Of a stretch of 64,000 nucleotides of DNA, positions 1 to 64,000 are shown one piece after another. Origin of the DNA: Sulfurovum sp. TSL6 (lineage in GTDB: Bacteria; Campylobacterota; Campylobacteria; Campylobacterales; Sulfurovaceae); the NCBI RefSeq assembly GCF_019972115.1, contig NZ_BPFJ01000002.1, positions 558,001 to 622,000 on the forward strand, given 5' to 3'. A program made the position numbers and the translations under genes. Position 1 is the first letter of the stretch; each line of letters starts with the position of its first letter. The notes beneath the pieces are model-generated. The model did not search any database, was not told the DNA's origin, and worked only from the letters and a program-made list of their open reading frames with translations.

Positions 1-596
1 ATTGTAAAATAACGTGGTACAAATGGTGTTGTTGGTGTTTGACCATTTTGTACTGCATTATTCCAAACTGGGTCTATATCATTAAATACCCAAAATTGTT
101 GTTGCACAAATGTTAAACTACCTGGGTAAAGTTCATTAGCACTATCTCTTGGCATAATTGCCATACCACCATGTAAACCACATAAACGGTTATAAGGAGC
201 ATTGAGCTTATCATAATACATAAATGAACCAGATCTTGTTGCAATAAAACTAAGGTCCTTAGTTGTACCACCTGCAATTATTCCACTATCCACAATACCA
301 TCAATCACAAAACTGTGTGGTGTTTGCAATGTATTCACGATAGTTATCTCAACTGTATCGCCTTCTTGAACTATAAATGACTCACCTGGGATATTAAGTG
401 TCGATGGCGAGCTGCTATACCCCATAAAATATACATCTTCGCCAGTCATTTGAGTGATGAACCCTTCTGTTATATAAAGGGTTCTGTTTATTGTTGCCGC
501 CTGAGCCGATGTGGCCCATACGGTGAGACTTGAGCCTGCGATTGCAGTACGTGCAAAACTGGCCATGCTAAACTTTAAAAAGTTTCTGCGCTTCAT
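1..596 (-). CDS. Tat-exported cupredoxin / multicopper-oxidase-like protein, 3' part outside window
   Basis: The start is at 596, preceded by an AAGGAGAGG ribosome site; about 198 residues are visible and the frame is still open at base 1. The N-terminus carries a twin-arginine signal (RRNFLKF, residues 3-9) and a hydrophobic stretch ending in an AQA-type cleavage site near residue 33, so the protein is probably exported folded with its cofactor. The following domain looks like a cupredoxin fold: PHSF with His94, then CGLHGGM with Cys139, His142 and Met145. C-x2-H-x2-M is the ligand spacing of amicyanin-type type-1 copper sites. The HxH and YHSH ligands of a classical multicopper-oxidase first domain are absent here (MYYDK instead). 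A copper electron carrier or a multi-domain oxidase with its trinuclear site elsewhere are both possible. Confidence 0.7.
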   Translation of the reverse strand, partial: MKRRNFLKFSMASFARTAIAGSSLTVWATSAQAATINRTLYITEGFITQMTGEDVYFMGYSSSPSTLNIPGESFIVQEGDTVEITIVNTLQTPHSFVIDGIVDSGIIAGGTTKDLSFIATRSGSFMYYDKLNAPYNRLCGLHGGMAIMPRDSANELYPGSLTFVQQQFWVFNDIDPVWNNAVQNGQTPTTPFVPRYFT

Positions 597-946
597 GTTA
601 ACACCTCTCCTTGTTAATTTTTATTCTATAAGTAAAAATATCCTAGTTATTCTTCTTTAAGAATAGTTAATGAGGCATCATCGTAGCTAGAAATTGTAAA
701 GAAAGTGTAAATAAAATAATATTTAAATATAATAAATATTTATTTTTAAAGTTTAAATATAATTTTATAAGGTTGCCTAGAGGCTATTTACTAATGAATT
801 ACTGAAGAAACAATGCAACTTTTTTTTAACTTTATTGACTTAATAAAAATGATGGGATATTACAAAAGTGGTAGGTAGACTAATCTAAAAAAATTTCAAC
901 TTCTTGTTAAAAGTAATTTACAAACGGTATATTCAGTGTTTAAAGG
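597..946. other. AT-rich intergenic region, 350 bp
   Basis: No open reading frame or RNA gene was recognised. The segment is very AT-rich with A and T runs and presumably holds the minus-strand promoter and 5' leader of the cupredoxin-like gene, whose ribosome site lies at its left edge. No convincing inverted repeat or regulator site was found. Confidence 0.6.
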
Positions 947-1023
947 TGGTACACCCATCAGGATTCGAACCTGAGACCTTCGGTACCGCAAACCGATGCT
1001 CTATCCAGCTGAGCTATGAGTGC
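947..1023 (-). tRNA. tRNA-Arg(GCG)
   Basis: The minus strand folds as a 77-nt cloverleaf. The acceptor is GCACTCA against TGGGTGT with two G-U pairs, the D arm is GCTC/GAGC, the anticodon stem is TCGGT/ACCGA around the loop TTGCGGT, the T loop is TTCGAAT, and CCA is encoded. The anticodon is GCG, reading CGC and CGU arginine codons, in place of the usual bacterial inosine-modified ACG. Confidence 0.93.
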
Positions 1024-1076
1024 ACATTTAAAGTGTAGTAGCGATAATTTAGAGCGCAATTATAGCAGAGAAATCT

Positions 1077-1778
1077 TTATTTATCAAGTAAGTTCATAGG
1101 TCCGAATAATTCGAGTGCCTTGGGGTTGGAAATAAACGTATGATTGTAAGGATGTTCCAATTCTATCGTTTCAAATTTATTAAGTGTAAATTGTTTCTTT
1201 AAGTCCTTTGCATGTGCACCGAACAAGATGAGTTTCGGTGCATTCTCTTCCATAGCATTTAACAGTGTCTGCACAAAGGGTTGCCATGCTTTTACATGTT
1301 TTTTCGTACTTTTTTTGTCTGTAAAAATCAGTGCTGTATTTAAAAGCAGTACCCCATTTTTTTCAAAATTACGCCGTAAATCATCTATAGAATCGATCAT
1401 TTGCGTTTTATCTAACTTGCTAATGGCTTCTTGCGAAGTATCGTCTATGGTCAATCTATGACTGGCGACAAGCGCCATTTTCATAAAGTTACGTAAACTT
1501 GTTGCACGATTGACCTCTTTACTTAGACCGGAGACTGAAAAAAGGTTCTGTACTTTGGTATCTATAAAGGCATATCCTCCGGCACTCTCTTTTCTTGGAT
1601 AGGGATCCTGACCGAACAAGATGTATTTGACTTTCTCTTTAGGTAGGGTGTTAAAGGCATTGAAGTAGTTTGCTTTTGAAGGGAAGTAGTGTTCATCTTC
1701 TTCTAAAAACCTTTGATACTCTGCCTCAAGAGAGGCATACGCTTCTAATAAAACTGTCTCCCATGAGCTTTTGGACAT
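1077..1778 (-). CDS. ung: Uracil-DNA glycosylase, family 1 (divergent)
   Basis: The 233-residue protein excises uracil from DNA to begin base-excision repair. It shows the water-activating motif GQDPYP near residue 56 (canonical GQDPYH), the central LLLNTALI strand, and HPYNHT near residue 210 at the position of the HPSPLS leucine-loop motif. Both divergences are substitutions within motifs rather than losses; the catalytic Asp and the HP pair remain. Its start codon overlaps the stop of the upstream small membrane-protein gene as TAATG, so the two are probably translationally coupled. The reading order on the minus strand is pssA, mqnP, small protein, ung. Confidence 0.85.
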   Translation of the reverse strand: MSKSSWETVLLEAYASLEAEYQRFLEEDEHYFPSKANYFNAFNTLPKEKVKYILFGQDPYPRKESAGGYAFIDTKVQNLFSVSGLSKEVNRATSLRNFMKMALVASHRLTIDDTSQEAISKLDKTQMIDSIDDLRRNFEKNGVLLLNTALIFTDKKSTKKHVKAWQPFVQTLLNAMEENAPKLILFGAHAKDLKKQFTLNKFETIELEHPYNHTFISNPKALELFGPMNLLDK

Positions 1779-2101
1779 TAATCTCTCTTTTTTAGTTTAT
1801 CAAACTTGATGATCAGCTCTATCTTGCTCACCGGGATGCCCAGTTTCTTAGAGACAGAAGCTTTACTTTCACCCGCATTGATAAGTTCCATCACTTCATC
1901 AAGAGAAGAGAAGTTGTCTATCACATCTTTCACGGCAACACGTGATGCTTCATAGTTTGCTATCGTCACATTTTTTACTTCCAGTATCTCATTGAGCTTT
2001 TTATTTTCTTTGGCTAATTTACTGTTTTTACTCATAAGCGTCAACAGTATAATGACCAACAGTGCCAATAACGCTAAAACTGTTATATCCATCATTTGCA
2101 T
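1778..2101 (-). CDS. Small membrane-anchored protein with helix-turn-helix-like tail
   Basis: This 107-residue protein is of unknown function. Residues 5-24 form one hydrophobic membrane helix, residues 25-55 are charged and likely coiled, and the C-terminal segment (about 66-100, including GESKASVSKKLGIP) resembles a small helix-turn-helix of the kind that senses repeated sites. The ribosome site GGAGG lies inside the last codons of mqnP, and the stop overlaps the ung start as TAATG. It therefore sits in a tightly packed operon between menaquinone and DNA-repair genes. No enzymatic motif is visible, and membrane anchoring of the HTH-like part is inferred. Confidence 0.7.
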   Translation of the reverse strand: MQMMDITVLALLALLVIILLTLMSKNSKLAKENKKLNEILEVKNVTIANYEASRVAVKDVIDNFSSLDEVMELINAGESKASVSKKLGIPVSKIELIIKFDKLKKRD

Positions 2102-2102
2102 C

Positions 2103-2957
2103 TTAGTTAACCTCCACGATAATTAAAATTAAAAAAACGAAGCCCAAGTAACCGTTCACTGTAAAAAAGGCTTTGTCTATTTTTGTAAAATCTTTGTTGA
2201 CTATGTAATGTTCATAACCCAACATGATAGCAGAAAAAAGTATTGCAAGCTGTGCCCATAAACCTAATCCTGCAGTGACTACAAAATACGTCCAGAAAAC
2301 GATGGCTAAAAGATGAAATACCCTTGCGATCCACAGGGTCTTGTTTGCTCCGAACTTAGAGGGAATAGAGTGTAAGCCATGTGCTTTATCAAATGCCATA
2401 TCTTGCAAAGAGTATAGCAGGTCAAACCCTGCCACCCAGAACATCACGCCAATGGCCAGATAAACAGACCAAAACGTTATTTCAGCGTTGACTGCCACTA
2501 CACCTGCTATAGGTGCCAGTCCAAGACTCACACCTAATATGAGGTGTGCCATCGAAGAGAAGCGCTTAAAAAGCGTATAGGCCCCAAGTACAAGTAAAAT
2601 AGGTAGAGAGAGCTGAAAAGCCAAAGTATTCACGAAATATGCAACTACAATAAACAACAAGGCATTCATCACTATAAATGCCAGCATTTGTGCATTTGAC
2701 ACTCTACCGTCTACGGAAGGACGACCTTTTGTACGGGGGTTAAGGATGTCAACGTCTCTGTCAAGATAACGGTTTACACCCATGGCAAAGTTTCGCGCAG
2801 TGACTGCTGCCAGTGTGCCTAAAAACAGTAACTTCCAACCGAACCAACCTTGCGCTGCTACAAGCATTGCAATAAAGATAAAGGGTAAGGAGAACACGGA
2901 GTGTTTAAACATAACCAGTTCTGAAAAATGGTTCAATTTCTCTTTTATACGATTCAC
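2103..2957 (-). CDS. mqnP: UbiA-family prenyltransferase, probable menaquinone MqnP
   Basis: This is a 284-residue integral membrane prenyltransferase with about eight or nine hydrophobic segments. Both Asp-rich Mg-diphosphate motifs are present: NRYLDRDVD (about residues 62-70) and DLLYSLQDMAFD (about 179-190). The family attaches a polyprenyl chain to an aromatic quinone precursor. Campylobacterota make menaquinone by the futalosine pathway, where this step is assigned to MqnP, so that role is favoured over ubiquinone UbiA on taxonomic grounds only. It lies nine bases downstream of pssA. Confidence 0.82.
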   Translation of the reverse strand: MNRIKEKLNHFSELVMFKHSVFSLPFIFIAMLVAAQGWFGWKLLFLGTLAAVTARNFAMGVNRYLDRDVDILNPRTKGRPSVDGRVSNAQMLAFIVMNALLFIVVAYFVNTLAFQLSLPILLVLGAYTLFKRFSSMAHLILGVSLGLAPIAGVVAVNAEITFWSVYLAIGVMFWVAGFDLLYSLQDMAFDKAHGLHSIPSKFGANKTLWIARVFHLLAIVFWTYFVVTAGLGLWAQLAILFSAIMLGYEHYIVNKDFTKIDKAFFTVNGYLGFVFLILIIVEVN

Positions 2958-2966
2958 AATACAGCT

Positions 2967-3527
2967 CTACGGATGAGGAATTTTTAACTTAGAATTGAGA
3001 GACCATGCAATGATCAGTACCAAAATAGCGATCACATAACCGCTTGTGACCACACCGTAAGCATTCAATAGATACAGTACCCATAACAGTATTGCTCCTA
3101 AGGGTGTCGGTACACCTTCAAAGAATTTTTCAACTTCTCCTACATCAACTTTGAGATTGAACTCTACAAGCCTACGTAAACCACTGATGATATACCAAAT
3201 AAAGACCAAACCTAACAACAGTTCTTCTACACCTGTGATACCACTGTAGTGTCTTACTGCATAAAAGAGTAAGAATGCAGGCATGACTACAAAAGAGAGA
3301 AAATCTGCAAAACTGTCAAGTTGTATACCAAACTCTGTAGAGAGACTGTATTTTCGAGCCAGTTTTCCATCTATAATATCACAGGCACCACCGATCCATG
3401 CCAAAACAATAGCCGTAAAAAAATCACCTTTAACAATGAAAAATATCGCCATGATCCCTGCAGTGATATTCAAATATGTTACTAAGTTCGCGATATTAAA
3501 ACGGTTGTTCTTGTCAAATAAATTCAT
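2967..3527 (-). CDS. pssA: CDP-alcohol phosphatidyltransferase, probable phosphatidylserine synthase
   Basis: The 186-residue membrane enzyme transfers a phosphatidyl group from CDP-diacylglycerol to an alcohol, probably serine, at the cytoplasmic membrane. The full signature D-x2-DG-x2-AR-x8-G-x3-D-x3-D is present from DIIDGKLAR to LDSFAD (about residues 48-73). Around it are hydrophobic helices. It is shorter than many PssA proteins, and a phosphatidylglycerol-phosphate synthase cannot be excluded from sequence alone. It is the first gene of the minus-strand group running through mqnP to ung, and diverges from miaA across 100 bases. Confidence 0.75.
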   Translation of the reverse strand: MNLFDKNNRFNIANLVTYLNITAGIMAIFFIVKGDFFTAIVLAWIGGACDIIDGKLARKYSLSTEFGIQLDSFADFLSFVVMPAFLLFYAVRHYSGITGVEELLLGLVFIWYIISGLRRLVEFNLKVDVGEVEKFFEGVPTPLGAILLWVLYLLNAYGVVTSGYVIAILVLIIAWSLNSKLKIPHP

Positions 3528-3627
3528 TCATGACCCTCATTGATTTATAGCCGTATTTTATCCTTTTTGGGGTTATGGTATGATTACGCTATGAAAAGTA
3601 TTAAAACAGACTATAGTGAGGCACTAA

Positions 3628-4536
3628 ATGCCGAGTCTTAAAACCTTTAAACAACTTGCGCTTATCGGTCCTACAGCATCCGGGAAAACGGCTCTTGCCA
3701 TCAAAGTAGCGCAACATATGGATGCCTATATTTTATCACTGGATTCACTTTCTATCTACAAAGAGATCGACATAGTCTCTGCTAAGCCTACACCAGAGGA
3801 ACGTGCCGGTATTACACATTTTGGCATTGACTACCTTTACCCTGATGAAAATTTCGATGTTACAACCTTTATTAAGCTTTACCATGAGGTTCATACACTG
3901 TGTCTTAAAGACGAAAAAAACCTTGTCATTGTCGGGGGAACCAGTTTTTACTTGAAAATGCTCATTGAAGGTATCAGTGAACTGCCTACTATTTCAAATG
4001 AAACAAAAGTAAAGACCAATTCCTATCTACAGGACTTGCATAAAACCTATGAATGGCTATTTGGTTTAGATAAGCTCTATATGTCAAATATAGAATCCAA
4101 TGATCCTTACCGTATAGAAAAAGCTTTAAATATTTATTTGGAAACAGGACTGACCCCGACACATTATTTTAAACAATCCCCACCCCGGCCTACTGTGACT
4201 GAACCACTGCCTATTTACCAGATTGCAATCGATAGAGAAAGACTTCGTGAACGTATAGCCTTGCGTACCGGGATGATGGTGAACGATGGATTGATCGATG
4301 AAATATGTATGCTAGAAAAAAAGTATACACGCACACCCAACTGTATGAAATCTATAGGGATCAAAGAGACATTGGCTTACCTGGATGGCAGGTATGACAA
4401 AAAGATGCTTAGTGAAAAGATCACTACCAATACTGCAAGACTGGCTAAACGACAGACAACATTTAATAACTCTCAGTTCAAGAATGTAATAAAAGGAAGT
4501 GTTAAAGAGTTGGAAAATATGTTACTTAGAAGATAA
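3628..4536 (+). CDS. miaA: tRNA dimethylallyltransferase
   Basis: The 302-residue enzyme adds a dimethylallyl group to A37 of tRNAs that read codons beginning with U. It shows the P-loop GPTASGKT at residues 14-21, DSLSIYKEIDI just after it (the substrate-binding Asp-Ser region), and the later IGIKE block near residue 247 typical of MiaA. Its length matches the family. The ATG follows a weak GTGAGG site. It is the only plus-strand gene in the first 16 kb and converges on nuoN. Confidence 0.93.
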   Translation: MPSLKTFKQLALIGPTASGKTALAIKVAQHMDAYILSLDSLSIYKEIDIVSAKPTPEERAGITHFGIDYLYPDENFDVTTFIKLYHEVHTLCLKDEKNLVIVGGTSFYLKMLIEGISELPTISNETKVKTNSYLQDLHKTYEWLFGLDKLYMSNIESNDPYRIEKALNIYLETGLTPTHYFKQSPPRPTVTEPLPIYQIAIDRERLRERIALRTGMMVNDGLIDEICMLEKKYTRTPNCMKSIGIKETLAYLDGRYDKKMLSEKITTNTARLAKRQTTFNNSQFKNVIKGSVKELENMLLRR

Positions 4537-4588
4537 CAAGTACTTTTATAAGCCTTGTTATACGTTCTAGAGCAAAGAGCCCTAGAAC
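4533..4588. terminator. Two hairpins between convergent miaA and nuoN
   Basis: Two inverted repeats fill the gap. ATAACAAG pairs with CTTGTTAT (4533-4540 with 4554-4561, overlapping the miaA stop), and GTTCTAG pairs with CTAGAAC (4564-4570 with 4582-4588). Neither has a long T run, so factor-assisted or bidirectional termination is inferred. Confidence 0.5.
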
Positions 4589-4596
4589 TTTGCAGA

Positions 4597-6087
4597 TCAG
4601 TACCCGCTGGCACTTATCATATAATATAGATAAGATACAAGTGGCTGTACATAGAAGATCGCTGATACAGTTGCAACTGTTGCAAAACCGATGATAGCCA
4701 TCAGTGGTTTAGAGATGTTATAGTAGACAACATCCACATCTTTCACCGGATCTTTCAAGAACATGTATACCACAAGTTTCAAGTAGTAGTATGCTGCGAT
4801 AGCCGAGTTAAGACCCATCACGATCGCTAACCAGATATAACCTGCATTGACTGCTGCCTGCATCACATAAACTTTACCCCAGAATACTGAAAATGGAGGT
4901 ACACCCGCCAGTGAGAACATAAAGAGTCCCATAATCACTGCACCCATAGGCATGATCTGGATAAGCCCTGCAAATTTCTCGTATGGGTGGTCATAACGGT
5001 CATCGAATCTTCTCTTCTTGTGACGAGAGATCCATAGCATTGCAAAAGCACCAAGATTCGTAAACATAAAGAGTGCATAGTAAAGGAATATTGCCGTATT
5101 ACCCTCTGTTGTATCTAAAGCCAGTGCTGCCATAATGAAACCGGCATGAGAGATAGATGAGTATGCAAGCATACGTTTTACATCATTTTGTACCAATGCC
5201 ATAATATTAGCAAGTGTCATTGTAAGTACGGCAATGATAAGGATCGTCCATCTTACCCACTCGATACCAAGATCAATATACATGCCAAAGAGTCTAATAC
5301 TTACTACAAAAGCAGCTATTTTAGGTACCACTGACATATATCCAGCTAAAGGTGCAGAAGCACCCTCATATACATCTGGTGCCCATGTATGGAACGGGAA
5401 GAGTGAAAGTTTAAATGCAAAAGAAACAAGTAAGAGTACAGATGAACCAAAAATAGCGATCATCAATCCTGTTTCATTCAAACGTGTAGCCATGACTTCT
5501 GCCACTTTATAAAGTTCTACTGAACCTGTCAGTGCATAAATAACAGCTGAACCCATTGCAAAGAATGCTGCTGCAAGCGCACCCATTGTAAAGTACTTCA
5601 CCGCTGCTTCATATGAATTGCTTCTGTTGTGCAACGCAATAAGCGTATAGAGTGAAAGAGATGCTGTCTCAAGCCCTACAAAGATCAGAATAAGGTTATC
5701 TGATGCTACCATAAACTGGAATCCTGCAATCATAAATAAGAAGAGTGCAAAAAATTCAGGATATGAATACTCATGAAATCTTTTTGACGTGAGTGCAAGT
5801 GGTATGAAGATCATTGATCCACCAACGATCATCAGTTGAGAGATGATAGAGATACCATCGATCAACATGACATCAAAGAATCCACGTTCATTGACATTGA
5901 GTCCCAATACAGAACCAAAATTAATGAAAAGTACTAGGATCGTTAACATCACATACAGTGACTTATGTAATTTCTCATTAAGAAGATCAAGAATCAAAAT
6001 AATCAAACCGCCGGCAATAGCTATAAGCATTGGTGCTAGGGAAATAAGGTTTAGGCTTTCTAAACTCACATTAATTGGCTCTAACAT
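4597..6087 (-). CDS. nuoN: Complex I membrane subunit NuoN
   Basis: The 496-residue polytopic protein is one of three antiporter-like proton-translocating subunits. About fourteen hydrophobic segments are visible. The conserved block HTWAPDVYEGA (about residues 228-238) and the lysine in VVPKIAAF just after it match the central proton channel. Its ATG overlaps the nuoM stop as TAATG. It is the last gene of the nuo cluster and ends before a pair of hairpins that separate it from miaA. Confidence 0.96.
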   Translation of the reverse strand: MLEPINVSLESLNLISLAPMLIAIAGGLIILILDLLNEKLHKSLYVMLTILVLFINFGSVLGLNVNERGFFDVMLIDGISIISQLMIVGGSMIFIPLALTSKRFHEYSYPEFFALFLFMIAGFQFMVASDNLILIFVGLETASLSLYTLIALHNRSNSYEAAVKYFTMGALAAAFFAMGSAVIYALTGSVELYKVAEVMATRLNETGLMIAIFGSSVLLLVSFAFKLSLFPFHTWAPDVYEGASAPLAGYMSVVPKIAAFVVSIRLFGMYIDLGIEWVRWTILIIAVLTMTLANIMALVQNDVKRMLAYSSISHAGFIMAALALDTTEGNTAIFLYYALFMFTNLGAFAMLWISRHKKRRFDDRYDHPYEKFAGLIQIMPMGAVIMGLFMFSLAGVPPFSVFWGKVYVMQAAVNAGYIWLAIVMGLNSAIAAYYYLKLVVYMFLKDPVKDVDVVYYNISKPLMAIIGFATVATVSAIFYVQPLVSYLYYMISASGY

Positions 6088-7613
6088 TAGTTCACCTCCT
6101 TATTTGATTTTGCAACTCTTATCATATCTTTTGCCTCTTGTGTAATCGCTTTTTCATCCATAAAGCTTAACAGTGCTTTTACAGAGTTATCTATTGGGCC
6201 GAGTACTGGTTTAGGATATACACCTAACCAAACTACAATCGCAACCAATGGAATAAGTGACCATGTTTCTCTACGATTTAGATCTTTAAGTTTTTTGTTC
6301 TCTTCATTATTCAATGGTCCAAAGAATGTACGTTTCATGACTCTTAACATATAGACGGCACCTAAAATAATAGAAGTACCAGCTAAGATAGTCATCATAG
6401 GTGATACTTGGTAGAAACCAAGAAGAACAAGGAATTCACCCACAAAACCGATAGTCAGTGGTAAACCTACCGATGCCATGAGCATAATTCCAAAAATAAC
6501 CGCAAATTTAGGCATCACTGATGCGATACCACCAAATTCAGACATAAGTTTTGTATGTCTTCTATCATAGATCATACCCACAAGCATAAACAGTGCACCC
6601 GAAACGATACCGTGAGACAACATTTGGAATACTGAACCTGACAGACCCTCTGCATTCATTGCAAAAAGACCAAGCATAATAATACCCATATGTGATACCG
6701 AAGAGTATGCGACCACTTGTTTCACATCTTTTTGAGCATATGCGATCATTGCTGTATAGATGATCATAATGAGTGACAATACAGCAATTGGTGTGATTGA
6801 TATCACAGAGGCATCCGGGAACATTGGAAGTGAAAATCTTACAAATCCGTATGTACCCATTTTAAGGAGTACCGCTGCAAGAATGACCGAACCTATTGTT
6901 GGTGCTTGACCGTGTGCATAGGGGATCCAAGTATGAAATGGGAACATCGGTACTTTAATAGCAAAACCGATAAAGAACGCTGCAAATAACCACAATTGAT
7001 AATTCACAGGCAATACCAATGCATACCAGTCAGTAATTGCAAAGCTCCATACGCCAGTAAGGTTATGGTAAATATATGCAACAAATAACATACCTACAAG
7101 CATGATCAATGACCCTGTAAATGTATAGAGGAAGAATTTGATCGATGCATAAATTCTAAGCGGTCCACCCCATGCACCAACGATATAAAGCATTGGTACC
7201 AGTGAAAGCTCCCAGAATAAGTAGAAGATAATCGCATCAAGTGCAACAAATACACCTACCATTGTCATCTCTAGGAAAAGCAGTGTCACAATCATATTTT
7301 TAATATTTTTCGTTTCACCCATACTTGCCATACCGATAAGTGTCATCAATGTTGTCATCAGAATAATGAACAATGAGATACCATCCGCACCAACATAATA
7401 AGAGATACCCATATCAGGGATCAATGGGATCATTTCTACAAACTGCATTCCGGCACTTGATGTATCGAAACTGAACCATAACCATAAAGAGAGCAAGAAT
7501 TCGATTGTCGCTACAGTAATACCATAGGCTCTAGCACTCTCTTTATCTACTACAAATCCAAGCAATCCTGCAACTGCCGGGAAGAAGACCAATATACTTA
7601 AAATATTTTCCAT
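6087..7613 (-). CDS. nuoM: Complex I membrane subunit NuoM
   Basis: The 508-residue antiporter-like subunit of the membrane arm has a conserved channel glutamate in FYLFWELSLVPM (about residues 130-141) and HTWIPYAHGQAP followed by a lysine in AVLLKMGTYGF. These mark a complete proton-channel half-pair. It starts nine bases after nuoL and overlaps nuoN. A cytoplasmic charged tail (about 470-508) closes the protein. No unusual substitution was seen. Confidence 0.96.
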   Translation of the reverse strand: MENILSILVFFPAVAGLLGFVVDKESARAYGITVATIEFLLSLWLWFSFDTSSAGMQFVEMIPLIPDMGISYYVGADGISLFIILMTTLMTLIGMASMGETKNIKNMIVTLLFLEMTMVGVFVALDAIIFYLFWELSLVPMLYIVGAWGGPLRIYASIKFFLYTFTGSLIMLVGMLFVAYIYHNLTGVWSFAITDWYALVLPVNYQLWLFAAFFIGFAIKVPMFPFHTWIPYAHGQAPTIGSVILAAVLLKMGTYGFVRFSLPMFPDASVISITPIAVLSLIMIIYTAMIAYAQKDVKQVVAYSSVSHMGIIMLGLFAMNAEGLSGSVFQMLSHGIVSGALFMLVGMIYDRRHTKLMSEFGGIASVMPKFAVIFGIMLMASVGLPLTIGFVGEFLVLLGFYQVSPMMTILAGTSIILGAVYMLRVMKRTFFGPLNNEENKKLKDLNRRETWSLIPLVAIVVWLGVYPKPVLGPIDNSVKALLSFMDEKAITQEAKDMIRVAKSNKEVN

Positions 7614-7622
7614 TTTTACCCC

Positions 7623-9542
7623 TTAACCTATCATCGCTGAAATCGCAGCAATTACCAATAACAGTACCGCACCAACAGCCATCCAGTTTAGATAGTTTGA
7701 AAGGTTACCTGTTTGCATACTTCTTGTTTTATCACCAGAACCGTAAAGGAACTTCGCAATATTATCTACGGTTGCATCTACTATTTTTAAATCTACCTCT
7801 GTCCAGAATTTCTCAGAAATCATCATATATGGTTTGGTGATGAATTCTTCATAGAATTTTGGCACATAATATTGGTTGGCAAGTAGTTTATAGAAGAAAC
7901 CGTTTTCAACTTTTTCACTTCTTTTCCAAGCATTTTCACCTGTTCTTGCATATTTATAATAAGCATAAGCGATACCCGAGAGTGCAAAGAAAATTACAAT
8001 AAGACCCAAATACGTTGCCAAGTGGTGTGTATGATCAGACATTTCATACTGAACAGTCTCACCTATCTTATAGATAAATGCTTTGTATGATCCCATAAAC
8101 CATCCTGTGATAATAGCAAGTACTGCAAGAGGAGACATTGCTACGAGGACAAATTTGTACATTTCATGTGGGTGGAACCCTAATGGTGTGTGACGATCTT
8201 CACCATGGAATGATAAAAAGACTTGTCTAAATGAATAAAATGCCGTCATTCCCGCAGTGATCACCAACATGCCCCATAAGATATAAGTATGTTCATTAAA
8301 TGCTGTTTCAATGATCGCATCTTTTGACCAGAAACCTGCAAGTGGCGGCAGACCAGCAAGTGCAACAGAAGCGATAGTCATATAGATCCATGTACCTCTC
8401 ATCTTCTTTCTAAGTGCACCCATCTTAAAGAGATCAAGCTCATCATGCATAGCATGCATCACGTTACCTCCACCAAGGAAAAGGAGTGCTTTAAAGAAGG
8501 CGTGTGCCGCAAGGTGGAAAAGTGCGATCCAATACGCACCAAGTCCTGCCGCTGCGAACATATATCCTAACTGCGAAAGTGTAGAGTACGCAATAATTCT
8601 TTTTAAGTCACGTTCAACCAGTGCCATTGATGCTGCGTAGAATGCAACAAAGGTACCAAGAGAAGCAATAAAGAAACTCACTCCAGCAACTTCTTCCATA
8701 CTATACAATGGGTTAGATCTAATCACTAAGAAAACCCCTGCTGTTACCATCGTTGCTGCGTGAATCAATGCAGAAACCGGTGTAGGACCTTCCATTGCAT
8801 CCGTTAACCATGTGTGAAGCGGAAACTGCGCTGATTTACCCATCGCACCGATAAAGAGTGCGATCGCCGCTGTAACCAAGACGGTTTCACCAAGATATGG
8901 AAGCTGAGCAAATACTTCATCATACTGAAGTGAACCTGTGTTCCAGTAAAGAATAAAGATACCGATCAGCATACCAAGGTCAGCGATACGGTTCATAATA
9001 AATGCTTCATTTGCTGCCCAAGACGGAGAGATCGAAGGATTTTCTTCTCTTGTCTGATCTGGCTTGTGATACCAAAAACCAACCAGTAACCATGAACAAA
9101 CACCAACACCTTCCCAACCTATAAACAGACCGGCAAAGTTATCTGACATTACAAGTATCATCATAGAGAATACGAAAGCCGACAGATAGGAGAAGAATCT
9201 GTTAAAACTCTTATCATGGTCCATATAACCGATCGCATAAATATGTACTACTGTAGAAACCAAAGTTACTACTGTCATCATGGTTACTGAGATCTGATCA
9301 ACCACAAAACCAAATGGTATATTGAGATCTCCAGCATTGATCCAATCCATCATCGTTACATGTACCACTGTACCTGTTGTGTAAAGGTTGAATGCTAAGG
9401 TTGCTGAAGCGACAAACGACAAACCTATAAGTAGAGAACCTACTACACCTACAAATATTTTTCTTTCACTCATACCAAATAAAGCTGCAAAAAGAGACCC
9501 TACAAATGGTGCAAAAAGTGCTATATATACTAAATTTTCCAT
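7623..9542 (-). CDS. nuoL: Complex I membrane subunit NuoL
   Basis: The 639-residue distal proton-pumping subunit contains GLFIGWEGVGVCSW (about 138-151) with the channel Glu and HTWLTDAMEGPTPVSA (about 243-258), the Proton_antipo_M signature. The long C-terminal segment has the spread typical of the lateral helix and a final hydrophobic anchor. It lies two bases from nuoK and nine from nuoM, so one transcript is likely. Confidence 0.96.
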   Translation of the reverse strand: MENLVYIALFAPFVGSLFAALFGMSERKIFVGVVGSLLIGLSFVASATLAFNLYTTGTVVHVTMMDWINAGDLNIPFGFVVDQISVTMMTVVTLVSTVVHIYAIGYMDHDKSFNRFFSYLSAFVFSMMILVMSDNFAGLFIGWEGVGVCSWLLVGFWYHKPDQTREENPSISPSWAANEAFIMNRIADLGMLIGIFILYWNTGSLQYDEVFAQLPYLGETVLVTAAIALFIGAMGKSAQFPLHTWLTDAMEGPTPVSALIHAATMVTAGVFLVIRSNPLYSMEEVAGVSFFIASLGTFVAFYAASMALVERDLKRIIAYSTLSQLGYMFAAAGLGAYWIALFHLAAHAFFKALLFLGGGNVMHAMHDELDLFKMGALRKKMRGTWIYMTIASVALAGLPPLAGFWSKDAIIETAFNEHTYILWGMLVITAGMTAFYSFRQVFLSFHGEDRHTPLGFHPHEMYKFVLVAMSPLAVLAIITGWFMGSYKAFIYKIGETVQYEMSDHTHHLATYLGLIVIFFALSGIAYAYYKYARTGENAWKRSEKVENGFFYKLLANQYYVPKFYEEFITKPYMMISEKFWTEVDLKIVDATVDNIAKFLYGSGDKTRSMQTGNLSNYLNWMAVGAVLLLVIAAISAMIG

Positions 9543-9544
9543 TA

Positions 9545-9850
9545 TTATCCTCTCATGCTTGCAAGGTCATCTAAATCAAGACTTCCATATTTTTTATACA
9601 ATACAATTAATATACCAAGACCCACTGCAACTTCACTCGCTGCAATAGCGATAATAAAGAATGCAAACATTTGCCCTGTTAAATCATTGTAATAGTGTGA
9701 AATAGCTGCAAATGCTATATTTACTGCATTAAGCATGACCTCTGTTGCGAAGAAAAGCATTAAAAGGTTTCTTCTTCTAAGTACCCCGATCAATCCTATA
9801 GAGAATAGGATCGCAGATACGATCAAATAATGAGAAAGACCTATCATCAT
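9545..9850 (-). CDS. nuoK: Complex I membrane subunit NuoK
   Basis: This 101-residue, three-helix subunit has conserved acidic residues in helix 2 (FFATEVMLNAVNIAF, Glu near 37) and helix 3 (AASEVAVGLGI, Glu near 73), which form the central proton path next to NuoJ. The length is standard. Its first codons overlap the end of nuoJ by four bases (ATGA type), giving tight coupling. Confidence 0.96.
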   Translation of the reverse strand: MMIGLSHYLIVSAILFSIGLIGVLRRRNLLMLFFATEVMLNAVNIAFAAISHYYNDLTGQMFAFFIIAIAASEVAVGLGILIVLYKKYGSLDLDDLASMRG

Positions 9851-10440
9851 TTTTCATCCTTTACTATCATAATTTCATCATCTGCACCCATATCTTCAGT
9901 GAGACTCACATCCATTTTCTTACCAGCAAGTATAATCCCTGCGATCATTGCTACGAGTAACATGAGTGCTGCTACCTCAAACGGTACAAGGTACTTTGTA
10001 AAGAGTATGATACCAACATCTTGGGCATTGCCCACACCTTCATGCATTGGGTAAAGTGCCTGTACACTCTCGCTGAAGATCGGTGCTGCGAACATAAGTA
10101 CCAGCACCAATGCCGAGAGTCCACCAAGTAAAAATACTAAAGCATTGTTTGTATTTTTCTCTTTAATCGTTCTTGTTGCATCAAAAAACATCATCGCAAA
10201 TGCATAAAGAGCCATAACAGCCCCGACATATACAACAAGTTGAACTACACCAAGGAAATCTGCGCCTAAGATGAAGAAGAATCCAGAGATAAGGACCATA
10301 CCAGCTGCAAGTGATGTCATAGAGTAAAGTATATTTTTACTCATCACAGTGATCAAGAAAAGTCCTATTGTCAAAATAGAAAAGAGATAAAAAGCAAATC
10401 CTTCCATTGTCATCAAAGATGCTATAAAGTTTTCTAACAT
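9847..10440 (-). CDS. nuoJ: Complex I membrane subunit NuoJ
   Basis: The 197-residue subunit has five hydrophobic helices. The third contains VVQLVVYVGAVMALYAFAMM (about 66-85), the flexible helix that changes conformation in complex I. It is followed by a charged, methionine-rich cytoplasmic tail. It lies between nuoI and nuoK with a four-base overlap to the latter. Confidence 0.95.
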   Translation of the reverse strand: MLENFIASLMTMEGFAFYLFSILTIGLFLITVMSKNILYSMTSLAAGMVLISGFFFILGADFLGVVQLVVYVGAVMALYAFAMMFFDATRTIKEKNTNNALVFLLGGLSALVLVLMFAAPIFSESVQALYPMHEGVGNAQDVGIILFTKYLVPFEVAALMLLVAMIAGIILAGKKMDVSLTEDMGADDEIMIVKDEK

Positions 10441-10452
10441 GTCATCTCCTCC

Positions 10453-11076
10453 CTAATACGCTAAAGGCGTTTTTTTGATATTTTCATCTGCATTTGGGGA
10501 TACTGCCCCAAATCCATCATACTCTTGCTGTAAGTTCAGTTTGTCGATAGGTGTTAACATATCTTCAAAGAGTGAGAACCCGGCTCTTTGCTCTGCAGCA
10601 TTCTCATAACGCGGTCCATGAACGATAGCAAGTTCCGGACATACTTCTGCACAATAACCACAAAAGATACAACGACCGAAGTTAATGGTATATTCACTGA
10701 CTTCTTTACGTTGTTCTTCATCATATCTTGTATCCATAGCGATACAATTTGAGATACATATTTTTTCACAAAGACCACAACCGATACATCTGTAGTTACC
10801 TGATTCAAGTAATCTAAGCATGTCATGGATCGCTCTATATCTTGGCGATATTGGCATTTTTTCAAATGGATACTTTACTGTATGCATATCGCCTTTAAAA
10901 AGTGCCTTAAGCATGGATCTCATTGTGACCCAAAGTCCTACAAAAAGCTCACCTTTAACAGTTCTTTTTGCCACTTGAGAGAACTGTGCCATCGCTGTTT
11001 CAGGTTTACTTCCTACATCAAGTGTTCTGTAGTTTTGTGTTCCTACATTTCTGTTTTTAAATTGTTCTAAACTCAT
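10453..11076 (-). CDS. nuoI: Complex I ferredoxin-like subunit NuoI
   Basis: The 207-residue peripheral subunit carries clusters N6a and N6b. Two C-x2-C-x2-C-x3-C motifs are intact: CIGCGLCEKIC (about 97-107) and CIFCGYCAEVC (about 136-146), each followed by the usual completion residues. An N-terminal amphipathic stretch probably anchors it on the membrane arm. It hands electrons from NuoG towards NuoB. Confidence 0.95.
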   Translation of the reverse strand: MSLEQFKNRNVGTQNYRTLDVGSKPETAMAQFSQVAKRTVKGELFVGLWVTMRSMLKALFKGDMHTVKYPFEKMPISPRYRAIHDMLRLLESGNYRCIGCGLCEKICISNCIAMDTRYDEEQRKEVSEYTINFGRCIFCGYCAEVCPELAIVHGPRYENAAEQRAGFSLFEDMLTPIDKLNLQQEYDGFGAVSPNADENIKKTPLAY

Positions 11077-11086
11077 ACCTGCTCCT

Positions 11087-12121
11087 TTATACCATCATCA
11101 CTACAGCAGTGATCAGAATATTGATCACAGCGATTGGCATTAATACTTTCCAACAAAGCCACATCAATTGATCTGGTCTGATATGTGGCCATGATGCTCT
11201 TACCCATAACATCAAGAAGAAGAAGAATGCGACTTTAAGGATAATAAACAACCATCCAAATGCACCTGCTGTATCAAAGCCACCTAAGAATACGATGGAA
11301 GCAATAATTGCAACGGTGATCATGTTTGCATACTCACCAATAAAGAACATACCCCATCTCATTCCAGAATACTCTGTTGCATACCCGGAAACAACTTCTG
11401 CCTCATGTTCAAGAAGGTCGAATGGTGTTCTGTTCGTCTCTGCAAATCCTGCAATGAGGAAGAGTACAAATGCTACTGGTTGTTGCCAGATCAACCAAGA
11501 ACCGATACCACCAGCTTGTGCGTCATTAAAGTCAACAAATGACAATGAACCAACCAACATGATCGGTGCCAAGATAGAAAGCCCTGTCACGACCTCATAA
11601 GATAAAAACTGGATCGCTGTTCTCGCTGCTCCTATGATACCCCATTTGTTCGCTTGTGACATACCTGCTAAAAGTGGACCGTAAAGTCCTGCTGCCATCA
11701 TACCAAGTACAAACAATACACCGATGTTCAAATCAGATGCAATAGATGGTACAAAGGTACCACCAAGTAAAGGAATAAACTCAGGAACCGTAAAGTCTGG
11801 GAAAACCGGTACAGCAGAAAGGGCAATAAATGCCGTTGCTGCTGTAATGATCGGTGCGATCATAAAGATCAGTTTGTTTGCATTTTGTGGGATAATATCC
11901 TCTTTCGTGAAGAGTTTAATACCATCTGCCGCAATTTGTAATAAACCATAAGGTCCTACGTGCATTGGCCCAAGACGTCTCTGCATAAATGCAAGTACTT
12001 TTCTTTCTACATACGTACCAAAACCTGCAATTGCCGAAATCACAGCCAAGATAATCACGGCTTTGATAATGACACCTAGAGCAGTTACCTCCGGTAAGTT
12101 TTCTATGAGTGTTGTTTCCAT
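11087..12121 (-). CDS. nuoH: Complex I membrane subunit NuoH
   Basis: The 344-residue subunit forms the quinone-access chamber at the arm junction. Visible hallmarks are YVERKVLAFMQRRLGP (about 37-52), the acidic loop AETNRTPFDLLEHEAE with EVVSGY after it (about 227-248), and eight hydrophobic segments. It starts just downstream of the nuoG stop. Nothing unusual was noted. Confidence 0.96.
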   Translation of the reverse strand: METTLIENLPEVTALGVIIKAVIILAVISAIAGFGTYVERKVLAFMQRRLGPMHVGPYGLLQIAADGIKLFTKEDIIPQNANKLIFMIAPIITAATAFIALSAVPVFPDFTVPEFIPLLGGTFVPSIASDLNIGVLFVLGMMAAGLYGPLLAGMSQANKWGIIGAARTAIQFLSYEVVTGLSILAPIMLVGSLSFVDFNDAQAGGIGSWLIWQQPVAFVLFLIAGFAETNRTPFDLLEHEAEVVSGYATEYSGMRWGMFFIGEYANMITVAIIASIVFLGGFDTAGAFGWLFIILKVAFFFFLMLWVRASWPHIRPDQLMWLCWKVLMPIAVINILITAVVMMV

Positions 12122-12122
12122 A

Positions 12123-14603
12123 TTACACCTTTCTCAATGTTACTGTTTGATATCTTGACCCACCAAAGAGACCATACACATCTTTAGCAGATTTGAAATC
12201 TGGTACTTTTACGATGTCACCTTCGATCTTTTCATCGGCTACCACATCTAAAGTAATACTTCCATTTTCAAATACTACTTCTACTTTTTCTCCCAAACTC
12301 TCAGCTTTCGCAGTACTTGCATACAGTGCGAATGCTTCAAAGATCTCATGAGACTTGTCTGTAAAGTCGTTAAACTGTCTAGCAGGGTTACATCTATAGG
12401 CGATTTCGCCTTCCAGCGCTAAACTCTCGTCAAATTTCTCAACAGTCGGTAGTGCTACCTCATCGACTGTGACATCAAGTCTATATCCGCGATTATCTAC
12501 ACCAGCATTTGTAAATGCATTTGGCAACGAGTCAAATGCAACAGCTTTAAAGCCTTTTGCTGCTGGAAGCATTTCAGTCCAGTCAATCGTTAACTCTGGT
12601 GCACCTACCAGTGCTTTCATAAGATCATTCAGTTCATATCCACCATACTCTAATGCAGCGTTCGTAGGAAGTACTCTTTTAGCTATAGAGGTCAATGTTC
12701 CCTCTTGCTGGTTCATAGCCGGCATATCTAAGTCTCCATCACCCAGTGCAGAGAGTCTAAAGTCACCATTTTCGTTATACCCTATTGTATATCCAGAACA
12801 TTCATCATCAAGATCACAGATCAGTGCCACACCCAGTGCATTTGATTTTGGTGGAGTCATCACCACATCAATGTTACATGTTGCCTCTATAAGTGCTACA
12901 AGTTTAGCCAGGTTTTCTGCTTTTTCATGGAAGTAAAGATCTTCACCCACCATCAATGAGAACGCTTCTTTTTTCTTCATCATTTTTTCAAATGCATCAT
13001 CAAACTTCTCGGAATCCTTACCCAAAAGTGTCACTAGACCGTTGATCGTCACAGTAATCTCTTTTTCAACCGTCTCTTTGACTTTTTTAGATACTTCTTC
13101 CTCTTCGCCGGTCTCTTCGTTAACAACCATCTCTTTGACAGTCTTCATAACTTGCTCTTTCACCGTTCTGGTCTCAGAACTTTTAAAGCTTTCAATATAT
13201 TCTTTGACTTCAGCAGGAAGTTTCTCTTTGTCTGCAAACAGGTCCAAGATAAGGTAAAGTGCCGCTTCTTCAAGCCCCACTTTGTGATTGAACACTTCAA
13301 CTGTCTTACCGAATGTAGGGATGAGTGTATCACCTACCGGATGGAAATAAAGTCCTGCACCTTTGTTAAGCTTTTGTACATTGTTAAAGGCATATTTCAT
13401 TGCTGGAGAATCGTTTCTAAGTGCTGCACCTACAGAGATCACAAAATCACTCTTCTTCATGATCGCATCTGGATCTGTAGAGTATAAAGAGGAACCTGAA
13501 GCTGCTGTATAATGTCCTAAGAATTTTTGGAATGCTCTTACTTCTGGGTTGTAGAGTTTAATGCCCATTTTTTCTTTCAGTGTCTGAAGCATCATTGCTT
13601 CTTCATTCGTGATCATAGAGTTAAATCGGACTGTATCTGCTTTTTTAAAGGCTTCAAGTGCTGCATTAAATGTTGCTTCATCTTTCGTTGCCCCTCTGTT
13701 CTCAAAGTCATAAGCAAAACGTGCTGAACCATCAAGTGATACATACGACCACTCATTGGTAATACGGTAAATTTTTTCAGATCTGTCTTCTATGGATGTA
13801 GGTTTTACTTCATAGTAGATTTGCGCACCATCACTTGAGTGTGCTGCAACAGCAGGTATTCTTCTTAAATCCCAGGCATTTGACTTGTAGACAAAGTCAC
13901 GGCTTGCGAGTGCACCCACCGGACATACTGCAATACATTCACCACAGTCTGAACAGTTCGTAGATTCTGTACCGTTACTCGGAGCAATAATAGACTTTTG
14001 CAGTTTGTTCCACATAGAGTATGCATCTTTTGGCATCGTATCTTTATAGCTTTTGTCAAGTTCAGGCCCACCTCTTTTAACTGTGGTGATCGCCGCGTCT
14101 CCAACCATATCTTTACAAACAGTCGTACAACGTTCACACACGATACAAAGACCTGGATCATAATGCAATACGGAAGACCAGTTTGTTGTCTCTCTTTTCA
14201 TATCTGGGATCATATATGATTGTGAATCTACCGCAAGTTCAAGTGTATAGTTCTGTAATTCACACTCTCCGGACTTATCGCACACACCACACTGAAGCGG
14301 GTGGTTCACATCATAGACTTCCATGATAGCTCTACGCTCTTCAAGGATATTTTCTGTCTCAGTAGTGACTTCCATACCTTCTTTTACTTTAGCGTTACAT
14401 GCATATACTTGTTTACCATCTGCCTCTACCAGACAAATACGACATGCCAATGTCGGCGAACATCTTGTCAGGTAACATATAGCCGGGATGAAAACATCAT
14501 TAGCACGAGCAGCATTAAGGATATATTCACCTTCTTTTGCTTTGTACTCTACACCATCAATCGAAATTGAGACCATATTATCTACTGTTTGTACTTCACT
14601 CAT
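12123..14603 (-). CDS. nuoG: Complex I iron-sulfur subunit NuoG with an extra ferredoxin-type cluster
   Basis: The 826-residue electron-transfer subunit has a [2Fe-2S] domain with Cys43, 54, 57 and 69, then His101-Cys105-Cys108-Cys114 (N5 type). Next come two complete ferredoxin motifs, Cys153/156/159/163 and Cys217/220/223/227. Ordinary NuoG uses only four of these eight cysteines (for N4), so an additional [4Fe-4S] is expected, as in the ferredoxin domain of FeFe hydrogenases. N7-type cysteines were not found. The remainder is a degenerate molybdopterin-oxidoreductase domain. It contains a highly charged Glu/Lys/Val-rich insertion at about residues 470-520. The gene overlaps the upstream NuoG paralogue by eight bases. 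Confidence 0.93.
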   Translation of the reverse strand: MSEVQTVDNMVSISIDGVEYKAKEGEYILNAARANDVFIPAICYLTRCSPTLACRICLVEADGKQVYACNAKVKEGMEVTTETENILEERRAIMEVYDVNHPLQCGVCDKSGECELQNYTLELAVDSQSYMIPDMKRETTNWSSVLHYDPGLCIVCERCTTVCKDMVGDAAITTVKRGGPELDKSYKDTMPKDAYSMWNKLQKSIIAPSNGTESTNCSDCGECIAVCPVGALASRDFVYKSNAWDLRRIPAVAAHSSDGAQIYYEVKPTSIEDRSEKIYRITNEWSYVSLDGSARFAYDFENRGATKDEATFNAALEAFKKADTVRFNSMITNEEAMMLQTLKEKMGIKLYNPEVRAFQKFLGHYTAASGSSLYSTDPDAIMKKSDFVISVGAALRNDSPAMKYAFNNVQKLNKGAGLYFHPVGDTLIPTFGKTVEVFNHKVGLEEAALYLILDLFADKEKLPAEVKEYIESFKSSETRTVKEQVMKTVKEMVVNEETGEEEEVSKKVKETVEKEITVTINGLVTLLGKDSEKFDDAFEKMMKKKEAFSLMVGEDLYFHEKAENLAKLVALIEATCNIDVVMTPPKSNALGVALICDLDDECSGYTIGYNENGDFRLSALGDGDLDMPAMNQQEGTLTSIAKRVLPTNAALEYGGYELNDLMKALVGAPELTIDWTEMLPAAKGFKAVAFDSLPNAFTNAGVDNRGYRLDVTVDEVALPTVEKFDESLALEGEIAYRCNPARQFNDFTDKSHEIFEAFALYASTAKAESLGEKVEVVFENGSITLDVVADEKIEGDIVKVPDFKSAKDVYGLFGGSRYQTVTLRKV

Positions 14604-15942
14604 CGTTGTTTCCTATATTTTGATTATTTATTTTTTCAAAAGCTAGTCTGCTAAATCTATAGGAGGATAGCAAAGATGCACTTAATTTTATGTCAAAAGT
14701 AGGATTTAACGCAATGGTTCCTTTCATATATGTATCAATTTTAAACACACGTATAAATTTAACGCCCTCAATCTCAAAAGAAATCAAATCACCATCTTGC
14801 AATTTTGTAGCTATGGCAAACTGTTTAGAACCACGTAATATATTATCTGTTCCCCTCTCTTGCGCCATTGGTTTTTCTACTTTATACGTATAAATAACTG
14901 CACCATCATACACTGGAAGATCATCTATCTCATCCAGTGTAAAGTCCCGTATTTGCTCTTGAGGTATCAATCTATACAGGCACGGTTTCTTCAGATCCTC
15001 TTCATTCACTCTTTGAAACCCTTTCTCTTGCGGTAATTGATTGCTGTAGTCTGTAAGCGTTTTGGCATTAAGCCCTAACGTATGGGCAATACTGTGTAAT
15101 CCACCCGCACTTGAAGTTTTCATGTCGTCATTGACACACACACATTTATCACTATTGATATAGGTACCCTCTTTACAACTTTCATACAGGACACTTCGAC
15201 CTTCTGTCCTCTCATCAAGGTCACAAACCAATGCAATACCTAAGGCATTTTTAGCAGGTGGTACACACAAAATATGCAATCGGGCATGCCGTTCCAACAG
15301 CGCTATGAGTTTTGCTATTTGTCCTGCTTTTGGATGCGTATATAAATCACTGCCTAGGATCAGAGAGACTGTAGTGTCATGCCCTATAAGGCTATGCATT
15401 GATTCTAGTTCTTCTTCTCCCACATTACTTTCCGCACTAAGGTAACCAATATCAAGATCCTCTAAAATATCTTCTATCTCTTCGGGAAGCTCTTTATCTT
15501 TCAATAGTGCATCTGCCAATAATGCAGCTACACCCTCTTCACTCCCTACTTCATATTTTATAAACTGTGAGATACTGGTTTGTAGTGTGGCATCTTCTAT
15601 AGGATGCATATAAACAAATTTGGGATTTTTTTCTTCCAATACCTTCTGAACTAATGGCATAGCTTCTGTACTTTCATCCTGAAACCATACGCCAAAAGAT
15701 ATCACTACTTCAGAAGCAGCCAAAGTTTCTAGATCACCTTTAAAAACATGATACCCGCTACCACTGCTATATGCTTTTAAAAAATCCTGATATACCTTTG
15801 CTTCAGGGCATATCAAGTTCTTACCGTGTTTTTCTTTAAACAATTGAAAAATATATGCTTCTTCATTTGTAATATCTGCTGAAAAAACTATACTCTCGAC
15901 ATTTTCAAAATTCTTTTTTTGATTTTCATACGTGGACTCCAC
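14596..15942 (-). CDS. NuoG-paralogous protein without Fe-S motifs
   Basis: The 448-residue protein starts at GTG 15942, with AGGAGG eleven bases upstream. It aligns by eye with the C-terminal, cluster-free half of the neighbouring NuoG. ITNEEA, the phrase SG(S/G) before a DLE/DPD turn, VISFG/VISVG, HP(I/V) with D after, PPxxNALG and ALxCDLD occur in the same order. No cysteine cluster motifs are present. It occupies the place where nuoF would lie and where Helicobacter and Campylobacter carry an uncharacterised gene. A structural complex I subunit that caps NuoG, arising by partial duplication, is the best inference. It is the first gene of the second nuo block. Confidence 0.75.
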   Translation of the reverse strand: MESTYENQKKNFENVESIVFSADITNEEAYIFQLFKEKHGKNLICPEAKVYQDFLKAYSSGSGYHVFKGDLETLAASEVVISFGVWFQDESTEAMPLVQKVLEEKNPKFVYMHPIEDATLQTSISQFIKYEVGSEEGVAALLADALLKDKELPEEIEDILEDLDIGYLSAESNVGEEELESMHSLIGHDTTVSLILGSDLYTHPKAGQIAKLIALLERHARLHILCVPPAKNALGIALVCDLDERTEGRSVLYESCKEGTYINSDKCVCVNDDMKTSSAGGLHSIAHTLGLNAKTLTDYSNQLPQEKGFQRVNEEDLKKPCLYRLIPQEQIRDFTLDEIDDLPVYDGAVIYTYKVEKPMAQERGTDNILRGSKQFAIATKLQDGDLISFEIEGVKFIRVFKIDTYMKGTIALNPTFDIKLSASLLSSYRFSRLAFEKINNQNIGNNDE

Positions 15943-16239
15943 TATTGTCTCTTCCTCCTGCTTTTCTCGCCTTTAACTACCTTAGACAATACTACCCTAT
16001 TGTCTCTGCTTAAAAATGCGTTGGATGATTGTATTAGAAAACAAATTAAAAAACAAAGTTCTGTGTTAAAATGTATCAATTACAATCGATTGAGCGCTCT
16101 TTGATGCTTATATTATACTTTCTGATGTTACATATACTCACATCGAAGATCAACTTATGCAAGTTATAACTTCACTATAGATAATTTTTTAATTCCCTAT
16201 GTTACAATTTGGTCAAAATAAAGTTTTATAAGGGTAAAC
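15943..16239. promoter_or_regulatory. Divergent promoter region between NuoG-like gene and fqrB
   Basis: This is 297 bp without a gene, between the minus-strand NuoG-like/nuoG-N block and the plus-strand fqrB. It is AT-rich with several possible -10 elements (for example TATAGATAAT near 16177). Ribosome sites for both genes lie at its ends: AGGAGG for the NuoG-like gene and AAGGG five bases before the fqrB ATG. It must carry the promoter of the downstream nuo block, since transcription from nuoABCD would have to cross an opposing gene. No specific operator was recognised. Confidence 0.55.
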
Positions 16240-17256
16240 ATGATACACGAAAACGGAAAAGTAGTTGATATAGCGATTATTGGAGCAGGGCCTGGCGGTA
16301 TGGCAGCTGCTATCGAAGCAAAACTAGCGGGTATTGAGAACATTGTTGTTATTGACAAGGCACCTCATCACAATGATATGATCCACAAGTTTTACAAAAA
16401 AGGTAAACGTGTAGATAAAGACTGGATGGGTATCAAATTTGAATTCACTGGTAACGTTACATTTGAAGAGTGTTCTAAAGAAGAGTACATTGAGCAAATG
16501 GATAAAAAACTCACTGATGCTGGCGTACTTGACAGATTTGAGTATAATCATGAGATCATGAGAGTTGAAAAAGGTGAAGATGGTCTTTTCTCAATTATTT
16601 ATGGTACTGACGGTGTAGATGAAGCGTTGGAAACGTTGAAAGCTAAAAACGTTATCCTTTCAGTGGGTCGTATGGGTAAACCAAACAAACCTAAATATAA
16701 GTTCCCTAGAGAGCTTAAAGATGTTCTTAACTTCAACCTTTCAAAAGTTCAAAACGGTGAGCACGTCATGATTGTTGGTGGTGGAGACACTGCTGGTGAG
16801 TATGCTTATGGTCTAGTAGAACTGGAAGGTATGGAAGATTGTGTGGTTACACTTAACTACAGAAAAGCAGAAATCACACGTATGAACCCAATCAATACTG
16901 AAATGTGTACAAAGTATCTTGACAATGGTAAAATTGTTAACAAAATGGGTGTAGATGTTGAGAGCGTTGAGCCTTCACCAGCTGGTAAGATCCAAGTAAA
17001 CTTTACAGATGGTTCAACAGGTGAGTATGACAGAGCTGTCTACGCACTTGGTGGTACAACACCAAAAGATATCCTTGTAAACTCTGGTGTTAAAACTGGA
17101 GAATGGGATGTTCCTGTATACGACGAAAACACATTTGAAACAAATGTTGAAGGTCTTTACACTATCGGTGATGTTGTAACAGACCAAGGTAGTATTGCAC
17201 TTGCATTTAACCATGCATCATCTGCAGTAAAAAATATTGCTTCTAACCTGAAGTAA
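16240..17256 (+). CDS. fqrB: FqrB-like NADPH:flavodoxin/ferredoxin oxidoreductase
   Basis: The 338-residue flavoprotein has an N-terminal FAD dinucleotide fold (GAGPGG near residue 15), a second NADPH fold (GGGDTAGEYA near residue 183) and a C-terminal FAD-contact motif (TIGDV near residue 308). The redox CxxC of thioredoxin reductases is missing, which argues against TrxR. The stretch KFYKKGKRVDKD near residue 50 matches what I recall of the Helicobacter/Campylobacter FqrB family, which moves electrons between NADPH and flavodoxin. The gene points against the nuo genes on both sides. A role in feeding complex I, or in drawing NADPH from it, is inferred from position. Confidence 0.75.
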   Translation: MIHENGKVVDIAIIGAGPGGMAAAIEAKLAGIENIVVIDKAPHHNDMIHKFYKKGKRVDKDWMGIKFEFTGNVTFEECSKEEYIEQMDKKLTDAGVLDRFEYNHEIMRVEKGEDGLFSIIYGTDGVDEALETLKAKNVILSVGRMGKPNKPKYKFPRELKDVLNFNLSKVQNGEHVMIVGGGDTAGEYAYGLVELEGMEDCVVTLNYRKAEITRMNPINTEMCTKYLDNGKIVNKMGVDVESVEPSPAGKIQVNFTDGSTGEYDRAVYALGGTTPKDILVNSGVKTGEWDVPVYDENTFETNVEGLYTIGDVVTDQGSIALAFNHASSAVKNIASNLK

Positions 17257-17263
17257 TTCTTCT

Positions 17264-17289
17264 ATACTGTGCTCTTTTGAGCATGGTAT
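17264..17289. terminator. Hairpin downstream of fqrB
   Basis: An 11-bp stem (ATACTGTGCTC with GAGCATGGTAT, two G-U pairs) closes a TTTT loop a few bases after the fqrB stop. It lacks an immediate T run, so termination is likely but not certain. Confidence 0.5.
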
Positions 17290-17377
17290 GAATATACAAT
17301 ACTCTATAAAACTTTTTTCGCTTAACAATAATTATAAATACTAAATTGATTGATGTTTATGTTGTAGTGATAGTAGA

Positions 17378-17417
17378 ATCATATAGCATCTTCATACATG
17401 AAAAGATACTATATGAT
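17378..17417. terminator. Long inverted repeat between convergent fqrB and NuoE-like gene
   Basis: Fifteen-base arms (17378-17392 and 17403-17417) pair with a single mismatch around a ten-base loop. The element sits 14 bases past the NuoE-like stop and faces fqrB transcripts from the other side. It could stop both, separating nuoABCDE from the second nuo block. No T run follows on either strand. Confidence 0.5.
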
Positions 17418-17431
17418 ATAAAGCAGTAGCT

Positions 17432-17749
17432 TTATTCTGCCTTTTCTGCCTCAGCTTCTTCTGATTCAGCTGCAGCTTTTTCTGCCTCGATCTTGGCAGC
17501 TCTCTCTTTCTTTGTCGCTTCATCTACTTTTTTCACGACAATCGTCCAGTCTACTTCGTTAAATTTCAGTGAATTCATCAGATCATGTCCAGTAGCTTTC
17601 ACTACATCTGCAGATTTTTGGATAGAAGAATAATCTCCTACTTCAAAAAGGAAAATTCCTACTTCTCCCACTTTTAATCCCTGATCAATAAGCTCAACCA
17701 TTCTATCATAGAAATCGTCTTTTAAATGTCTTAAATCATATCTTTTCAT
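17432..17749 (-). CDS. NuoE-like complex I protein lacking cysteines
   Basis: The 105-residue protein sits at the nuoE position directly after nuoD. Residues 1-75 resemble the small HP1264/Cj1575-type proteins of Campylobacterota complex I (MKRYDLRHLK start, FEVGDYSSI, SLKFNEVDWTIVV). It contains no cysteine, so it cannot carry the [2Fe-2S] cluster of a true NuoE. The C-terminal 30 residues are an Ala/Glu/Lys-rich low-complexity tail. It probably docks on the NuoCD-G face where NADH dehydrogenase would bind, perhaps forming part of the carrier interface. It is the last gene of the nuoABCD block. Confidence 0.8.
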   Translation of the reverse strand: MKRYDLRHLKDDFYDRMVELIDQGLKVGEVGIFLFEVGDYSSIQKSADVVKATGHDLMNSLKFNEVDWTIVVKKVDEATKKERAAKIEAEKAAAESEEAEAEKAE

Positions 17750-17758
17750 GGGCTCTCC

Positions 17759-18988
17759 TTATCTGTCAACTTCACCGAATACGATGTTGGTAGTACCAAT
17801 GATCGTAACGACGTCTGCTATGTATGTACCCACAAGAAGCTCTTGAAGAAGTCCTGTATGGAAGAAACTTGGTGCTCTACACTTAAGTCTGTAAGCATAG
17901 GGCTCACCCTCTGACTTGATGTAAAAACCAAGTTCACCTTTTGGTGATTCGGTAGGCACATAAACTTCACCTTTTGGTGGTCTCATACCTTGAGTTACCA
18001 ATACAAAGTGTTGCATCAATGCATAGTTTTGTGTCATGATCTCTTCTTTTGTTGCTGAGATATACTGTGGTGAATGTGCCATAAGTTGAGGCTCAGTCTC
18101 ATCATACATAGGGATAAGTTGTCTGATGATTCTTGTAGATTGTCTTATCTCTTCCATATAGAGTCTATAACGTCCGTATGAATCACATCTTTCACTTACA
18201 GGAATATCAAAATCAAGCTCTGAATAGAGTTCATAAGGTTCTTCTTTTCTGATATCATACTTCACACCAGAACCTCTTAGCATAGGACCTGTACACCCCC
18301 AGGAAAGTGCATCTTCAGCAGAGATAACCCCCACATCTTCCAAACGCATTTTCCAGATACGGTTTTCGGTAAGAAGTGCTTCATAAGTATGCTCTACTTC
18401 ATAATCCACTTTATCACAGAATGCAGCAATATTCTCTAACCAACCTTCAGGAAGGTCAAGCGGAACACCACCGATACGTACTGCAGAGTGTGTCAATCTT
18501 GCACCACAATAATCTTCCATGAGGTCCATTGCAAATTCACGTTCACGGAATGCATAAAGGAAGACTGACATTGCACCAACATCCAGGGCATGCGTTGCGA
18601 TAAAGAATAGGTGTGAAATAGTACGGTTCAGCTCAAGTAACATCGTTCTGATCACTTGTGCACGTCTTGGCGCTTCTACACCGATAAGCTTTTCAACAGC
18701 CAATGCATACGCATAGTTGTTTGAAGTTGACGCAATATAGTCAAGTCTGTCTGTTGTTGGCAAAAACTCATTATACGTCATGTTTTCTGCCATCTTTTCG
18801 ATACCTCTGTGAAGGTAACCGATATCCGGATAGGCTTTAATTACTTGCTCACCGTCGAGTTCAAGCACTAGTCTTAACTGACCGTGTGCCGAAGGGTGTT
18901 GAGGACCAAAATTGATAACCATTGTGTTGTCGTCACGCTCAAAATTGAGGTTCTCAAAAAATGGTGTTAATTTATTAGCTACTTGCAT
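17759..18988 (-). CDS. nuoD: Complex I quinone-site subunit NuoD
   Basis: The 409-residue subunit shows [11 protein letters not shown] (about residues 26-36), whose His and the following residues line the quinone pocket. RGIEKMAE, the GVRIGG-type turn [11 protein letters not shown] and the C-terminal [18 protein letters not shown] are also present. It is separate from NuoC, not fused as in Escherichia. The short spacings to nuoC (eight bases) and the NuoE-like gene (nine bases) indicate a single transcript. Confidence 0.96.
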
Positions 18989-18996
18989 CGGCTCCC

Positions 18997-19779
18997 CTAT
19001 TTTCTTTCGTCTAATTGCTTAGACCCTTTTTTATTATAGTTTACTAAGAATGTTTCACTATATTCAACTGCTTGTTCTTTTTCACCTTCAGAAATATCTG
19101 CACCGAATGGTACTTCATATCCTACTCTTGAGAAACGTTTTGTATCGTGTCTGTCTATTTTTGCAGGATCTCTGTTTTCTGGTCCTATGATGTCTCTGTA
19201 TTCTTTTCCAAAGATTTTATCTACTTCATACCATGAAGCGAACTCATCTCCAAAGAGAGGATATGTTTTAAGTAACGGATGTCCTTCCCAGTCATCAGGC
19301 ATAATGATACGCTTAAGGAATGGATGATTGTTTACTTTGATACCGAACATATCAAACATTTCACGTTCTGCAAAGTTTGCAGACTTGAAAAGAGGTTCAA
19401 CACTTTCAATCGCTTCACCTTTTTTAAGACGGCATACAACCCTTACTCTTTTGGCTTCATTGACATTAAGAAGTTGGTAAAAAAGTTCAAATTCTCCGTC
19501 TTTAGCCAAATAGTCTACAGCAGATTGCTCAGAACACTGTGTATATCCGCATTTTTCTTTCAGTGTTTTAAGTACAGCAAAGTTTGTTGTTGCATCAATA
19601 TGTACAACCAATTGTCCGATCTCAACATAGGTTTCTTTTGCCAAGTCTCCCAGTGCTGTCACTACTGCTGCGAAATGCTCATCTTCTACTTCACTTCTAG
19701 GTACACGTGGTGCTACCCAGAATCTGTCTGTATAGTAAGCCTTCCCTTGAACGTTATCTTTTGGTACGTATTTTCTCAT
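18997..19779 (-). CDS. nuoC: Complex I subunit NuoC
   Basis: The 260-residue hydrophilic subunit of the Q-module contains the 30-kDa-subunit signature ERE(M/I)FDMFGI with [18 protein letters not shown] after it (about residues 139-168). The N-terminal 40 and the C-terminal 40 residues are extensions typical of this phylum's longer NuoC. The start codon overlaps the nuoB stop as TAATG. Confidence 0.95.
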
Positions 19780-20321
19780 TAGATTAACCTCGCTCTTTTA
19801 CCCGTTTGATTGGTCAAGTCTTGTTTTGTGTTTTTCTTCATATCTGCAGACTCTTTACGAATCTTCTTCTGAAGCATCATCAGTGCATACTGAAGTGTCT
19901 CAGGTCTTGGTGCACACCCTGGAAGATAGATGTCAACAGGGATGATACGATCCACACCTTGTACTGTTGCATAGGTGTTGAACATACCGCCGGTATTTGC
20001 ACATGACCCCATAGATATCACCCATTTAGGCTCTGTCATCTGGTCATACAGTCTTCTGGCAAACTCAGAGTGCTTTTTAGAAAGTGTTCCTGCCAAGATC
20101 ATTACGTCTGCCTGTCTTGGAGAAGCTCTAAAGATCGTTCCCATTCTATCGAAGTCATAACGGGATGCTCCCGATGCCATCATTTCGATCGCACAACATG
20201 CGAGTCCATAAGTAAGCGGCCAAAGCGAGTTCGAACGCCCCCAGTTTACGAGTTTATCTACCGAAGTCAATGCTATCGGTAAGCCAGCAGAACTGGCATA
20301 GTTTACTTGATGCTGTGCCAT
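19779..20321 (-). CDS. nuoB: Complex I subunit NuoB (cluster N2)
   Basis: The 180-residue subunit binds the terminal [4Fe-4S] cluster N2. The tandem cysteines in [10 protein letters not shown] (about 40-49), MGSCANTGG (about 105-113) and PGCAPRPE (about 134-141) are all present. The first codons overlap nuoA by 19 bases, and the last overlap nuoC. Confidence 0.96.
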
Positions 20322-20692
20322 TCAAGTGCTCCTTTTTTCCATGCGTATACGAAACCAATCGTAAGTAATAATATAAAGAGTATCATCTCAGCAAAACCAA
20401 ACCAACCAAGCAATTTAAAGTCAATCGCCCAAGGGAACATAAAGATAATCTCAACATCAAACAAGATAAACAAAAGTGCTATCAGATAAAACTGTGCAGA
20501 AATGGTGTTAGGTTGCTTCGTTACCTCTGGTCCACATTCGTATATACTTAACTTAAGTCTTTCCGTATCAAGCCGTGCAAATTTTCTACTAACGAAACGT
20601 GCAGCCCATAGCGTCGCTGGGAACGCCACGGCTGTCAACGCAAATAGAACAAATACACCGAAATATGGATGTTCTGTAATTACATGAGTCAT
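20303..20692 (-). CDS. nuoA: Complex I membrane subunit NuoA
   Basis: The protein has 129 residues from ATG 20692, chosen because AAAGGG lies at the right distance upstream. A longer in-frame start at 20758 would add a basic segment with no ribosome site. Three hydrophobic helices are visible, with the acidic YECG motif in the loop after helix 1 (ECGPE) and a conserved acid in helix 2 ([13 protein letters not shown]). It is the first gene of the nuo cluster, so the promoter must lie in the region shared with the rhodanese gene. Confidence 0.93.
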
Positions 20693-20975
20693 TTTAATCC
20701 CTTTAATTTCATAATTCTCTTTAAAAAACAAGCAACGCTCGTTTTTAATTCCTCTCACTAAAGCTTGCCTTAGGCTTAAGTTTTCACTTGCTTCTGTCAG
20801 TAGAGAGATTCCTTTAGAATATTTGCTTCATATTATCTAAAAGATGATTAAAAGATTTTGGAGGACTTTATCCTTTAGGTGATTACTCTTTAGTATGTAA
20901 CGAGATGTAACTATGCATAAAGAAAATAGCGCTACAATATCAAATGAAATTATAATAACTATAAGGGTTAACAGA
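20693..20975. promoter_or_regulatory. Divergent promoter region of nuoA and the rhodanese gene
   Basis: This 283-bp region lies between nuoA (minus) and a membrane rhodanese (plus). Ribosome sites AAAGGG for nuoA and TAAGGG for the rhodanese are at the two ends. AT-rich blocks could hold the promoters, but I could not assign a specific -10 or operator. A long in-frame extension of the rhodanese frame (from 20913) crosses this region and is judged untranslated. Confidence 0.5.
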
Positions 20976-21389
20976 GTGAACTTTCCTAAAAACTATATCA
21001 ATGTACTATACTGGATCGCCATGGCAGGCTTACTCTTTTGGTTTGCCTACTCCAAAGGATGGATACTTGCCAATTTTGAATCTATCGATGCCAAACAAGC
21101 CATACATTTACTGGAAAATGATGATAATGTAACACTGCTAGATGTGAGAACGATACCAGAGTATAAAAGTGGACATCTCAGAGGTGCGACGCTTATTCCC
21201 GTACAGGCGCTCAGTCAAAACCTCGGTATGCTCAAACAGGATAAAGACAAAAAGATCATCGTCTATTGCAGAACAGGAAGTAGAAGCGTATCTGCATCCC
21301 GCATATTGGAAGAAAATGGCTTTACCCCGCTGAATGTCAAAGGCGGGATCATCCAATTGATCGGTGCTGGAGCTACACTCGAAAAATAA
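20976..21389 (+). CDS. Membrane-anchored rhodanese-domain protein
   Basis: The protein has 137 residues from GTG 20976, which has TAAGGG eight bases upstream; an ATG at 20913 lacks a ribosome site. Residues 9-24 form one membrane helix, followed by a single rhodanese domain. The active-site loop is YCRTGSRS with the catalytic Cys near residue 101, and the LLDVR strand comes before it. The family handles sulfane sulfur or similar thiol chemistry. It diverges from nuoA and ends six bases before a convergent gene. Its substrate cannot be told from sequence. Confidence 0.82.
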   Translation: MNFPKNYINVLYWIAMAGLLFWFAYSKGWILANFESIDAKQAIHLLENDDNVTLLDVRTIPEYKSGHLRGATLIPVQALSQNLGMLKQDKDKKIIVYCRTGSRSVSASRILEENGFTPLNVKGGIIQLIGAGATLEK

Positions 21390-21395
21390 CGCTAC

Positions 21396-22664
21396 CTATG
21401 CCCCACATTCTATACAGTACTGAATGTGTTTAGGTGTTCTTTTGTGACATGCGCTGCACACCCTGTTGAGTTCCTCTTGACAAAAACCACAATAGTTTTT
21501 ACTATAATCCACCCTGTTTTTACAATTTGGACATCTGCTTTGATTATAGGCATCGATATAAAGGGTCTTTTCTCTCAACTCTTGTCTTAATTTTTCTCTC
21601 TTGGAAACACTTCTTTGTATCAAGAAAATAACCAAACCGATACTTACAATACCAAGCAACATCAAGAAATAGTATCCCAAGAATATAAACCCATATTCAT
21701 ATAAAAAAGTAATGATCTTCTCTAAAAATCTGCGCGGGATAATATGAAAGATCAAGCGCAACACGTCAATAAATATAGGAAGCAAAGTAATGATAATGAT
21801 ATGAGTACTGATCAATGTGATCAGCTTATTTGGCACGGATATTTTTCTTTCAGGCCTTGTAGAGAATCTATAGGCCAGTAAAGATAAAAGTAATAAAGGC
21901 AGTGTAAATTTTAATAAATAGAGGAAAGAGACAAAGGGTTGCCAAAATGCATAAGAATCGTACTCTTTTTTGAATGTATCCTTATTGTTATTCACAAAAT
22001 CAACATATTGTTGGTAGCCTTTATACGTAGATACTTTCTTGATCTCTTTGATCTGCCTATCGATATTTTTCTCTTTTTCCAGCAAACCATAGTATTTATC
22101 TCTAATCTTCTTATCTCTATCTTGTTCAGTAAAAGAGATTTTTTCAAACAAAGCAGTATTATATCTTTTTTCGATGCTATTGATTTCAGAGACAACATTT
22201 CGTTTGTCATTTCTTAGGTTATTTTTGAGTTCTTTGTTGTTTTTAAATTCATCAGATTGAGCAAAAACAGCTATTTTCTTATAAAGTTCTGTACATATTG
22301 GAGCCATTCTTTTGTCATGGTAGGTTTGGATCTTTTTGCCACTGTAATATTCTGAATGAGTAGGGATATAAAAAGAGACATACTCCGAAAAAGGAAACCT
22401 ATCATAGGTATATCCTCTCGTTGCACTATTCCAGACGCTATTTTTATATTTTGGGTCAAAATGATTTTTACATTGATAGGGATATTTTACATTTAACGTG
22501 GGAGACATATTTTTTTCAGAGTCAATCCCCGTTAAGATCGTAATCAATAAAAAGATATCTAAAATGATGATCAAAAGTATGGAAAACTTAGAAAATGGTT
22601 CATTGTTGAACGTAAATAAAGTTGACTTGGTTTTGGTCATGAATGACCTTATATAAGAAAACAT
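21396..22664 (-). CDS. Membrane protein with C-terminal double zinc ribbon, unknown function
   Basis: The 422-residue protein is of unknown function. It has one hydrophobic helix near residues 30-45, then about 190 mostly charged, coiled-coil-prone residues (110-230). Three further hydrophobic segments follow (about 235-350). The cytoplasmic tail has paired CxxC motifs (CPNC, CGFC, CSAC, CIEC; about 380-421), typical of a double zinc ribbon. It is 27 bases downstream of an AAA+ ATPase gene on the same strand, suggesting a shared transcript. No catalytic motif is visible. Confidence 0.65.
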   Translation of the reverse strand: MFSYIRSFMTKTKSTLFTFNNEPFSKFSILLIIILDIFLLITILTGIDSEKNMSPTLNVKYPYQCKNHFDPKYKNSVWNSATRGYTYDRFPFSEYVSFYIPTHSEYYSGKKIQTYHDKRMAPICTELYKKIAVFAQSDEFKNNKELKNNLRNDKRNVVSEINSIEKRYNTALFEKISFTEQDRDKKIRDKYYGLLEKEKNIDRQIKEIKKVSTYKGYQQYVDFVNNNKDTFKKEYDSYAFWQPFVSFLYLLKFTLPLLLLSLLAYRFSTRPERKISVPNKLITLISTHIIIITLLPIFIDVLRLIFHIIPRRFLEKIITFLYEYGFIFLGYYFLMLLGIVSIGLVIFLIQRSVSKREKLRQELREKTLYIDAYNQSRCPNCKNRVDYSKNYCGFCQEELNRVCSACHKRTPKHIQYCIECGA

Positions 22665-22691
22665 CTAACGCCTTTCATTGAATAGGTAAAA

Positions 22692-24425
22692 CTACACTTT
22701 AAAGCCCATACTCTTTGACCCTTCAAAGCTCGAACCAAGCTCTTTTTCGATCTCTTCAAGGAAGTCTTGATTTCCAAATACACTCTCTTCACGTACAGCG
22801 ACTTTATAGGCTGTATTTTTGATGATAAGATTGATCTGTCCACCGGTAAGTTCGTATTTGGCAAGCTCTGACATCTCAAACCCTTCTTCATAATCTGCAT
22901 TTTCAGGAAGCATGAACTGCCAAAGTCTAAGACGCTGTTTTTTCCCTGGTTTTTTGAATTCTATCTTGTAATTGAAACGTCTTGAAAACGCTTTATCTAT
23001 GTTACCAAGCAAATTGGTGGTAGCGATAAGTATGCCTTCAAATTTTTCTATCTGTTCAAGGAAGATATTTTGCATCTGGTTATGCATTTTATCTGCCGAA
23101 CTTCCTGTTCCTTCACTTCTTGCACTCAAAAACTGATCGGCTTCATTCAGTAGTAAAATAGGATTTACTTTTGCTTTTGCACTTAACTCTTTAAAGTCAT
23201 CAAATATCTTACGTACATTCTTTTCACTCTCCCCTACATACATCGAGAGGATCTTAGAACAGTCAAATGAGAGTATAGGGCGTTTGAGTGTTTTAGCCAG
23301 ACTCATCGCTGTCATTGTTTTACCTGTACCTGCAGCCCCATAAAAAATAATACGTGCATCGATACCTTTACGTTTGTCTTTAATACCCCACTCTCTGAGT
23401 TTTTTAAACACCTCTTTGTCAACTTGTTTGACAACATTTTGTAATGTCTCTCTTGTTTTAGGATGCAAGACCACATCGTCCAAAGTAGTTACAGGTTTCA
23501 GATACTCAAAAAGCTCTTGTTCCTGAACCAATGCATCCAACTTGAGTTTTGTTACTTTTTTACTTTTTTTAGGATGTATGATACGTTGCATCACCTCTTC
23601 TTGTAGATAAAAAGACCGACTCACCCCACCAAACATGTTCAGTATCTCTTCATAGTCAATGATGTCTTCATTGATGAGTTTTGCACCATCTTCAAGCAAC
23701 GCACGGTTTTTTATTTTTTCGTACTCATCAAAGCTGATAAGTTCTATCAGCGTATTCATGTCCCTAAATTGCCCTTCTCCGCCACTATACTCTTCTTTAA
23801 GTAATGCCAGGAAAATTCGTTTTTCTTTTTCATCAAGTCCTTTTTCTTTAAAAAACTCTTCTACGACAATGGGTGATTTTGTCATTTTGACACGTTCTTC
23901 AATGCGTGTTGTCAAAAGTGTCAATTTGTTTTTCAAACGTCCTATGCTCAGTGAATTATCTGCAAAACCTTGTTTAAATGTAGCGATTTTATGTAAAAGT
24001 GACACCATATCAAACTGATCTTGAAGGTACTCCAGGTGATCTGTATAAGGTTTGACTTCGGGAAGGAAAATTTCCAATGAGCCCTCTTCTAGCAGACGTA
24101 GTAAAGAGATACTTGGTGTGACAGAAGTGCTGAGCAGTTCCAACTTGGATGCTTCATGTGCTTTGACCTGTCCAAAACTTACTTGGATCATCCATCCTAG
24201 GTCCAAAAGATTTTTGATCGATCCGAGTTTTTCCAGATAAACATACCCCTCTGATGAAAAATTCTCTTGCAGTATTTCCAGTACAGAGATCTCTTCCAGC
24301 CCTGCCACATAACGTTTACAGATATACTGTACCAGAGATGCTTCTTCTTCTGTACATTTCAAATGTTCAAAAATGGCTGTCTTCTTCACATCTTTTGTTT
24401 CAATAAAGTCAATAAGGTATTTCAA
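22692..24425 (-). CDS. AAA+ family ATPase, unknown substrate
   Basis: The 577-residue protein has an alpha-helical N-terminal half without recognisable domains (1-300) and a C-terminal AAA module (about 325-560). Walker A is GAAGTGKT. Walker B reads ILLLNEADQ, with Asn in place of the usual first Asp but the catalytic Glu retained. The arginine-finger region is AFSRRFNYKIEF. This variant is found in a group of classical AAA proteins that remodel other proteins. The neighbour downstream is a zinc-ribbon membrane protein that could be its partner, an inference from adjacency only. Confidence 0.75.
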   Translation of the reverse strand: MKYLIDFIETKDVKKTAIFEHLKCTEEEASLVQYICKRYVAGLEEISVLEILQENFSSEGYVYLEKLGSIKNLLDLGWMIQVSFGQVKAHEASKLELLSTSVTPSISLLRLLEEGSLEIFLPEVKPYTDHLEYLQDQFDMVSLLHKIATFKQGFADNSLSIGRLKNKLTLLTTRIEERVKMTKSPIVVEEFFKEKGLDEKEKRIFLALLKEEYSGGEGQFRDMNTLIELISFDEYEKIKNRALLEDGAKLINEDIIDYEEILNMFGGVSRSFYLQEEVMQRIIHPKKSKKVTKLKLDALVQEQELFEYLKPVTTLDDVVLHPKTRETLQNVVKQVDKEVFKKLREWGIKDKRKGIDARIIFYGAAGTGKTMTAMSLAKTLKRPILSFDCSKILSMYVGESEKNVRKIFDDFKELSAKAKVNPILLLNEADQFLSARSEGTGSSADKMHNQMQNIFLEQIEKFEGILIATTNLLGNIDKAFSRRFNYKIEFKKPGKKQRLRLWQFMLPENADYEEGFEMSELAKYELTGGQINLIIKNTAYKVAVREESVFGNQDFLEEIEKELGSSFEGSKSMGFKV

Positions 24426-24515
24426 TGCGTGTTCCTAATAGTTGATAATAATTTGAGTATAACAAATATTTGCTATACTTTGAGTAATACATGAATGTGC
24501 AAAAAAGGAGAACAG

Positions 24516-24593
24516 ATGGGTATCGTCTTGATGATGACTGTAACACACTCTATAGTAATGGCTGAGCCTATCTGTACTGGAGATAGTAAATAA
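24516..24593 (+). CDS. Possible 25-residue leader peptide upstream of ptsHI
   Basis: A short open frame has a strong AAGGAG ribosome site five bases before its ATG. It encodes 25 residues: a hydrophobic, methionine-rich core followed by AEPICTGDSK, like a tiny signal peptide. Its TAA is followed at once, in the same frame, by the GTG start of the HPr-EI gene. It could be a coupling leader, or the remnant of a larger exported protein. Confidence 0.45.
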   Translation: MGIVLMMTVTHSIVMAEPICTGDSK

Positions 24594-26423
24594 GTGATGT
24601 ACCTGTTTAAAAATCTGTTTTCGAAACCTCTTTCTGTACCACTTTCTGTCACCTCAAATAATGGATTTCATCTTAGGCCCGTTGCACAATTTGCTACTTT
24701 AGCCAAATCATTTCCCTGTCAGATCACTGCCACCTTTCACAACAAAAGTGTCGACGCAAAAGGTGTCAACACTTTACTTTCACTCTCTTTAGAAAAAGGA
24801 GATACTTTTATTTTGGTTGCCAAAGGGGAAAAGGCAGAGGTAGCCCTTGAAAAACTTCAACTGCTTTTTGAAACACTGATGCAAGAGGATAAAGAGATCC
24901 AAAAAATAGAAAAGAGTGCATACAGTTATGAAGGTTCTGTCATAGAAGGAGAAATCATCTCTGAGGGCATTGCCATTGCTCCTACCTACACCTATCATAC
25001 GACAAAGGTGCAGCATCAAAGTGAGATGGACTTTAGAACTGCTCTCTCTCAAAGTACCAAAGAACTCGAAACACTCTATCGCAACAAAGAAGATGATGAA
25101 AATTCTGCTATCTACCTTGCACAAAAAGAACTTCTGATCTCACTAGGCACACACTGTCAAACTTTGACAGAACTTGAAGAGAAAGTTGAAGAAGAATCCA
25201 GAAAACTTGTAGGGACAAAACTTGATACTAAAACAAGTGATTATCAAGATATACTTCAACGTGTCAAAAAACATTTGGGGTTAGAAATAAAAGTCACTTT
25301 TCCAGATACCCCCTTTATATTGCTATGTAATGACCTGCTTCCCAGCGAGATAGACCAACTGCAGCAGACAAAGGTGGAAGGCGTGATCTTAAAAGAGACT
25401 TCTATGAACTCCCATACGGCTATCTTGCTTCGTGCTTCTGGTATCTGTTCTCTTATTGCAGATACCCAAAACCTTGTCGAAAATGAGACTGTCATACTCG
25501 ATACATACTCCGGCGTGATCATTCAAGACCCAAGTGCCCACGATCTGCAAAAAGCTAGAGAACGTTTAAGCAAAGAGAGTGTACAAAAAGCGCTCTCTGC
25601 CAAAAAACGTTTTGAACCGGCAACCACACAAAATGGTAGACATATCAAGGTATTTGCCAACGCTGCCGACATTAACACAGCCAAAGCAGCAAAAGAAGAA
25701 GGAGCGGAAGGCATAGGTCTTTTACGTTCAGAATTTTTATTTAAGGATGTCAAACCCTCTTTGGGAAAACAGCAAAATGCCTACAAAGAGATCTTTGAAC
25801 TGTTTGATGATATCACAGTACGTACACTGGATGTAGGCGGGGACAAAGCCCTGCCTTATATACAGATACCTACGGAGGACAACCCTTTTTTAGGTATACG
25901 CGGTGTACGTCTATTCCATACGCATCCTGAACTCTTGGAAGAACAACTACTTGCGATTTTTCTGGCTGCAGAAAATAAACGTGTAAAGATCATGTTCCCG
26001 ATGATCAGCTCTGTGGAAGAATTTAAACAAACAAAATCCTTTGCGCAAAGCGTAGCTCAAAAACACAAGCTTGATATTTCACACCTTCATTTTGGTATCA
26101 TGATAGAAGTACCATCGGTACTTTTCTTACTGGAATCATTTAATGATGTCGTAGATTTCTACTCTATCGGTACCAATGACCTTATACAGTACCTTTTTGC
26201 CATAGAAAGAACACATCCTCTTCTCAAAGCGGATGCACTCTCTCCCGCAGTATTTTCTGCTATTGAGATCATTCTTCATAAAGCAACTAAACCTGTAAGT
26301 ATCTGCGGTGAACTGGCTGCAGATAAAAATGCCATACCCAAACTTTTAGATCTAGGCATGGAAACGCTCAGTGTTTCTCCCAAAAGTATCGCCCAAACAA
26401 AAGAGGAAATAAGATATGTTTAA
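24594..26423 (+). CDS. ptsI: Fused HPr-Enzyme I phosphotransferase protein
   Basis: The 609-residue protein combines the two general PTS components. Residues about 14-98 are HPr with the phosphorylated His26 in FHLRPVA. The rest is Enzyme I: a swivelling domain with the active His in NSHTAILLRA (near 280), and the PEP-binding barrel with LLRSEFLF and the later GELAAD segment. Phosphate would pass from PEP through both domains to the EIIA encoded about 4 kb away. It starts GTG-ATG with no spacing from the leader frame and overlaps nagE by eight bases. PTS proteins are uncommon in Campylobacterota, so transfer is possible. Confidence 0.88.
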   Translation: MMYLFKNLFSKPLSVPLSVTSNNGFHLRPVAQFATLAKSFPCQITATFHNKSVDAKGVNTLLSLSLEKGDTFILVAKGEKAEVALEKLQLLFETLMQEDKEIQKIEKSAYSYEGSVIEGEIISEGIAIAPTYTYHTTKVQHQSEMDFRTALSQSTKELETLYRNKEDDENSAIYLAQKELLISLGTHCQTLTELEEKVEEESRKLVGTKLDTKTSDYQDILQRVKKHLGLEIKVTFPDTPFILLCNDLLPSEIDQLQQTKVEGVILKETSMNSHTAILLRASGICSLIADTQNLVENETVILDTYSGVIIQDPSAHDLQKARERLSKESVQKALSAKKRFEPATTQNGRHIKVFANAADINTAKAAKEEGAEGIGLLRSEFLFKDVKPSLGKQQNAYKEIFELFDDITVRTLDVGGDKALPYIQIPTEDNPFLGIRGVRLFHTHPELLEEQLLAIFLAAENKRVKIMFPMISSVEEFKQTKSFAQSVAQKHKLDISHLHFGIMIEVPSVLFLLESFNDVVDFYSIGTNDLIQYLFAIERTHPLLKADALSPAVFSAIEIILHKATKPVSICGELAADKNAIPKLLDLGMETLSVSPKSIAQTKEEIRYV

Positions 26424-27795
26424 TTTACTTCAACGCATTGGTAAAGCACTGATGACCCCTATCGCAGTACTTCCGGTTGCTGCGCTTCTGCTTCGTTTAG
26501 GTTTTGGTGATATCTTTGATGGTCAAGTCGCCCTGATCATGAAAAGTGCCGGGGATGCGATCTTTTCTCATCTTGACCTGCTTTTTGGTATAGGTATCGC
26601 CTACGGACTGGCTAAAAATAATGATGGTGCAGCCGCACTAGCAGGTGCTATAGGTGTACTCATCGCTAAAGCCGTCTATCTCAGTATAGACAAAGAGGTC
26701 AATATGGGTGTCTTTGTGGGTATCATCATGGGTGTCATTGCCGGGACATTGTATAATCGTTATCATAGCATTAAACTCCCTGAGTTTTTAGGCTTCTTTG
26801 GAGGAAAACGCTTTGTTCCTATTCTGACTGCTGTGACTGCCATAGGGGTTGGTGTAGTTGCCGGCTATTTCTGGCATTTTGCGCAAAATGGTATAGACAT
26901 GTTTTCAAATGCTATCATAGGATTAAAAGAGACAGGTACATTCATCTACGGTACACTGAACCGTCTGCTCATTCCTTTAGGATTGCACCATATACTCAAC
27001 TCAGTGTTTTGGTTCCAGCTGGGGGAATACACTTATCTCAAAGAGGGTGTGGAAGTAGTGGCGAACGGAGATTTGCATCGTTTCTTTGCCGGTGATGAGA
27101 CTGCAGGTGTCTATATGTCAGGTTTTTATGTCATCATGATGTTCGGTCTGCCTGCAATGGCCTATGCGATCTATCTGAATACCCCAAAAGACTCTCGTCA
27201 AAAAGTCGGTGCCATTCTGGCTGGTGTTGCATTTACCTCATTTCTTACAGGGATTACAGAACCTTTGGAGTTTCTCTTTTTGTTTGTCGCACCTCTTCTC
27301 TTTGTTTTACACGCCCTCCTTACCGGTCTGGCCCTTGCTGTAGCACAGATGCTGGATATTCATGCAGGATTCGGGTTTTCGGCAGGCTTCATAGATTATG
27401 TGATCAACTACAAACTTGCTACCAATCCTCTGCTTATCCTCCCATTGGGGGCAGTATTCTCTCTTATTTATTTTGTCAGTTCCTACTACATGATCAAACT
27501 CTTTAAACTCAATATATTTGAAGAGATGATAGATGAAAAAACAGTCGAATCAGATGAGGAAGCAAAAGCGTTTATTGAAGCCTTGGGAGGGGAAGAAAAT
27601 ATTATTCATACCGATGCCTGCATCACTAGGTTGCGCATGCAAGTACACGATAGTTCTCTGCTTACGGACGATGCATTTATACGTTTAGGTGCAAAAGGGG
27701 TCATTCGTCCAGATAGACGCAGTATCCAAGTAGTATTGGGGACGAAAGCAGAGAGTGTCGCAGAGAAGATAAAGGCATTCTTACAAAAGGTCTAA
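26416..27795 (+). CDS. nagE: PTS EIICB permease, N-acetylglucosamine type
   Basis: The 459-residue permease has an EIIC domain with about ten hydrophobic segments (opening LQRIGKALMTPIAVLPVAAL, the glucose/GlcNAc subclass start) and ITEPLEFLF near residue 279, a sugar-binding loop. A cytoplasmic EIIB domain (about 385-459) has the phosphorylated Cys in DACITRLR. There is no fused EIIA, which agrees with the separate crr gene. GlcNAc rather than glucose is inferred from the neighbouring nagA. Confidence 0.85.
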   Translation: MFNLLQRIGKALMTPIAVLPVAALLLRLGFGDIFDGQVALIMKSAGDAIFSHLDLLFGIGIAYGLAKNNDGAAALAGAIGVLIAKAVYLSIDKEVNMGVFVGIIMGVIAGTLYNRYHSIKLPEFLGFFGGKRFVPILTAVTAIGVGVVAGYFWHFAQNGIDMFSNAIIGLKETGTFIYGTLNRLLIPLGLHHILNSVFWFQLGEYTYLKEGVEVVANGDLHRFFAGDETAGVYMSGFYVIMMFGLPAMAYAIYLNTPKDSRQKVGAILAGVAFTSFLTGITEPLEFLFLFVAPLLFVLHALLTGLALAVAQMLDIHAGFGFSAGFIDYVINYKLATNPLLILPLGAVFSLIYFVSSYYMIKLFKLNIFEEMIDEKTVESDEEAKAFIEALGGEENIIHTDACITRLRMQVHDSSLLTDDAFIRLGAKGVIRPDRRSIQVVLGTKAESVAEKIKAFLQKV

Positions 27796-27872
27796 CTATT
27801 TGTTAAGATTGCATTAGCCATATATTAACTTATAAACATTATACTTATAGCAAAAACCCTCAGGATATAGTA

Positions 27873-28766
27873 ATGCGTACAGTTGTCTTGTTTTTATTCT
27901 TTCTAATACTGAGCGGCTGTTCTTTGAACACCCTATTTGTTCCAGGGGAGATCAATAAAGTCACTGTTGTAAAGTGTTCATCCTACATGAAACACCACCG
28001 GGCATACTTTACAAGAACAGAATTAGAAATGATCAAAGAGGATCAGAAATACCTCTATCTTTATCATGAAAAAGAGAAAGACCTAGGCCTGCTTCTTCAT
28101 CGTAAAAACCAATATATACTCTACAATCTCTCCAAACCAAAACAACCCGAACTCATACTTCATGCAGGCCCAAAAACAACCTATAGCTATGTAGTAAGAA
28201 GTTTTAAACGCAAGGGATTTACCCCCATAACATCTTTAGATACAGTGGGGGCTATTGTATCTATAGCACCGAGACGATACAAAGGGGTAAAAACACTTTT
28301 AGTTGAATTTCAGGACTATTCACCTCTCCAAGAGCTATACAGACAGGCCATCAGGACCTACAATGCAAATAGAGTCAAAAACATTCAAACAAAATTACCA
28401 AAGCACTTCGTATATGATTATTATAGACGCTACGAAAATCGGGCTAAAACACAAACACAGTTAGATCAACTACAGATCATCGCGCAAAAGCTGCAGATCA
28501 AAACACAAGAAGAGATCTACACTTACTATTTGAATGAGGCATCGCTTGATGCGCTGTCTGCCTATATCGTACAGAAAGATACAAGAGCCTCACTCACCTA
28601 TCGTCAATACAAGATGTTAAAAAGAAGAAAAAAATCCTTACAAGAAGAAAAACTCTTCAATGAAGGATCACTGGAAGATCTCATTGCTGCATACAAAATA
28701 AATAAAAACCCAAAATACAAAAAACGTATCATGTCGCTTATGAAAGACCAACAAGAAAATCAATAG
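27873..28766 (+). CDS. Lipoprotein of unknown function
   Basis: The 297-residue protein begins with a lipoprotein signal whose lipobox LSGC places the modified Cys at residue 16. The mature part is basic, tyrosine- and lysine-rich, and strongly helical towards the C-terminus (about 190-297). No domain is recognised. It follows nagE by 77 bases on the same strand and converges on the sensor kinase, so it may be part of the PTS transcript or separate. Confidence 0.65.
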   Translation: MRTVVLFLFFLILSGCSLNTLFVPGEINKVTVVKCSSYMKHHRAYFTRTELEMIKEDQKYLYLYHEKEKDLGLLLHRKNQYILYNLSKPKQPELILHAGPKTTYSYVVRSFKRKGFTPITSLDTVGAIVSIAPRRYKGVKTLLVEFQDYSPLQELYRQAIRTYNANRVKNIQTKLPKHFVYDYYRRYENRAKTQTQLDQLQIIAQKLQIKTQEEIYTYYLNEASLDALSAYIVQKDTRASLTYRQYKMLKRRKKSLQEEKLFNEGSLEDLIAAYKINKNPKYKKRIMSLMKDQQENQ

Positions 28767-28777
28767 GCTGAATATCA

Positions 28778-29830
28778 CTATGTAGCAGCAATAACTCGTG
28801 AAAGATTTAATTCGATCTGTGTCCCCTCATTCTGTTTACTTTGTATATGAACGGGAATTGTTAATTCATCACAAAGTTTTTTCACAATATGCAACCCTAT
28901 CCCTATCCCTCTGTCTTGTTCTTTATAATATCTATCAAACACTTTTGAAGGATGTTTGATACCCTTACCCGTGTCTTGTATCGTTAAATTACTCCCTTGC
29001 AATACAATATTCACCTCACCATTTTCAATATTATATTTGCCTGCATTGCTTAAGAGGTTATCCACAATACGGGTAAATGCATCTTTATTTGTCACTAACG
29101 TCATTTTATCTATATCCATGTTATATGTCACGTCAGGGTAGAGTACTTCAAAATAGTGTATACGGCTGTGTACCAACTCCTTTAACGAAAACCTTTCTGA
29201 TTGTGCAGGGACCCCTTTAAGAAAAATACGCAGATTTTCCTGCAAAGAGAGTATACTTTGAATGTTATTTTCAAGTCTCTGTATTTTTTGATTATCCCCT
29301 ATCTCTCTTTTAAAGAGTTTTAAGTTGATAAGCATAGAACTGATAGGTGTATTAAAATCATGGAGGATATCTTTGACAAATTCTTCATTAAGACGAAGCG
29401 CTTTTTGCAACGGCATAAGCGAATAGATGGAGAAAAGAAGAGAGACAAATGCAGCAAAAATGGAGAAGAACCCAAACTTTCTATACAGTTTATTCGCTAA
29501 CTTTTCCACCCTCAACAGATAATTTTCTTTTGAATACATGACTTTCATCAAATACTTATCTGATGTCGGCACCTTGAAATAACTATAAAAACCACCATCC
29601 TGATAGAGTATATTTTCCTCTTTCGTTTCATCCTTATCCACAAAGTCTGTAGTAAGACCTTCGCACTGCAGGGTAAAGGCACATAGTTTCATCTCTATGT
29701 GGATTTTATCTTCTATCTCTACTTTTTTAATTTGATATTCATTCCAAAAATTAATCGCCAGTAATACTTCTAATAGTACCAGGAATATCAAAAAACTTTT
29801 GAGAAATGACTCCCGTTCATACCTTTTCAA
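28778..29830 (-). CDS. Sensor histidine kinase
   Basis: This is a 350-residue membrane kinase. Two hydrophobic segments (about 10-26 and 115-140) flank a periplasmic sensor of about 90 residues with two cysteines. The H box is HDFNTPIS (His near 153), the N box DNLLSNAGKYN and the G box DTGKGI plus GIGIGLHIVKKL. The gene overlaps the response-regulator gene by 14 bases, so they form a pair. Its signal is unknown; the PTS surroundings suggest a link to sugar or envelope status. Confidence 0.88.
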   Translation of the reverse strand: MKRYERESFLKSFLIFLVLLEVLLAINFWNEYQIKKVEIEDKIHIEMKLCAFTLQCEGLTTDFVDKDETKEENILYQDGGFYSYFKVPTSDKYLMKVMYSKENYLLRVEKLANKLYRKFGFFSIFAAFVSLLFSIYSLMPLQKALRLNEEFVKDILHDFNTPISSMLINLKLFKREIGDNQKIQRLENNIQSILSLQENLRIFLKGVPAQSERFSLKELVHSRIHYFEVLYPDVTYNMDIDKMTLVTNKDAFTRIVDNLLSNAGKYNIENGEVNIVLQGSNLTIQDTGKGIKHPSKVFDRYYKEQDRGIGIGLHIVKKLCDELTIPVHIQSKQNEGTQIELNLSRVIAAT

Positions 29831-30449
29831 TCATATACCCCTTCCCACGTATATTCTTGATCTCTATGCCCAATTTGTTCTTTAATTTTGCAAGATTTAC
29901 GCGCAACGCATTTGCTGTAGGCTGTTCTAAAAAGTCCATCAGTGTATAACTGTCTACAATTTTATTTTGTGCTGTGATAAGTGCATGAAAAATATTTTGC
30001 TGTACATCTCCCAATCCTATCGTCTGTTCTCCTTTTTTTAACACTCTTGTCACCGGATTATAAACAATATCATTCAGATAAAGCAGTTCATCATCATTTT
30101 GATATTTTCGTTTAATGCGTATCAGTAGTTCTTCGGGATCAAAAGGTTTTTTGATATAGTCTTCCGCCCCTATGGCAAAACCTTTGGAAATAGAATTGAT
30201 GTCTGTAAGGGCTGTGATGTAAATAGCGGGTGTTTCATCTCCTGCCTCTTTCAGTGCTGAGAGCACATCAAAACCATCGACTTCAGGTACATTCACATCT
30301 AAAATGTACAGGTCATACTTATGGGTAAAGGTGAGGTCAAATACTTCAGGTCCACGATGTGCCACATCTACCTTATAACCTTCAAGTTCCAAGAACTCTT
30401 TTAGGCTATCACATAAAATCTGGTCATCTTCAAGTAGTAGTATTCTCAT
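29817..30449 (-). CDS. OmpR-type response regulator
   Basis: The 210-residue regulator has a receiver domain (1-115) with the acidic pair EDD at 7-9, phospho-acceptor Asp in YILDVNVPEVDG (near 52) and KKPF (Lys near 101). A winged-helix DNA-binding domain (about 125-208) ends in IRGKGYMIEKV. It starts 46 bases after the small membrane ORF that follows crr. Regulation of the PTS genes is possible but no binding site was found. Confidence 0.88.
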   Translation of the reverse strand: MRILLLEDDQILCDSLKEFLELEGYKVDVAHRGPEVFDLTFTHKYDLYILDVNVPEVDGFDVLSALKEAGDETPAIYITALTDINSISKGFAIGAEDYIKKPFDPEELLIRIKRKYQNDDELLYLNDIVYNPVTRVLKKGEQTIGLGDVQQNIFHALITAQNKIVDSYTLMDFLEQPTANALRVNLAKLKNKLGIEIKNIRGKGYMIEKV

Positions 30450-30495
30450 AATATTAAAGTATACAACAGTAATATTAAGAAAATATTATAAGAGA

Positions 30496-30591
30496 TTATT
30501 TCTTTTTTTTAGGCATTTTGAGCACAATGACAAATGCGACCAAGATCAAACCATAGATTACATAATAATAAATATTGTCACTGACTGGCAT
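30496..30591 (-). CDS. 31-residue single-helix membrane peptide coupled to crr
   Basis: The ATG at 30591 overlaps the crr stop as TAATG, a standard coupling arrangement. The product has 31 residues: a short polar start, one hydrophobic helix (about residues 8-25) and a basic PKKKK end, which fits a small inner-membrane protein with its tail inside. It lies between EIIA and the response regulator. No family is recognised; it may tune the permease or the kinase. Confidence 0.55.
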   Translation of the reverse strand: MPVSDNIYYYVIYGLILVAFVIVLKMPKKKK

Positions 30592-31061
30592 TAGTTGACC
30601 TCCATGATGATATCTTGGCTTTTGACGATATTCAACCGTTTGTCGATACTTTTCACATCACTTTCATCAGAAATGATCACAGGGGTAATGACATCCTTGG
30701 CATGTTCACGAATGTACGATAGGTCAGCACGAATTACCGGATCTCCCGCTTTGACCTCATCGCCTTCATTTGCAAGACGTTCAAAACCTTTTCCCTCAAG
30801 TGCCACAGTCTCTAAACCAATGTGAACCATCACCTCTAGATCTTTTGAACTCTTAATACTATATGCATGGTTTGTAGAAAATATTTTTGTGATCTTTCCA
30901 TCTATAGGTGCTGTAAACACATCTGACATAGGGATGATCGCTACACCATCGCCTACAAGTTTTTGTGAAAACACGTCATCCTTCACACTTTCAAGTGCTA
31001 CGACCTGTCCATCTACAGGTGACTTGATCTCTCTTACTTTGCGTTTTAAAAATCCGAACAT
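30591..31061 (-). CDS. crr: PTS glucose-type EIIA component
   Basis: The 156-residue single-domain EIIA accepts phosphate from HPr and passes it to the EIIB of NagE. The active histidine is in VMVHIGLETV (His80), with the partner His65 in NHAY fifteen residues earlier, the same spacing as in the Escherichia protein. DGKITKIF and KAGDPVI blocks are typical. It lies four bases after nagA on the minus strand and ends in a TAATG overlap with a small ORF. Confidence 0.9.
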   Translation of the reverse strand: MFGFLKRKVREIKSPVDGQVVALESVKDDVFSQKLVGDGVAIIPMSDVFTAPIDGKITKIFSTNHAYSIKSSKDLEVMVHIGLETVALEGKGFERLANEGDEVKAGDPVIRADLSYIREHAKDVITPVIISDESDVKSIDKRLNIVKSQDIIMEVN

Positions 31062-31065
31062 CTAT

Positions 31066-32190
31066 TTACCTTCTATACTTTACTTCACCATTCAATATGG
31101 TTGATATGATACTAAAATTTTCATCAAAGATGACTATATCCGCATCATACCCTGCTTGTAGTTCACCTTTAGGAATCCCCAGTTTACGTGCAGGTATTTT
31201 TGTCACAGCATTGACAATCTCAGGAAGAGTCATAGATGTATGTACTCTCATATTTGACAATGCATCATTCATCTTCAGTACAGAACCTGCAAGCGTACCG
31301 TTTTCTAATACTGCCTTGCCTTCATCTACCTCAACACTTCTGCCACCCAAATCATAGGTTCCGCATTTCATACATCCTGCCCGCATAGCGTCAGTGATAA
31401 GTATAAGCTTCTCTTTTTTGACTTTCTGTACCAGTTCAAGCGTAGTCGGGTGTGTATGCACAAGATCTGCGATAATATCACAAGTCACATCAGCGTCAAA
31501 GACTGCACCTACGATGCCAGGTTTTCTATGATGATAAGGGTTCATGGCATTAAAGAGATGGGTTGCATGTGAGATACCCCAGACAAAACTCTCTTGACTC
31601 TCTTCGTAACTTGCATCAGAATGCCCAATACTCAAAATGACATGAGGATACTCTTTTGTCAATCGTTTTACAAAATCTTCTGCACCCGCTATTTCAGGTG
31701 CCAGTGTGATCATTTTTACTTCGTTTAAATAGTTTTCTATCAGTGCCATATTCGGGGATTGGACATAAGCTTTATCTTGTGCACCGTGTTTATCTGCATT
31801 GATAAAAGGACCTTCAAGATGAATGCCAAGCACATTCGCACCACTGACCTTCTCCGCATGCAGTTGTATATTTTGTAAAGCCTTGTCAATAGCCCCACTT
31901 GACATGGTCATTGTCGTGGCCAAAAAAGAAGTGGTCCCTGTTTGAAGAAGCGTTGAAGAGATCGTCTCCAAAGCATCAGGTGTGGCATCCATCACATCTG
32001 CACCGCCACTGCCATGTATATGCAGATCAATAAACCCTGCACTGACGTAAGCACCTTTGGCATCGATCGTTTCAATATCTGTAAGATCACTCTCCTTTAC
32101 GATATTGACAATCTTATGATCAAATAAAAGTACTTTATCTTCAATGATCTTATCATCACTAAATATCTTTGCATTGAGGATAGCTTTCAT
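31066..32190 (-). CDS. nagA: N-acetylglucosamine-6-phosphate deacetylase
   Basis: The 374-residue amidohydrolase converts GlcNAc-6-P to GlcN-6-P and acetate. Metal-ligand and substrate motifs are visible: DLHIHGSGG (about 55-63), HLEGPF (near 125), ILSIGHSDAS (about 187-196), HATHLFNAM (about 207-215) and the catalytic Asp in ITDAMRAG (near 264). Length and motifs are standard. It precedes crr, forming nagA-crr opposite to ptsHI-nagE. No deaminase gene (nagB) is found in the window. Confidence 0.92.
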   Translation of the reverse strand: MKAILNAKIFSDDKIIEDKVLLFDHKIVNIVKESDLTDIETIDAKGAYVSAGFIDLHIHGSGGADVMDATPDALETISSTLLQTGTTSFLATTMTMSSGAIDKALQNIQLHAEKVSGANVLGIHLEGPFINADKHGAQDKAYVQSPNMALIENYLNEVKMITLAPEIAGAEDFVKRLTKEYPHVILSIGHSDASYEESQESFVWGISHATHLFNAMNPYHHRKPGIVGAVFDADVTCDIIADLVHTHPTTLELVQKVKKEKLILITDAMRAGCMKCGTYDLGGRSVEVDEGKAVLENGTLAGSVLKMNDALSNMRVHTSMTLPEIVNAVTKIPARKLGIPKGELQAGYDADIVIFDENFSIISTILNGEVKYRR

Positions 32191-32228
32191 TTTGTTCTTT
32201 TACCTCACCTTATTTTGTTGTACCCTGA

Positions 32229-33773
32229 TCACACATCAGTCCTAAGACTTACTTTGAGTGTTCTTTTAAGTACTTTACCCGTAGCATTTTTAGGGAGTTC
32301 TTGAATGACATGTATTTGTTTGGGTATTTTATAATTTGCAAGGTGTTCTCTCAGATATTTTTTCAAATCTGCTTCATCAAGTGTCTCTACACCCTCTTCA
32401 AGTTCTATATAAGCAACAGGAACTTCTCCGCTATTCTTATCATCTATGCCTATTACAGCTGAAGCACTTACCCCCTCGAACACATCTATCACTTCCTCTA
32501 TTTCACGAGGATAAATATTGATACCTTTTGAAATAATGAGATCTTTTTTTCTATCAACGATAAACAAAAACCCGTCATCATCCATATACCCTACATCACC
32601 CGTAAGTAGCCACCCGTTAATGATCGTCTCATCGGTTGCAGTGGGATGATTCAAATAGCCTTTCATTACATTATCACCTTTTACGATAATATCTCCTATA
32701 GCTCCACGATGTACCTCATTCAACTCTTGATCTACGATCTTTATCTCATAGCCATAGAGTGCTGTACCTACAGATCCCGCTTTTTGTTTTTTTAATGTAT
32801 TCATACTGACCGCAGGGCTTGCTTCGCTAAGTCCGTACCCTTCCAGTAATGTTGCCCGTTTAAATTTTTTTGCCATAGCATCAAGTGTTTTAGGCTGTAG
32901 TGCTGCTGCACCGGAAATAAATGCCCGTATGTTGTTGAACCACATAAAATACCATGGAAGTTTTGCTTTGGCTAATGCATTATAGACATCAGGAATACCA
33001 AAAAAGAGTGTCACCCGTTTTAACAGTGTCTGTTTAAAGATATTTGAAAAAGGCTGTATCGATTTGATGATCACGATACTCATGCCTACATATAGTGGAA
33101 GCATAACAGCGATCGTAAATGTAAAAGAGTGGAACATTGGAAGAAATACGATCCCTCTATCTCTAGGTGTCAACTTAATATGCTTCATACCAGAACTTGC
33201 GTTTGAAAAAATATTCTTATGGCTTAACATCGCCCCTTTAGGTTTGCCTGTTGTACCTGAAGTATAAATGATCACAGCTGTATCTTCCAATGCAGTATCG
33301 GTATGTGCTACAGATAACTCTGTGTTTAACGCTTCATCAAAAGAGTAATACTGCTCTCCCTGAGCGCTCTTGTCACCTTCCCATAGAACAAATTGACATA
33401 ATGTACTTGCCTTACTGCTGTTGACAACCTTCTCATGGATAGCGGAGGCAATAAGTACTGAAGAGCCACTGTCTTCTAAAATATAGCTAAGTTCATCCTC
33501 TTTCAAAAATGTATTGATAGGTACAACCATAACCCCTAGTTTTGAAGCGGCAAAGATCGTATAGATGAACTCAGGAGAGTTTCGTAAAAAAAATGCGACT
33601 TTATCACCTTTTTTTACACCTTTGTTAGCAAGAAAAGCAGCCAGTTTATCTGCTGCTAGTAAAATATCTCCATAGGTAATCTTCTCATTATCCACAAAAA
33701 GCGCCACTTTTTTCTTACGCTTTTTTGCCTGAAAGGTGATAAGTTCATAAAAGTTATTAAACTTATAGTCCAT
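32229..33773 (-). CDS. Long-chain acyl-CoA synthetase (AMP-binding)
   Basis: The 514-residue enzyme of the ANL superfamily activates a carboxylic acid as acyl-AMP and then acyl-CoA. Motifs are YTSGTTGKPKG (about 172-182), the GYGLSEASP block (about 316-324), TGDVGYMDDDG and the catalytic lysine in PKNATGKVLKR near the end. The gene lies two bases from a FadL-type porin, so fatty acids are the likely substrate. Chain length is not predictable. Confidence 0.88.
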   Translation of the reverse strand: MDYKFNNFYELITFQAKKRKKKVALFVDNEKITYGDILLAADKLAAFLANKGVKKGDKVAFFLRNSPEFIYTIFAASKLGVMVVPINTFLKEDELSYILEDSGSSVLIASAIHEKVVNSSKASTLCQFVLWEGDKSAQGEQYYSFDEALNTELSVAHTDTALEDTAVIIYTSGTTGKPKGAMLSHKNIFSNASSGMKHIKLTPRDRGIVFLPMFHSFTFTIAVMLPLYVGMSIVIIKSIQPFSNIFKQTLLKRVTLFFGIPDVYNALAKAKLPWYFMWFNNIRAFISGAAALQPKTLDAMAKKFKRATLLEGYGLSEASPAVSMNTLKKQKAGSVGTALYGYEIKIVDQELNEVHRGAIGDIIVKGDNVMKGYLNHPTATDETIINGWLLTGDVGYMDDDGFLFIVDRKKDLIISKGINIYPREIEEVIDVFEGVSASAVIGIDDKNSGEVPVAYIELEEGVETLDEADLKKYLREHLANYKIPKQIHVIQELPKNATGKVLKRTLKVSLRTDV

Positions 33774-33774
33774 C

Positions 33775-34938
33775 TTAATACTCGTACGCTATGCCGATAG
33801 TCGTCAAGAATGCCCCACCTTCATGAAATGTACCAAAACCATTGATAGTTCGTGATTCTTTACTATCATATAAGAATGCAGCACCCCATGAGAGGTCTTC
33901 TCTCTGCTGATACCGAAACCCCATAGAAAAGATCTTAGCGTCACTATCAGGGAGTTCAAATCCTATAGTGTTTTCAGGTACGGGTGTTTCATCGATTGCA
34001 AAACCCATCATCGCTGTGATCTTGTTATCCATTTTGATGGTTGCACCCACTCTAAAAGTATCCGTATCTTTCCAGTTCTTGGGTGCCTCAGGTAAAGGAA
34101 CCCCTTCGAACTTTAAGGTCTCATACTGAGACCAATAGGTTCTTTCGTAAAGCAATTCCAGTGTAAATGTATCTTGCCACGTTTTAGAAATCGCCACATT
34201 AAGTGCTGCAGGCAAAGGCACAGATACACTGGCATCACCATCATATAACAAAGTATCTCCAGAGTAAAGTGTTGCCGTACCTTCTTCATCAAGGTCGATA
34301 CTAGAGCGATAGGTTACAGCAAAATTCATCTCTGATGTCGGTTTATATGTCATAGCTAAATTATAGCCAAGCCCTACCGTATCACCCTCCATATCTGTCG
34401 TAGCTACTGCACTGTCATTTTTAATGACTCCTTCACTGTATACCAATCGGAGACCCCCTCCGATACTAAAATCATCCCTGATCCTATAAGATAGAGAAGG
34501 GTTAAACTCTACTACTTTAAGCGTAAACTCTTCGGCAAAAGCTTTTTGGAAAGGTGTCTCCCATCTTTTTGTTAATCCTCCGGGTACAGTTAAACTGACA
34601 CCCCATCTAAAATTCCCCATCGCAGGAGCAATATAATGAAAATAGGGGATCAATATGTTTTCTACTTCTGATTCACCTGAATATTCAGGTGCACTGCTAA
34701 AGACATTTGATGGGAGATGTGCTAAAGTGATGCCACCCTCTACATAACTTTTACCTTCATCTATAAAAACCATATTTGCAGGGTTATAATATGCTGTATC
34801 AGCACCTGTCGTATGCGCTACATAAGCGGCTCCCAGTGCCATCGAGTTCAGTGATTGCTCCGGTATCTTGTATCCTCCCGCCATGACAACCGAACTTGCT
34901 ATTGCACTGAGTGCCAACCCTTTTATCATTCTCCCCAT
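33775..34938 (-). CDS. FadL-family outer-membrane hydrophobic-compound channel
   Basis: The 387-residue outer-membrane protein has a signal peptide ending near residue 21. It is followed by GYKIPEQSLNSMALGAAYV and YYNPANMVF, the N-terminal hatch hallmarks of FadL/TodX channels. A series of alternating beta strands ends in IGIAYEY. Such proteins pass fatty acids or hydrocarbons across the outer membrane. A second ATG three codons in is an equally good start. It forms a pair with the acyl-CoA synthetase. Confidence 0.88.
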   Translation of the reverse strand: MGRMIKGLALSAIASSVVMAGGYKIPEQSLNSMALGAAYVAHTTGADTAYYNPANMVFIDEGKSYVEGGITLAHLPSNVFSSAPEYSGESEVENILIPYFHYIAPAMGNFRWGVSLTVPGGLTKRWETPFQKAFAEEFTLKVVEFNPSLSYRIRDDFSIGGGLRLVYSEGVIKNDSAVATTDMEGDTVGLGYNLAMTYKPTSEMNFAVTYRSSIDLDEEGTATLYSGDTLLYDGDASVSVPLPAALNVAISKTWQDTFTLELLYERTYWSQYETLKFEGVPLPEAPKNWKDTDTFRVGATIKMDNKITAMMGFAIDETPVPENTIGFELPDSDAKIFSMGFRYQQREDLSWGAAFLYDSKESRTINGFGTFHEGGAFLTTIGIAYEY

Positions 34939-34961
34939 CCTTTTTCCCCTCTATTTCAAAT

Positions 34962-35855
34962 TTAATCTTCCATTAAAGCATACAGTGCACTGATCTCCTG
35001 TGCCCAGATCGACTCATCAATGGTTTCCAAGACAAGTGGTATATCATCCATACGCGAGTCATTCATAATGAAGTTAAAAGCGTCCCATCCGATCTCTCCC
35101 TGGCCTAGTGAATCATGTCGGTCAACTCTTGAACCTAACTTTGGTTTAGAGTCATTAATATGCATTCCCATCAAGTACTCTCTTCCTACTACTTTATCAA
35201 AACTGTTCCATGTTTCATCATAGGTTTCCCTGGTACGGATATCATATCCTGCCGTAAACATATGACAGGTATCAATACACACACCTACCCTGCTTTTATC
35301 TTCTACCTTATCTATGATATGTGCCAAATGCTCAAATTTATAACCAAGGTTAGATCCCTGTCCTGCTGTATTTTCTATGACCAGTTTGACATTGGAATCC
35401 TGTGTAGCTTCTATGGCTCTATTCAGTGAATCTGCTATAACATCCAAACATCCCAATTCGGCCTGCATAAGCTTATCCATATATTCTGGGTCTTTTTTAG
35501 GGATCTTTGTCAAATGAGAACCAGGGTGAAAGTTAAGTCTGTCAAGCCCTAAAATGCGACAACGTTCTAACTCATCTATAAAGGCGTCTCTTGATTTCTC
35601 AAGCTTTTCTACCTCAGGGTGTCCCAGATTTATGAGGTAAGAGTCATGCGGTAAAATGTGTTTTGGTAAGATACCGGATTTTTCAAGATTTTCATGAAAT
35701 GCGTCTATTGTTTTTGTTTCTAAAGGTTTTGCTACCCACTGTCTTTGATTTTTCGTAAAAAGTGCAAATGCTTTAGCCCCTATAGCCATAGCATTAAGTG
35801 GCGCATTATCTACACCTCCGCTTGCACTTACATGTGCTCCGACAAATTTTGTCAT
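34962..35855 (-). CDS. nfo: Endonuclease IV
   Basis: The 297-residue AP endonuclease acts in base-excision repair. Zinc-site residues are in VIENTAGQG (about 152-160), [11 protein letters not shown] (about 185-195), MHINDSK (about 222-228) and the [12 protein letters not shown] block (about 235-246). Length fits the family. It lies nine bases downstream of the lipoprotein gene. Confidence 0.93.
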
Positions 35856-35864
35856 TTTCTAACC

Positions 35865-36353
35865 TTAGTATTGTTTTTTGACTTGTATAAGTATAGAGTT
35901 GATTGTATCATGGAAAATAATCTGCTTGTTTAAAACCGTGTACTCGATATTATATTTGTCTTTTTTTATAATTCTTTGTGTAAACCCGTCACCCATTTTT
36001 TCTAACCCAGTACTAGAAAATATCGGTCTCCCTCTAAATATATTTTCCAGTATACTCTCTGGGTACAGTCCACTTAAGACTTCTTTGTTGAAAGCACTTT
36101 TACCCATACATTCTAACACACTCATGCACACTGAGGTCTCAGATATTTCTAGAGAGATGAGTGCCTGTCCACTACCGTAAATCTCTATTTTCATCTCTTC
36201 TTCATTCTCATAAATGAACCCCATATCTGCATACTTGAAGGTAGGTGTTTTAAACAGGATGTATGCAGAATTTTGTTTCACATACTCTTTAGAGGCGCAT
36301 GCACTCAAAAGAAAACCCATTATAAAAATCAAAACAGTTCTTTTAAAATTCAT
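35865..36353 (-). CDS. Small lipoprotein, unknown function
   Basis: The 162-residue protein has a lipoprotein signal with lipobox LSAC (Cys at residue 19). The mature domain is mixed alpha/beta without recognisable motifs. It holds a pair of cysteines (CMSVLEC) that could form a disulfide. It is the first gene of a minus-strand group with nfo. No function can be assigned. Confidence 0.65.
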   Translation of the reverse strand: MNFKRTVLIFIMGFLLSACASKEYVKQNSAYILFKTPTFKYADMGFIYENEEEMKIEIYGSGQALISLEISETSVCMSVLECMGKSAFNKEVLSGLYPESILENIFRGRPIFSSTGLEKMGDGFTQRIIKKDKYNIEYTVLNKQIIFHDTINSILIQVKKQY

Positions 36354-36442
36354 CTTTTTTTCCTTATTTTAGCCAAATTATACAGTATCTTAAGAGATTT
36401 TTAAGCACCCTATCTATATAATGCCATCCACAAGTTACAGAT

Positions 36443-36517
36443 GGCCCCATCGTCTAGCGGTTAGGATCCATGGTTTTCATCCATGTTACAGGAGTTCGAG
36501 TCTCCTTGGGGTCACCA
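36443..36517 (+). tRNA. tRNA-Glu(TTC), copy 1
   Basis: A 75-nt cloverleaf with acceptor GGCCCCA/TGGGGTC, anticodon stem CATGG/CCATG around TTTTCAT (anticodon TTC), T loop TTCGAGT and encoded CCA. Confidence 0.96.
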
Positions 36518-36547
36518 TTTATAACTTGTAACCTTTTCAATATTTGT

Positions 36548-36622
36548 GGCCCCATCGTCTAGCGGTTAGGATCCATGGTTTTCATCCATGTTACAGGAGT
36601 TCGAGTCTCCTTGGGGTCACCA
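36548..36622 (+). tRNA. tRNA-Glu(TTC), copy 2
   Basis: Identical over all 75 bases to the copy ending 30 bases upstream, and followed by different sequence. The two are probably co-transcribed. Confidence 0.96.
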
Positions 36623-36696
36623 ATTACTTCATTTATTTACCACAAAATTTATTTTATAAAAACTCTGATATAATACTAATAAAAATGGACCTTTAA

Positions 36697-36993
36697 ATGT
36701 TTCGTCTACTTATTATCACTACACTATTGATATTACCTCTACAAAGTATCGCCTCTGTCTCTTATACTGTCCGTATTGCGGCATATCATAATGTTGATTC
36801 CCTGAAACAAGAGTTAAAAAAACTCCCTCCTGCACTGAGAAGAACCGTTGAAGTAGAAAAAAAAGGGGACCTACATATTGCTTCTTCTATCCAGACAGAA
36901 GACAAAACAACACTACAAAGACTTTTACCCTCTTACCAAAAAACCTTTCCTGATGCCTTTATATTCAAAGTATTAAAAAACAGAGGAAAATAG
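36697..36993 (+). CDS. Exported SPOR-like small protein
   Basis: The 98-residue protein has a signal peptide (about 1-19, ending IASV). The 75-residue mature part starts YTVRIAAYHNVDSLKQELKKL and ends in a second half with the same strand-helix pattern. This is the layout of SPOR peptidoglycan-binding domains, though diverged. It lies 74 bases after the second tRNA-Glu. Binding to denuded glycan strands is inferred from the fold only. Confidence 0.6.
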   Translation: MFRLLIITTLLILPLQSIASVSYTVRIAAYHNVDSLKQELKKLPPALRRTVEVEKKGDLHIASSIQTEDKTTLQRLLPSYQKTFPDAFIFKVLKNRGK

Positions 36994-37032
36994 AACGAAA
37001 GTCAAAAAAGAACTCCCTAAAATCATACGCTA

Positions 37033-38973
37033 CTATTTTGAGTTGGATAAAGAAAAAGCATATGTTGCTTCTTTGAAATAGTCAGAGGATTTTAGCTCCT
37101 CTGTATGTTCAGCTTCCAAGAAGCGTTTTTCAAATGCATCATCTTGCAAAGGTCCTGAAAAATAATAACCCTGTAAAATATCGCATTTTTGATCAACAAT
37201 AAACTTGCGCTGTTCCTCATTCTCAATCCCTTCTGCAACAATTTTTAAATTGAGGTTTTTAGCTATAGTAAAGATCGTTTCAATGAAACATTTGTCTTCA
37301 TTATCTTCAAGATGATGTAATTCAGAGATGAAAGACTTGTCTATCTTGATTTCATTGATAGGCAACTGTCGAAGATAACTTAAAGAGGAATATCCTGTTC
37401 CAAAATCATCCATTGAAAAACGAATACCGTAATTTTGAAGGATCCTCATGTTTTCGATCAGTTTTGTTATATCATCCGCAACGGAAGTCTCTGTAATTTC
37501 AAAGACTATTTTTGATCGTTGTTCCTTTGTAAGATAGATGTCACAAAGCTGTTTCACATCGTGAATAAAATTATAATGAAAAAGTTGTCGCATACTGACG
37601 TTAATAGACATCTGTTGTAACGCAATACCCTTCTCTTCCCACTTTTTAAATGTGAGAAAAGCTTCTTCTAATATATAATATCCCAACTCTATAATGAATC
37701 CCGTTTTTTCAGAGATCGGTATAAATTCAGTAGGACTGACCTCTCCTAATGTTTCGTTGTCCCAACGTGAAAGGACTTCGCAACCGATTATTTCATTCTC
37801 AGGATTATACTGTGGCTGGTAGGTCAATGATATTTCGTTATTTTGAAGTGAGAAATGTAATAAACGTTCTATTTCAAGTTTCCATTCGACATCTTTTGAA
37901 AGTGTATCATTGAAGAAGATAATGCCGTTTCTTCCTTTTCCTTTAGCCTCATACATGGCGATATCTGCTTCTTTGATGAAGGTGCTGGCTTCCATTTTGG
38001 GATCACTGATAATACTCACACCGATACTGGCACTAATATATAAAGAGTGCTCTTCTATATGGTAGCTTTCTCTGATCAATGCCAGTAACTTCTCCGCAAA
38101 CTGTGATGCATGATGAAAACACTCTTTCTCCGTAGCATAGGAAGTACTGAGAATACAAAACTCATCTCCGCCAAGACGGGATACAAAATTTTGATGCTCT
38201 TTACAAAGAGTGAGCATACGCTTGGCTACTTGACAGAGTAACACATCCCCAATATCATGGCCTAAAGTATCATTAATGGTCTTAAAATGATCAAGATCGA
38301 TCAATATCAAATAGATATGTTTATGGTCCTGTTTTTGGCTTTTCATAGCATCATTGAGAAGTTCGATAAAATAGCGTCTATTTCCAAGTAAAGTTAAAGG
38401 GTCATGATAGGCCTGGTACTGACTTTTGATCAGATAATTAAAAGTATTGTGTGCAGCATATAACAAAACACCACTTAGAACAATCGTAAAAAAAGCCAAT
38501 AGATAGCTGTAGAACTCACCGACCAAGATAAAATACATAGTCAAAGGCAGCATAAGTGTGCCCAAAGTAAACACAGCCAGCTTTTTCTGTGAAGCCAAAA
38601 TGGTTGCAGAGACAACAGCGCAACCCAATTGGGTTGCAATGGCCACATAATGTAACTCTATATCACTGCGTGATGTATATATCAGGAACATCACTGTCCA
38701 AATAGAGAAATAGCTAAATAAAAAATACCTCAGTTGCCCAAGCCACTTTTCTTTTTGCTGTATATTAAGATCATTATCAGCAAAGGTTCTATGTAATCGA
38801 TATCCCCAAAAAGAGAGTAACACTACAAGAGAAAACCATAAAAATTCAGGAAGCAAAGAAGAAGAATAGAGCCATCCTATATAAAGATACCCCATTCCAG
38901 TGCCGGCAAATAATGTAATCACTACAAGTATCTGTTTCTGCATAAAATCATAGAAGTTCATATTGTCGAGCAT
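37033..38973 (-). CDS. Membrane GGDEF-EAL protein (c-di-GMP turnover)
   Basis: The protein has 646 residues from ATG 38973, which has TAAGG six bases upstream; an earlier frame start at 39090 falls inside a structured leader. About six hydrophobic helices (1-190) form a membrane sensor. The GGDEF domain has intact RLGGDEF and no RxxD inhibitory site before it. The EAL domain retains the needed residues (EVLSRW, INVSMRQL, FEITE, MDDFGTGYSS, KIDKSF, AEGIE), so both synthase and phosphodiesterase activity are plausible. It is preceded by a GEMM-like RNA, which suggests feedback by c-di-GMP. Confidence 0.9.
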   Translation of the reverse strand: MLDNMNFYDFMQKQILVVITLFAGTGMGYLYIGWLYSSSLLPEFLWFSLVVLLSFWGYRLHRTFADNDLNIQQKEKWLGQLRYFLFSYFSIWTVMFLIYTSRSDIELHYVAIATQLGCAVVSATILASQKKLAVFTLGTLMLPLTMYFILVGEFYSYLLAFFTIVLSGVLLYAAHNTFNYLIKSQYQAYHDPLTLLGNRRYFIELLNDAMKSQKQDHKHIYLILIDLDHFKTINDTLGHDIGDVLLCQVAKRMLTLCKEHQNFVSRLGGDEFCILSTSYATEKECFHHASQFAEKLLALIRESYHIEEHSLYISASIGVSIISDPKMEASTFIKEADIAMYEAKGKGRNGIIFFNDTLSKDVEWKLEIERLLHFSLQNNEISLTYQPQYNPENEIIGCEVLSRWDNETLGEVSPTEFIPISEKTGFIIELGYYILEEAFLTFKKWEEKGIALQQMSINVSMRQLFHYNFIHDVKQLCDIYLTKEQRSKIVFEITETSVADDITKLIENMRILQNYGIRFSMDDFGTGYSSLSYLRQLPINEIKIDKSFISELHHLEDNEDKCFIETIFTIAKNLNLKIVAEGIENEEQRKFIVDQKCDILQGYYFSGPLQDDAFEKRFLEAEHTEELKSSDYFKEATYAFSLSNSK

Positions 38974-39016
38974 GTCATACCTTAAAATAGTTCTTAAGAA
39001 AATAGTTGTACTGTTT

Positions 39017-39108
39017 GTGTGACCTGGCGATCTTTTATTGACTGTATATATAGTATATCCAAGACCCATGGCTTTCTGGCCCCGTCTCACGACAGGTGTA
39101 GCATTTTA
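39017..39108 (-). ncRNA. GEMM-like (c-di-GMP-I type) riboswitch candidate
   Basis: In the 5' leader of the GGDEF-EAL gene the RNA holds CCTGTC-GTGA-GACGGG, a hairpin capped by a GNRA tetraloop. An AGAAAGCCATGGGTCTT segment follows, then a 24-base spacer and AAGATCGCCAGGTCAC. The order and much of the sequence match the c-di-GMP-I riboswitch: ACC, GNRA stem, GGG, CAAAGCC, GGGTCT, then GAT-GCC-GGGTT. The core is diverged (GCTACACC where GGCAAACC is usual), with GCT/AGC replacing GGC/GCC as a paired change. A TATAAT lies at 39124-39129, putting the likely start a few bases before the fold. Downstream, CTTAA/TTAAG could hide the ribosome site. Confidence 0.6.
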
Positions 39109-39123
39109 CGAAAAGTATCTTGC

Positions 39124-39129
39124 ATTATA
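39124..39129 (-). promoter_or_regulatory. -10 element of the GGDEF-EAL transcript
   Basis: The minus strand reads TATAAT in a strongly AT-rich upstream region. A start about seven bases downstream (near 39117) would give a leader of about 145 nt that begins right at the GEMM-like fold. Confidence 0.5.
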
Positions 39130-39301
39130 AATCATTTATATTAAATAAATATGTATAATTTTAAAAAATAATTAATTATATTTAAATATGTTACTTTTGT
39201 AGTGTTAAAAACGATACAACCAATAATTATAGAATCTATTTTAGCATATTTATCTATGTTCTCTATGTTCTAAAAGTGTCATGAATGATTTAAACGAAGT
39301 T

Positions 39302-39377
39302 TGGTGGAGCATAACGGGATCGAACCGATGACCTCTTCGCTGCCAGCGAAGCGCTCTCCCAGCTGAGCTAATGCCCC
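39302..39377 (-). tRNA. tRNA-Ala(GGC)
   Basis: A 76-nt cloverleaf on the minus strand with acceptor GGGGCAT/ATGCTCC, D arm GCTC/GAGC, anticodon stem CTTCG/CGAAG around CTGGCAG (anticodon GGC), T loop TTCGATC and encoded CCA. Confidence 0.95.
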
Positions 39378-39439
39378 ATTGATGTGAAAAATAAGATTCT
39401 AGCACAAGATAGATATAATTTACCTATCTTGTAGACTTT

Positions 39440-39721
39440 TTATGAACGTTCTGTTATTTCAAGCAGATGGTAACCAAATTGTGTTTTCACTGGACCATGC
39501 ACGACACCTACCTCATCGTTGAACACCACTTTATCGAACTCCGGTACCATTTGACCTTGGCCAAATCTTCCCAGTTCTCCTCCTCTTGCTCCTGATGGAC
39601 AAGTAGAGTTCTGCTTCGCTGCTTCTTCAAAGCTGATCTCACCTGCATTGATCTTTTCTTTGAGTTCCTTACAGAGTGCTTCATCGTTTACCAATATGTG
39701 TCTTGCTGATGCTGTTGCCAT
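39440..39721 (-). CDS. Parvulin-type peptidyl-prolyl isomerase
   Basis: The 93-residue single-domain isomerase resembles the small cytoplasmic PpiC. ARHILV at the start, FEEAAKQNSTCPSGARGGELG in the middle (given in part) and GPVKTQFGYHLLEI at the end are the rotamase signature. There is no signal peptide, so it acts in the cytoplasm on prolyl bonds of folding proteins. It lies 70 bases after dnaG on the minus strand. Confidence 0.92.
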   Translation of the reverse strand: MATASARHILVNDEALCKELKEKINAGEISFEEAAKQNSTCPSGARGGELGRFGQGQMVPEFDKVVFNDEVGVVHGPVKTQFGYHLLEITERS

Positions 39722-39791
39722 TGTACTTTCCTTACTGTTGATTTAATCTGCAACGTTTATATACTATTTTTCCTTGATGTCAAGTAAAAAA

Positions 39792-41450
39792 TCATATCCC
39801 TGCTTCAAAAGCAACCAATTCGCCCTTTTTCAATCTGGGTATGATATCTGTTCTAATCTTACGTATGAGAAAACTCTTTTTTTCAAACGGTATCTGTTGT
39901 GAACTTGCGATACTTTTTAACTTCAGATCATAATGTTTTATGAGAAAATTACGCAGTACACTGTTGAGTTCTTCTTCATTCATGACTTCCAGACTGTCAT
40001 CTACACTGATCCCTACCAAACCAGGATGTTCGGTCTCTCCATTGATGAGTGCTGTAAATAGTTCTGCATAACCACCCAACATATTGATATCCATCACACT
40101 GAGAACATTATCGATAAGATTAGGATTTTCAATGAGGGTCTTCAGTATGCTTAATTGTGCTACATCATCTCTTTTTTGCGTAAAACTTTCTCTGGCTCTG
40201 GCGACATTGGTCTCTTTACCAAAAAGGGAAGGGGCTACACCCACCAATGTCGCTGCCATAGGAATGTATGCATCTTTGATGATCTGGCTGAGCGTCTCAA
40301 GATACTGTTTCACGGCGCCAAAAGCGGCTTCTTTGGCTCTAGGATCATTTAAATTATATAGTGAAACGATCATCTCCAGCACAAAAGGGATCAACGGTTT
40401 AGCTTCACGAAGCAACTTCGCTACGGTTTCACTCTGGCCTTTGGCTATAAGGTCTGCAGGGTCTTGTCCATCAGGAAAGAGTACAACCCCGCCATCAAAA
40501 CCTCCCACTGACAACATCTGAGCCGCTTTCAGTGCTGCTGATATACCTGCTTTGTCACCGTCATAGGCCAAGATCACTTTTGGATCTCCTTTACGCAGCA
40601 GAGGCAAATGTTCCGGTGTCAGTGCCGTTCCCATCCCTGCGACCGCTTCTTTAAAGCCTGCCTGATGGAACATCACGACATCCAAATACCCTTCACAAAC
40701 AATGATCTTTTTGTTCTTATAGATGCTCTCTTTTGCCAAGTGATACCCATAAAGGAGTCTCGACTTATTAAACAGTTTTGTTTGGGGAGAATTGATGTAC
40801 TTTGCAGGATGGTTCGTAATGGTCCTGCCGCCAAAACCTACCAAAGAACCGCTTGTAGAATAGATAGGAAAAGTGATCCTTTCCACCAAACGTGCATAAT
40901 AGCCATTACCACTTTCATTTTGTGCGATGATCCCTGCTTCTGCTGCCTTGGGCAAAGGGAGTAAAGCCCTTTGCAGAAACTGCATCACTTCTTGTCCGCT
41001 TGGCACATAGCCTATCTCAAACGTTTCGATGGAATTTTGGGATATGCCTCTGTCAAGGAGATACTTCATCGCTGTTTCATTATGATTAAGATTTTTCACA
41101 TACCACTGACCTACGGCCTCAAGTACACGTTTTGCATCAGAATAATCCGAACTTCCTTTGGTATAGGTCAACGAAAAGTTATTCATAGAAGCAAGCTTTT
41201 CTATCGCTTCAGGGTAGGAAAGTTTTTCTAACTCCATCACAAATTTAATGCTGTCTCCCCCTACGCCACAACCAAAACAGTGATATATCTGTTTACTTGG
41301 ACTGACAACAAAAGAAGGGGTTTTTTCTCCATGAAAAGGACAGTTCGCTTTGTAGTTTGCTCCGGCTTTACGTAACTCTATAAAGCTACCTATCACATCT
41401 ACAATGTCAATACTGTTTTTTAAAGATTCTATCGAGGCATTATCTATCAT
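39792..41450 (-). CDS. dnaG: DNA primase
   Basis: The 552-residue enzyme makes RNA primers at the replication fork. The zinc-binding domain has CPFHGEKTPSF then CFGCG (about 38-62). The TOPRIM core contains VCEGYLDV (near 249) and LAYDGDKAG (about 292-300). The C-terminal 150 residues are variable and should bind DnaB. The length is on the short side but within the phylum's range. It faces the TPR gene across 110 bases. Confidence 0.95.
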   Translation of the reverse strand: MIDNASIESLKNSIDIVDVIGSFIELRKAGANYKANCPFHGEKTPSFVVSPSKQIYHCFGCGVGGDSIKFVMELEKLSYPEAIEKLASMNNFSLTYTKGSSDYSDAKRVLEAVGQWYVKNLNHNETAMKYLLDRGISQNSIETFEIGYVPSGQEVMQFLQRALLPLPKAAEAGIIAQNESGNGYYARLVERITFPIYSTSGSLVGFGGRTITNHPAKYINSPQTKLFNKSRLLYGYHLAKESIYKNKKIIVCEGYLDVVMFHQAGFKEAVAGMGTALTPEHLPLLRKGDPKVILAYDGDKAGISAALKAAQMLSVGGFDGGVVLFPDGQDPADLIAKGQSETVAKLLREAKPLIPFVLEMIVSLYNLNDPRAKEAAFGAVKQYLETLSQIIKDAYIPMAATLVGVAPSLFGKETNVARARESFTQKRDDVAQLSILKTLIENPNLIDNVLSVMDINMLGGYAELFTALINGETEHPGLVGISVDDSLEVMNEEELNSVLRNFLIKHYDLKLKSIASSQQIPFEKKSFLIRKIRTDIIPRLKKGELVAFEAGI

Positions 41451-41560
41451 TCTAAAATTATATCTAATTAGATATAATTTAAGGACGTAAACAGAGTAAA
41501 GCGCATGTAACAGGTTATTTTAACCTTTTCCCCATTGCTTTGTATCTTTTAAGGATTATT

Positions 41561-42604
41561 TTGGAACATATATTACCTGCGTATAATGACCCTCTTTTCA
41601 GCATTATGCTTATTGTTGTGATCTCTCTTATCATTGCACTCGTTACCTATGGATGGGGACTGCATAAGCAGCAAAAAGAAGAAGGGAACCTACTTAAGTT
41701 CTTAGAAAAATTTGACACTGCCGAATGTGCTTTGGAAACAGCGGACATGCCTTTCGAACCTCATATGCTTAAACCACTTACCATTCTGGCAAAAGCATTT
41801 GAAAATGCCGGAGAGTACCACAAAGCCATTAGTATTTATCTGTTCCTTATTAAAAATATTACCCATGACCCAGGGAAAATAGAGCTGATGGAACGTCTGG
41901 GGAGCACCTATCTTCATGCAGGATTTCTGGAACGATCCCAGTCCATTTACACAGAAGTTTTACGCAAGAAACCTCGTAATGTCCAAGCCCTTTATGAACT
42001 GGGGATCGTATATGAGATCATGCAAAAATATGATAAAGCCAAAGAGGTCTTAGGGCCTCTGAATATGTTAGGAGAAGAGACAAGGTCACTTGAAAAATTC
42101 CTGGATTTTTCAGAACTCCTTGCAAATAAAACCTTATCCATACCTGATAAAGTACAGAAACTCAAACAGATATTAAAAGAAGAACCAAGTCTCTATAGAC
42201 ACATCATCAAAGCGCTTTTACAGCTTGATACCAAAAGTGCCTGGGAGAGCATTGATCCTGAACGTATCAAAGAGCTTCTTGACATCCTTTGGTTCTTACC
42301 GAATTCACAACTCGATTTGGATATAATCACGTCAAATAAACAGTTGCAAACACTTTACTATGCGAAAGGTTATCTGCAAGAACCTGCAACCCAAAGTGGT
42401 ATTTTTAGTATAGATATGTTAGCAACAGCAAAACAAAATGGCTTTGAAGAGGGAGATTTGGTTTTCTCTTATCTCTGTCAAAAATGTAAACAGAGTTTCC
42501 CTGTTTCTTTCAAACGCTGTCCAAATTGTATGGCGATAAATTCTGTTAAAGTTGAGGAAAAAATTGCAAAATCAAGTCCGAAAACAGATTACTCTTTACT
42601 CTGA
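41561..42604 (+). CDS. LapB-like membrane TPR protein with zinc ribbon
   Basis: The protein has 347 residues from TTG 41561, chosen because AAGGA lies five bases upstream; a TTG at 41540 has no such site. One N-terminal membrane helix (about 10-30) is followed by a run of tetratricopeptide repeats (about 60-240). The C-terminal rubredoxin-like ribbon has CQKC and CPNC. This is the architecture of LapB/YciM, which controls lipopolysaccharide synthesis by steering LpxC degradation. The family fit is good; the role in this phylum is less certain. The 3' end overlaps rnhA. Confidence 0.78.
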   Translation: MEHILPAYNDPLFSIMLIVVISLIIALVTYGWGLHKQQKEEGNLLKFLEKFDTAECALETADMPFEPHMLKPLTILAKAFENAGEYHKAISIYLFLIKNITHDPGKIELMERLGSTYLHAGFLERSQSIYTEVLRKKPRNVQALYELGIVYEIMQKYDKAKEVLGPLNMLGEETRSLEKFLDFSELLANKTLSIPDKVQKLKQILKEEPSLYRHIIKALLQLDTKSAWESIDPERIKELLDILWFLPNSQLDLDIITSNKQLQTLYYAKGYLQEPATQSGIFSIDMLATAKQNGFEEGDLVFSYLCQKCKQSFPVSFKRCPNCMAINSVKVEEKIAKSSPKTDYSLL

Positions 42605-43007
42605 TGGTTCTAGTCTGGGAAATCCTGGCCCTGGTGGCTATGGAGGCATCTTGGAATTTAAGGGGGCCCGTAAAGAGTACTTTGGCGGAGATTCCCATAC
42701 CACCAACAACCGAATGGAACTTCGAGGGGTGATAGAGGGGCTAAAGCTTCTTAAAGAACCTTGTGATGTAGAGATCATCTCTGACAGTTCTTATGTGGTC
42801 AAAGCCATCAATGAATGGTTAGAAGGCTGGGTGCGCAAGAACTTTTCCAAGGTAAAGAATGTAGACTTATGGAAAGAGTATATTGAAGTATCGAGTCCTC
42901 ACAATGTACGTGGCACATGGGTCAGAGGACACAATGGTCATCCGGAAAATGAACGTTGCGATGAACTGGCCCGTAACGAAGCAGAAAGAATAAAATTAAC
43001 ACTATAG
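42564..43007 (+). CDS. rnhA: Ribonuclease HI
   Basis: The protein has 147 residues from TTG 42564, with TGAGGA six bases upstream; a TTG four codons earlier is possible. It cleaves RNA in RNA-DNA hybrids. Active-site residues are in LYSDGSSLGNPGPGG, RMELRGVIEG, ISDSSYVV and GHxxHPENERCDELAR. The reading frame starts inside the end of the TPR gene (about 41-base overlap). Confidence 0.93.
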   Translation: MQNQVRKQITLYSDGSSLGNPGPGGYGGILEFKGARKEYFGGDSHTTNNRMELRGVIEGLKLLKEPCDVEIISDSSYVVKAINEWLEGWVRKNFSKVKNVDLWKEYIEVSSPHNVRGTWVRGHNGHPENERCDELARNEAERIKLTL

Positions 43008-43016
43008 GAGAAATTT

Positions 43017-43688
43017 ATGAATGATTACAGTCAACTGGAAGCACGACTGAACTATACATTTAAAAACAAGCAATTGATTATTGAGGCTTTGACACATAAA
43101 AGTTACAAAAAGCCTTACAATAATGAGCGGCTTGAATTTTTGGGAGATGCCGTACTGGACCTCATTGTAGGAGAGTATCTTTTCAGCAAGTTCCCCAATT
43201 CAAATGAAGGGATACTTTCAAAGATCCGTGCTTCACTTGTCAATGAAAGCGGTTTTACACTTTTAGCAAGGAAACTGGACCTTGGTTCCTATATCTACCT
43301 TTCATTGGCAGAAGAGAACAACAATGGTCGCAACAAACCCTCATTACTTTCTAATGCCTTTGAAGCGATCATCGGGGCTATTTACCTTGAAGCCGGTTTA
43401 ACTACGGCCAAAGAGATATCTATCAAACTCTTAGAAGAGTGTCATCCAAAAATAGACCTTGACTCTCTCTCAAAAGATTACAAAACTGCTTTACAGGAAC
43501 TCACACAGGCAACCCACGGAGTCACACCCAACTATACGCTTTTGGACTCTTCGGGTCCAGACCATAAAAAAGAGTTTGTCATTGCAGTGACACTCGATGA
43601 CAAGACCATTGCGACAGCAAAAGGTAAAAGTAAAAAAGAGGCACAACAAAAAGCAGCCGAACTTGCATTAAAGGAATTAAAAGCATGA
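43017..43688 (+). CDS. rnc: Ribonuclease III
   Basis: The 223-residue double-strand RNase matures rRNA. The catalytic signature [14 protein letters not shown] (about 37-50) is intact, with a second acidic site in [17 protein letters not shown]-terminal dsRNA-binding domain (about 155-222) ends in [16 protein letters not shown]. It overlaps aroC by four bases. Confidence 0.95.
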
Positions 43689-44764
43689 ATACCTTTGGAA
43701 AAAAACTCACCCTCACGACGTTTGGCGAATCTCACGGTAAGGCCCTTGGCTGCATACTTGACGGTGTACCTGCCGGGCTGAAGATAGATGAGGCATTTAT
43801 ACAAAGTGAACTGGACAGAAGAAAACCCGGTAAATCCAAATTGGAGACAGGGCGTAAAGAAGCAGATAAAGTGGATATCCTTTCTGGTACATTTGAAGGT
43901 GTGAGTACAGGTACCCCTATCGCTATGATCATCTTCAACACCAATCAAAAATCCAAAGATTATGAGAATGTCAAAGACCTCTTCCGTCCCGGACATGCAG
44001 ACTTTACCTACTTTCACAAATATGGGTTAAGAGATTACCGTGGCGGTGGAAGAAGTTCGGCCAGAGAAACTGCTGCACGTGTGGCAGGCGGTGCCATCGC
44101 GAAACTGATGCTTAAAGAGTTGGGTGTTTCTATACAGAGCGGTCTCTGTGAAGTCGATGGTATCAAAGGATCTGTACAGGATTTTGAATATGCAAAAAGT
44201 TCCAAGATGTACGCCCTTGACCCTGCACAAGAAGCGGCACAGGAAGCTGCGATCCTCGCAGCGAAAGAGAACCATGACTCTGTAGGCGGTGTGGTACTTA
44301 CGACTGCCACAGGTGTACCCATAGGACTGGGTGAGCCACTCTACTACAAACTCGATGCCATACTTGCAGAAGCCATGATGGGTATCAATGCAGCCAAAGC
44401 AGTAGAGATAGGAGATGGTGTTGCCAGTACCCACCTAAAAGGGAGTGAGAATAATGACGAAATTACCTTGGACGGTTTTACTTCCAACCACTCAGGCGGT
44501 ATGCTCGGAGGTATCTCCAATGGGGATACGATCGTTGTGAAGACACACTTCAAACCGACACCCTCTATCTTTCAAGAGCAACAGACCATCACAACGCATG
44601 ATGAAGAGGTCAAATGTAACCTCAAAGGAAGACATGACCCTTGTGTGGCTATTAGAGGTGCTGTGGTATGTGAAGCCATGATGGCACTGACACTCGCTGA
44701 TATGACCCTGTTGAATATGGGCAAAAAGATGGACCACCTCACTGCTATTTACAAAGAGTATTAA
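43685..44764 (+). CDS. aroC: Chorismate synthase
   Basis: The 359-residue enzyme catalyses the last step of the shikimate pathway and uses reduced FMN. It shows [12 protein letters not shown] (about 10-21), [14 protein letters not shown] (about 101-114), the [11 protein letters not shown] block and C-terminal [15 protein letters not shown]. Length is standard. It is part of the tightly packed TPR-rnhA-rnc-aroC group and its stop overlaps the next gene as TAATG. Confidence 0.96.
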
Positions 44765-46098
44765 TGGGCCGGAAAAAATTAGGTTTTGGATTACTTGTAC
44801 TGATCATTGTTACCGTACTCTATTATTTTAATCATACGGAAAACGTTCAAAACCTAAACACATTACAAAAAGCTCTCAATCTGCAGCTCACGGATATACA
44901 AACAAATGGATTTACCGTCTCGGACAGACAGATTAAAAAAGATACTGAACACTTTGTGATCCAAATCAATGATCCCCAAAAAGCTGCTCTGTTTTTAGCT
45001 CAAAAGGGGATTCGGCTTACTGTTGAAGAAACAAAAGAGCTCAAAGGTATACAGATAGGTACTGATGTGACATACTTAAAAGATATGATCGCTTTGGAAG
45101 TATATCCGCTTACCCTGCCAACCTATTTATCTACAGCCTTCACTACTGAAAATGACAAAAAAGTCTTAGCACAGCTCAAAGATATGATCAAGAAAAAAAT
45201 ATTCCTTATGCATGTCGATATCGTCCATAGTACTACTACCTTCAAAGGGTATGTGAAAGATATTAACGAACGAATAGAAGGAGAGAAAGAAGTTAAACTC
45301 ATACTCCAGGGACTGCACTTTTCAGGAGATATCAAAAAAGAAAAAATCGTTAAATATATGCAGAGATTTGAGACACTTCACCTCTATATGAGTGATGCGC
45401 TAAACAGAACGATCTCCGGGTATCAAAGCCATTATGAACTTACAGGAACAACGGCTTATGATTATATGACAGACTACAGCATAAAGAAAATAGAGATCGA
45501 TGAGGAAGCTGAAGGTACCCTCCTTGCAGATACAATGGTTCTACACTCAACATCCACTGTAAAAGATGGTCTGGCTACAGAAACGCTCAAAGCAAAGATA
45601 AAAAATCTTGAACTCCTCTTTGAAAAAGAAAAATTTGCGATGCATACATTACACATGGATATGAATATAAGTAACATTGATGTAGATACGTCGGAGAAAC
45701 TACAAAAAACAGATCCAAATAAAGAAAAAGAGTTAGGTGCACAGTTAGAGGCACTCGCTTCAAATAAGATGCATCTTGCAATCCCCATGCTTTCTGTTAA
45801 GAAAGTCACACTTCATGGGAAAGAGATGTATGGATTTACCCTGAAGGCTACATTGCAACTAGATGAATCTTTGGATATTTACCGTTTAGGCATGAAACCA
45901 AAACATGTCCTACAACAAATAGATGGGGATTTACACCTATCCTTTTCGAACGAGATGCTTACTATGCTCAAAGAAGATCCAGAATTCATGATAGGATATA
46001 TGATGTATAGACCGAAAAGATCAGAGGGTCAAAGGATCTATCATATCAACATTATGGATGGTTCCGTCAAGATAAACGGCAAACTTTTAGAATTTTAA
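44764..46098 (+). CDS. Membrane-anchored protein, unknown function
   Basis: The 444-residue protein has one N-terminal membrane helix (about 6-21); the rest is predicted extracytoplasmic with repeating strand-rich segments. The layout recalls the DUF945-type YdgA proteins, but I cannot assign it with confidence. A late region of helices (about 270-330) includes a coiled stretch. It starts in a TAATG overlap with aroC. Its stop overlaps the convergent rnhB by 12 bases. Confidence 0.6.
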   Translation: MGRKKLGFGLLVLIIVTVLYYFNHTENVQNLNTLQKALNLQLTDIQTNGFTVSDRQIKKDTEHFVIQINDPQKAALFLAQKGIRLTVEETKELKGIQIGTDVTYLKDMIALEVYPLTLPTYLSTAFTTENDKKVLAQLKDMIKKKIFLMHVDIVHSTTTFKGYVKDINERIEGEKEVKLILQGLHFSGDIKKEKIVKYMQRFETLHLYMSDALNRTISGYQSHYELTGTTAYDYMTDYSIKKIEIDEEAEGTLLADTMVLHSTSTVKDGLATETLKAKIKNLELLFEKEKFAMHTLHMDMNISNIDVDTSEKLQKTDPNKEKELGAQLEALASNKMHLAIPMLSVKKVTLHGKEMYGFTLKATLQLDESLDIYRLGMKPKHVLQQIDGDLHLSFSNEMLTMLKEDPEFMIGYMMYRPKRSEGQRIYHINIMDGSVKINGKLLEF

Positions 46099-46653
46099 TA
46101 CCGGGTCATCCAAACCTTTCACTCTAAACGTTTTACGATGCATTTCACACCGGTCATATTTGAGTAAAGCCTCAATGTGGGCTTTGGTCCCGTACCCTTT
46201 ATGTTTCTCAAAGCCGTATTCTGGATATTTTTTTGCCATCTCTATCATCTCTCTGTCATGCGTGACTTTCGCCAAGATACTAGCGGCACTCACTTCAGCT
46301 ACTTTCGTATCTGCTTTGACCATCGTGCTAATATTTTCAACACCGAAAGTGCTGTTTCCGTCAAAAAGATACTCAACACCAGACAAATGCTTCTGTATAC
46401 TTTGTAAACCTGCCTGTAAACATTGAGAGATACCCATTTCATCGACCTCTTTGGCTGAAAAAGAGACGATGTGATACGCTGAATTTTCGATCACCATCGG
46501 ATAAAGTGCTTCACGCTTTTTCTCTGTCAGCTTCTTTGAATCCATCAACCCCTCAATAGGTTTTTTCAACACCACCCCCGCTATCACCAATGAACCAGCC
46601 AAAGGACCACGGCCTGCTTCATCTATGCCGCATAATGGTTTACTGTGCATCAT
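46087..46653 (-). CDS. rnhB: Ribonuclease HII
   Basis: The 188-residue enzyme removes single ribonucleotides from DNA. The signature GIDEAGRGPLAGS (about 9-21) carries the two catalytic acids, and MVKADTKVAEVSAASILAK (in part, about 111-129) has the others. It begins within the end of recQ (14-base overlap). With rnhA and rnc, three RNases lie within 4 kb. Confidence 0.95.
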   Translation of the reverse strand: MMHSKPLCGIDEAGRGPLAGSLVIAGVVLKKPIEGLMDSKKLTEKKREALYPMVIENSAYHIVSFSAKEVDEMGISQCLQAGLQSIQKHLSGVEYLFDGNSTFGVENISTMVKADTKVAEVSAASILAKVTHDREMIEMAKKYPEYGFEKHKGYGTKAHIEALLKYDRCEMHRKTFRVKGLDDPVLKF

Positions 46654-48424
46654 TTAAAAGAGTCAAAAACTCTTTCCCGTAACGTTCAAATTTCACTTCC
46701 CCAATTCCGTGTACTTCCAGCATGGCTTCTTTATCTTGCGGGACCTTCATACTCAAGTCTTTTAAAGTCTTGTCTGAAAAAACGATATAAGGAGGAATAC
46801 CTTTTTCCGAAGCGATCTGTGTACGTAAGTCACGAAGCCTATCATACACTTCTACATTATAATCATCAAAATAGGTTACTTTCTTTTTCGTCGCCGCTTT
46901 TTGTACAGTCAGCCTCTCTTTTTTGAGTTCAATCTGATGTGCACCTTTGATCACTTCTATACCAAAAGCTGTCAACCGATAGACTTTGAATTCACCTATC
47001 TCCACCGCATTCAATTCCAACAACTTGTCACCTATTGTCAACCATTGCGATTTACTGTACTCATCTCCTATACCATAGACAGAAAGCGTATCATGCCCAT
47101 TTTGCAGTACTCTCTGCTCTTTACTCCCTTTCAATACATCTATCACGTAATGTAAACCAAAATTCTGATCCGTACGTAAGATAGTCGAGAGCAACATACG
47201 TGCAGCTGTGGTAATGTCTATCTTTTCACTTTCAGGTGCCGTACAGTTGTCACATTTGTCTCCACACGTTTCCATGCGGTCATCAAAATAAGCAGCAATA
47301 CTCTGATGCCTGCAATTCTCAGAATTGGCAAAACGGACCATACTGTCAAGCTTGTTGAATGCGTGTTGTTTGTAAGGTGTCTCCGGCAGGTCTTCTATAA
47401 ACATTTTTTGCTGCACGATATCCTGCGCCGAAAAGAGCAAGAGTGTCTCAGAGGCTAATCCATCTCTACCAGCGCGTCCTATCTCCTGATAATAGTTTTC
47501 CAATGTCTTTGGCATGGTCATATGTACCACAAAACGGATGTTACTCTTGTCTATCCCCATACCAAAAGCAATGGTCGCAACCACTATCTGTACCCTGTCG
47601 GCCACAAAATCGGCATACGTACGGTTCTTTTCTTCAGTAGGAAGTCCAGCATGATACGCTTTGGCTTCGATACCTTTGCTTTGCAAAAAGTGTGCTACCG
47701 CTTCTGTAGACTTTCTTGAAAGTGTATAGATGATACCAGACTCATCTGTATGAAGCTTCAAAAACTCCATCAACTGTGCCCGACCATCTTTGATACGGTG
47801 TCTTGCATTAATGGTCAAATTGTCACGGAAGAGTGACCCTCTCACACGTTTAGGATCCTGTAATCCCAGATTGCTGGCGATGTCACTCTCAACTGCATGT
47901 GTTGCGGTTGCAGTAAATGCTGCTATAGGTGTGGTTGCAAACTGCTCTTTGAGTAAAGAGAGACGTCTATAATTTTCTCTGAATTCATGCCCCCATTCAC
48001 TCACACAGTGTGCTTCATCGATCACAAAAAAGTTGATGGGAAGTTGATGGAGCAAGTTGAGGAAATAGGCATTGGTAAGACGTTCGGGTGCGACATAAAG
48101 CAGTTTTATCTCACCGGCTCTCAGACGTGCTTCTATCTTTTGACTCTCCTCAAGATTCTGCATAGAAGAGAGCATCTCTGCAGCAATGCCATTTTCCTTA
48201 AGAGCGACTACCTGGTCATGCATCAGTGCCAACAAAGGAGAGACCACCACAGTAATGCCTTCCATCAGAAGTGTAGGAAGCTGGTAACAGAGTGATTTCC
48301 CGCCACCCGTAGGAAGGATCATCAAGACATCCTGCTTTGCCAAAATAGCATCCACTACCTCTTCCTGCAAAGGTCTAAACGCGCTGTGTCCGAAATAGTG
48401 TTCAAGGGTTTCTAATTTATTCAT
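46640..48424 (-). CDS. recQ: RecQ-family ATP-dependent DNA helicase
   Basis: The 594-residue 3'-5' helicase acts in recombination and fork repair. Domains in order: helicase 1 with PTGGGKSLCYQ and IDEAHCVSEWGHEFR (about 38-48 and 134-148), helicase 2 with GIDKSNIRFV and the QEIGRAGRDG motif VI, the zinc-binding RQC region (CRHQ and CGDKCDNC), a winged helix and a C-terminal HRDC domain (about 520-590). All core motifs are intact. Confidence 0.95.
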   Translation of the reverse strand: MNKLETLEHYFGHSAFRPLQEEVVDAILAKQDVLMILPTGGGKSLCYQLPTLLMEGITVVVSPLLALMHDQVVALKENGIAAEMLSSMQNLEESQKIEARLRAGEIKLLYVAPERLTNAYFLNLLHQLPINFFVIDEAHCVSEWGHEFRENYRRLSLLKEQFATTPIAAFTATATHAVESDIASNLGLQDPKRVRGSLFRDNLTINARHRIKDGRAQLMEFLKLHTDESGIIYTLSRKSTEAVAHFLQSKGIEAKAYHAGLPTEEKNRTYADFVADRVQIVVATIAFGMGIDKSNIRFVVHMTMPKTLENYYQEIGRAGRDGLASETLLLFSAQDIVQQKMFIEDLPETPYKQHAFNKLDSMVRFANSENCRHQSIAAYFDDRMETCGDKCDNCTAPESEKIDITTAARMLLSTILRTDQNFGLHYVIDVLKGSKEQRVLQNGHDTLSVYGIGDEYSKSQWLTIGDKLLELNAVEIGEFKVYRLTAFGIEVIKGAHQIELKKERLTVQKAATKKKVTYFDDYNVEVYDRLRDLRTQIASEKGIPPYIVFSDKTLKDLSMKVPQDKEAMLEVHGIGEVKFERYGKEFLTLLNDAQ

Positions 48425-48459
48425 ACTGGAAGTGTAGCGTGTCTAAGGTCAAAGAGAGG

Positions 48460-48486
48460 AAAAACATGTCAAATTGTCATGTTTTT
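48460..48486 (-). terminator. Intrinsic-type terminator after the pst/phoU regulator gene
   Basis: AAAAACATG pairs with CATGTTTTT around a nine-base loop; on the minus strand the stem ends in five T residues. It lies 68 bases after the stop of the response-regulator gene and would end the pstCAB-phoU transcript before recQ. Confidence 0.6.
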
Positions 48487-48553
48487 ATAAAAAATGTTAC
48501 CATTCAAATTGTGCCGTGACCGAAGGGAGGAAATGCCCTTTGGGTACATGTTT

Positions 48554-49240
48554 TTAAGAGAACTTATACCCTACTCCCCATACTGGATGGAAATAATTCT
48601 GCTCATTGTTGGGATCGATTTTATTTTTAAGCCGGTTAATAGCAACATTTACCGCATTGTCATTGACCCCTTCTCCATCAGATCCCCATACCTCATCACG
48701 AAGGAGATCTCTTGTCAGTGCTTTATCTATATTTTTCATAAAGGTATGCAGCAAATTAAACTCAAGGTTGGTAAGAGGGACAATCTGTCCGCCAATAGTA
48801 AGATCTTTTTTTTCCAGATCTATCGTAAGTGATTTATACTTGATACATTGCTGTTTTTGAAGAGCACCGGAACGCTTAAGTAGTGCTTTGACTCTTAGTG
48901 TCAGTTCTTTAGGCGAAAAAGGTTTACTCATATAGTCATCACCGCCTGCCTCAAATCCCTCTTCAAGTTCAGACTCTTTATCTTTGGCAGAAAGGAATAT
49001 CACAGGAATATCATAACCTATTTCTCTAAGATAGGCTACAAAATGACTCCCCTCCATTCCAGGAAGATTACGGTCAACAAGCATAAGAGAAGGGGTTTCC
49101 TCTTCTAAAAACTGCTCTACATTTTCTGTAGAAAGAAAGCCGGTCACAGTATACCCCTCTTTACTCAAATGATACTCTATAAGTTCTAAGATATCTTCTT
49201 CATCTTCGATAATAACTATTTCTATATTTTCATTTTGCAT
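48554..49240 (-). CDS. OmpR-type response regulator (Pho paralogue 1)
   Basis: The 228-residue regulator has a receiver with acidic residues 12-14, phospho-acceptor Asp56 in LMLVDRNLPG and KPF near 107, then a winged-helix domain ending in PVWGVGYKF. It is very close to the regulator at 55134-55817: same length class, identical GFLSTENVEQFLEEE run. It follows phoU by 34 bases and has no repeat-type promoter of its own. A PhoB-like role is inferred from position. Confidence 0.85.
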   Translation of the reverse strand: MQNENIEIVIIEDEEDILELIEYHLSKEGYTVTGFLSTENVEQFLEEETPSLMLVDRNLPGMEGSHFVAYLREIGYDIPVIFLSAKDKESELEEGFEAGGDDYMSKPFSPKELTLRVKALLKRSGALQKQQCIKYKSLTIDLEKKDLTIGGQIVPLTNLEFNLLHTFMKNIDKALTRDLLRDEVWGSDGEGVNDNAVNVAINRLKNKIDPNNEQNYFHPVWGVGYKFS

Positions 49241-49274
49241 GCATGTATTATAACATACACTGCATAGTTTCTAT

Positions 49275-49940
49275 TTAGAGTTTTCCGCCCATGCGTGCAA
49301 ATATCACACGCTGTGACACACTTTCTAAACGGTCTATGATCTTAAGGTTTTTACGTATGTATTTCAAAAGGTTAAAATATTCTTCTGCAAACCCATCCGC
49401 ACTACCTATTTGTTGTATGACATCTTTTTCAAGCAGCGTATAGATATCATCTGTTTTACTGTATTCCACATCTATTCTCGCAGCTAATGCCTTTATGTGG
49501 TCATTATCATCAAACGTTTGCAACATTTCAACCGTATAGTCAAAAGAGTTAAGTGTACAACGGTTAATTCTTAATGAATCTTGGATCAGTTGTATCATCT
49601 TTTCATTTTTTTCCAGGAGCATACTTTGCATATTTTTAAGATAATTATTGATATTTGCATGAATACGGTTCAGAGCTGAAGTAATTTTAAGATAAGAGAC
49701 CAGTTCTCTTAGATCTCTTGCTTCGGGTGTATATTTTGCAAAGATCAGTACGATATCATTGTCTATTTTCTCTGTCTCTTGACTAATATCTTTCAGTCTG
49801 CTTCTCGCTTCATCCAACTTCACTGCATCTGTAGCCTGAAGTGCTTCAAGTCCCTCTTTATTTGCTGTTGCAAGCCCTTCTAGTACACTAAGCACATCAG
49901 CTCTTACAGAAAGTCTTGCCTCTTGATATCCTGGTAACAT
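49275..49940 (-). CDS. phoU: PhoU-like phosphate signalling regulator
   Basis: The 221-residue protein is all alpha-helical, without membrane segments, with long amphipathic helices carrying Glu/Asp-rich faces as in PhoU. In known systems PhoU links the Pst transporter to the sensor kinase and keeps the Pho response off when phosphate is plentiful. It follows pstB by 111 bases and precedes a regulator gene. Family membership rests on helical pattern and location, as the sequence is diverged. Confidence 0.75.
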   Translation of the reverse strand: MLPGYQEARLSVRADVLSVLEGLATANKEGLEALQATDAVKLDEARSRLKDISQETEKIDNDIVLIFAKYTPEARDLRELVSYLKITSALNRIHANINNYLKNMQSMLLEKNEKMIQLIQDSLRINRCTLNSFDYTVEMLQTFDDNDHIKALAARIDVEYSKTDDIYTLLEKDVIQQIGSADGFAEEYFNLLKYIRKNLKIIDRLESVSQRVIFARMGGKL

Positions 49941-50051
49941 ATTTTATCCTTTATCCAAATCTTTTTTCTTTTTGCTCACTTCTACTCCAACAGACTGATA
50001 CAGGAAATCACTAAATGATTTCTCGTAAAAGTTTGCCTCTGGCAAATAGAT

Positions 50052-50843
50052 TTATCCAAATCTACCTGTGATGTAATCTTCTGTCAACTTCTCTGAAGGG
50101 TTCAAAAAGATCTTATCTGTTTTGTCATACTCTATCAGATCGCCCAGATACATAAACGCCGTATAATCACTTAAGCGACTGGCTTGTTGCATATTGTGTG
50201 TCACGATCACCACGGAGACATCTTTCTTAAGCTCCGAGATCAACTCTTCTATCGCCCCTGTTGAGATGGGGTCAAGTGCAGAGGTTGGCTCATCAAAAAG
50301 TAAAACCTCCGGCTTAAGTGCTACCGCCCTCGCGATACATAGCCTCTGCTGTTGCCCTCCACTGAGTCCAAGTGCACTTTTGTTCAGTCTGTCTTGTGTC
50401 TCTTTCCAAATAGCTGCATCTTTAAGGGCTTTTTCTACACGCCCCGCTATTTCAGTCTTATCTTTTACCCCTGACAGTCTCAATCCATAGGCCACATTAT
50501 CAAAGATACTCATAGGAAACGGTGTGGGTTTTTGAAAGATCATCCCCACTTGTTGACGCAACTTGATGAAATCATTCTCTTTTTTAAGATCCAAGATATT
50601 TTGTTTTTCATCATTACCGCCATAAAGATTGATCTCACCTTCATAGCTGTTTCCAGGGTAGAGATCATGGATACGGTTCATGGCACGTAAAAGTGTGGAT
50701 TTACCACAACCACTAGGACCGATCATCGCTGTAATTTTATTTTTCTCTATAGGAAGATCGATCTTCTTTAATGAAGGTTCATCCACACCTGCATAGGTAA
50801 AATAAAAATCTTTAATATCCATTATAATGTTATTTTCTGCCAT
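50052..50843 (-). CDS. pstB: Phosphate ABC transporter ATP-binding protein PstB
   Basis: The 263-residue ATPase powers high-affinity phosphate uptake. Walker A is [11 protein letters not shown] (about 41-51), the signature LSGGQQQR (near 156) and Walker [15 protein letters not shown] (about 174-187), with a His switch in VTHNMQQ. It is 21 bases from pstA on the same transcript. Confidence 0.97.
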
Positions 50844-50864
50844 GTTATTTTCTGACCTTTTCTA

Positions 50865-51674
50865 TTATTTTTTATTTCTTGTCATATATCGACCGAATAG
50901 ATTGATACATAACACAATGACTGTAAGCACAAAAGATGCTGCCCATGCCAACTCCCGACTCTCCGCATCCGGATAGGTCGCAAGGTTGTAGATACTCACT
51001 GTAAGAGAGGGAAACTGCTCGGTGAGGTCCATCGTGAAAAACTGGTTATTCGCCGATGTAAAGAGCAATGGTGCAGTCTCTCCGATAATACGTGCAAATG
51101 AGAGTAAAACACCTGTCGTTATCCCTACTTTAGCCGCTTTGATCACTATCTGTAAAATGATCTTGTGTTTGCTCCCACCCAAAGCGATACCCGCTTCTCT
51201 GAGTTCCTTAGGAACCAATGCCAGCATGTTATCCGTAGTGCTGATGATGATAGGTATCATCATAATGGCCAATGCAACGATACCTGCCCAACCGTTATAC
51301 CCGCCAAAAGGGTCAACAAACAAAGCAAAAACAAATACACCAATGACAATGGATGGTGCTGACATCATCACATCACTAAGATTTCTTATAACAGAGGCCA
51401 ACTTGCCATTGTTACTATATTCTCTAAGATAGATACCTGCCATCATGCCAAGGGGAACTGCTATTGCACTTGCCATAAGTGCCATAGTAAACTGCCCTAT
51501 AAGAAGGTTTCTAATTCCTCCTTCTACCAAGTCGTTGGTAAAAGTATTAAAATGCAGACTTGTGATGCCTTTATAGCTCAAAGTTACAAGTATCCAAAAT
51601 AAAAAACCTATGCCTATCACTGCGGAAAGCGTCGAGAGGATTAAAATGATTTTATTGAGTATGAGTCTATTCAT
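50865..51674 (-). CDS. pstA: Phosphate ABC transporter permease PstA
   Basis: The 269-residue permease starts at ATG 51674, chosen for the AAGGAG five bases or so upstream rather than the TTG at 51707. Six hydrophobic segments are visible. The permease loop is ALGGSKHKIILQIVIKAA near residue 180. It lies 13 bases after pstC. Confidence 0.94.
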   Translation of the reverse strand: MNRLILNKIILILSTLSAVIGIGFLFWILVTLSYKGITSLHFNTFTNDLVEGGIRNLLIGQFTMALMASAIAVPLGMMAGIYLREYSNNGKLASVIRNLSDVMMSAPSIVIGVFVFALFVDPFGGYNGWAGIVALAIMMIPIIISTTDNMLALVPKELREAGIALGGSKHKIILQIVIKAAKVGITTGVLLSFARIIGETAPLLFTSANNQFFTMDLTEQFPSLTVSIYNLATYPDAESRELAWAASFVLTVIVLCINLFGRYMTRNKK

Positions 51675-51687
51675 GATGCTCTCCTTT

Positions 51688-52542
51688 TCATACTGTTTTT
51701 CTTCCAAGGAAATAAAATTTCGCTATAGAAATAATGGCAAAACTGACTACAAATAAAATAAGTGCCAGATAATACATACTGCTCATCTCAAGGTCTTGCG
51801 CTTCTGCAAAGTTATTTGCAAGTAATACCGGGATGGAAGTCGTAGGATCCGTTATTCTACTTGGTATGCTCATAACCGAACCGATAAGGAATGCCACTGC
51901 CATCGTCTCACCCAACGCACGTCCAAGCGCCAAGATAATTGAACCGATGATCCCTCCCTTAGCATAAGGCATGATGACATCCTTGATCACTTCAAACTTC
52001 GTTGCACCCATAGCATATGCTGACTCTTTAAGAACAGAAGGTGCGGTGTTCATGGCATCTCTTGTGATCGCTGCCATAAAAGGAATGATCATGATCGCCA
52101 AAACGATTCCCGCAGTCAATAACCCTACCCCATTTCCTCCTACTGTTGCCTGTACAATAGGGGCAAAGTAAAAAAGTCCCCACATGCCATAAATGATACT
52201 TGGAATGGCTGCCAGTAATTCGATGGCTATCGAAACAGGCTTTACCAGTTTTTCAGTCGCGATCTCTGTTAAAAATATAGCTATCCCCATCGCCAATGGT
52301 GTTGCAATGGCCATAGCAATAAGTGTGCTAAGCAAGGTACCGATGATAGGTATATATCCGCCAAAGATACCGCCTTCATCATCTTCATCTGCTTCCCAGG
52401 TTTCATTGTACAAGAAATCAAAGCCAAATTCATGTAATGCATCTTGTGCATAAGAAAAAAGTACTGCAAAGATCCCTACAAGAATAAAAAAGGAGAGTGT
52501 TGCAGAGAAAAAAGAGAAATTCTTAAAGAGTTTACCACCCAT
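51688..52542 (-). CDS. pstC: Phosphate ABC transporter permease PstC
   Basis: The 284-residue permease pairs with PstA. It has six hydrophobic segments and the EAA-type loop AMGATKFEVIKDVIMPYAKGG (in part) near residue 180. It is the first gene of the pstCAB-phoU-regulator transcript and has its own repeat-type promoter in front, separate from pstS. Confidence 0.95.
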   Translation of the reverse strand: MGGKLFKNFSFFSATLSFFILVGIFAVLFSYAQDALHEFGFDFLYNETWEADEDDEGGIFGGYIPIIGTLLSTLIAMAIATPLAMGIAIFLTEIATEKLVKPVSIAIELLAAIPSIIYGMWGLFYFAPIVQATVGGNGVGLLTAGIVLAIMIIPFMAAITRDAMNTAPSVLKESAYAMGATKFEVIKDVIMPYAKGGIIGSIILALGRALGETMAVAFLIGSVMSIPSRITDPTTSIPVLLANNFAEAQDLEMSSMYYLALILFVVSFAIISIAKFYFLGRKTV

Positions 52543-52570
52543 ATATTGCCTTCGTAATTAATTGGAAAAG

Positions 52571-52603
52571 ATTGTAATCAAAGTTGGTTACATTTTAATT
52601 ACA
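52571..52603 (-). promoter_or_regulatory. Pho-box-like promoter of pstC
   Basis: The minus strand carries TGTAATT (52597-52603) and TGTAACC (52586-52592), eleven bases apart. Nine bases further comes TACAAT (52571-52576) as a -10. This is the two-heptamer design of PhoB sites with a variant sequence. Confidence 0.65.
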
Positions 52604-52663
52604 AATTATATCTATTATACTATAACAAATTCAAGGTGTAGGATAATAAATTGATGTGTGAAG

Positions 52664-52685
52664 AAGCTCTCCAAGTGGAGAGCTT
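52664..52685. terminator. Hairpin after pstS
   Basis: A perfect 9-bp stem (AAGCTCTCC with GGAGAGCTT) closes an AAGT loop 25 bases beyond the pstS stop. Lacking a long T run, it may be a partial terminator or mRNA 3'-end stabiliser that keeps pstS messages more abundant than pstCAB. Confidence 0.55.
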
Positions 52686-52710
52686 AAGGTTATGTGGTTT
52701 CTAAAACGTT

Positions 52711-53712
52711 TTATTTAATGTTTTTAGCTTCCCAATATTTTCTAATTTCATCTTTAGTCGATGCAGGAAGTGGCACATAACCAAGATCTGTTGCTGCTTT
52801 ATCACCATTGGTATATGCCCAGTCGATAAATGCTGTGACTTGTTTATTTGTTTCCATTTTTTCTGCTGGAAGCAAGATAAATGTAGCTGCAACGATAGGG
52901 TACGAAGTTGCACCTGCCGGGTCACCGATCACTGCGTAGAAATCATTCTCCGCGGTCCAGCTTGCGTATTTAGCTGCATCTTGGAAAGATTTTAGCGTTG
53001 GGTTGATGTATTTACCTTCTTTGTTTTCGATCTGTGCTGCTGCCAATCCTAATTTCTCTTTATAAGAGTACTCAATGTACCCGATAGAATTTTTGATCTG
53101 CTGGATATTTGCTGATACACCTGAGTTTGATTTACCTGCAACTACTTTAGCTACTTTCCAAGTAGGTTTTTTACTAACTTTTATGTTTTCATCAAGTTTA
53201 TTCAAGAAGTAGGTAAAGTTAAATGTTGTACCTGACTTGTCAGCTCTTACAGCTACTGTGATAGGCTCATGTGGTAATTTCAAACCGGCATTTTGTGCCA
53301 TGATCGCCTTATCATCCCAGTATGTAATGCTTCCACTAAAGATACCTGCGATTGCTGCACGGCTAAGTTTAAGTTCTCCATCTTTTATACCATCGATGTT
53401 ATATGCTAAAACCACTGAACCTACTACCGTAGGGAACATGTAAAGTTTGTCTTTTTTAAGTGCTTTTGGCTTAAGTGGCTTGTCTGAACCGGCAAAATCA
53501 ACCATTCTTTTAGTGATAGATTTAACCCCGTCACCAGAACCAGTTGGTGTGTAGTTCACTTGATTTTTTGTTGCAGCGTAATACTCTGCTGTCCAAGCCT
53601 TATATATAGGCCCAGGGAATGATGCACCTCTACCTTTAATTTCATCAGCGTTTACTGCTGAGAGTGCTACTGAAGCTGCCACTGCTGCTGTAAGAATTTT
53701 TTTCAATGTCAT
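52711..53712 (-). CDS. pstS: Phosphate-binding periplasmic protein PstS
   Basis: The 333-residue protein has a signal peptide (about 1-22, ending NA-DE) and the mature-protein hallmark GRGASFPGPIY (about 27-37). The phosphate-binding segments GSGDGVKSI and DFAGSDKPL (about 59-82) and RADKSGTTFNFT (about 158-169) follow. It delivers phosphate to PstCAB. It is transcribed first, from a repeat-type promoter 45-80 bases upstream. Confidence 0.96.
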   Translation of the reverse strand: MTLKKILTAAVAASVALSAVNADEIKGRGASFPGPIYKAWTAEYYAATKNQVNYTPTGSGDGVKSITKRMVDFAGSDKPLKPKALKKDKLYMFPTVVGSVVLAYNIDGIKDGELKLSRAAIAGIFSGSITYWDDKAIMAQNAGLKLPHEPITVAVRADKSGTTFNFTYFLNKLDENIKVSKKPTWKVAKVVAGKSNSGVSANIQQIKNSIGYIEYSYKEKLGLAAAQIENKEGKYINPTLKSFQDAAKYASWTAENDFYAVIGDPAGATSYPIVAATFILLPAEKMETNKQVTAFIDWAYTNGDKAATDLGYVPLPASTKDEIRKYWEAKNIK

Positions 53713-53758
53713 GGTTTTCTTTCCTTAAGAAATAAGTTATCCATTTTGGATTGTGTGA

Positions 53759-53791
53759 AGTATAAAACAACTTGGAAACATTTTGGTTACA
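53759..53791 (-). promoter_or_regulatory. Pho-box-like promoter of pstS
   Basis: Minus-strand heptamers TGTAACC (53785-53791) and TGTTTCC (53774-53780) are eleven bases apart, with TATACT (53759-53764) nine bases on. The rest of the leader to the pstS ATG is about 50 bases with an AAGGAAAG-type ribosome site. Confidence 0.68.
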
Positions 53792-53915
53792 GAATGTAAT
53801 AAGTTAGAATAGTATCTCTTTCTTTTAATGTTCCTGAGAAGAAATGCCATATAAGATGTTAAATCAAAATAGTTTATTTTTATCACAGAGTATAGAGATT
53901 TGTTGAAGTATATAT

Positions 53916-54602
53916 TTATTGAAACTTATACCCTATACCACGAACAGGGACAATATACTCTTTATTTTCTTGAGGGTCTATCTTTTTCTTTAATCGATTG
54001 ATAGTGACATTGACTGTACGTTTTTGGATATCTTCACTTTCATGCCATATATTCTGGATCAGATATTCCCTTTCAAGCGCTCTGTTTTTATTTTTAATAA
54101 ACAGACTAAGAAGTTCGAATTCTAATTTGGTAAGTTCTACCTCATCACTTTCTATATATGTTTTACGTGTATTAAAGTCCATGATGATGTCTCTAGCCAT
54201 TAACCTCTCTTGCTCTATGGCATTTGTACGTCGAAGTATCGCTTTAACACGATAGAGCAATTCTTTCATGTTAAAGGGTTTCCTTAAATAATCATCCCCT
54301 CCACGCAAGAAGCCCTCTTCTATCTCTTTATCGGTATCTTTTGCAGAGACAAACATCACAGGGATAGTCACACCTTTATCACGAAGATAAGAGACAAATT
54401 CACTTCCTTCTACTTGAGGAAGTGTCCGGTCAACAAGCATTAAGTCTACGCCTTGCTCTAACATAGACTCTACCTCTTTGGTGGAGGTTACTCCTATCAC
54501 ACAATATCCCTCTTTCATCAGATGGAACTCTTCTATTTCCAATAGATCTTCATTATCTTCAATAATTAAAATCGTTGCGACAGGATCGATATTAGTTACC
54601 AT
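53916..54602 (-). CDS. OmpR-type response regulator (Pho paralogue 2)
   Basis: The protein has 228 residues from ATG 54602, which has AAAAGG seven bases upstream; the longer frame to 54647 adds a basic leader without a ribosome site. The receiver has phospho-acceptor Asp58 in LMLVDRTLPQ and KPF near 109, then a winged-helix domain ending VPVRGIGYKF. It is the most diverged of the three regulators in this region. It lies upstream of pstS on the same strand with its own repeat-type promoter. Confidence 0.87.
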   Translation of the reverse strand: MVTNIDPVATILIIEDNEDLLEIEEFHLMKEGYCVIGVTSTKEVESMLEQGVDLMLVDRTLPQVEGSEFVSYLRDKGVTIPVMFVSAKDTDKEIEEGFLRGGDDYLRKPFNMKELLYRVKAILRRTNAIEQERLMARDIIMDFNTRKTYIESDEVELTKLEFELLSLFIKNKNRALEREYLIQNIWHESEDIQKRTVNVTINRLKKKIDPQENKEYIVPVRGIGYKFQ

Positions 54603-54673
54603 TACAAAACCTTTTGTATCTCTCTTAATCTTTATATATTGCATCAAATTCTATAATAAAGATTCATGAAGGC

Positions 54674-54706
54674 ATACTATACAAAACTGGTTTCATTTTG
54701 GTAACA
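54674..54706 (-). promoter_or_regulatory. Pho-box-like promoter of regulator 2
   Basis: Minus-strand heptamers TGTTACC (54700-54706) and TGAAACC (54689-54695) are eleven bases apart. TAGTAT (54674-54679) lies nine bases on, and TATAGT two bases nearer is an alternative -10. On the plus strand a TATACT at about 54711-54716 could serve psiE from the same site. Confidence 0.58.
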
Positions 54707-54771
54707 TTTACTATACTAAACAGTCAGTTTATTCGTTATCAATCTGTTATGTATTGTCTTTACAATCTCAC

Positions 54772-55137
54772 ATGCATTTTATAAAAAAGAATTACGAATT
54801 ACTGCTAGCCTTTGTTATTTTTACAGCTATCCTAGGTACACATTATCCGTTTTACAAAGCTATCATCTTGATGCTTGAGTTTATCGTGATCATAGAGGTG
54901 ATAAAAATGATTTCAGAGTTTATGAAAAAGAAAAGATTACGTCTGAGGTATGTAATCGATGTGTTTATTATCTTTTTGACGCGAGATGTGATCATATTGG
55001 CAACAAACCCCAACAAGGACTACAAAGAGATACTCTTTTTACTTTTAGTGATCTTTATCTTTTTCCTCTTTAGAATTTTGGCTGTACAGTTCTCCCCTGC
55101 ACTGTTCAAAAAGAGAAAAAATGAAAAGTTATCTTAG
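54772..55137 (+). CDS. psiE: PsiE-family phosphate-starvation-inducible membrane protein
   Basis: The protein has 121 residues from ATG 54772; a TTG at 54754 is possible and neither has a clear ribosome site. Four hydrophobic helices are visible. The family segment LRYVIDVFIIFLTRDVII (about 63-80) is clear, followed by ILATNP. In Escherichia the gene is induced on phosphate starvation and its role is unknown. It is the only plus-strand gene in the Pho region and its stop overlaps the convergent regulator by four bases. Confidence 0.83.
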   Translation: MHFIKKNYELLLAFVIFTAILGTHYPFYKAIILMLEFIVIIEVIKMISEFMKKKRLRLRYVIDVFIIFLTRDVIILATNPNKDYKEILFLLLVIFIFFLFRILAVQFSPALFKKRKNEKLS

Positions 55138-55817
55138 ATTAATTTATATCCAACACCCCATACAGGAGCAAAGTATTCTTTGTTACCTTCAGGATCGATC
55201 TTCTTTTTGAGTCTGTTCATAGCTACATTGATGGTTTTATCATGAAAGTTTACACTGTCATCACCCCAAACTTCATCACGCAGAAAATCTCTGTCTAACG
55301 ACTGATGTGGATTCTTGATAAAAGTATGGAGTAGTTTAAATTCTAAATTGGTCAACTCTATACGCTTATTCTCTATGAAAAGTTCTCGTTTTTGCAGATC
55401 CAATGTGATATCTCTGTATTTTACTTTATCACTAGATGTCACTCCACTACGCTTTAGTAATGCGGCTATTCTTAAAAGGAGTTCTTTACTGCTAAAAGGC
55501 TTTGTCATATAGTCATCACCTCCAGAATGGAAACCTTCTTCCAGGTCACTCTCTTTGTCTCTCGCGGTCAGGAACAGTACTGGTATATCATATCCCAGCT
55601 CCCGTATTTTTGAGACAAATTCACTTCCTTCTACACCAGGGAGATTTCTATCAATGATCATAAGGGCAGGATTTTCTTCTTCCAAGAACTGTTCTACATT
55701 TTCTGTAGAAAGGAACCCGGTAACAGAGTATCCTTCTTTTTCAAGATGATATTCAAGAAGTTCTAAAATATCTGGTTCGTCTTCAATAACAATGATTTCT
55801 ATGTCTGTATTTTGCAT
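55134..55817 (-). CDS. OmpR-type response regulator (Pho paralogue 3)
   Basis: The 227-residue regulator has phospho-acceptor Asp56 in LMIIDRNLPG, KPF near 107 and a winged helix ending PVWGVGYKLI. It is nearly colinear with the regulator at 48554-49240 (shared IEDE, EYHL, GFLSTENVEQFLEEE, RDEVWG), so the two are a recent duplication. It has its own repeat-type promoter. No kinase gene is adjacent. Confidence 0.87.
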   Translation of the reverse strand: MQNTDIEIIVIEDEPDILELLEYHLEKEGYSVTGFLSTENVEQFLEEENPALMIIDRNLPGVEGSEFVSKIRELGYDIPVLFLTARDKESDLEEGFHSGGDDYMTKPFSSKELLLRIAALLKRSGVTSSDKVKYRDITLDLQKRELFIENKRIELTNLEFKLLHTFIKNPHQSLDRDFLRDEVWGDDSVNFHDKTINVAMNRLKKKIDPEGNKEYFAPVWGVGYKLI

Positions 55818-55822
55818 GTTAT

Positions 55823-55855
55823 AGCATAGTATATCTTGATAACAATTTGATTACA
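55823..55855 (-). promoter_or_regulatory. Pho-box-like promoter of regulator 3
   Basis: Minus-strand heptamers TGTAATC (55849-55855) and TGTTATC (55838-55844) are eleven bases apart, with TATGCT (55823-55828) nine bases further. A TATACT overlaps slightly upstream, so the -10 is less certain than the repeats. Confidence 0.58.
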
Positions 55856-55888
55856 GAAGATAAAAAAATAGGAAGATTTTTTGAAGAT

Positions 55889-55912
55889 AACGCAGGCATT
55901 TCTGCCCACGTT
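55889..55912. terminator. Imperfect hairpin after pit
   Basis: AACG..GGCA pairs with TGCC..CGTT around TTTC with a CA/CA internal mismatch, about 50 bases past the pit stop. It is a plausible but weak terminator. Confidence 0.4.
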
Positions 55913-55962
55913 AAAATGATACATTATTTTTGTGCAAGCTGATGATGCACACCAGGTTACTC

Positions 55963-57504
55963 TTAGCTTGCGACACCTTTAAGTATGAAGAAAATAATGG
56001 CAGAAAGTACTGCTGCTGCTGGAACAGTGATCACCCATGCCGCTACGATCTTTTTCACCATACCGCGCTTTACATAGTTTTCACGCAATGAACGTTTAAG
56101 ACTTTTTACTTTTTTCTTTTGCACTTTAGTCGCTTCAATTAATTCGACTTGTCTTTTATAATCCCCTTCAGCTTTCAGTTCTGCAAGTTCCGTTTTAAGC
56201 GCATGGTGTTTTTCTACTTCTGCGTGAAGTTTCTCTTGCTTCACACTCATATCTTTACTGTCAAGCCACTCTCTAAGAAAACCGACCCCAAAGATTGCAC
56301 CTACAGCAATATGTGTAGAAGAAACGGGTAAGCCGAGCTGAGAAGCGATAACCACTGTGATCGCCGCAGCCATCATAATGGAAAATGCTCTCATTTGATC
56401 AAGCTCAGTGATCTCAGACCCTACTGTTCTGATGAGTCTTGGTCCAAAAAGGGCAAGACCTACAGAGATACCGACACCACCGACAACCATCACCCATAAA
56501 GGAATTGCTGCTTTTTTAGAAACAGCCAGTGTGGTCAGTGCATCATTGACTGCTGCCAAAGGACCCACGGCATTGGCAACGTCATTTGCGCCATGTGCAA
56601 AACTCAAAAGTGCCGCTGCAAAAATAAGAGGAATCGTAAAAAGAAGATTGATAGATTCTCTAGTCCCCTCCATTCCTATCACCTTTTTTAGTACTCTAGG
56701 CTTCACAATAATATATGTGATCACTCCACCGATAGCACCAAAAATAAGAGCTACGGTAAAAGTAGGCTTTTTTGTTTGTGGTAAAAAGCTAATGGTCTCT
56801 ACGATCAAAGGCCAAACCTTTTTAAGTCCCTTGACCGTAAGATAAGTAATAAACGCTGCTGCCATAAGAGCGACCAAAATAGGCACGATCTTCTTCGCTG
56901 CTGTCAATTTATCTTCTTTATAAATGATCTGTGATTTGATCACATAGAGGAATATCGCAGCGATCACACCACCCAGTACAGGTGAGATCACCCATGAAGC
57001 AGCGATCTTACCCATGGTTCCCCAAGAAACGATAGCAAACCCACCTGCAGCGATACCACCGCCAAGCACACCACCTACGATAGAGTGTGTTGTTGATACT
57101 GGGGCTTTAAGCCATGTTGCAAGATTTAGCCATAGTGCTGCTGCAAGCAGTGCTGCTGACATACCATAGACAAAAAGCATAGGGTCATTACCGAATGCAT
57201 CTGGAGAGATGATCCCTTTTTTGATGGTCCCAACCACATCACCACCAGCGATGAGTGCACCACCTGCCTCAAAAATAGAAGCGATGAGGATAGCGCCACC
57301 TATCGTTAGTGCGCCAGAACCCACTGCGGGCCCTACGTTATTGGCAACATCATTTGCACCAATGTTCATCGCCATATAGGCCCCAAATACGGCTGCAAGT
57401 ACTAAAAAGCCTCCGTGTGCTGCTTGTCCTATGATACTGTTTGCATAAAAAGCTACGGCTACGGCAAACCCTGCACCCAGTATCATTTTTAATGTATTGT
57501 TCAT
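55963..57504 (-). CDS. pit: PiT-family inorganic phosphate transporter
   Basis: The 513-residue secondary transporter moves phosphate with a cation. The two inverted family repeats carry GANDVANNVGPAVGSGA (about 49-65) and GANDVANAVGPLAAVND (about 305-321). About ten to twelve hydrophobic helices are present. A cytoplasmic charged, coiled-coil-prone stretch (about 415-480) precedes the last helix, an unusual insertion relative to short Pit proteins. It has a repeat-type promoter, implying induction when phosphate is scarce. Confidence 0.92.
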   Translation of the reverse strand: MNNTLKMILGAGFAVAVAFYANSIIGQAAHGGFLVLAAVFGAYMAMNIGANDVANNVGPAVGSGALTIGGAILIASIFEAGGALIAGGDVVGTIKKGIISPDAFGNDPMLFVYGMSAALLAAALWLNLATWLKAPVSTTHSIVGGVLGGGIAAGGFAIVSWGTMGKIAASWVISPVLGGVIAAIFLYVIKSQIIYKEDKLTAAKKIVPILVALMAAAFITYLTVKGLKKVWPLIVETISFLPQTKKPTFTVALIFGAIGGVITYIIVKPRVLKKVIGMEGTRESINLLFTIPLIFAAALLSFAHGANDVANAVGPLAAVNDALTTLAVSKKAAIPLWVMVVGGVGISVGLALFGPRLIRTVGSEITELDQMRAFSIMMAAAITVVIASQLGLPVSSTHIAVGAIFGVGFLREWLDSKDMSVKQEKLHAEVEKHHALKTELAELKAEGDYKRQVELIEATKVQKKKVKSLKRSLRENYVKRGMVKKIVAAWVITVPAAAVLSAIIFFILKGVAS

Positions 57505-57536
57505 CTTATTTCCTTCACCTGTATATTATTGACGGA

Positions 57537-57580
57537 ATTATAGTAGAAAAGTATTACAATTTTGTTACCAAACTGTAACC
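57537..57580 (-). promoter_or_regulatory. Pho-box-like promoter of pit
   Basis: Three minus-strand units, GGTTACA (57574-57580), GGTAACA (57563-57569) and TGTAATA (57552-57558), repeat every eleven bases. They end nine bases before TATAAT (57537-57542). Confidence 0.68.
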
Positions 57581-57617
57581 AAATGGAGGTGAATAAAACG
57601 TGGAGGTGAAAGGAGTC

Positions 57618-57639
57618 AAGATGGGCGGATGCCCATCTT
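57618..57639. terminator. Hairpin after the porin gene
   Basis: A perfect 9-bp stem AAGATGGGC/GCCCATCTT closes a four-base loop, 25 bases beyond the porin stop. It is a good terminator candidate, without a long T run. Confidence 0.6.
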
Positions 57640-57663
57640 TAGAAGTTTACATGATATTTCGGA

Positions 57664-58836
57664 CTAGAATGTAATAATCGCGTCTAACTGCACACGCTCG
57701 TAGTCTGCATCTGCAGGATCGCCAACTTTGCTTCCATAGAGTGTATTGATGAAGTAAGTACCGGCAAGATATGTGTTTTTACCAAATTTATATTTTGTTC
57801 TGATAGCATGACCTTTAGCAGCCGTACCACCACCGAAGTTATCTGAGTCAGAGTGTGCACCAAATACCGCATCTTCTTGGATATCAGTATAAGAGTATTT
57901 TACTTGCCAATCACCAACTTTTTTTGCTTTACCGAGTTGAAATGCCAAATCGTATCCAAAGTTATTGTCATCTGCAGCTGTGTTATATGCTACACCGGCA
58001 GCTATTGCAAATGGTTTACCAAGTACATCTTTGAACTTGAGTTCTCCAAATCCTTCAATAATATGATAATCATTTGCATACACGTCACCTACTAAAGTGT
58101 TACCCATATCTTTACCGTAAAGAGGCGTATTGCCTTTTAACCCATCATAATAGTAGATACCAGCACCTAGATTAAGTGTTGAGTTCTCTAACTTTGTTTT
58201 TTGTACATATTGTGCTAGAAAGAGATTAACATCGTCTGTAGTATCAGGAACATTTTCCGCATAACTTGGTTGGTTAATACCTGCAGTGATAATCTTTGTG
58301 TCGTCTTGGTACTGATAGTTCACACCATTCATTGAAAGATCGTTATCCCAAACAAGCTGTGATTTGATAGGTCTATACATCATGTATGCCGATCTACCTA
58401 TTTTCCAAGTAGAGTTACCAGATGTATAATCAAGAGCTAAAGCATTGAATCTAAGCGACTGGAAAAAGTAGTCTGCCAGACCTTCAGTAGGCTTATTCGC
58501 CTCAGCAAAAGTTTGGTTACCTGACGTTGGATTACCTCTACCACTTCTCATACCAACTTCAAATTGAAGATGATCTGTAATATCAATATGTGCGCCTAGT
58601 CTTAAACGATATCGACCAAGATAAGCATTTTTTTCACTACCATCATAATAGTCAGTCTCTTTACTCTCATATCTTACTCTTAAGTCACCTTTGAAATGAA
58701 CTCTATCAAAAAAGCTTTTTTCAGTTACTCCAGTTGCGTCTTTCACTTCTTCGATTCTTTCAATTGGGTGAGTAATGTCAGATTCAGCCATTGCTACTGT
58801 CGCTAGTGCGGCCATTGATAATACAATCTTTTTCAT
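57664..58836 (-). CDS. Outer-membrane porin, probably phosphate-regulated
   Basis: The 390-residue protein has a signal peptide (about 1-18, ending AMA). After a short charged linker it continues as alternating beta strands starting FKGDLRVRYESKETDY and ending DAIITF with a terminal Phe, typical of outer-membrane insertion. It has no sequence motif that fixes selectivity. The strong three-repeat Pho-box-like promoter in front of it suggests a phosphate or polyphosphate channel, by analogy with PhoE and OprP. Confidence 0.75.
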   Translation of the reverse strand: MKKIVLSMAALATVAMAESDITHPIERIEEVKDATGVTEKSFFDRVHFKGDLRVRYESKETDYYDGSEKNAYLGRYRLRLGAHIDITDHLQFEVGMRSGRGNPTSGNQTFAEANKPTEGLADYFFQSLRFNALALDYTSGNSTWKIGRSAYMMYRPIKSQLVWDNDLSMNGVNYQYQDDTKIITAGINQPSYAENVPDTTDDVNLFLAQYVQKTKLENSTLNLGAGIYYYDGLKGNTPLYGKDMGNTLVGDVYANDYHIIEGFGELKFKDVLGKPFAIAAGVAYNTAADDNNFGYDLAFQLGKAKKVGDWQVKYSYTDIQEDAVFGAHSDSDNFGGGTAAKGHAIRTKYKFGKNTYLAGTYFINTLYGSKVGDPADADYERVQLDAIITF

Positions 58837-58868
58837 TTGTGTAGTTCCTTGTTTTAATTTATGGCGGA

Positions 58869-58912
58869 AGTATAAAACAAATTGGTTACAAATTGATTAC
58901 TTTATGATTACA
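58869..58912 (-). promoter_or_regulatory. Pho-box-like promoter of the porin gene
   Basis: Minus-strand units TGTAATC (58906-58912), AGTAATC (58895-58901) and TGTAACC (58884-58890) repeat every eleven bases and end nine bases before TATACT (58869-58874). This is the clearest of the six sites. Confidence 0.72.
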
Positions 58913-58925
58913 GGAATCAAACGCT

Positions 58926-61900
58926 TTAGAATTTAGCTGATATTTTCAAATCTAGTGTTCTTCCTTTTTTATATTTTCTTGTGATACCTTCTCCCTGTTT
59001 CCAAATAATTTCTTCATCCAGTATATTTCCTGCTTTCATCTTCAATTCTAAAGGATATCCATAATCAAAATTCTCTATCCAGACAAGATCCAAAAGTGTT
59101 GGTGGTACTTCATACTGATCTAACTCTTTATCCGGTCCATCGATGGCACCAACCTTACGTATACGTTCTGCCATATGATTGAGGTTCAAAAGTGCAGATC
59201 TTTCTTTCGTTTCATAGCCAAGCGTAAGATTTACTACATAAGGAGATAATCCCTGCAGTTCTCTGTTGTCTGATGTAAACTCTTCTTTTTGCTCCTCAGT
59301 TAAAGATACGTTGGAATGGTTATAAGAGAAGTTACCAGAAACATAATAGTCCGACCATTTTGGATGTATGAAATCCAGATTTTTTCGCCCATCGATTTCA
59401 AAACCATACAGTGTTGCATAATCAGTATTTGTGAAAGAGTACGCTGTCAAGGATGTAGATGGTTCTACAACATCTTCAATTGGCTTATCCATATATTTAT
59501 AAAAGAGTCCAAACTTAATGTTTTCACTTTCCGAGAAAAAATAACTGTATTTCAAGTCAAAGTTATAGATAAGTGTATTAACAAGTTCAGGATTTCCAAC
59601 TATGGTAGCAACTTCAAATGGGTGAAAATATTCACCCTCTGTAAACTCTCTCATATCAGGCATGATATAGGTTTTTGATGCTGCGAAATCAAAATAATGT
59701 TTTTCACTGTATTTATATTTTAGACTAAATGAAGGAAAATAGTCATCAATTGTTAGTGTTTGAGGAACCTTTATAACGTTATTTGCTTGTGAAGAATCAG
59801 GGTTTGTTACATCTAATTTGTACTGATCGATCTTCTGCTCCAAGTTAACATATCTCACTCCTAATACCATTTCTACATCATCCCAAGGTCTACTCATCCA
59901 TGATACATAAGGACTCATTTCATCAATATACCCATCAAAAGAATCTTCTGCTTTGGAAAGTACCTCAATCAAAAATGATCTATACTCATATGGATAAGCA
60001 GGCAATACAAAATTATTGTATATACTGTCAATCTCTCCTACCAAATAACGGTCTGGAATTAACGGATCATCCACTTTCTTACCTAAAACATATTTTTGTT
60101 GTCGAGAGATTCTCTCTTTAGATGAAATATTTATACCATATTCAATAGATTCATCTTTATCAAAAACTTCAATATTATGTTTGTTTTTGATGTACATTGC
60201 ATTGAGCGTATCATCCGATGTAACCCTGTTTGATACATGATTCGTAACGGAGTTGTCATTAAAAGTAAGTCCACCTTCCTCAACATATACATATTTATAA
60301 TTATTTGGCTGATAAAATTCTGCTGTACTGTTTTCAAGTCCAAACTTCAAGTTAGAGTCCAGATTAAAGAACTGATAATCAAAATCCCCACTGATTTGAT
60401 CCGCATTAAGTTCCCTCTCTTCCCAATTTAAGTTATAGTATGTTCGATGTGTGAGGTCAGAATCTATAATACCGTCAGTCACTCTTGTTGTTTTTAATGC
60501 GTTTTTTGTATACAGTTTCGTATATTTCAGTCTTAATACATCTAAATAGTTATACCCGATGTTCAGCATACCTCCATGGGCAATGGACATAGTAGTCTGA
60601 TCTATGGTTCCATATTTGCTTGGTTCAGTATTTTGATTACCATCTGCGTCAAATCCATATCCAAAAAACTCTTCGGGTACATATCTATGCTCTTGTGAAT
60701 AACCATAATTCCCATAGACAGTAATATGATGATCATCATTAATATCAAAACTTTTAGCACCTTCCATTGAACCTCCAAAACCAGGTTTTAGTGCTGTTTC
60801 ATACACTCCATAGATACGATTGGGATACATTCTGGTAAATTCTGCCAACTGTTCAGGGGTAAAAAACCTTGTAGTGAATGTAGGTGTTCTTTCCCCTACT
60901 TTTACCTCTGTAGCATCCAATATAGGTTGCGGAATATTTCTAAAACTATGATCATAGCCTGTCCAATCTGTTGCAGACCCTACATGATCTATCTGTGCAT
61001 CACCCGTATAGTTATTGACCTTTGCTCCAAGAGATATTTTGATGAAATCTTCATCGAATCTCTCCTTGGTTCTAATATCTATATACCCTCCACCAAAACT
61101 ACTTGGGATGTCGGCAGAAGCACTTTTCTGTATCTTCATAGACCCGATTATAGAAGAGGGGAATATATCCAAAGGAACGGTTCTTTTTAAAGGATTTGGG
61201 GAAGGCAAAGGAAGTGAGTTCATCTCAATATTCGAATACCTTTCTCCAAGACCTCTGACATAAATGTTTCGACCATCAACCAAAGTGACACCGGTGACCC
61301 TGCGTAATGCTGCAGCAGCAGTACTGTCACCCTTCTTTGACAACTCTTCTGAGCCAAGGATATTGGCAATAGCATTAGCGTTTTTCTCTTCGGTAATGAC
61401 ATCTGTCAAAGAGCCTTCAATCCTTGGAGCAAGCACCACATACTCATCAAGTTCCATACTTGCTGGAGTAAGAGTAATCTTGCGAGATAATGATCCATTT
61501 TTTGTTACCTTAATACCACTGAGAGTCTGTGCACTATATGCTGTATGCACAACCGATATACTTAGTGCGACTCCAGAAGGCACTTCTACAGAAAATCGAC
61601 CGTTTACATCTGTTCTTGCATCCACAGCTGTACCTTTAACAAATACTCTGGCCCCAGCAATAGGCGTTTTACCTTCTGCAGACAATACCAGTCCATTCAG
61701 CCTACCCTTGCCTGTTACATTTTGCTGTCTACTTTTTTCCTGTGTGAGTTTACCCACAGGAGTATCTATAGTCACTAGAGGTCTTTTGCTTGTTTTAAAA
61801 GTTGAGATCACTTGTGTATCTCTATTTTCTTTAATCAGTACTCTTTTTTTGAAATACCCCAAATTCTCTCTATCTAGTCCACGACCTACTATTTCAACCG

Positions 61901-62105
61901 TATGTTGTCCTACTGTGAGTTTTGTTGTTATTGAACCGTCGATGTCACTTTTATAGACTCTATTGCCATCTACTGTGACCACACTTCCGTGTAAAGGCGT
62001 CTGGTTTTTAAAAACAAAAACAGTCAGTGTTCCCATCGCATTGTTTTTTCCCCACGCTACTGAAACTACTGAAAATAGTAGACAAAGCCTAAATAATTGT
62101 TTCAT
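58926..62105 (-). CDS. TonB-dependent outer-membrane receptor
   Basis: The protein has 1059 residues from ATG 62105, two bases after the upstream stop; a longer frame start at 62138 lies inside that gene. It has a signal peptide (about 1-18), then two small carboxypeptidase-regulatory-like beta domains (about 22-100 and 130-215). A plug follows (about 235-355, with RRVTGVTLVDGRNIYVRGLG in part), then a beta barrel ending DLKISAKF with a final Phe. A TonB box is not obvious. The substrate is unknown. It is the last gene of the tonB-TPR-receptor set, next to the Pho-regulated porin. Confidence 0.88.
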   Translation of the reverse strand: MKQLFRLCLLFSVVSVAWGKNNAMGTLTVFVFKNQTPLHGSVVTVDGNRVYKSDIDGSITTKLTVGQHTVEIVGRGLDRENLGYFKKRVLIKENRDTQVISTFKTSKRPLVTIDTPVGKLTQEKSRQQNVTGKGRLNGLVLSAEGKTPIAGARVFVKGTAVDARTDVNGRFSVEVPSGVALSISVVHTAYSAQTLSGIKVTKNGSLSRKITLTPASMELDEYVVLAPRIEGSLTDVITEEKNANAIANILGSEELSKKGDSTAAAALRRVTGVTLVDGRNIYVRGLGERYSNIEMNSLPLPSPNPLKRTVPLDIFPSSIIGSMKIQKSASADIPSSFGGGYIDIRTKERFDEDFIKISLGAKVNNYTGDAQIDHVGSATDWTGYDHSFRNIPQPILDATEVKVGERTPTFTTRFFTPEQLAEFTRMYPNRIYGVYETALKPGFGGSMEGAKSFDINDDHHITVYGNYGYSQEHRYVPEEFFGYGFDADGNQNTEPSKYGTIDQTTMSIAHGGMLNIGYNYLDVLRLKYTKLYTKNALKTTRVTDGIIDSDLTHRTYYNLNWEERELNADQISGDFDYQFFNLDSNLKFGLENSTAEFYQPNNYKYVYVEEGGLTFNDNSVTNHVSNRVTSDDTLNAMYIKNKHNIEVFDKDESIEYGINISSKERISRQQKYVLGKKVDDPLIPDRYLVGEIDSIYNNFVLPAYPYEYRSFLIEVLSKAEDSFDGYIDEMSPYVSWMSRPWDDVEMVLGVRYVNLEQKIDQYKLDVTNPDSSQANNVIKVPQTLTIDDYFPSFSLKYKYSEKHYFDFAASKTYIMPDMREFTEGEYFHPFEVATIVGNPELVNTLIYNFDLKYSYFFSESENIKFGLFYKYMDKPIEDVVEPSTSLTAYSFTNTDYATLYGFEIDGRKNLDFIHPKWSDYYVSGNFSYNHSNVSLTEEQKEEFTSDNRELQGLSPYVVNLTLGYETKERSALLNLNHMAERIRKVGAIDGPDKELDQYEVPPTLLDLVWIENFDYGYPLELKMKAGNILDEEIIWKQGEGITRKYKKGRTLDLKISAKF

Positions 62106-62107
62106 TG

Positions 62108-63385
62108 TTATATACACTCCATACTGTTGTCTTGACATTTTTCTATATTTTTTCTAATGATAGTTGCTTTAGAAAACAACTCATTATCTGTTATCTTTTT
62201 GAGTTGTGCTTCTGCTTCTTCATAATCTTTAGACATATAATAGGCATAGGCTACTGCATATCTGATAGTATCATCATCAAGCATCTTATATCTTTTTAGC
62301 GCATCTATTAGCCCGATTATCTTTTCATACTCTTTACGATCTACATAAATGGCTATTTTCTGTTTCAACTTCTCTTGTTTGTTCGTGACTTGAGAATTTA
62401 GATACAAAGCATGCGGAATCATCCTTGCTCTTCTATACAATTCTGCTGCTTCCTTTGTATATTTATGCTCGTAGTATGAACCTTGTTCGAAAAGGTTAGC
62501 AGTAGTGAATTGCATACCTTTTTTTAAGTACAGGTGTCCAAGCAGCATATCTACCTTAGCCTCTTTGGGGAAAAGCATTTTTGTCTCTTCTAGTACCTTG
62601 ATCGCTTCCTCTCTTTGCCCCGAAGAAAGTAGCATTTGTGCCAATCCCATATACTCTTTTGCATTGGGTTTAGCACGTTTCATATACTCTTTTGCACTTA
62701 TTACCGCTTCTTGATACAGACCAAGTTCAGTAAAATAATAAAACTTCTGCTTCAATAATGACTGGTCTTCTGGAAATGCTTTGGCACCTCTTGTCAGCAT
62801 TTCTATGGCACTATCTTCATTGTTCATTTTCCAATAACAGTCAGCCCTGAGCATATACTCAGCAGCCTGATCTCGTCCTGATGGACCTTGTAGATCAAGA
62901 TAAGTAATCGTTTCGCGATAATTTTTAACTTTGTACGACTCTTGACTTAGATAACTGTAAAGTTTTTGTAGTTGCTCTTTTCTGATCTTTTCCCCATCAA
63001 AAATAGGAGTAGTCACTTTTTTTACAGGTTTAGGATTACTTCCAACAGAAAAGAGATGCTTTCGTTTCTCTTTGATAGGCGCAGGCGCTTTATAGACTTT
63101 TTCTTTAGTCGCCTGAACTGCTTTTTTAAGAAGCCCTATCGCTTGAGTATGTTTCTCCTGGCGCATTGCTATAACACCTTGAATCGTGTAATACTTTGAC
63201 ATATCAAGGTTTTTATCATATTTTTTTGCCTCTGAAAGTTCAGCATTTGCTTTATCAAACTTTCCATCGAACACCATCATAGTTGCCAATGACAAATGAT
63301 CAACCTCAGGGATATCATCACCTTTTGCCTCTACGAACGTAAAGAACATTAGTGTTACTATTGTTATTTTTAAAATCTTATGCAT
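62108..63385 (-). CDS. Exported TPR protein
   Basis: The 425-residue protein has a signal peptide (about 1-20, ending VEA). The mature part is a run of helical TPR-like repeats in two groups (about 25-90 and 150-415), separated by a basic Pro/Lys linker (about 97-125). It probably acts in the periplasm, perhaps as a scaffold for the TonB system encoded on both sides. It starts nine bases after the TonB-like gene and ends two bases before the receptor start. Confidence 0.8.
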   Translation of the reverse strand: MHKILKITIVTLMFFTFVEAKGDDIPEVDHLSLATMMVFDGKFDKANAELSEAKKYDKNLDMSKYYTIQGVIAMRQEKHTQAIGLLKKAVQATKEKVYKAPAPIKEKRKHLFSVGSNPKPVKKVTTPIFDGEKIRKEQLQKLYSYLSQESYKVKNYRETITYLDLQGPSGRDQAAEYMLRADCYWKMNNEDSAIEMLTRGAKAFPEDQSLLKQKFYYFTELGLYQEAVISAKEYMKRAKPNAKEYMGLAQMLLSSGQREEAIKVLEETKMLFPKEAKVDMLLGHLYLKKGMQFTTANLFEQGSYYEHKYTKEAAELYRRARMIPHALYLNSQVTNKQEKLKQKIAIYVDRKEYEKIIGLIDALKRYKMLDDDTIRYAVAYAYYMSKDYEEAEAQLKKITDNELFSKATIIRKNIEKCQDNSMECI

Positions 63386-63394
63386 CTCTTCTCT

Positions 63395-64000
63395 TTAATT
63401 AAAATCAAATCTGACTTTTTGTTTTGCCCATACTTTTACAGGTCTTCCTTTGTACTTACCTGGTGAAAACCTCCAAGACCTGATCCCGCTTATTGCTGCA
63501 GTATCAAATACACCTGGGGGAGAGGACTGTAATACTTTTGCAGCCTCAATACTTCCATCTGTATCGATGAGAAGATTTACAATAACATACCCATTTATAC
63601 GCTTTTTCATAGCGATTGCCGGGTACTCCATAGGAGATCTTGACACCACTCTTGGTTTTGTATCTACTGTACCTTCACTCATTGCTGCATCTTTGGCTAT
63701 TTCCCCCAAAAGATCATTCGGATTACCTGCTATGTTTCCCAGTTCAAACTCAGGGATATCCATCTCGATACCACCCAACATAGAACCAAGGTCTGGCAGG
63801 GGTGCTTTTGGTGTTGATTTTTTCTTTGGTTTTGGTTTGGGCTTAGGCTTTTTGAGCTCTTGCTGTACCTTTTTAACTTTCATATACCTCAAAGGCTCTT
63901 TTTTGACTTTTTCTTTTTTCTCTACATCTTTGCTAAAAGATACCACCAGAACTACCATAAGGATAGCACCAAAAAGCATCGAAAGGAGTGCTGCAAGCTC
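63395..64000 (-). CDS. tonB: TonB-like energy transducer, 5' end outside window
   Basis: At least 201 codons are visible. The frame stays open through base 64000, so the ATG at 63979 is not necessarily the start. A membrane helix (near the visible N-terminus) is followed by a Lys/Pro repeat region (KPKPKPKPKK) that spans the periplasm. A C-terminal TonB domain follows, with YPAIAMKKRINGYVIVNLLI and the SSPPGVFDTAAISGIRSWRF segment (in part). It transmits proton-motive force to the receptor. ExbB and ExbD would be expected upstream, outside the window. Confidence 0.85.
   Translation of the reverse strand, partial: ELAALLSMLFGAILMVVLVVSFSKDVEKKEKVKKEPLRYMKVKKVQQELKKPKPKPKPKKKSTPKAPLPDLGSMLGGIEMDIPEFELGNIAGNPNDLLGEIAKDAAMSEGTVDTKPRVVSRSPMEYPAIAMKKRINGYVIVNLLIDTDGSIEAAKVLQSSPPGVFDTAAISGIRSWRFSPGKYKGRPVKVWAKQKVRFDFN

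Follow-up and report, generated by a model that had tools for sequence, protein, structure and literature searches.

Residues that contact c-di-GMP have been described for the Vc2 riboswitch aptamer of Vibrio cholerae (RF01051 type), namely G20, A47 and C92, together with a universally conserved interhelical pair (PMC4744006). The contact residues are equivalent across the class I switches Vc1, Bc1 and Cd1 (PMC4744006, PMC11218506; for the G20 equivalent of Cd1, PMC9262584), and Vc1 showed that intact contact residues are no guarantee of tight binding (PMC4744006). Variants that sense c-AMP-GMP are marked by the change of a key ligand-pocket nucleotide (PMC9481103). This change was taken here as G20A, with A at base 20 marking the cGAMP form (as read from PMC9481103 and PMC6274999).

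The locus compared with these systems lies in a window of 64,000 nt from Sulfurovum sp. TSL6 (NZ_BPFJ01000002.1, positions 558,001 to 622,000). All aptamer, leader and gene features given below are on the minus strand of the window, and core bases follow Vc2 numbering.

Family membership of the leader element

A search with cmscan showed an RF01051 (Rfam c-di-GMP-I) match at 39112-39015 of 44.2 bits against a curated cut-off of 35, with an E-value of 2.3e-5 scaled to the whole window. The aptamer (39014..39112) also scored 70.3 bits with the genus model R1, of which the window copy is one of the 16 sequences. The minus strand carries the elements of a c-di-GMP-I riboswitch leader in the order TATAAT, 5' strand, GUGA-capped stem, AAAGCC, GGGTCTT, spacer and AAGATCGCC-AGGTCAC. 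The first-pass annotation had recognised this order by eye and had suggested a search with the RF01051 covariance model; the sequence and the match agreed with it. It had also named a lack of covariation and of any score above noise as evidence against its proposal, and both covariation and a score above the cut-off were found. A chance match was excluded because of the RF01051 E-value, the 16 sister copies in the genome and the covariation in homologues.

The leader element is very probably (about 0.88) a c-di-GMP-I (GEMM-I) riboswitch in a Sulfurovum form with a C21-G46 core pair, and binding of c-di-GMP is predicted. This explanation draws on covariance-model membership, a conserved and covarying fold, the unchanged bases at the ligand contacts and the purifying selection that acts on the aptamer. 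The RF01051 features present were a score above the cut-off, G20/A47/C92, C44-G83, and covarying stems with a GNRA loop. The aptamer is a slightly unusual but otherwise unremarkable representative of the known class I family.

The subfamily c-di-GMP-I-GGC (RF03167) belongs to the same clan and is reportedly a family defined by Weinberg in 2017. Its model gave the window aptamer a good raw score of 54.8 bits, higher than that of RF01051, and three sister copies in the genome passed its cut-off. However, the window copy stayed below that cut-off (59), and the G47 of the RF03167 consensus is A in the window and in all 155 homologues. Membership of this subfamily instead of RF01051 was rejected on the cut-off and on position 47, in a comparison made with the Rfam model only, and is scarcely probable at all.

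Core positions and covariation

The window copy was aligned with the other copies from its genome and genus, which produced 155 distinct RNAs, nearly all of them from Sulfurovum and a few from two other genera with RF01051 matches. The ligand contacts were conserved in nearly all copies: the G20 equivalent (39102) was G in 154/155, the A47 equivalent (39075) was A in 155/155 and the C92 equivalent (39019) was C in 153/155. The C44 equivalent (39078), which forms the interhelical pair with G39028 (G83), was C in 154/155, and both columns were invariant in the 16-row alignment of the own genome.

Bases C21-U22 (39100..39101) pair with A45-G46 (39077-39076) and are swapped relative to the GC/GC of the RF01051 consensus. 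Pair 21-46 was C-G in 154/155 of the related RNAs, while pair 22-45 was CG in 117 and UA in 35, i.e. covarying. A paired change of GGC/GCC to GCT/AGC had been described in the first-pass annotation; the paired change is present, but C21-G46 plus U22-A45 is the more accurate description, with G20 itself unchanged. Since C21-G46 recurs in nearly every copy and 22-45 covaries, most of this apparently changed core is, on the aligned copies, the norm of the lineage, with C21-G46 fixed in the genus and U22-A45 a common covarying form.

The P1b hairpin (39081..39096) has a GUGA (GNRA) loop at 39090-39087 and showed both-sided changes in homologues at 6/6 pairs. The P2 stem (39022..39073), whose internal loop resembles a tetraloop receptor and whose apical loop (39060-39035) is long and variable, showed them at 7/12 pairs. 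Genus-wide, both-sided changes were found in 14/20 pairs, and 97.4% of pair cells held standard pairs, compared with 87.7% in shuffled and at most 52% in slid controls. None of the 500 shuffled controls reached either the pairing or the number of both-sided changes; relatedness of the rows weakens the shuffled controls and is preserved in the slid ones. The covariation that the first-pass annotation had proposed to seek in orthologous leaders came from paralogous copies across the genus, Sulfurovum sp. AR being the sole orthologous leader with an aptamer.

Compared with Vc2, the window aptamer has the same fold, GNRA-capped P1b, receptor-like P2 loop and position in an mRNA leader, and G20, A47, C92 and C44-G83 are all present. 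It differs in having C21-G46 and U22-A45 where Vc2 has G21-C46 and C22-G45, and in its C24/C43 inner loop, C90, A93, weak P1 and long P2 apical loop. Compared with Vc1, Bc1 and Cd1, the contact residues are equivalent, whereas the expression platforms and genes are others.

Internal-loop bases 23-25 read ACA and bases 42-44 read GCC, and the base differences were as the first reading of the sequence had them. C24 (39098) is coupled with C43 (39079), so that a pyrimidine-pyrimidine combination replaces A-A or A-G. Among the 155 RNAs the combinations were AA in 141, AG in 7, CC in 4 and CU in 3, with no mixed cases; A24 thus went with a purine at 43 in 148 RNAs and C24 with a pyrimidine in 7, a rare and strictly coupled change in the first stem's inner loop (Fisher P = 9e-9 for C24 versus non-A43, uncorrected for relatedness of the RNAs). 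A non-Watson-Crick contact within the aptamer could be tested cleanly on this naturally occurring coupling. The C24 pattern occurred in 3/298 genomes of the class, all three of the genus Sulfurovum. The C24 copies sit upstream of genes for a LamG-like surface protein, an FG-GAP surface protein and a further exported protein (the first and last named by sequence inspection). By these neighbours the 24/43 subtype is tied to diverse surface-protein genes and not to one pathway.

Two neighbours of C92, C90 (39021) and A93 (39018), also depart from the commonest form in the genus: position 90 was C in 3/155 and position 93 was A in 25/155, and both bases are common to the window copy and Sulfurovum sp. 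AR. The departures at C24, C43, C90 and A93 could give weaker or tuned binding. That C24 with C or U at 43, together with C90 and A93 here, defines a Sulfurovum GEMM-I subtype of shifted affinity or dinucleotide preference which sets the level of the c-di-GMP-metabolising enzyme is unlikely.

The different core had led the first-pass annotation to consider that the RNA might be a GEMM-fold variant for a different ligand, such as 3',3'-cGAMP or some other dinucleotide. The departures at 24/43, 90 and 93 do lie near or below the pocket, and the RF03167 cut-off was missed and that of RF01051 exceeded only modestly. However, the base that switches specificity is G here: the Geobacter 3',3'-cGAMP (GEMM-Ib) riboswitches share the fold and have A at base 20, whereas the window has G39102 and 154/155 of the RNAs have G, so that the G20A change is absent. 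A47 and C92 are intact and C21-G46 is genus-wide; C21-G46 is also present in the structurally characterised cGAMP aptamer of Geobacter. In addition, the 24/43 subtype stands before diverse surface-protein genes, and the GGDEF domain encoded downstream keeps the usual GHDIGD motif and does not resemble a Hypr cGAMP synthase (by sequence inspection only). With G20, A47, C92 and C44/G83 all unaltered and the core swap fixed across Sulfurovum, the new-ligand reading was rejected as the best explanation. Such a variant is very unlikely, and a different ligand preference of any kind in the window aptamer is improbable.

The GGDEF-EAL gene and its leader

The gene downstream (37033..38973, ATG start) encodes a protein of 646 aa with GGDEF (Pfam, E 3.4e-44) and EAL (E 1e-59) domains, and the motifs GGDEF, DDFG and related ones are readable in its sequence. 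The proposal of a c-di-GMP-class switch before a GGDEF-EAL gene was supported by RF01051 and by Pfam. No inhibitory RxxD site was seen at its usual position on inspection of the sequence. With a complete GGDEF domain and an EAL domain, the protein may synthesise c-di-GMP, degrade it or just bind it. A longer ORF of the generic list starts at GTG 39090 and runs through the aptamer; it is not the likely coding sequence, and ATG 38973 is preferred. Since the MLDNM start at ATG 38973 is common to the orthologues and follows a conserved AAGG, the aptamer is leader and not coding sequence.

The closest orthologue was that of Sulfurovum sp. AR (88% protein identity). In a search of 49 orthologue and relative loci, the aptamer stood upstream of the gene in Sulfurovum sp. 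AR only, and no aptamer was found in the other orthologues with a readable leader. Sulfurovum orthologues at loci L095, L096 and L112 (79-80% identity) and at L097 and L099 (67-68%) were without it, the last two lying downstream of a tRNA-Ala gene like the gene in the window. Because orthologues at a conserved locus lack the aptamer and only Sulfurovum sp. AR shares it, the aptamer was probably gained before the GGDEF-EAL gene within a small clade, and the link would be recent and narrow. A c-di-GMP feedback loop on this gene, limited to two of the sampled species, is plausible; the window copy would then couple the enzyme directly to its own product or substrate.

Tandem tRNA genes with equal Rfam scores were found just 3' of the gene (36443-36514 and 36548-36619) and were assigned as tRNA-Glu by comparison with L094. 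Two tRNA-Glu genes also lie 3' of the gene in L097, and the tRNA-Ala/tRNA-Glu frame is conserved in Sulfurovum sp. AR and the aptamer-free L097. A GGDEF-EAL paralogue (48% identical; C1:495373-497247 of the same genome, L056) showed no aptamer within 200 nt upstream.

Comparison of the window with Sulfurovum sp. AR showed that 60/60 bases of the aptamer core were identical, against 71% identity upstream, 58% in the apical loop, 65% in the linker to the ribosome site and 85% in the coding sequence. The P2 stem was identical although its apical loop was so at only 58%. Complete core identity beside flanks and an apical loop at 58-71% shows that the RNA is under purifying selection. The same comparison bears on whether the aptamer is a decayed or non-functional passenger in the leader. 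Its weak P1, its low score among the 17 genome copies and the single other species with an aptamer-bearing orthologue fit decay, and another copy in the genome, at C2:493685, is indeed decayed. Nevertheless, the identical core amid diverging flanks and the intact key bases make decay of this copy highly improbable.

The predicted c-di-GMP-I switch is preceded by a TATAAT -10 element (39124..39129), as the first-pass annotation had stated, and an equal element stands at equal distance in Sulfurovum sp. AR. A generic promoter scan of the leader gave no signal above shuffles. From the position of the TATAAT, the transcript would start at about 39119-39116, just 5' of the fold, and the RNA would therefore begin with the P1 strand. 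The 5' strand of an extended P1 (39108..39117; UACU plus UU, GU) pairs weakly with the 3' strand (39009..39018). This stem, which closes the junction, has about 8 pairs with two mismatches and is retained in Sulfurovum sp. AR, with arms UACU/AGUA in the window and AUACU/AGUAU in that species.

An AAGG Shine-Dalgarno sequence (38980..38983) lies 6 nt 5' of the conserved ATG and is kept in Sulfurovum sp. AR (L031/L094) and in L032/L095, L096 and L112. A hairpin of CUUAA (38998-38994) and UUAAG (38985-38981) spans this site (38981..38998) and is a weak candidate expression platform. The first-pass annotation had suggested that it masks the ribosome site; the hairpin exists, but it is not tied to the aptamer. 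In folding of the window leader it formed with or without the folded aptamer, AAGG was paired in both states under constrained folding, and no ligand-state-dependent change at the ribosome site was predicted. It was also absent from the sole orthologous leader with an aptamer (L031/L094), where CAUAC/GUAUG could pair instead, so that the downstream hairpins differ between the two aptamer-bearing leaders; a similar hairpin was found in the orthologous leader L032/L095, which is without the aptamer. Being neither conserved nor state-dependent, it was rejected as the switch. A transcription terminator was also rejected as platform, since none was found in the leader, whereas Bc1 uses terminators. 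With no terminator and a short gap to the ribosome site, control at translation is more likely than control by termination.

The mRNA for a membrane GGDEF-EAL protein probably begins with this riboswitch. By analogy with Vc2-type switches, c-di-GMP would dock at the three-way junction (G20, A47, C92) and stabilise P1. This would change how accessible the AAGG site is to the ribosome, some 30 nt further on, and would tie the output of a c-di-GMP-metabolising enzyme to the c-di-GMP level.

Copies in the genome and genus

A total of 17 RF01051 matches above the cut-off were found in the 2.25 Mb genome (contigs C1 and C2). The search of relatives, which took in 36 Sulfurovum genomes, showed up to 21 matches per genome and any match in 3/22 genera. 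The other switches of the genome precede PAS, hybrid histidine kinase, outer-membrane, DUF4382 and FG-GAP/surface-protein genes; PAS, kinase, outer-membrane and surface-protein targets make up a typical GEMM regulon. Of the other copies in the data set, the closest (C2:472508) lies in the same genome, before an FG-GAP surface-protein locus. Overall, this widespread genus of sulfur-oxidising Campylobacterota leans heavily on c-di-GMP-I riboswitches, and no paper describing c-di-GMP riboswitches of Sulfurovum was found in the literature searched.

A c-di-GMP-I aptamer at L026 (1119-1193) lies some 250 nt 5' of an ORF resembling threonine synthase, as named by sequence inspection, and its true target may be something between the two. 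Finally, three tandem pairs of c-di-GMP-I aptamers were found, at L017 (3594-3819), L019 (1284-1588) and L024 (4185-4404), the second copy of the last being degenerate with A at position 20 and altered junction bases.
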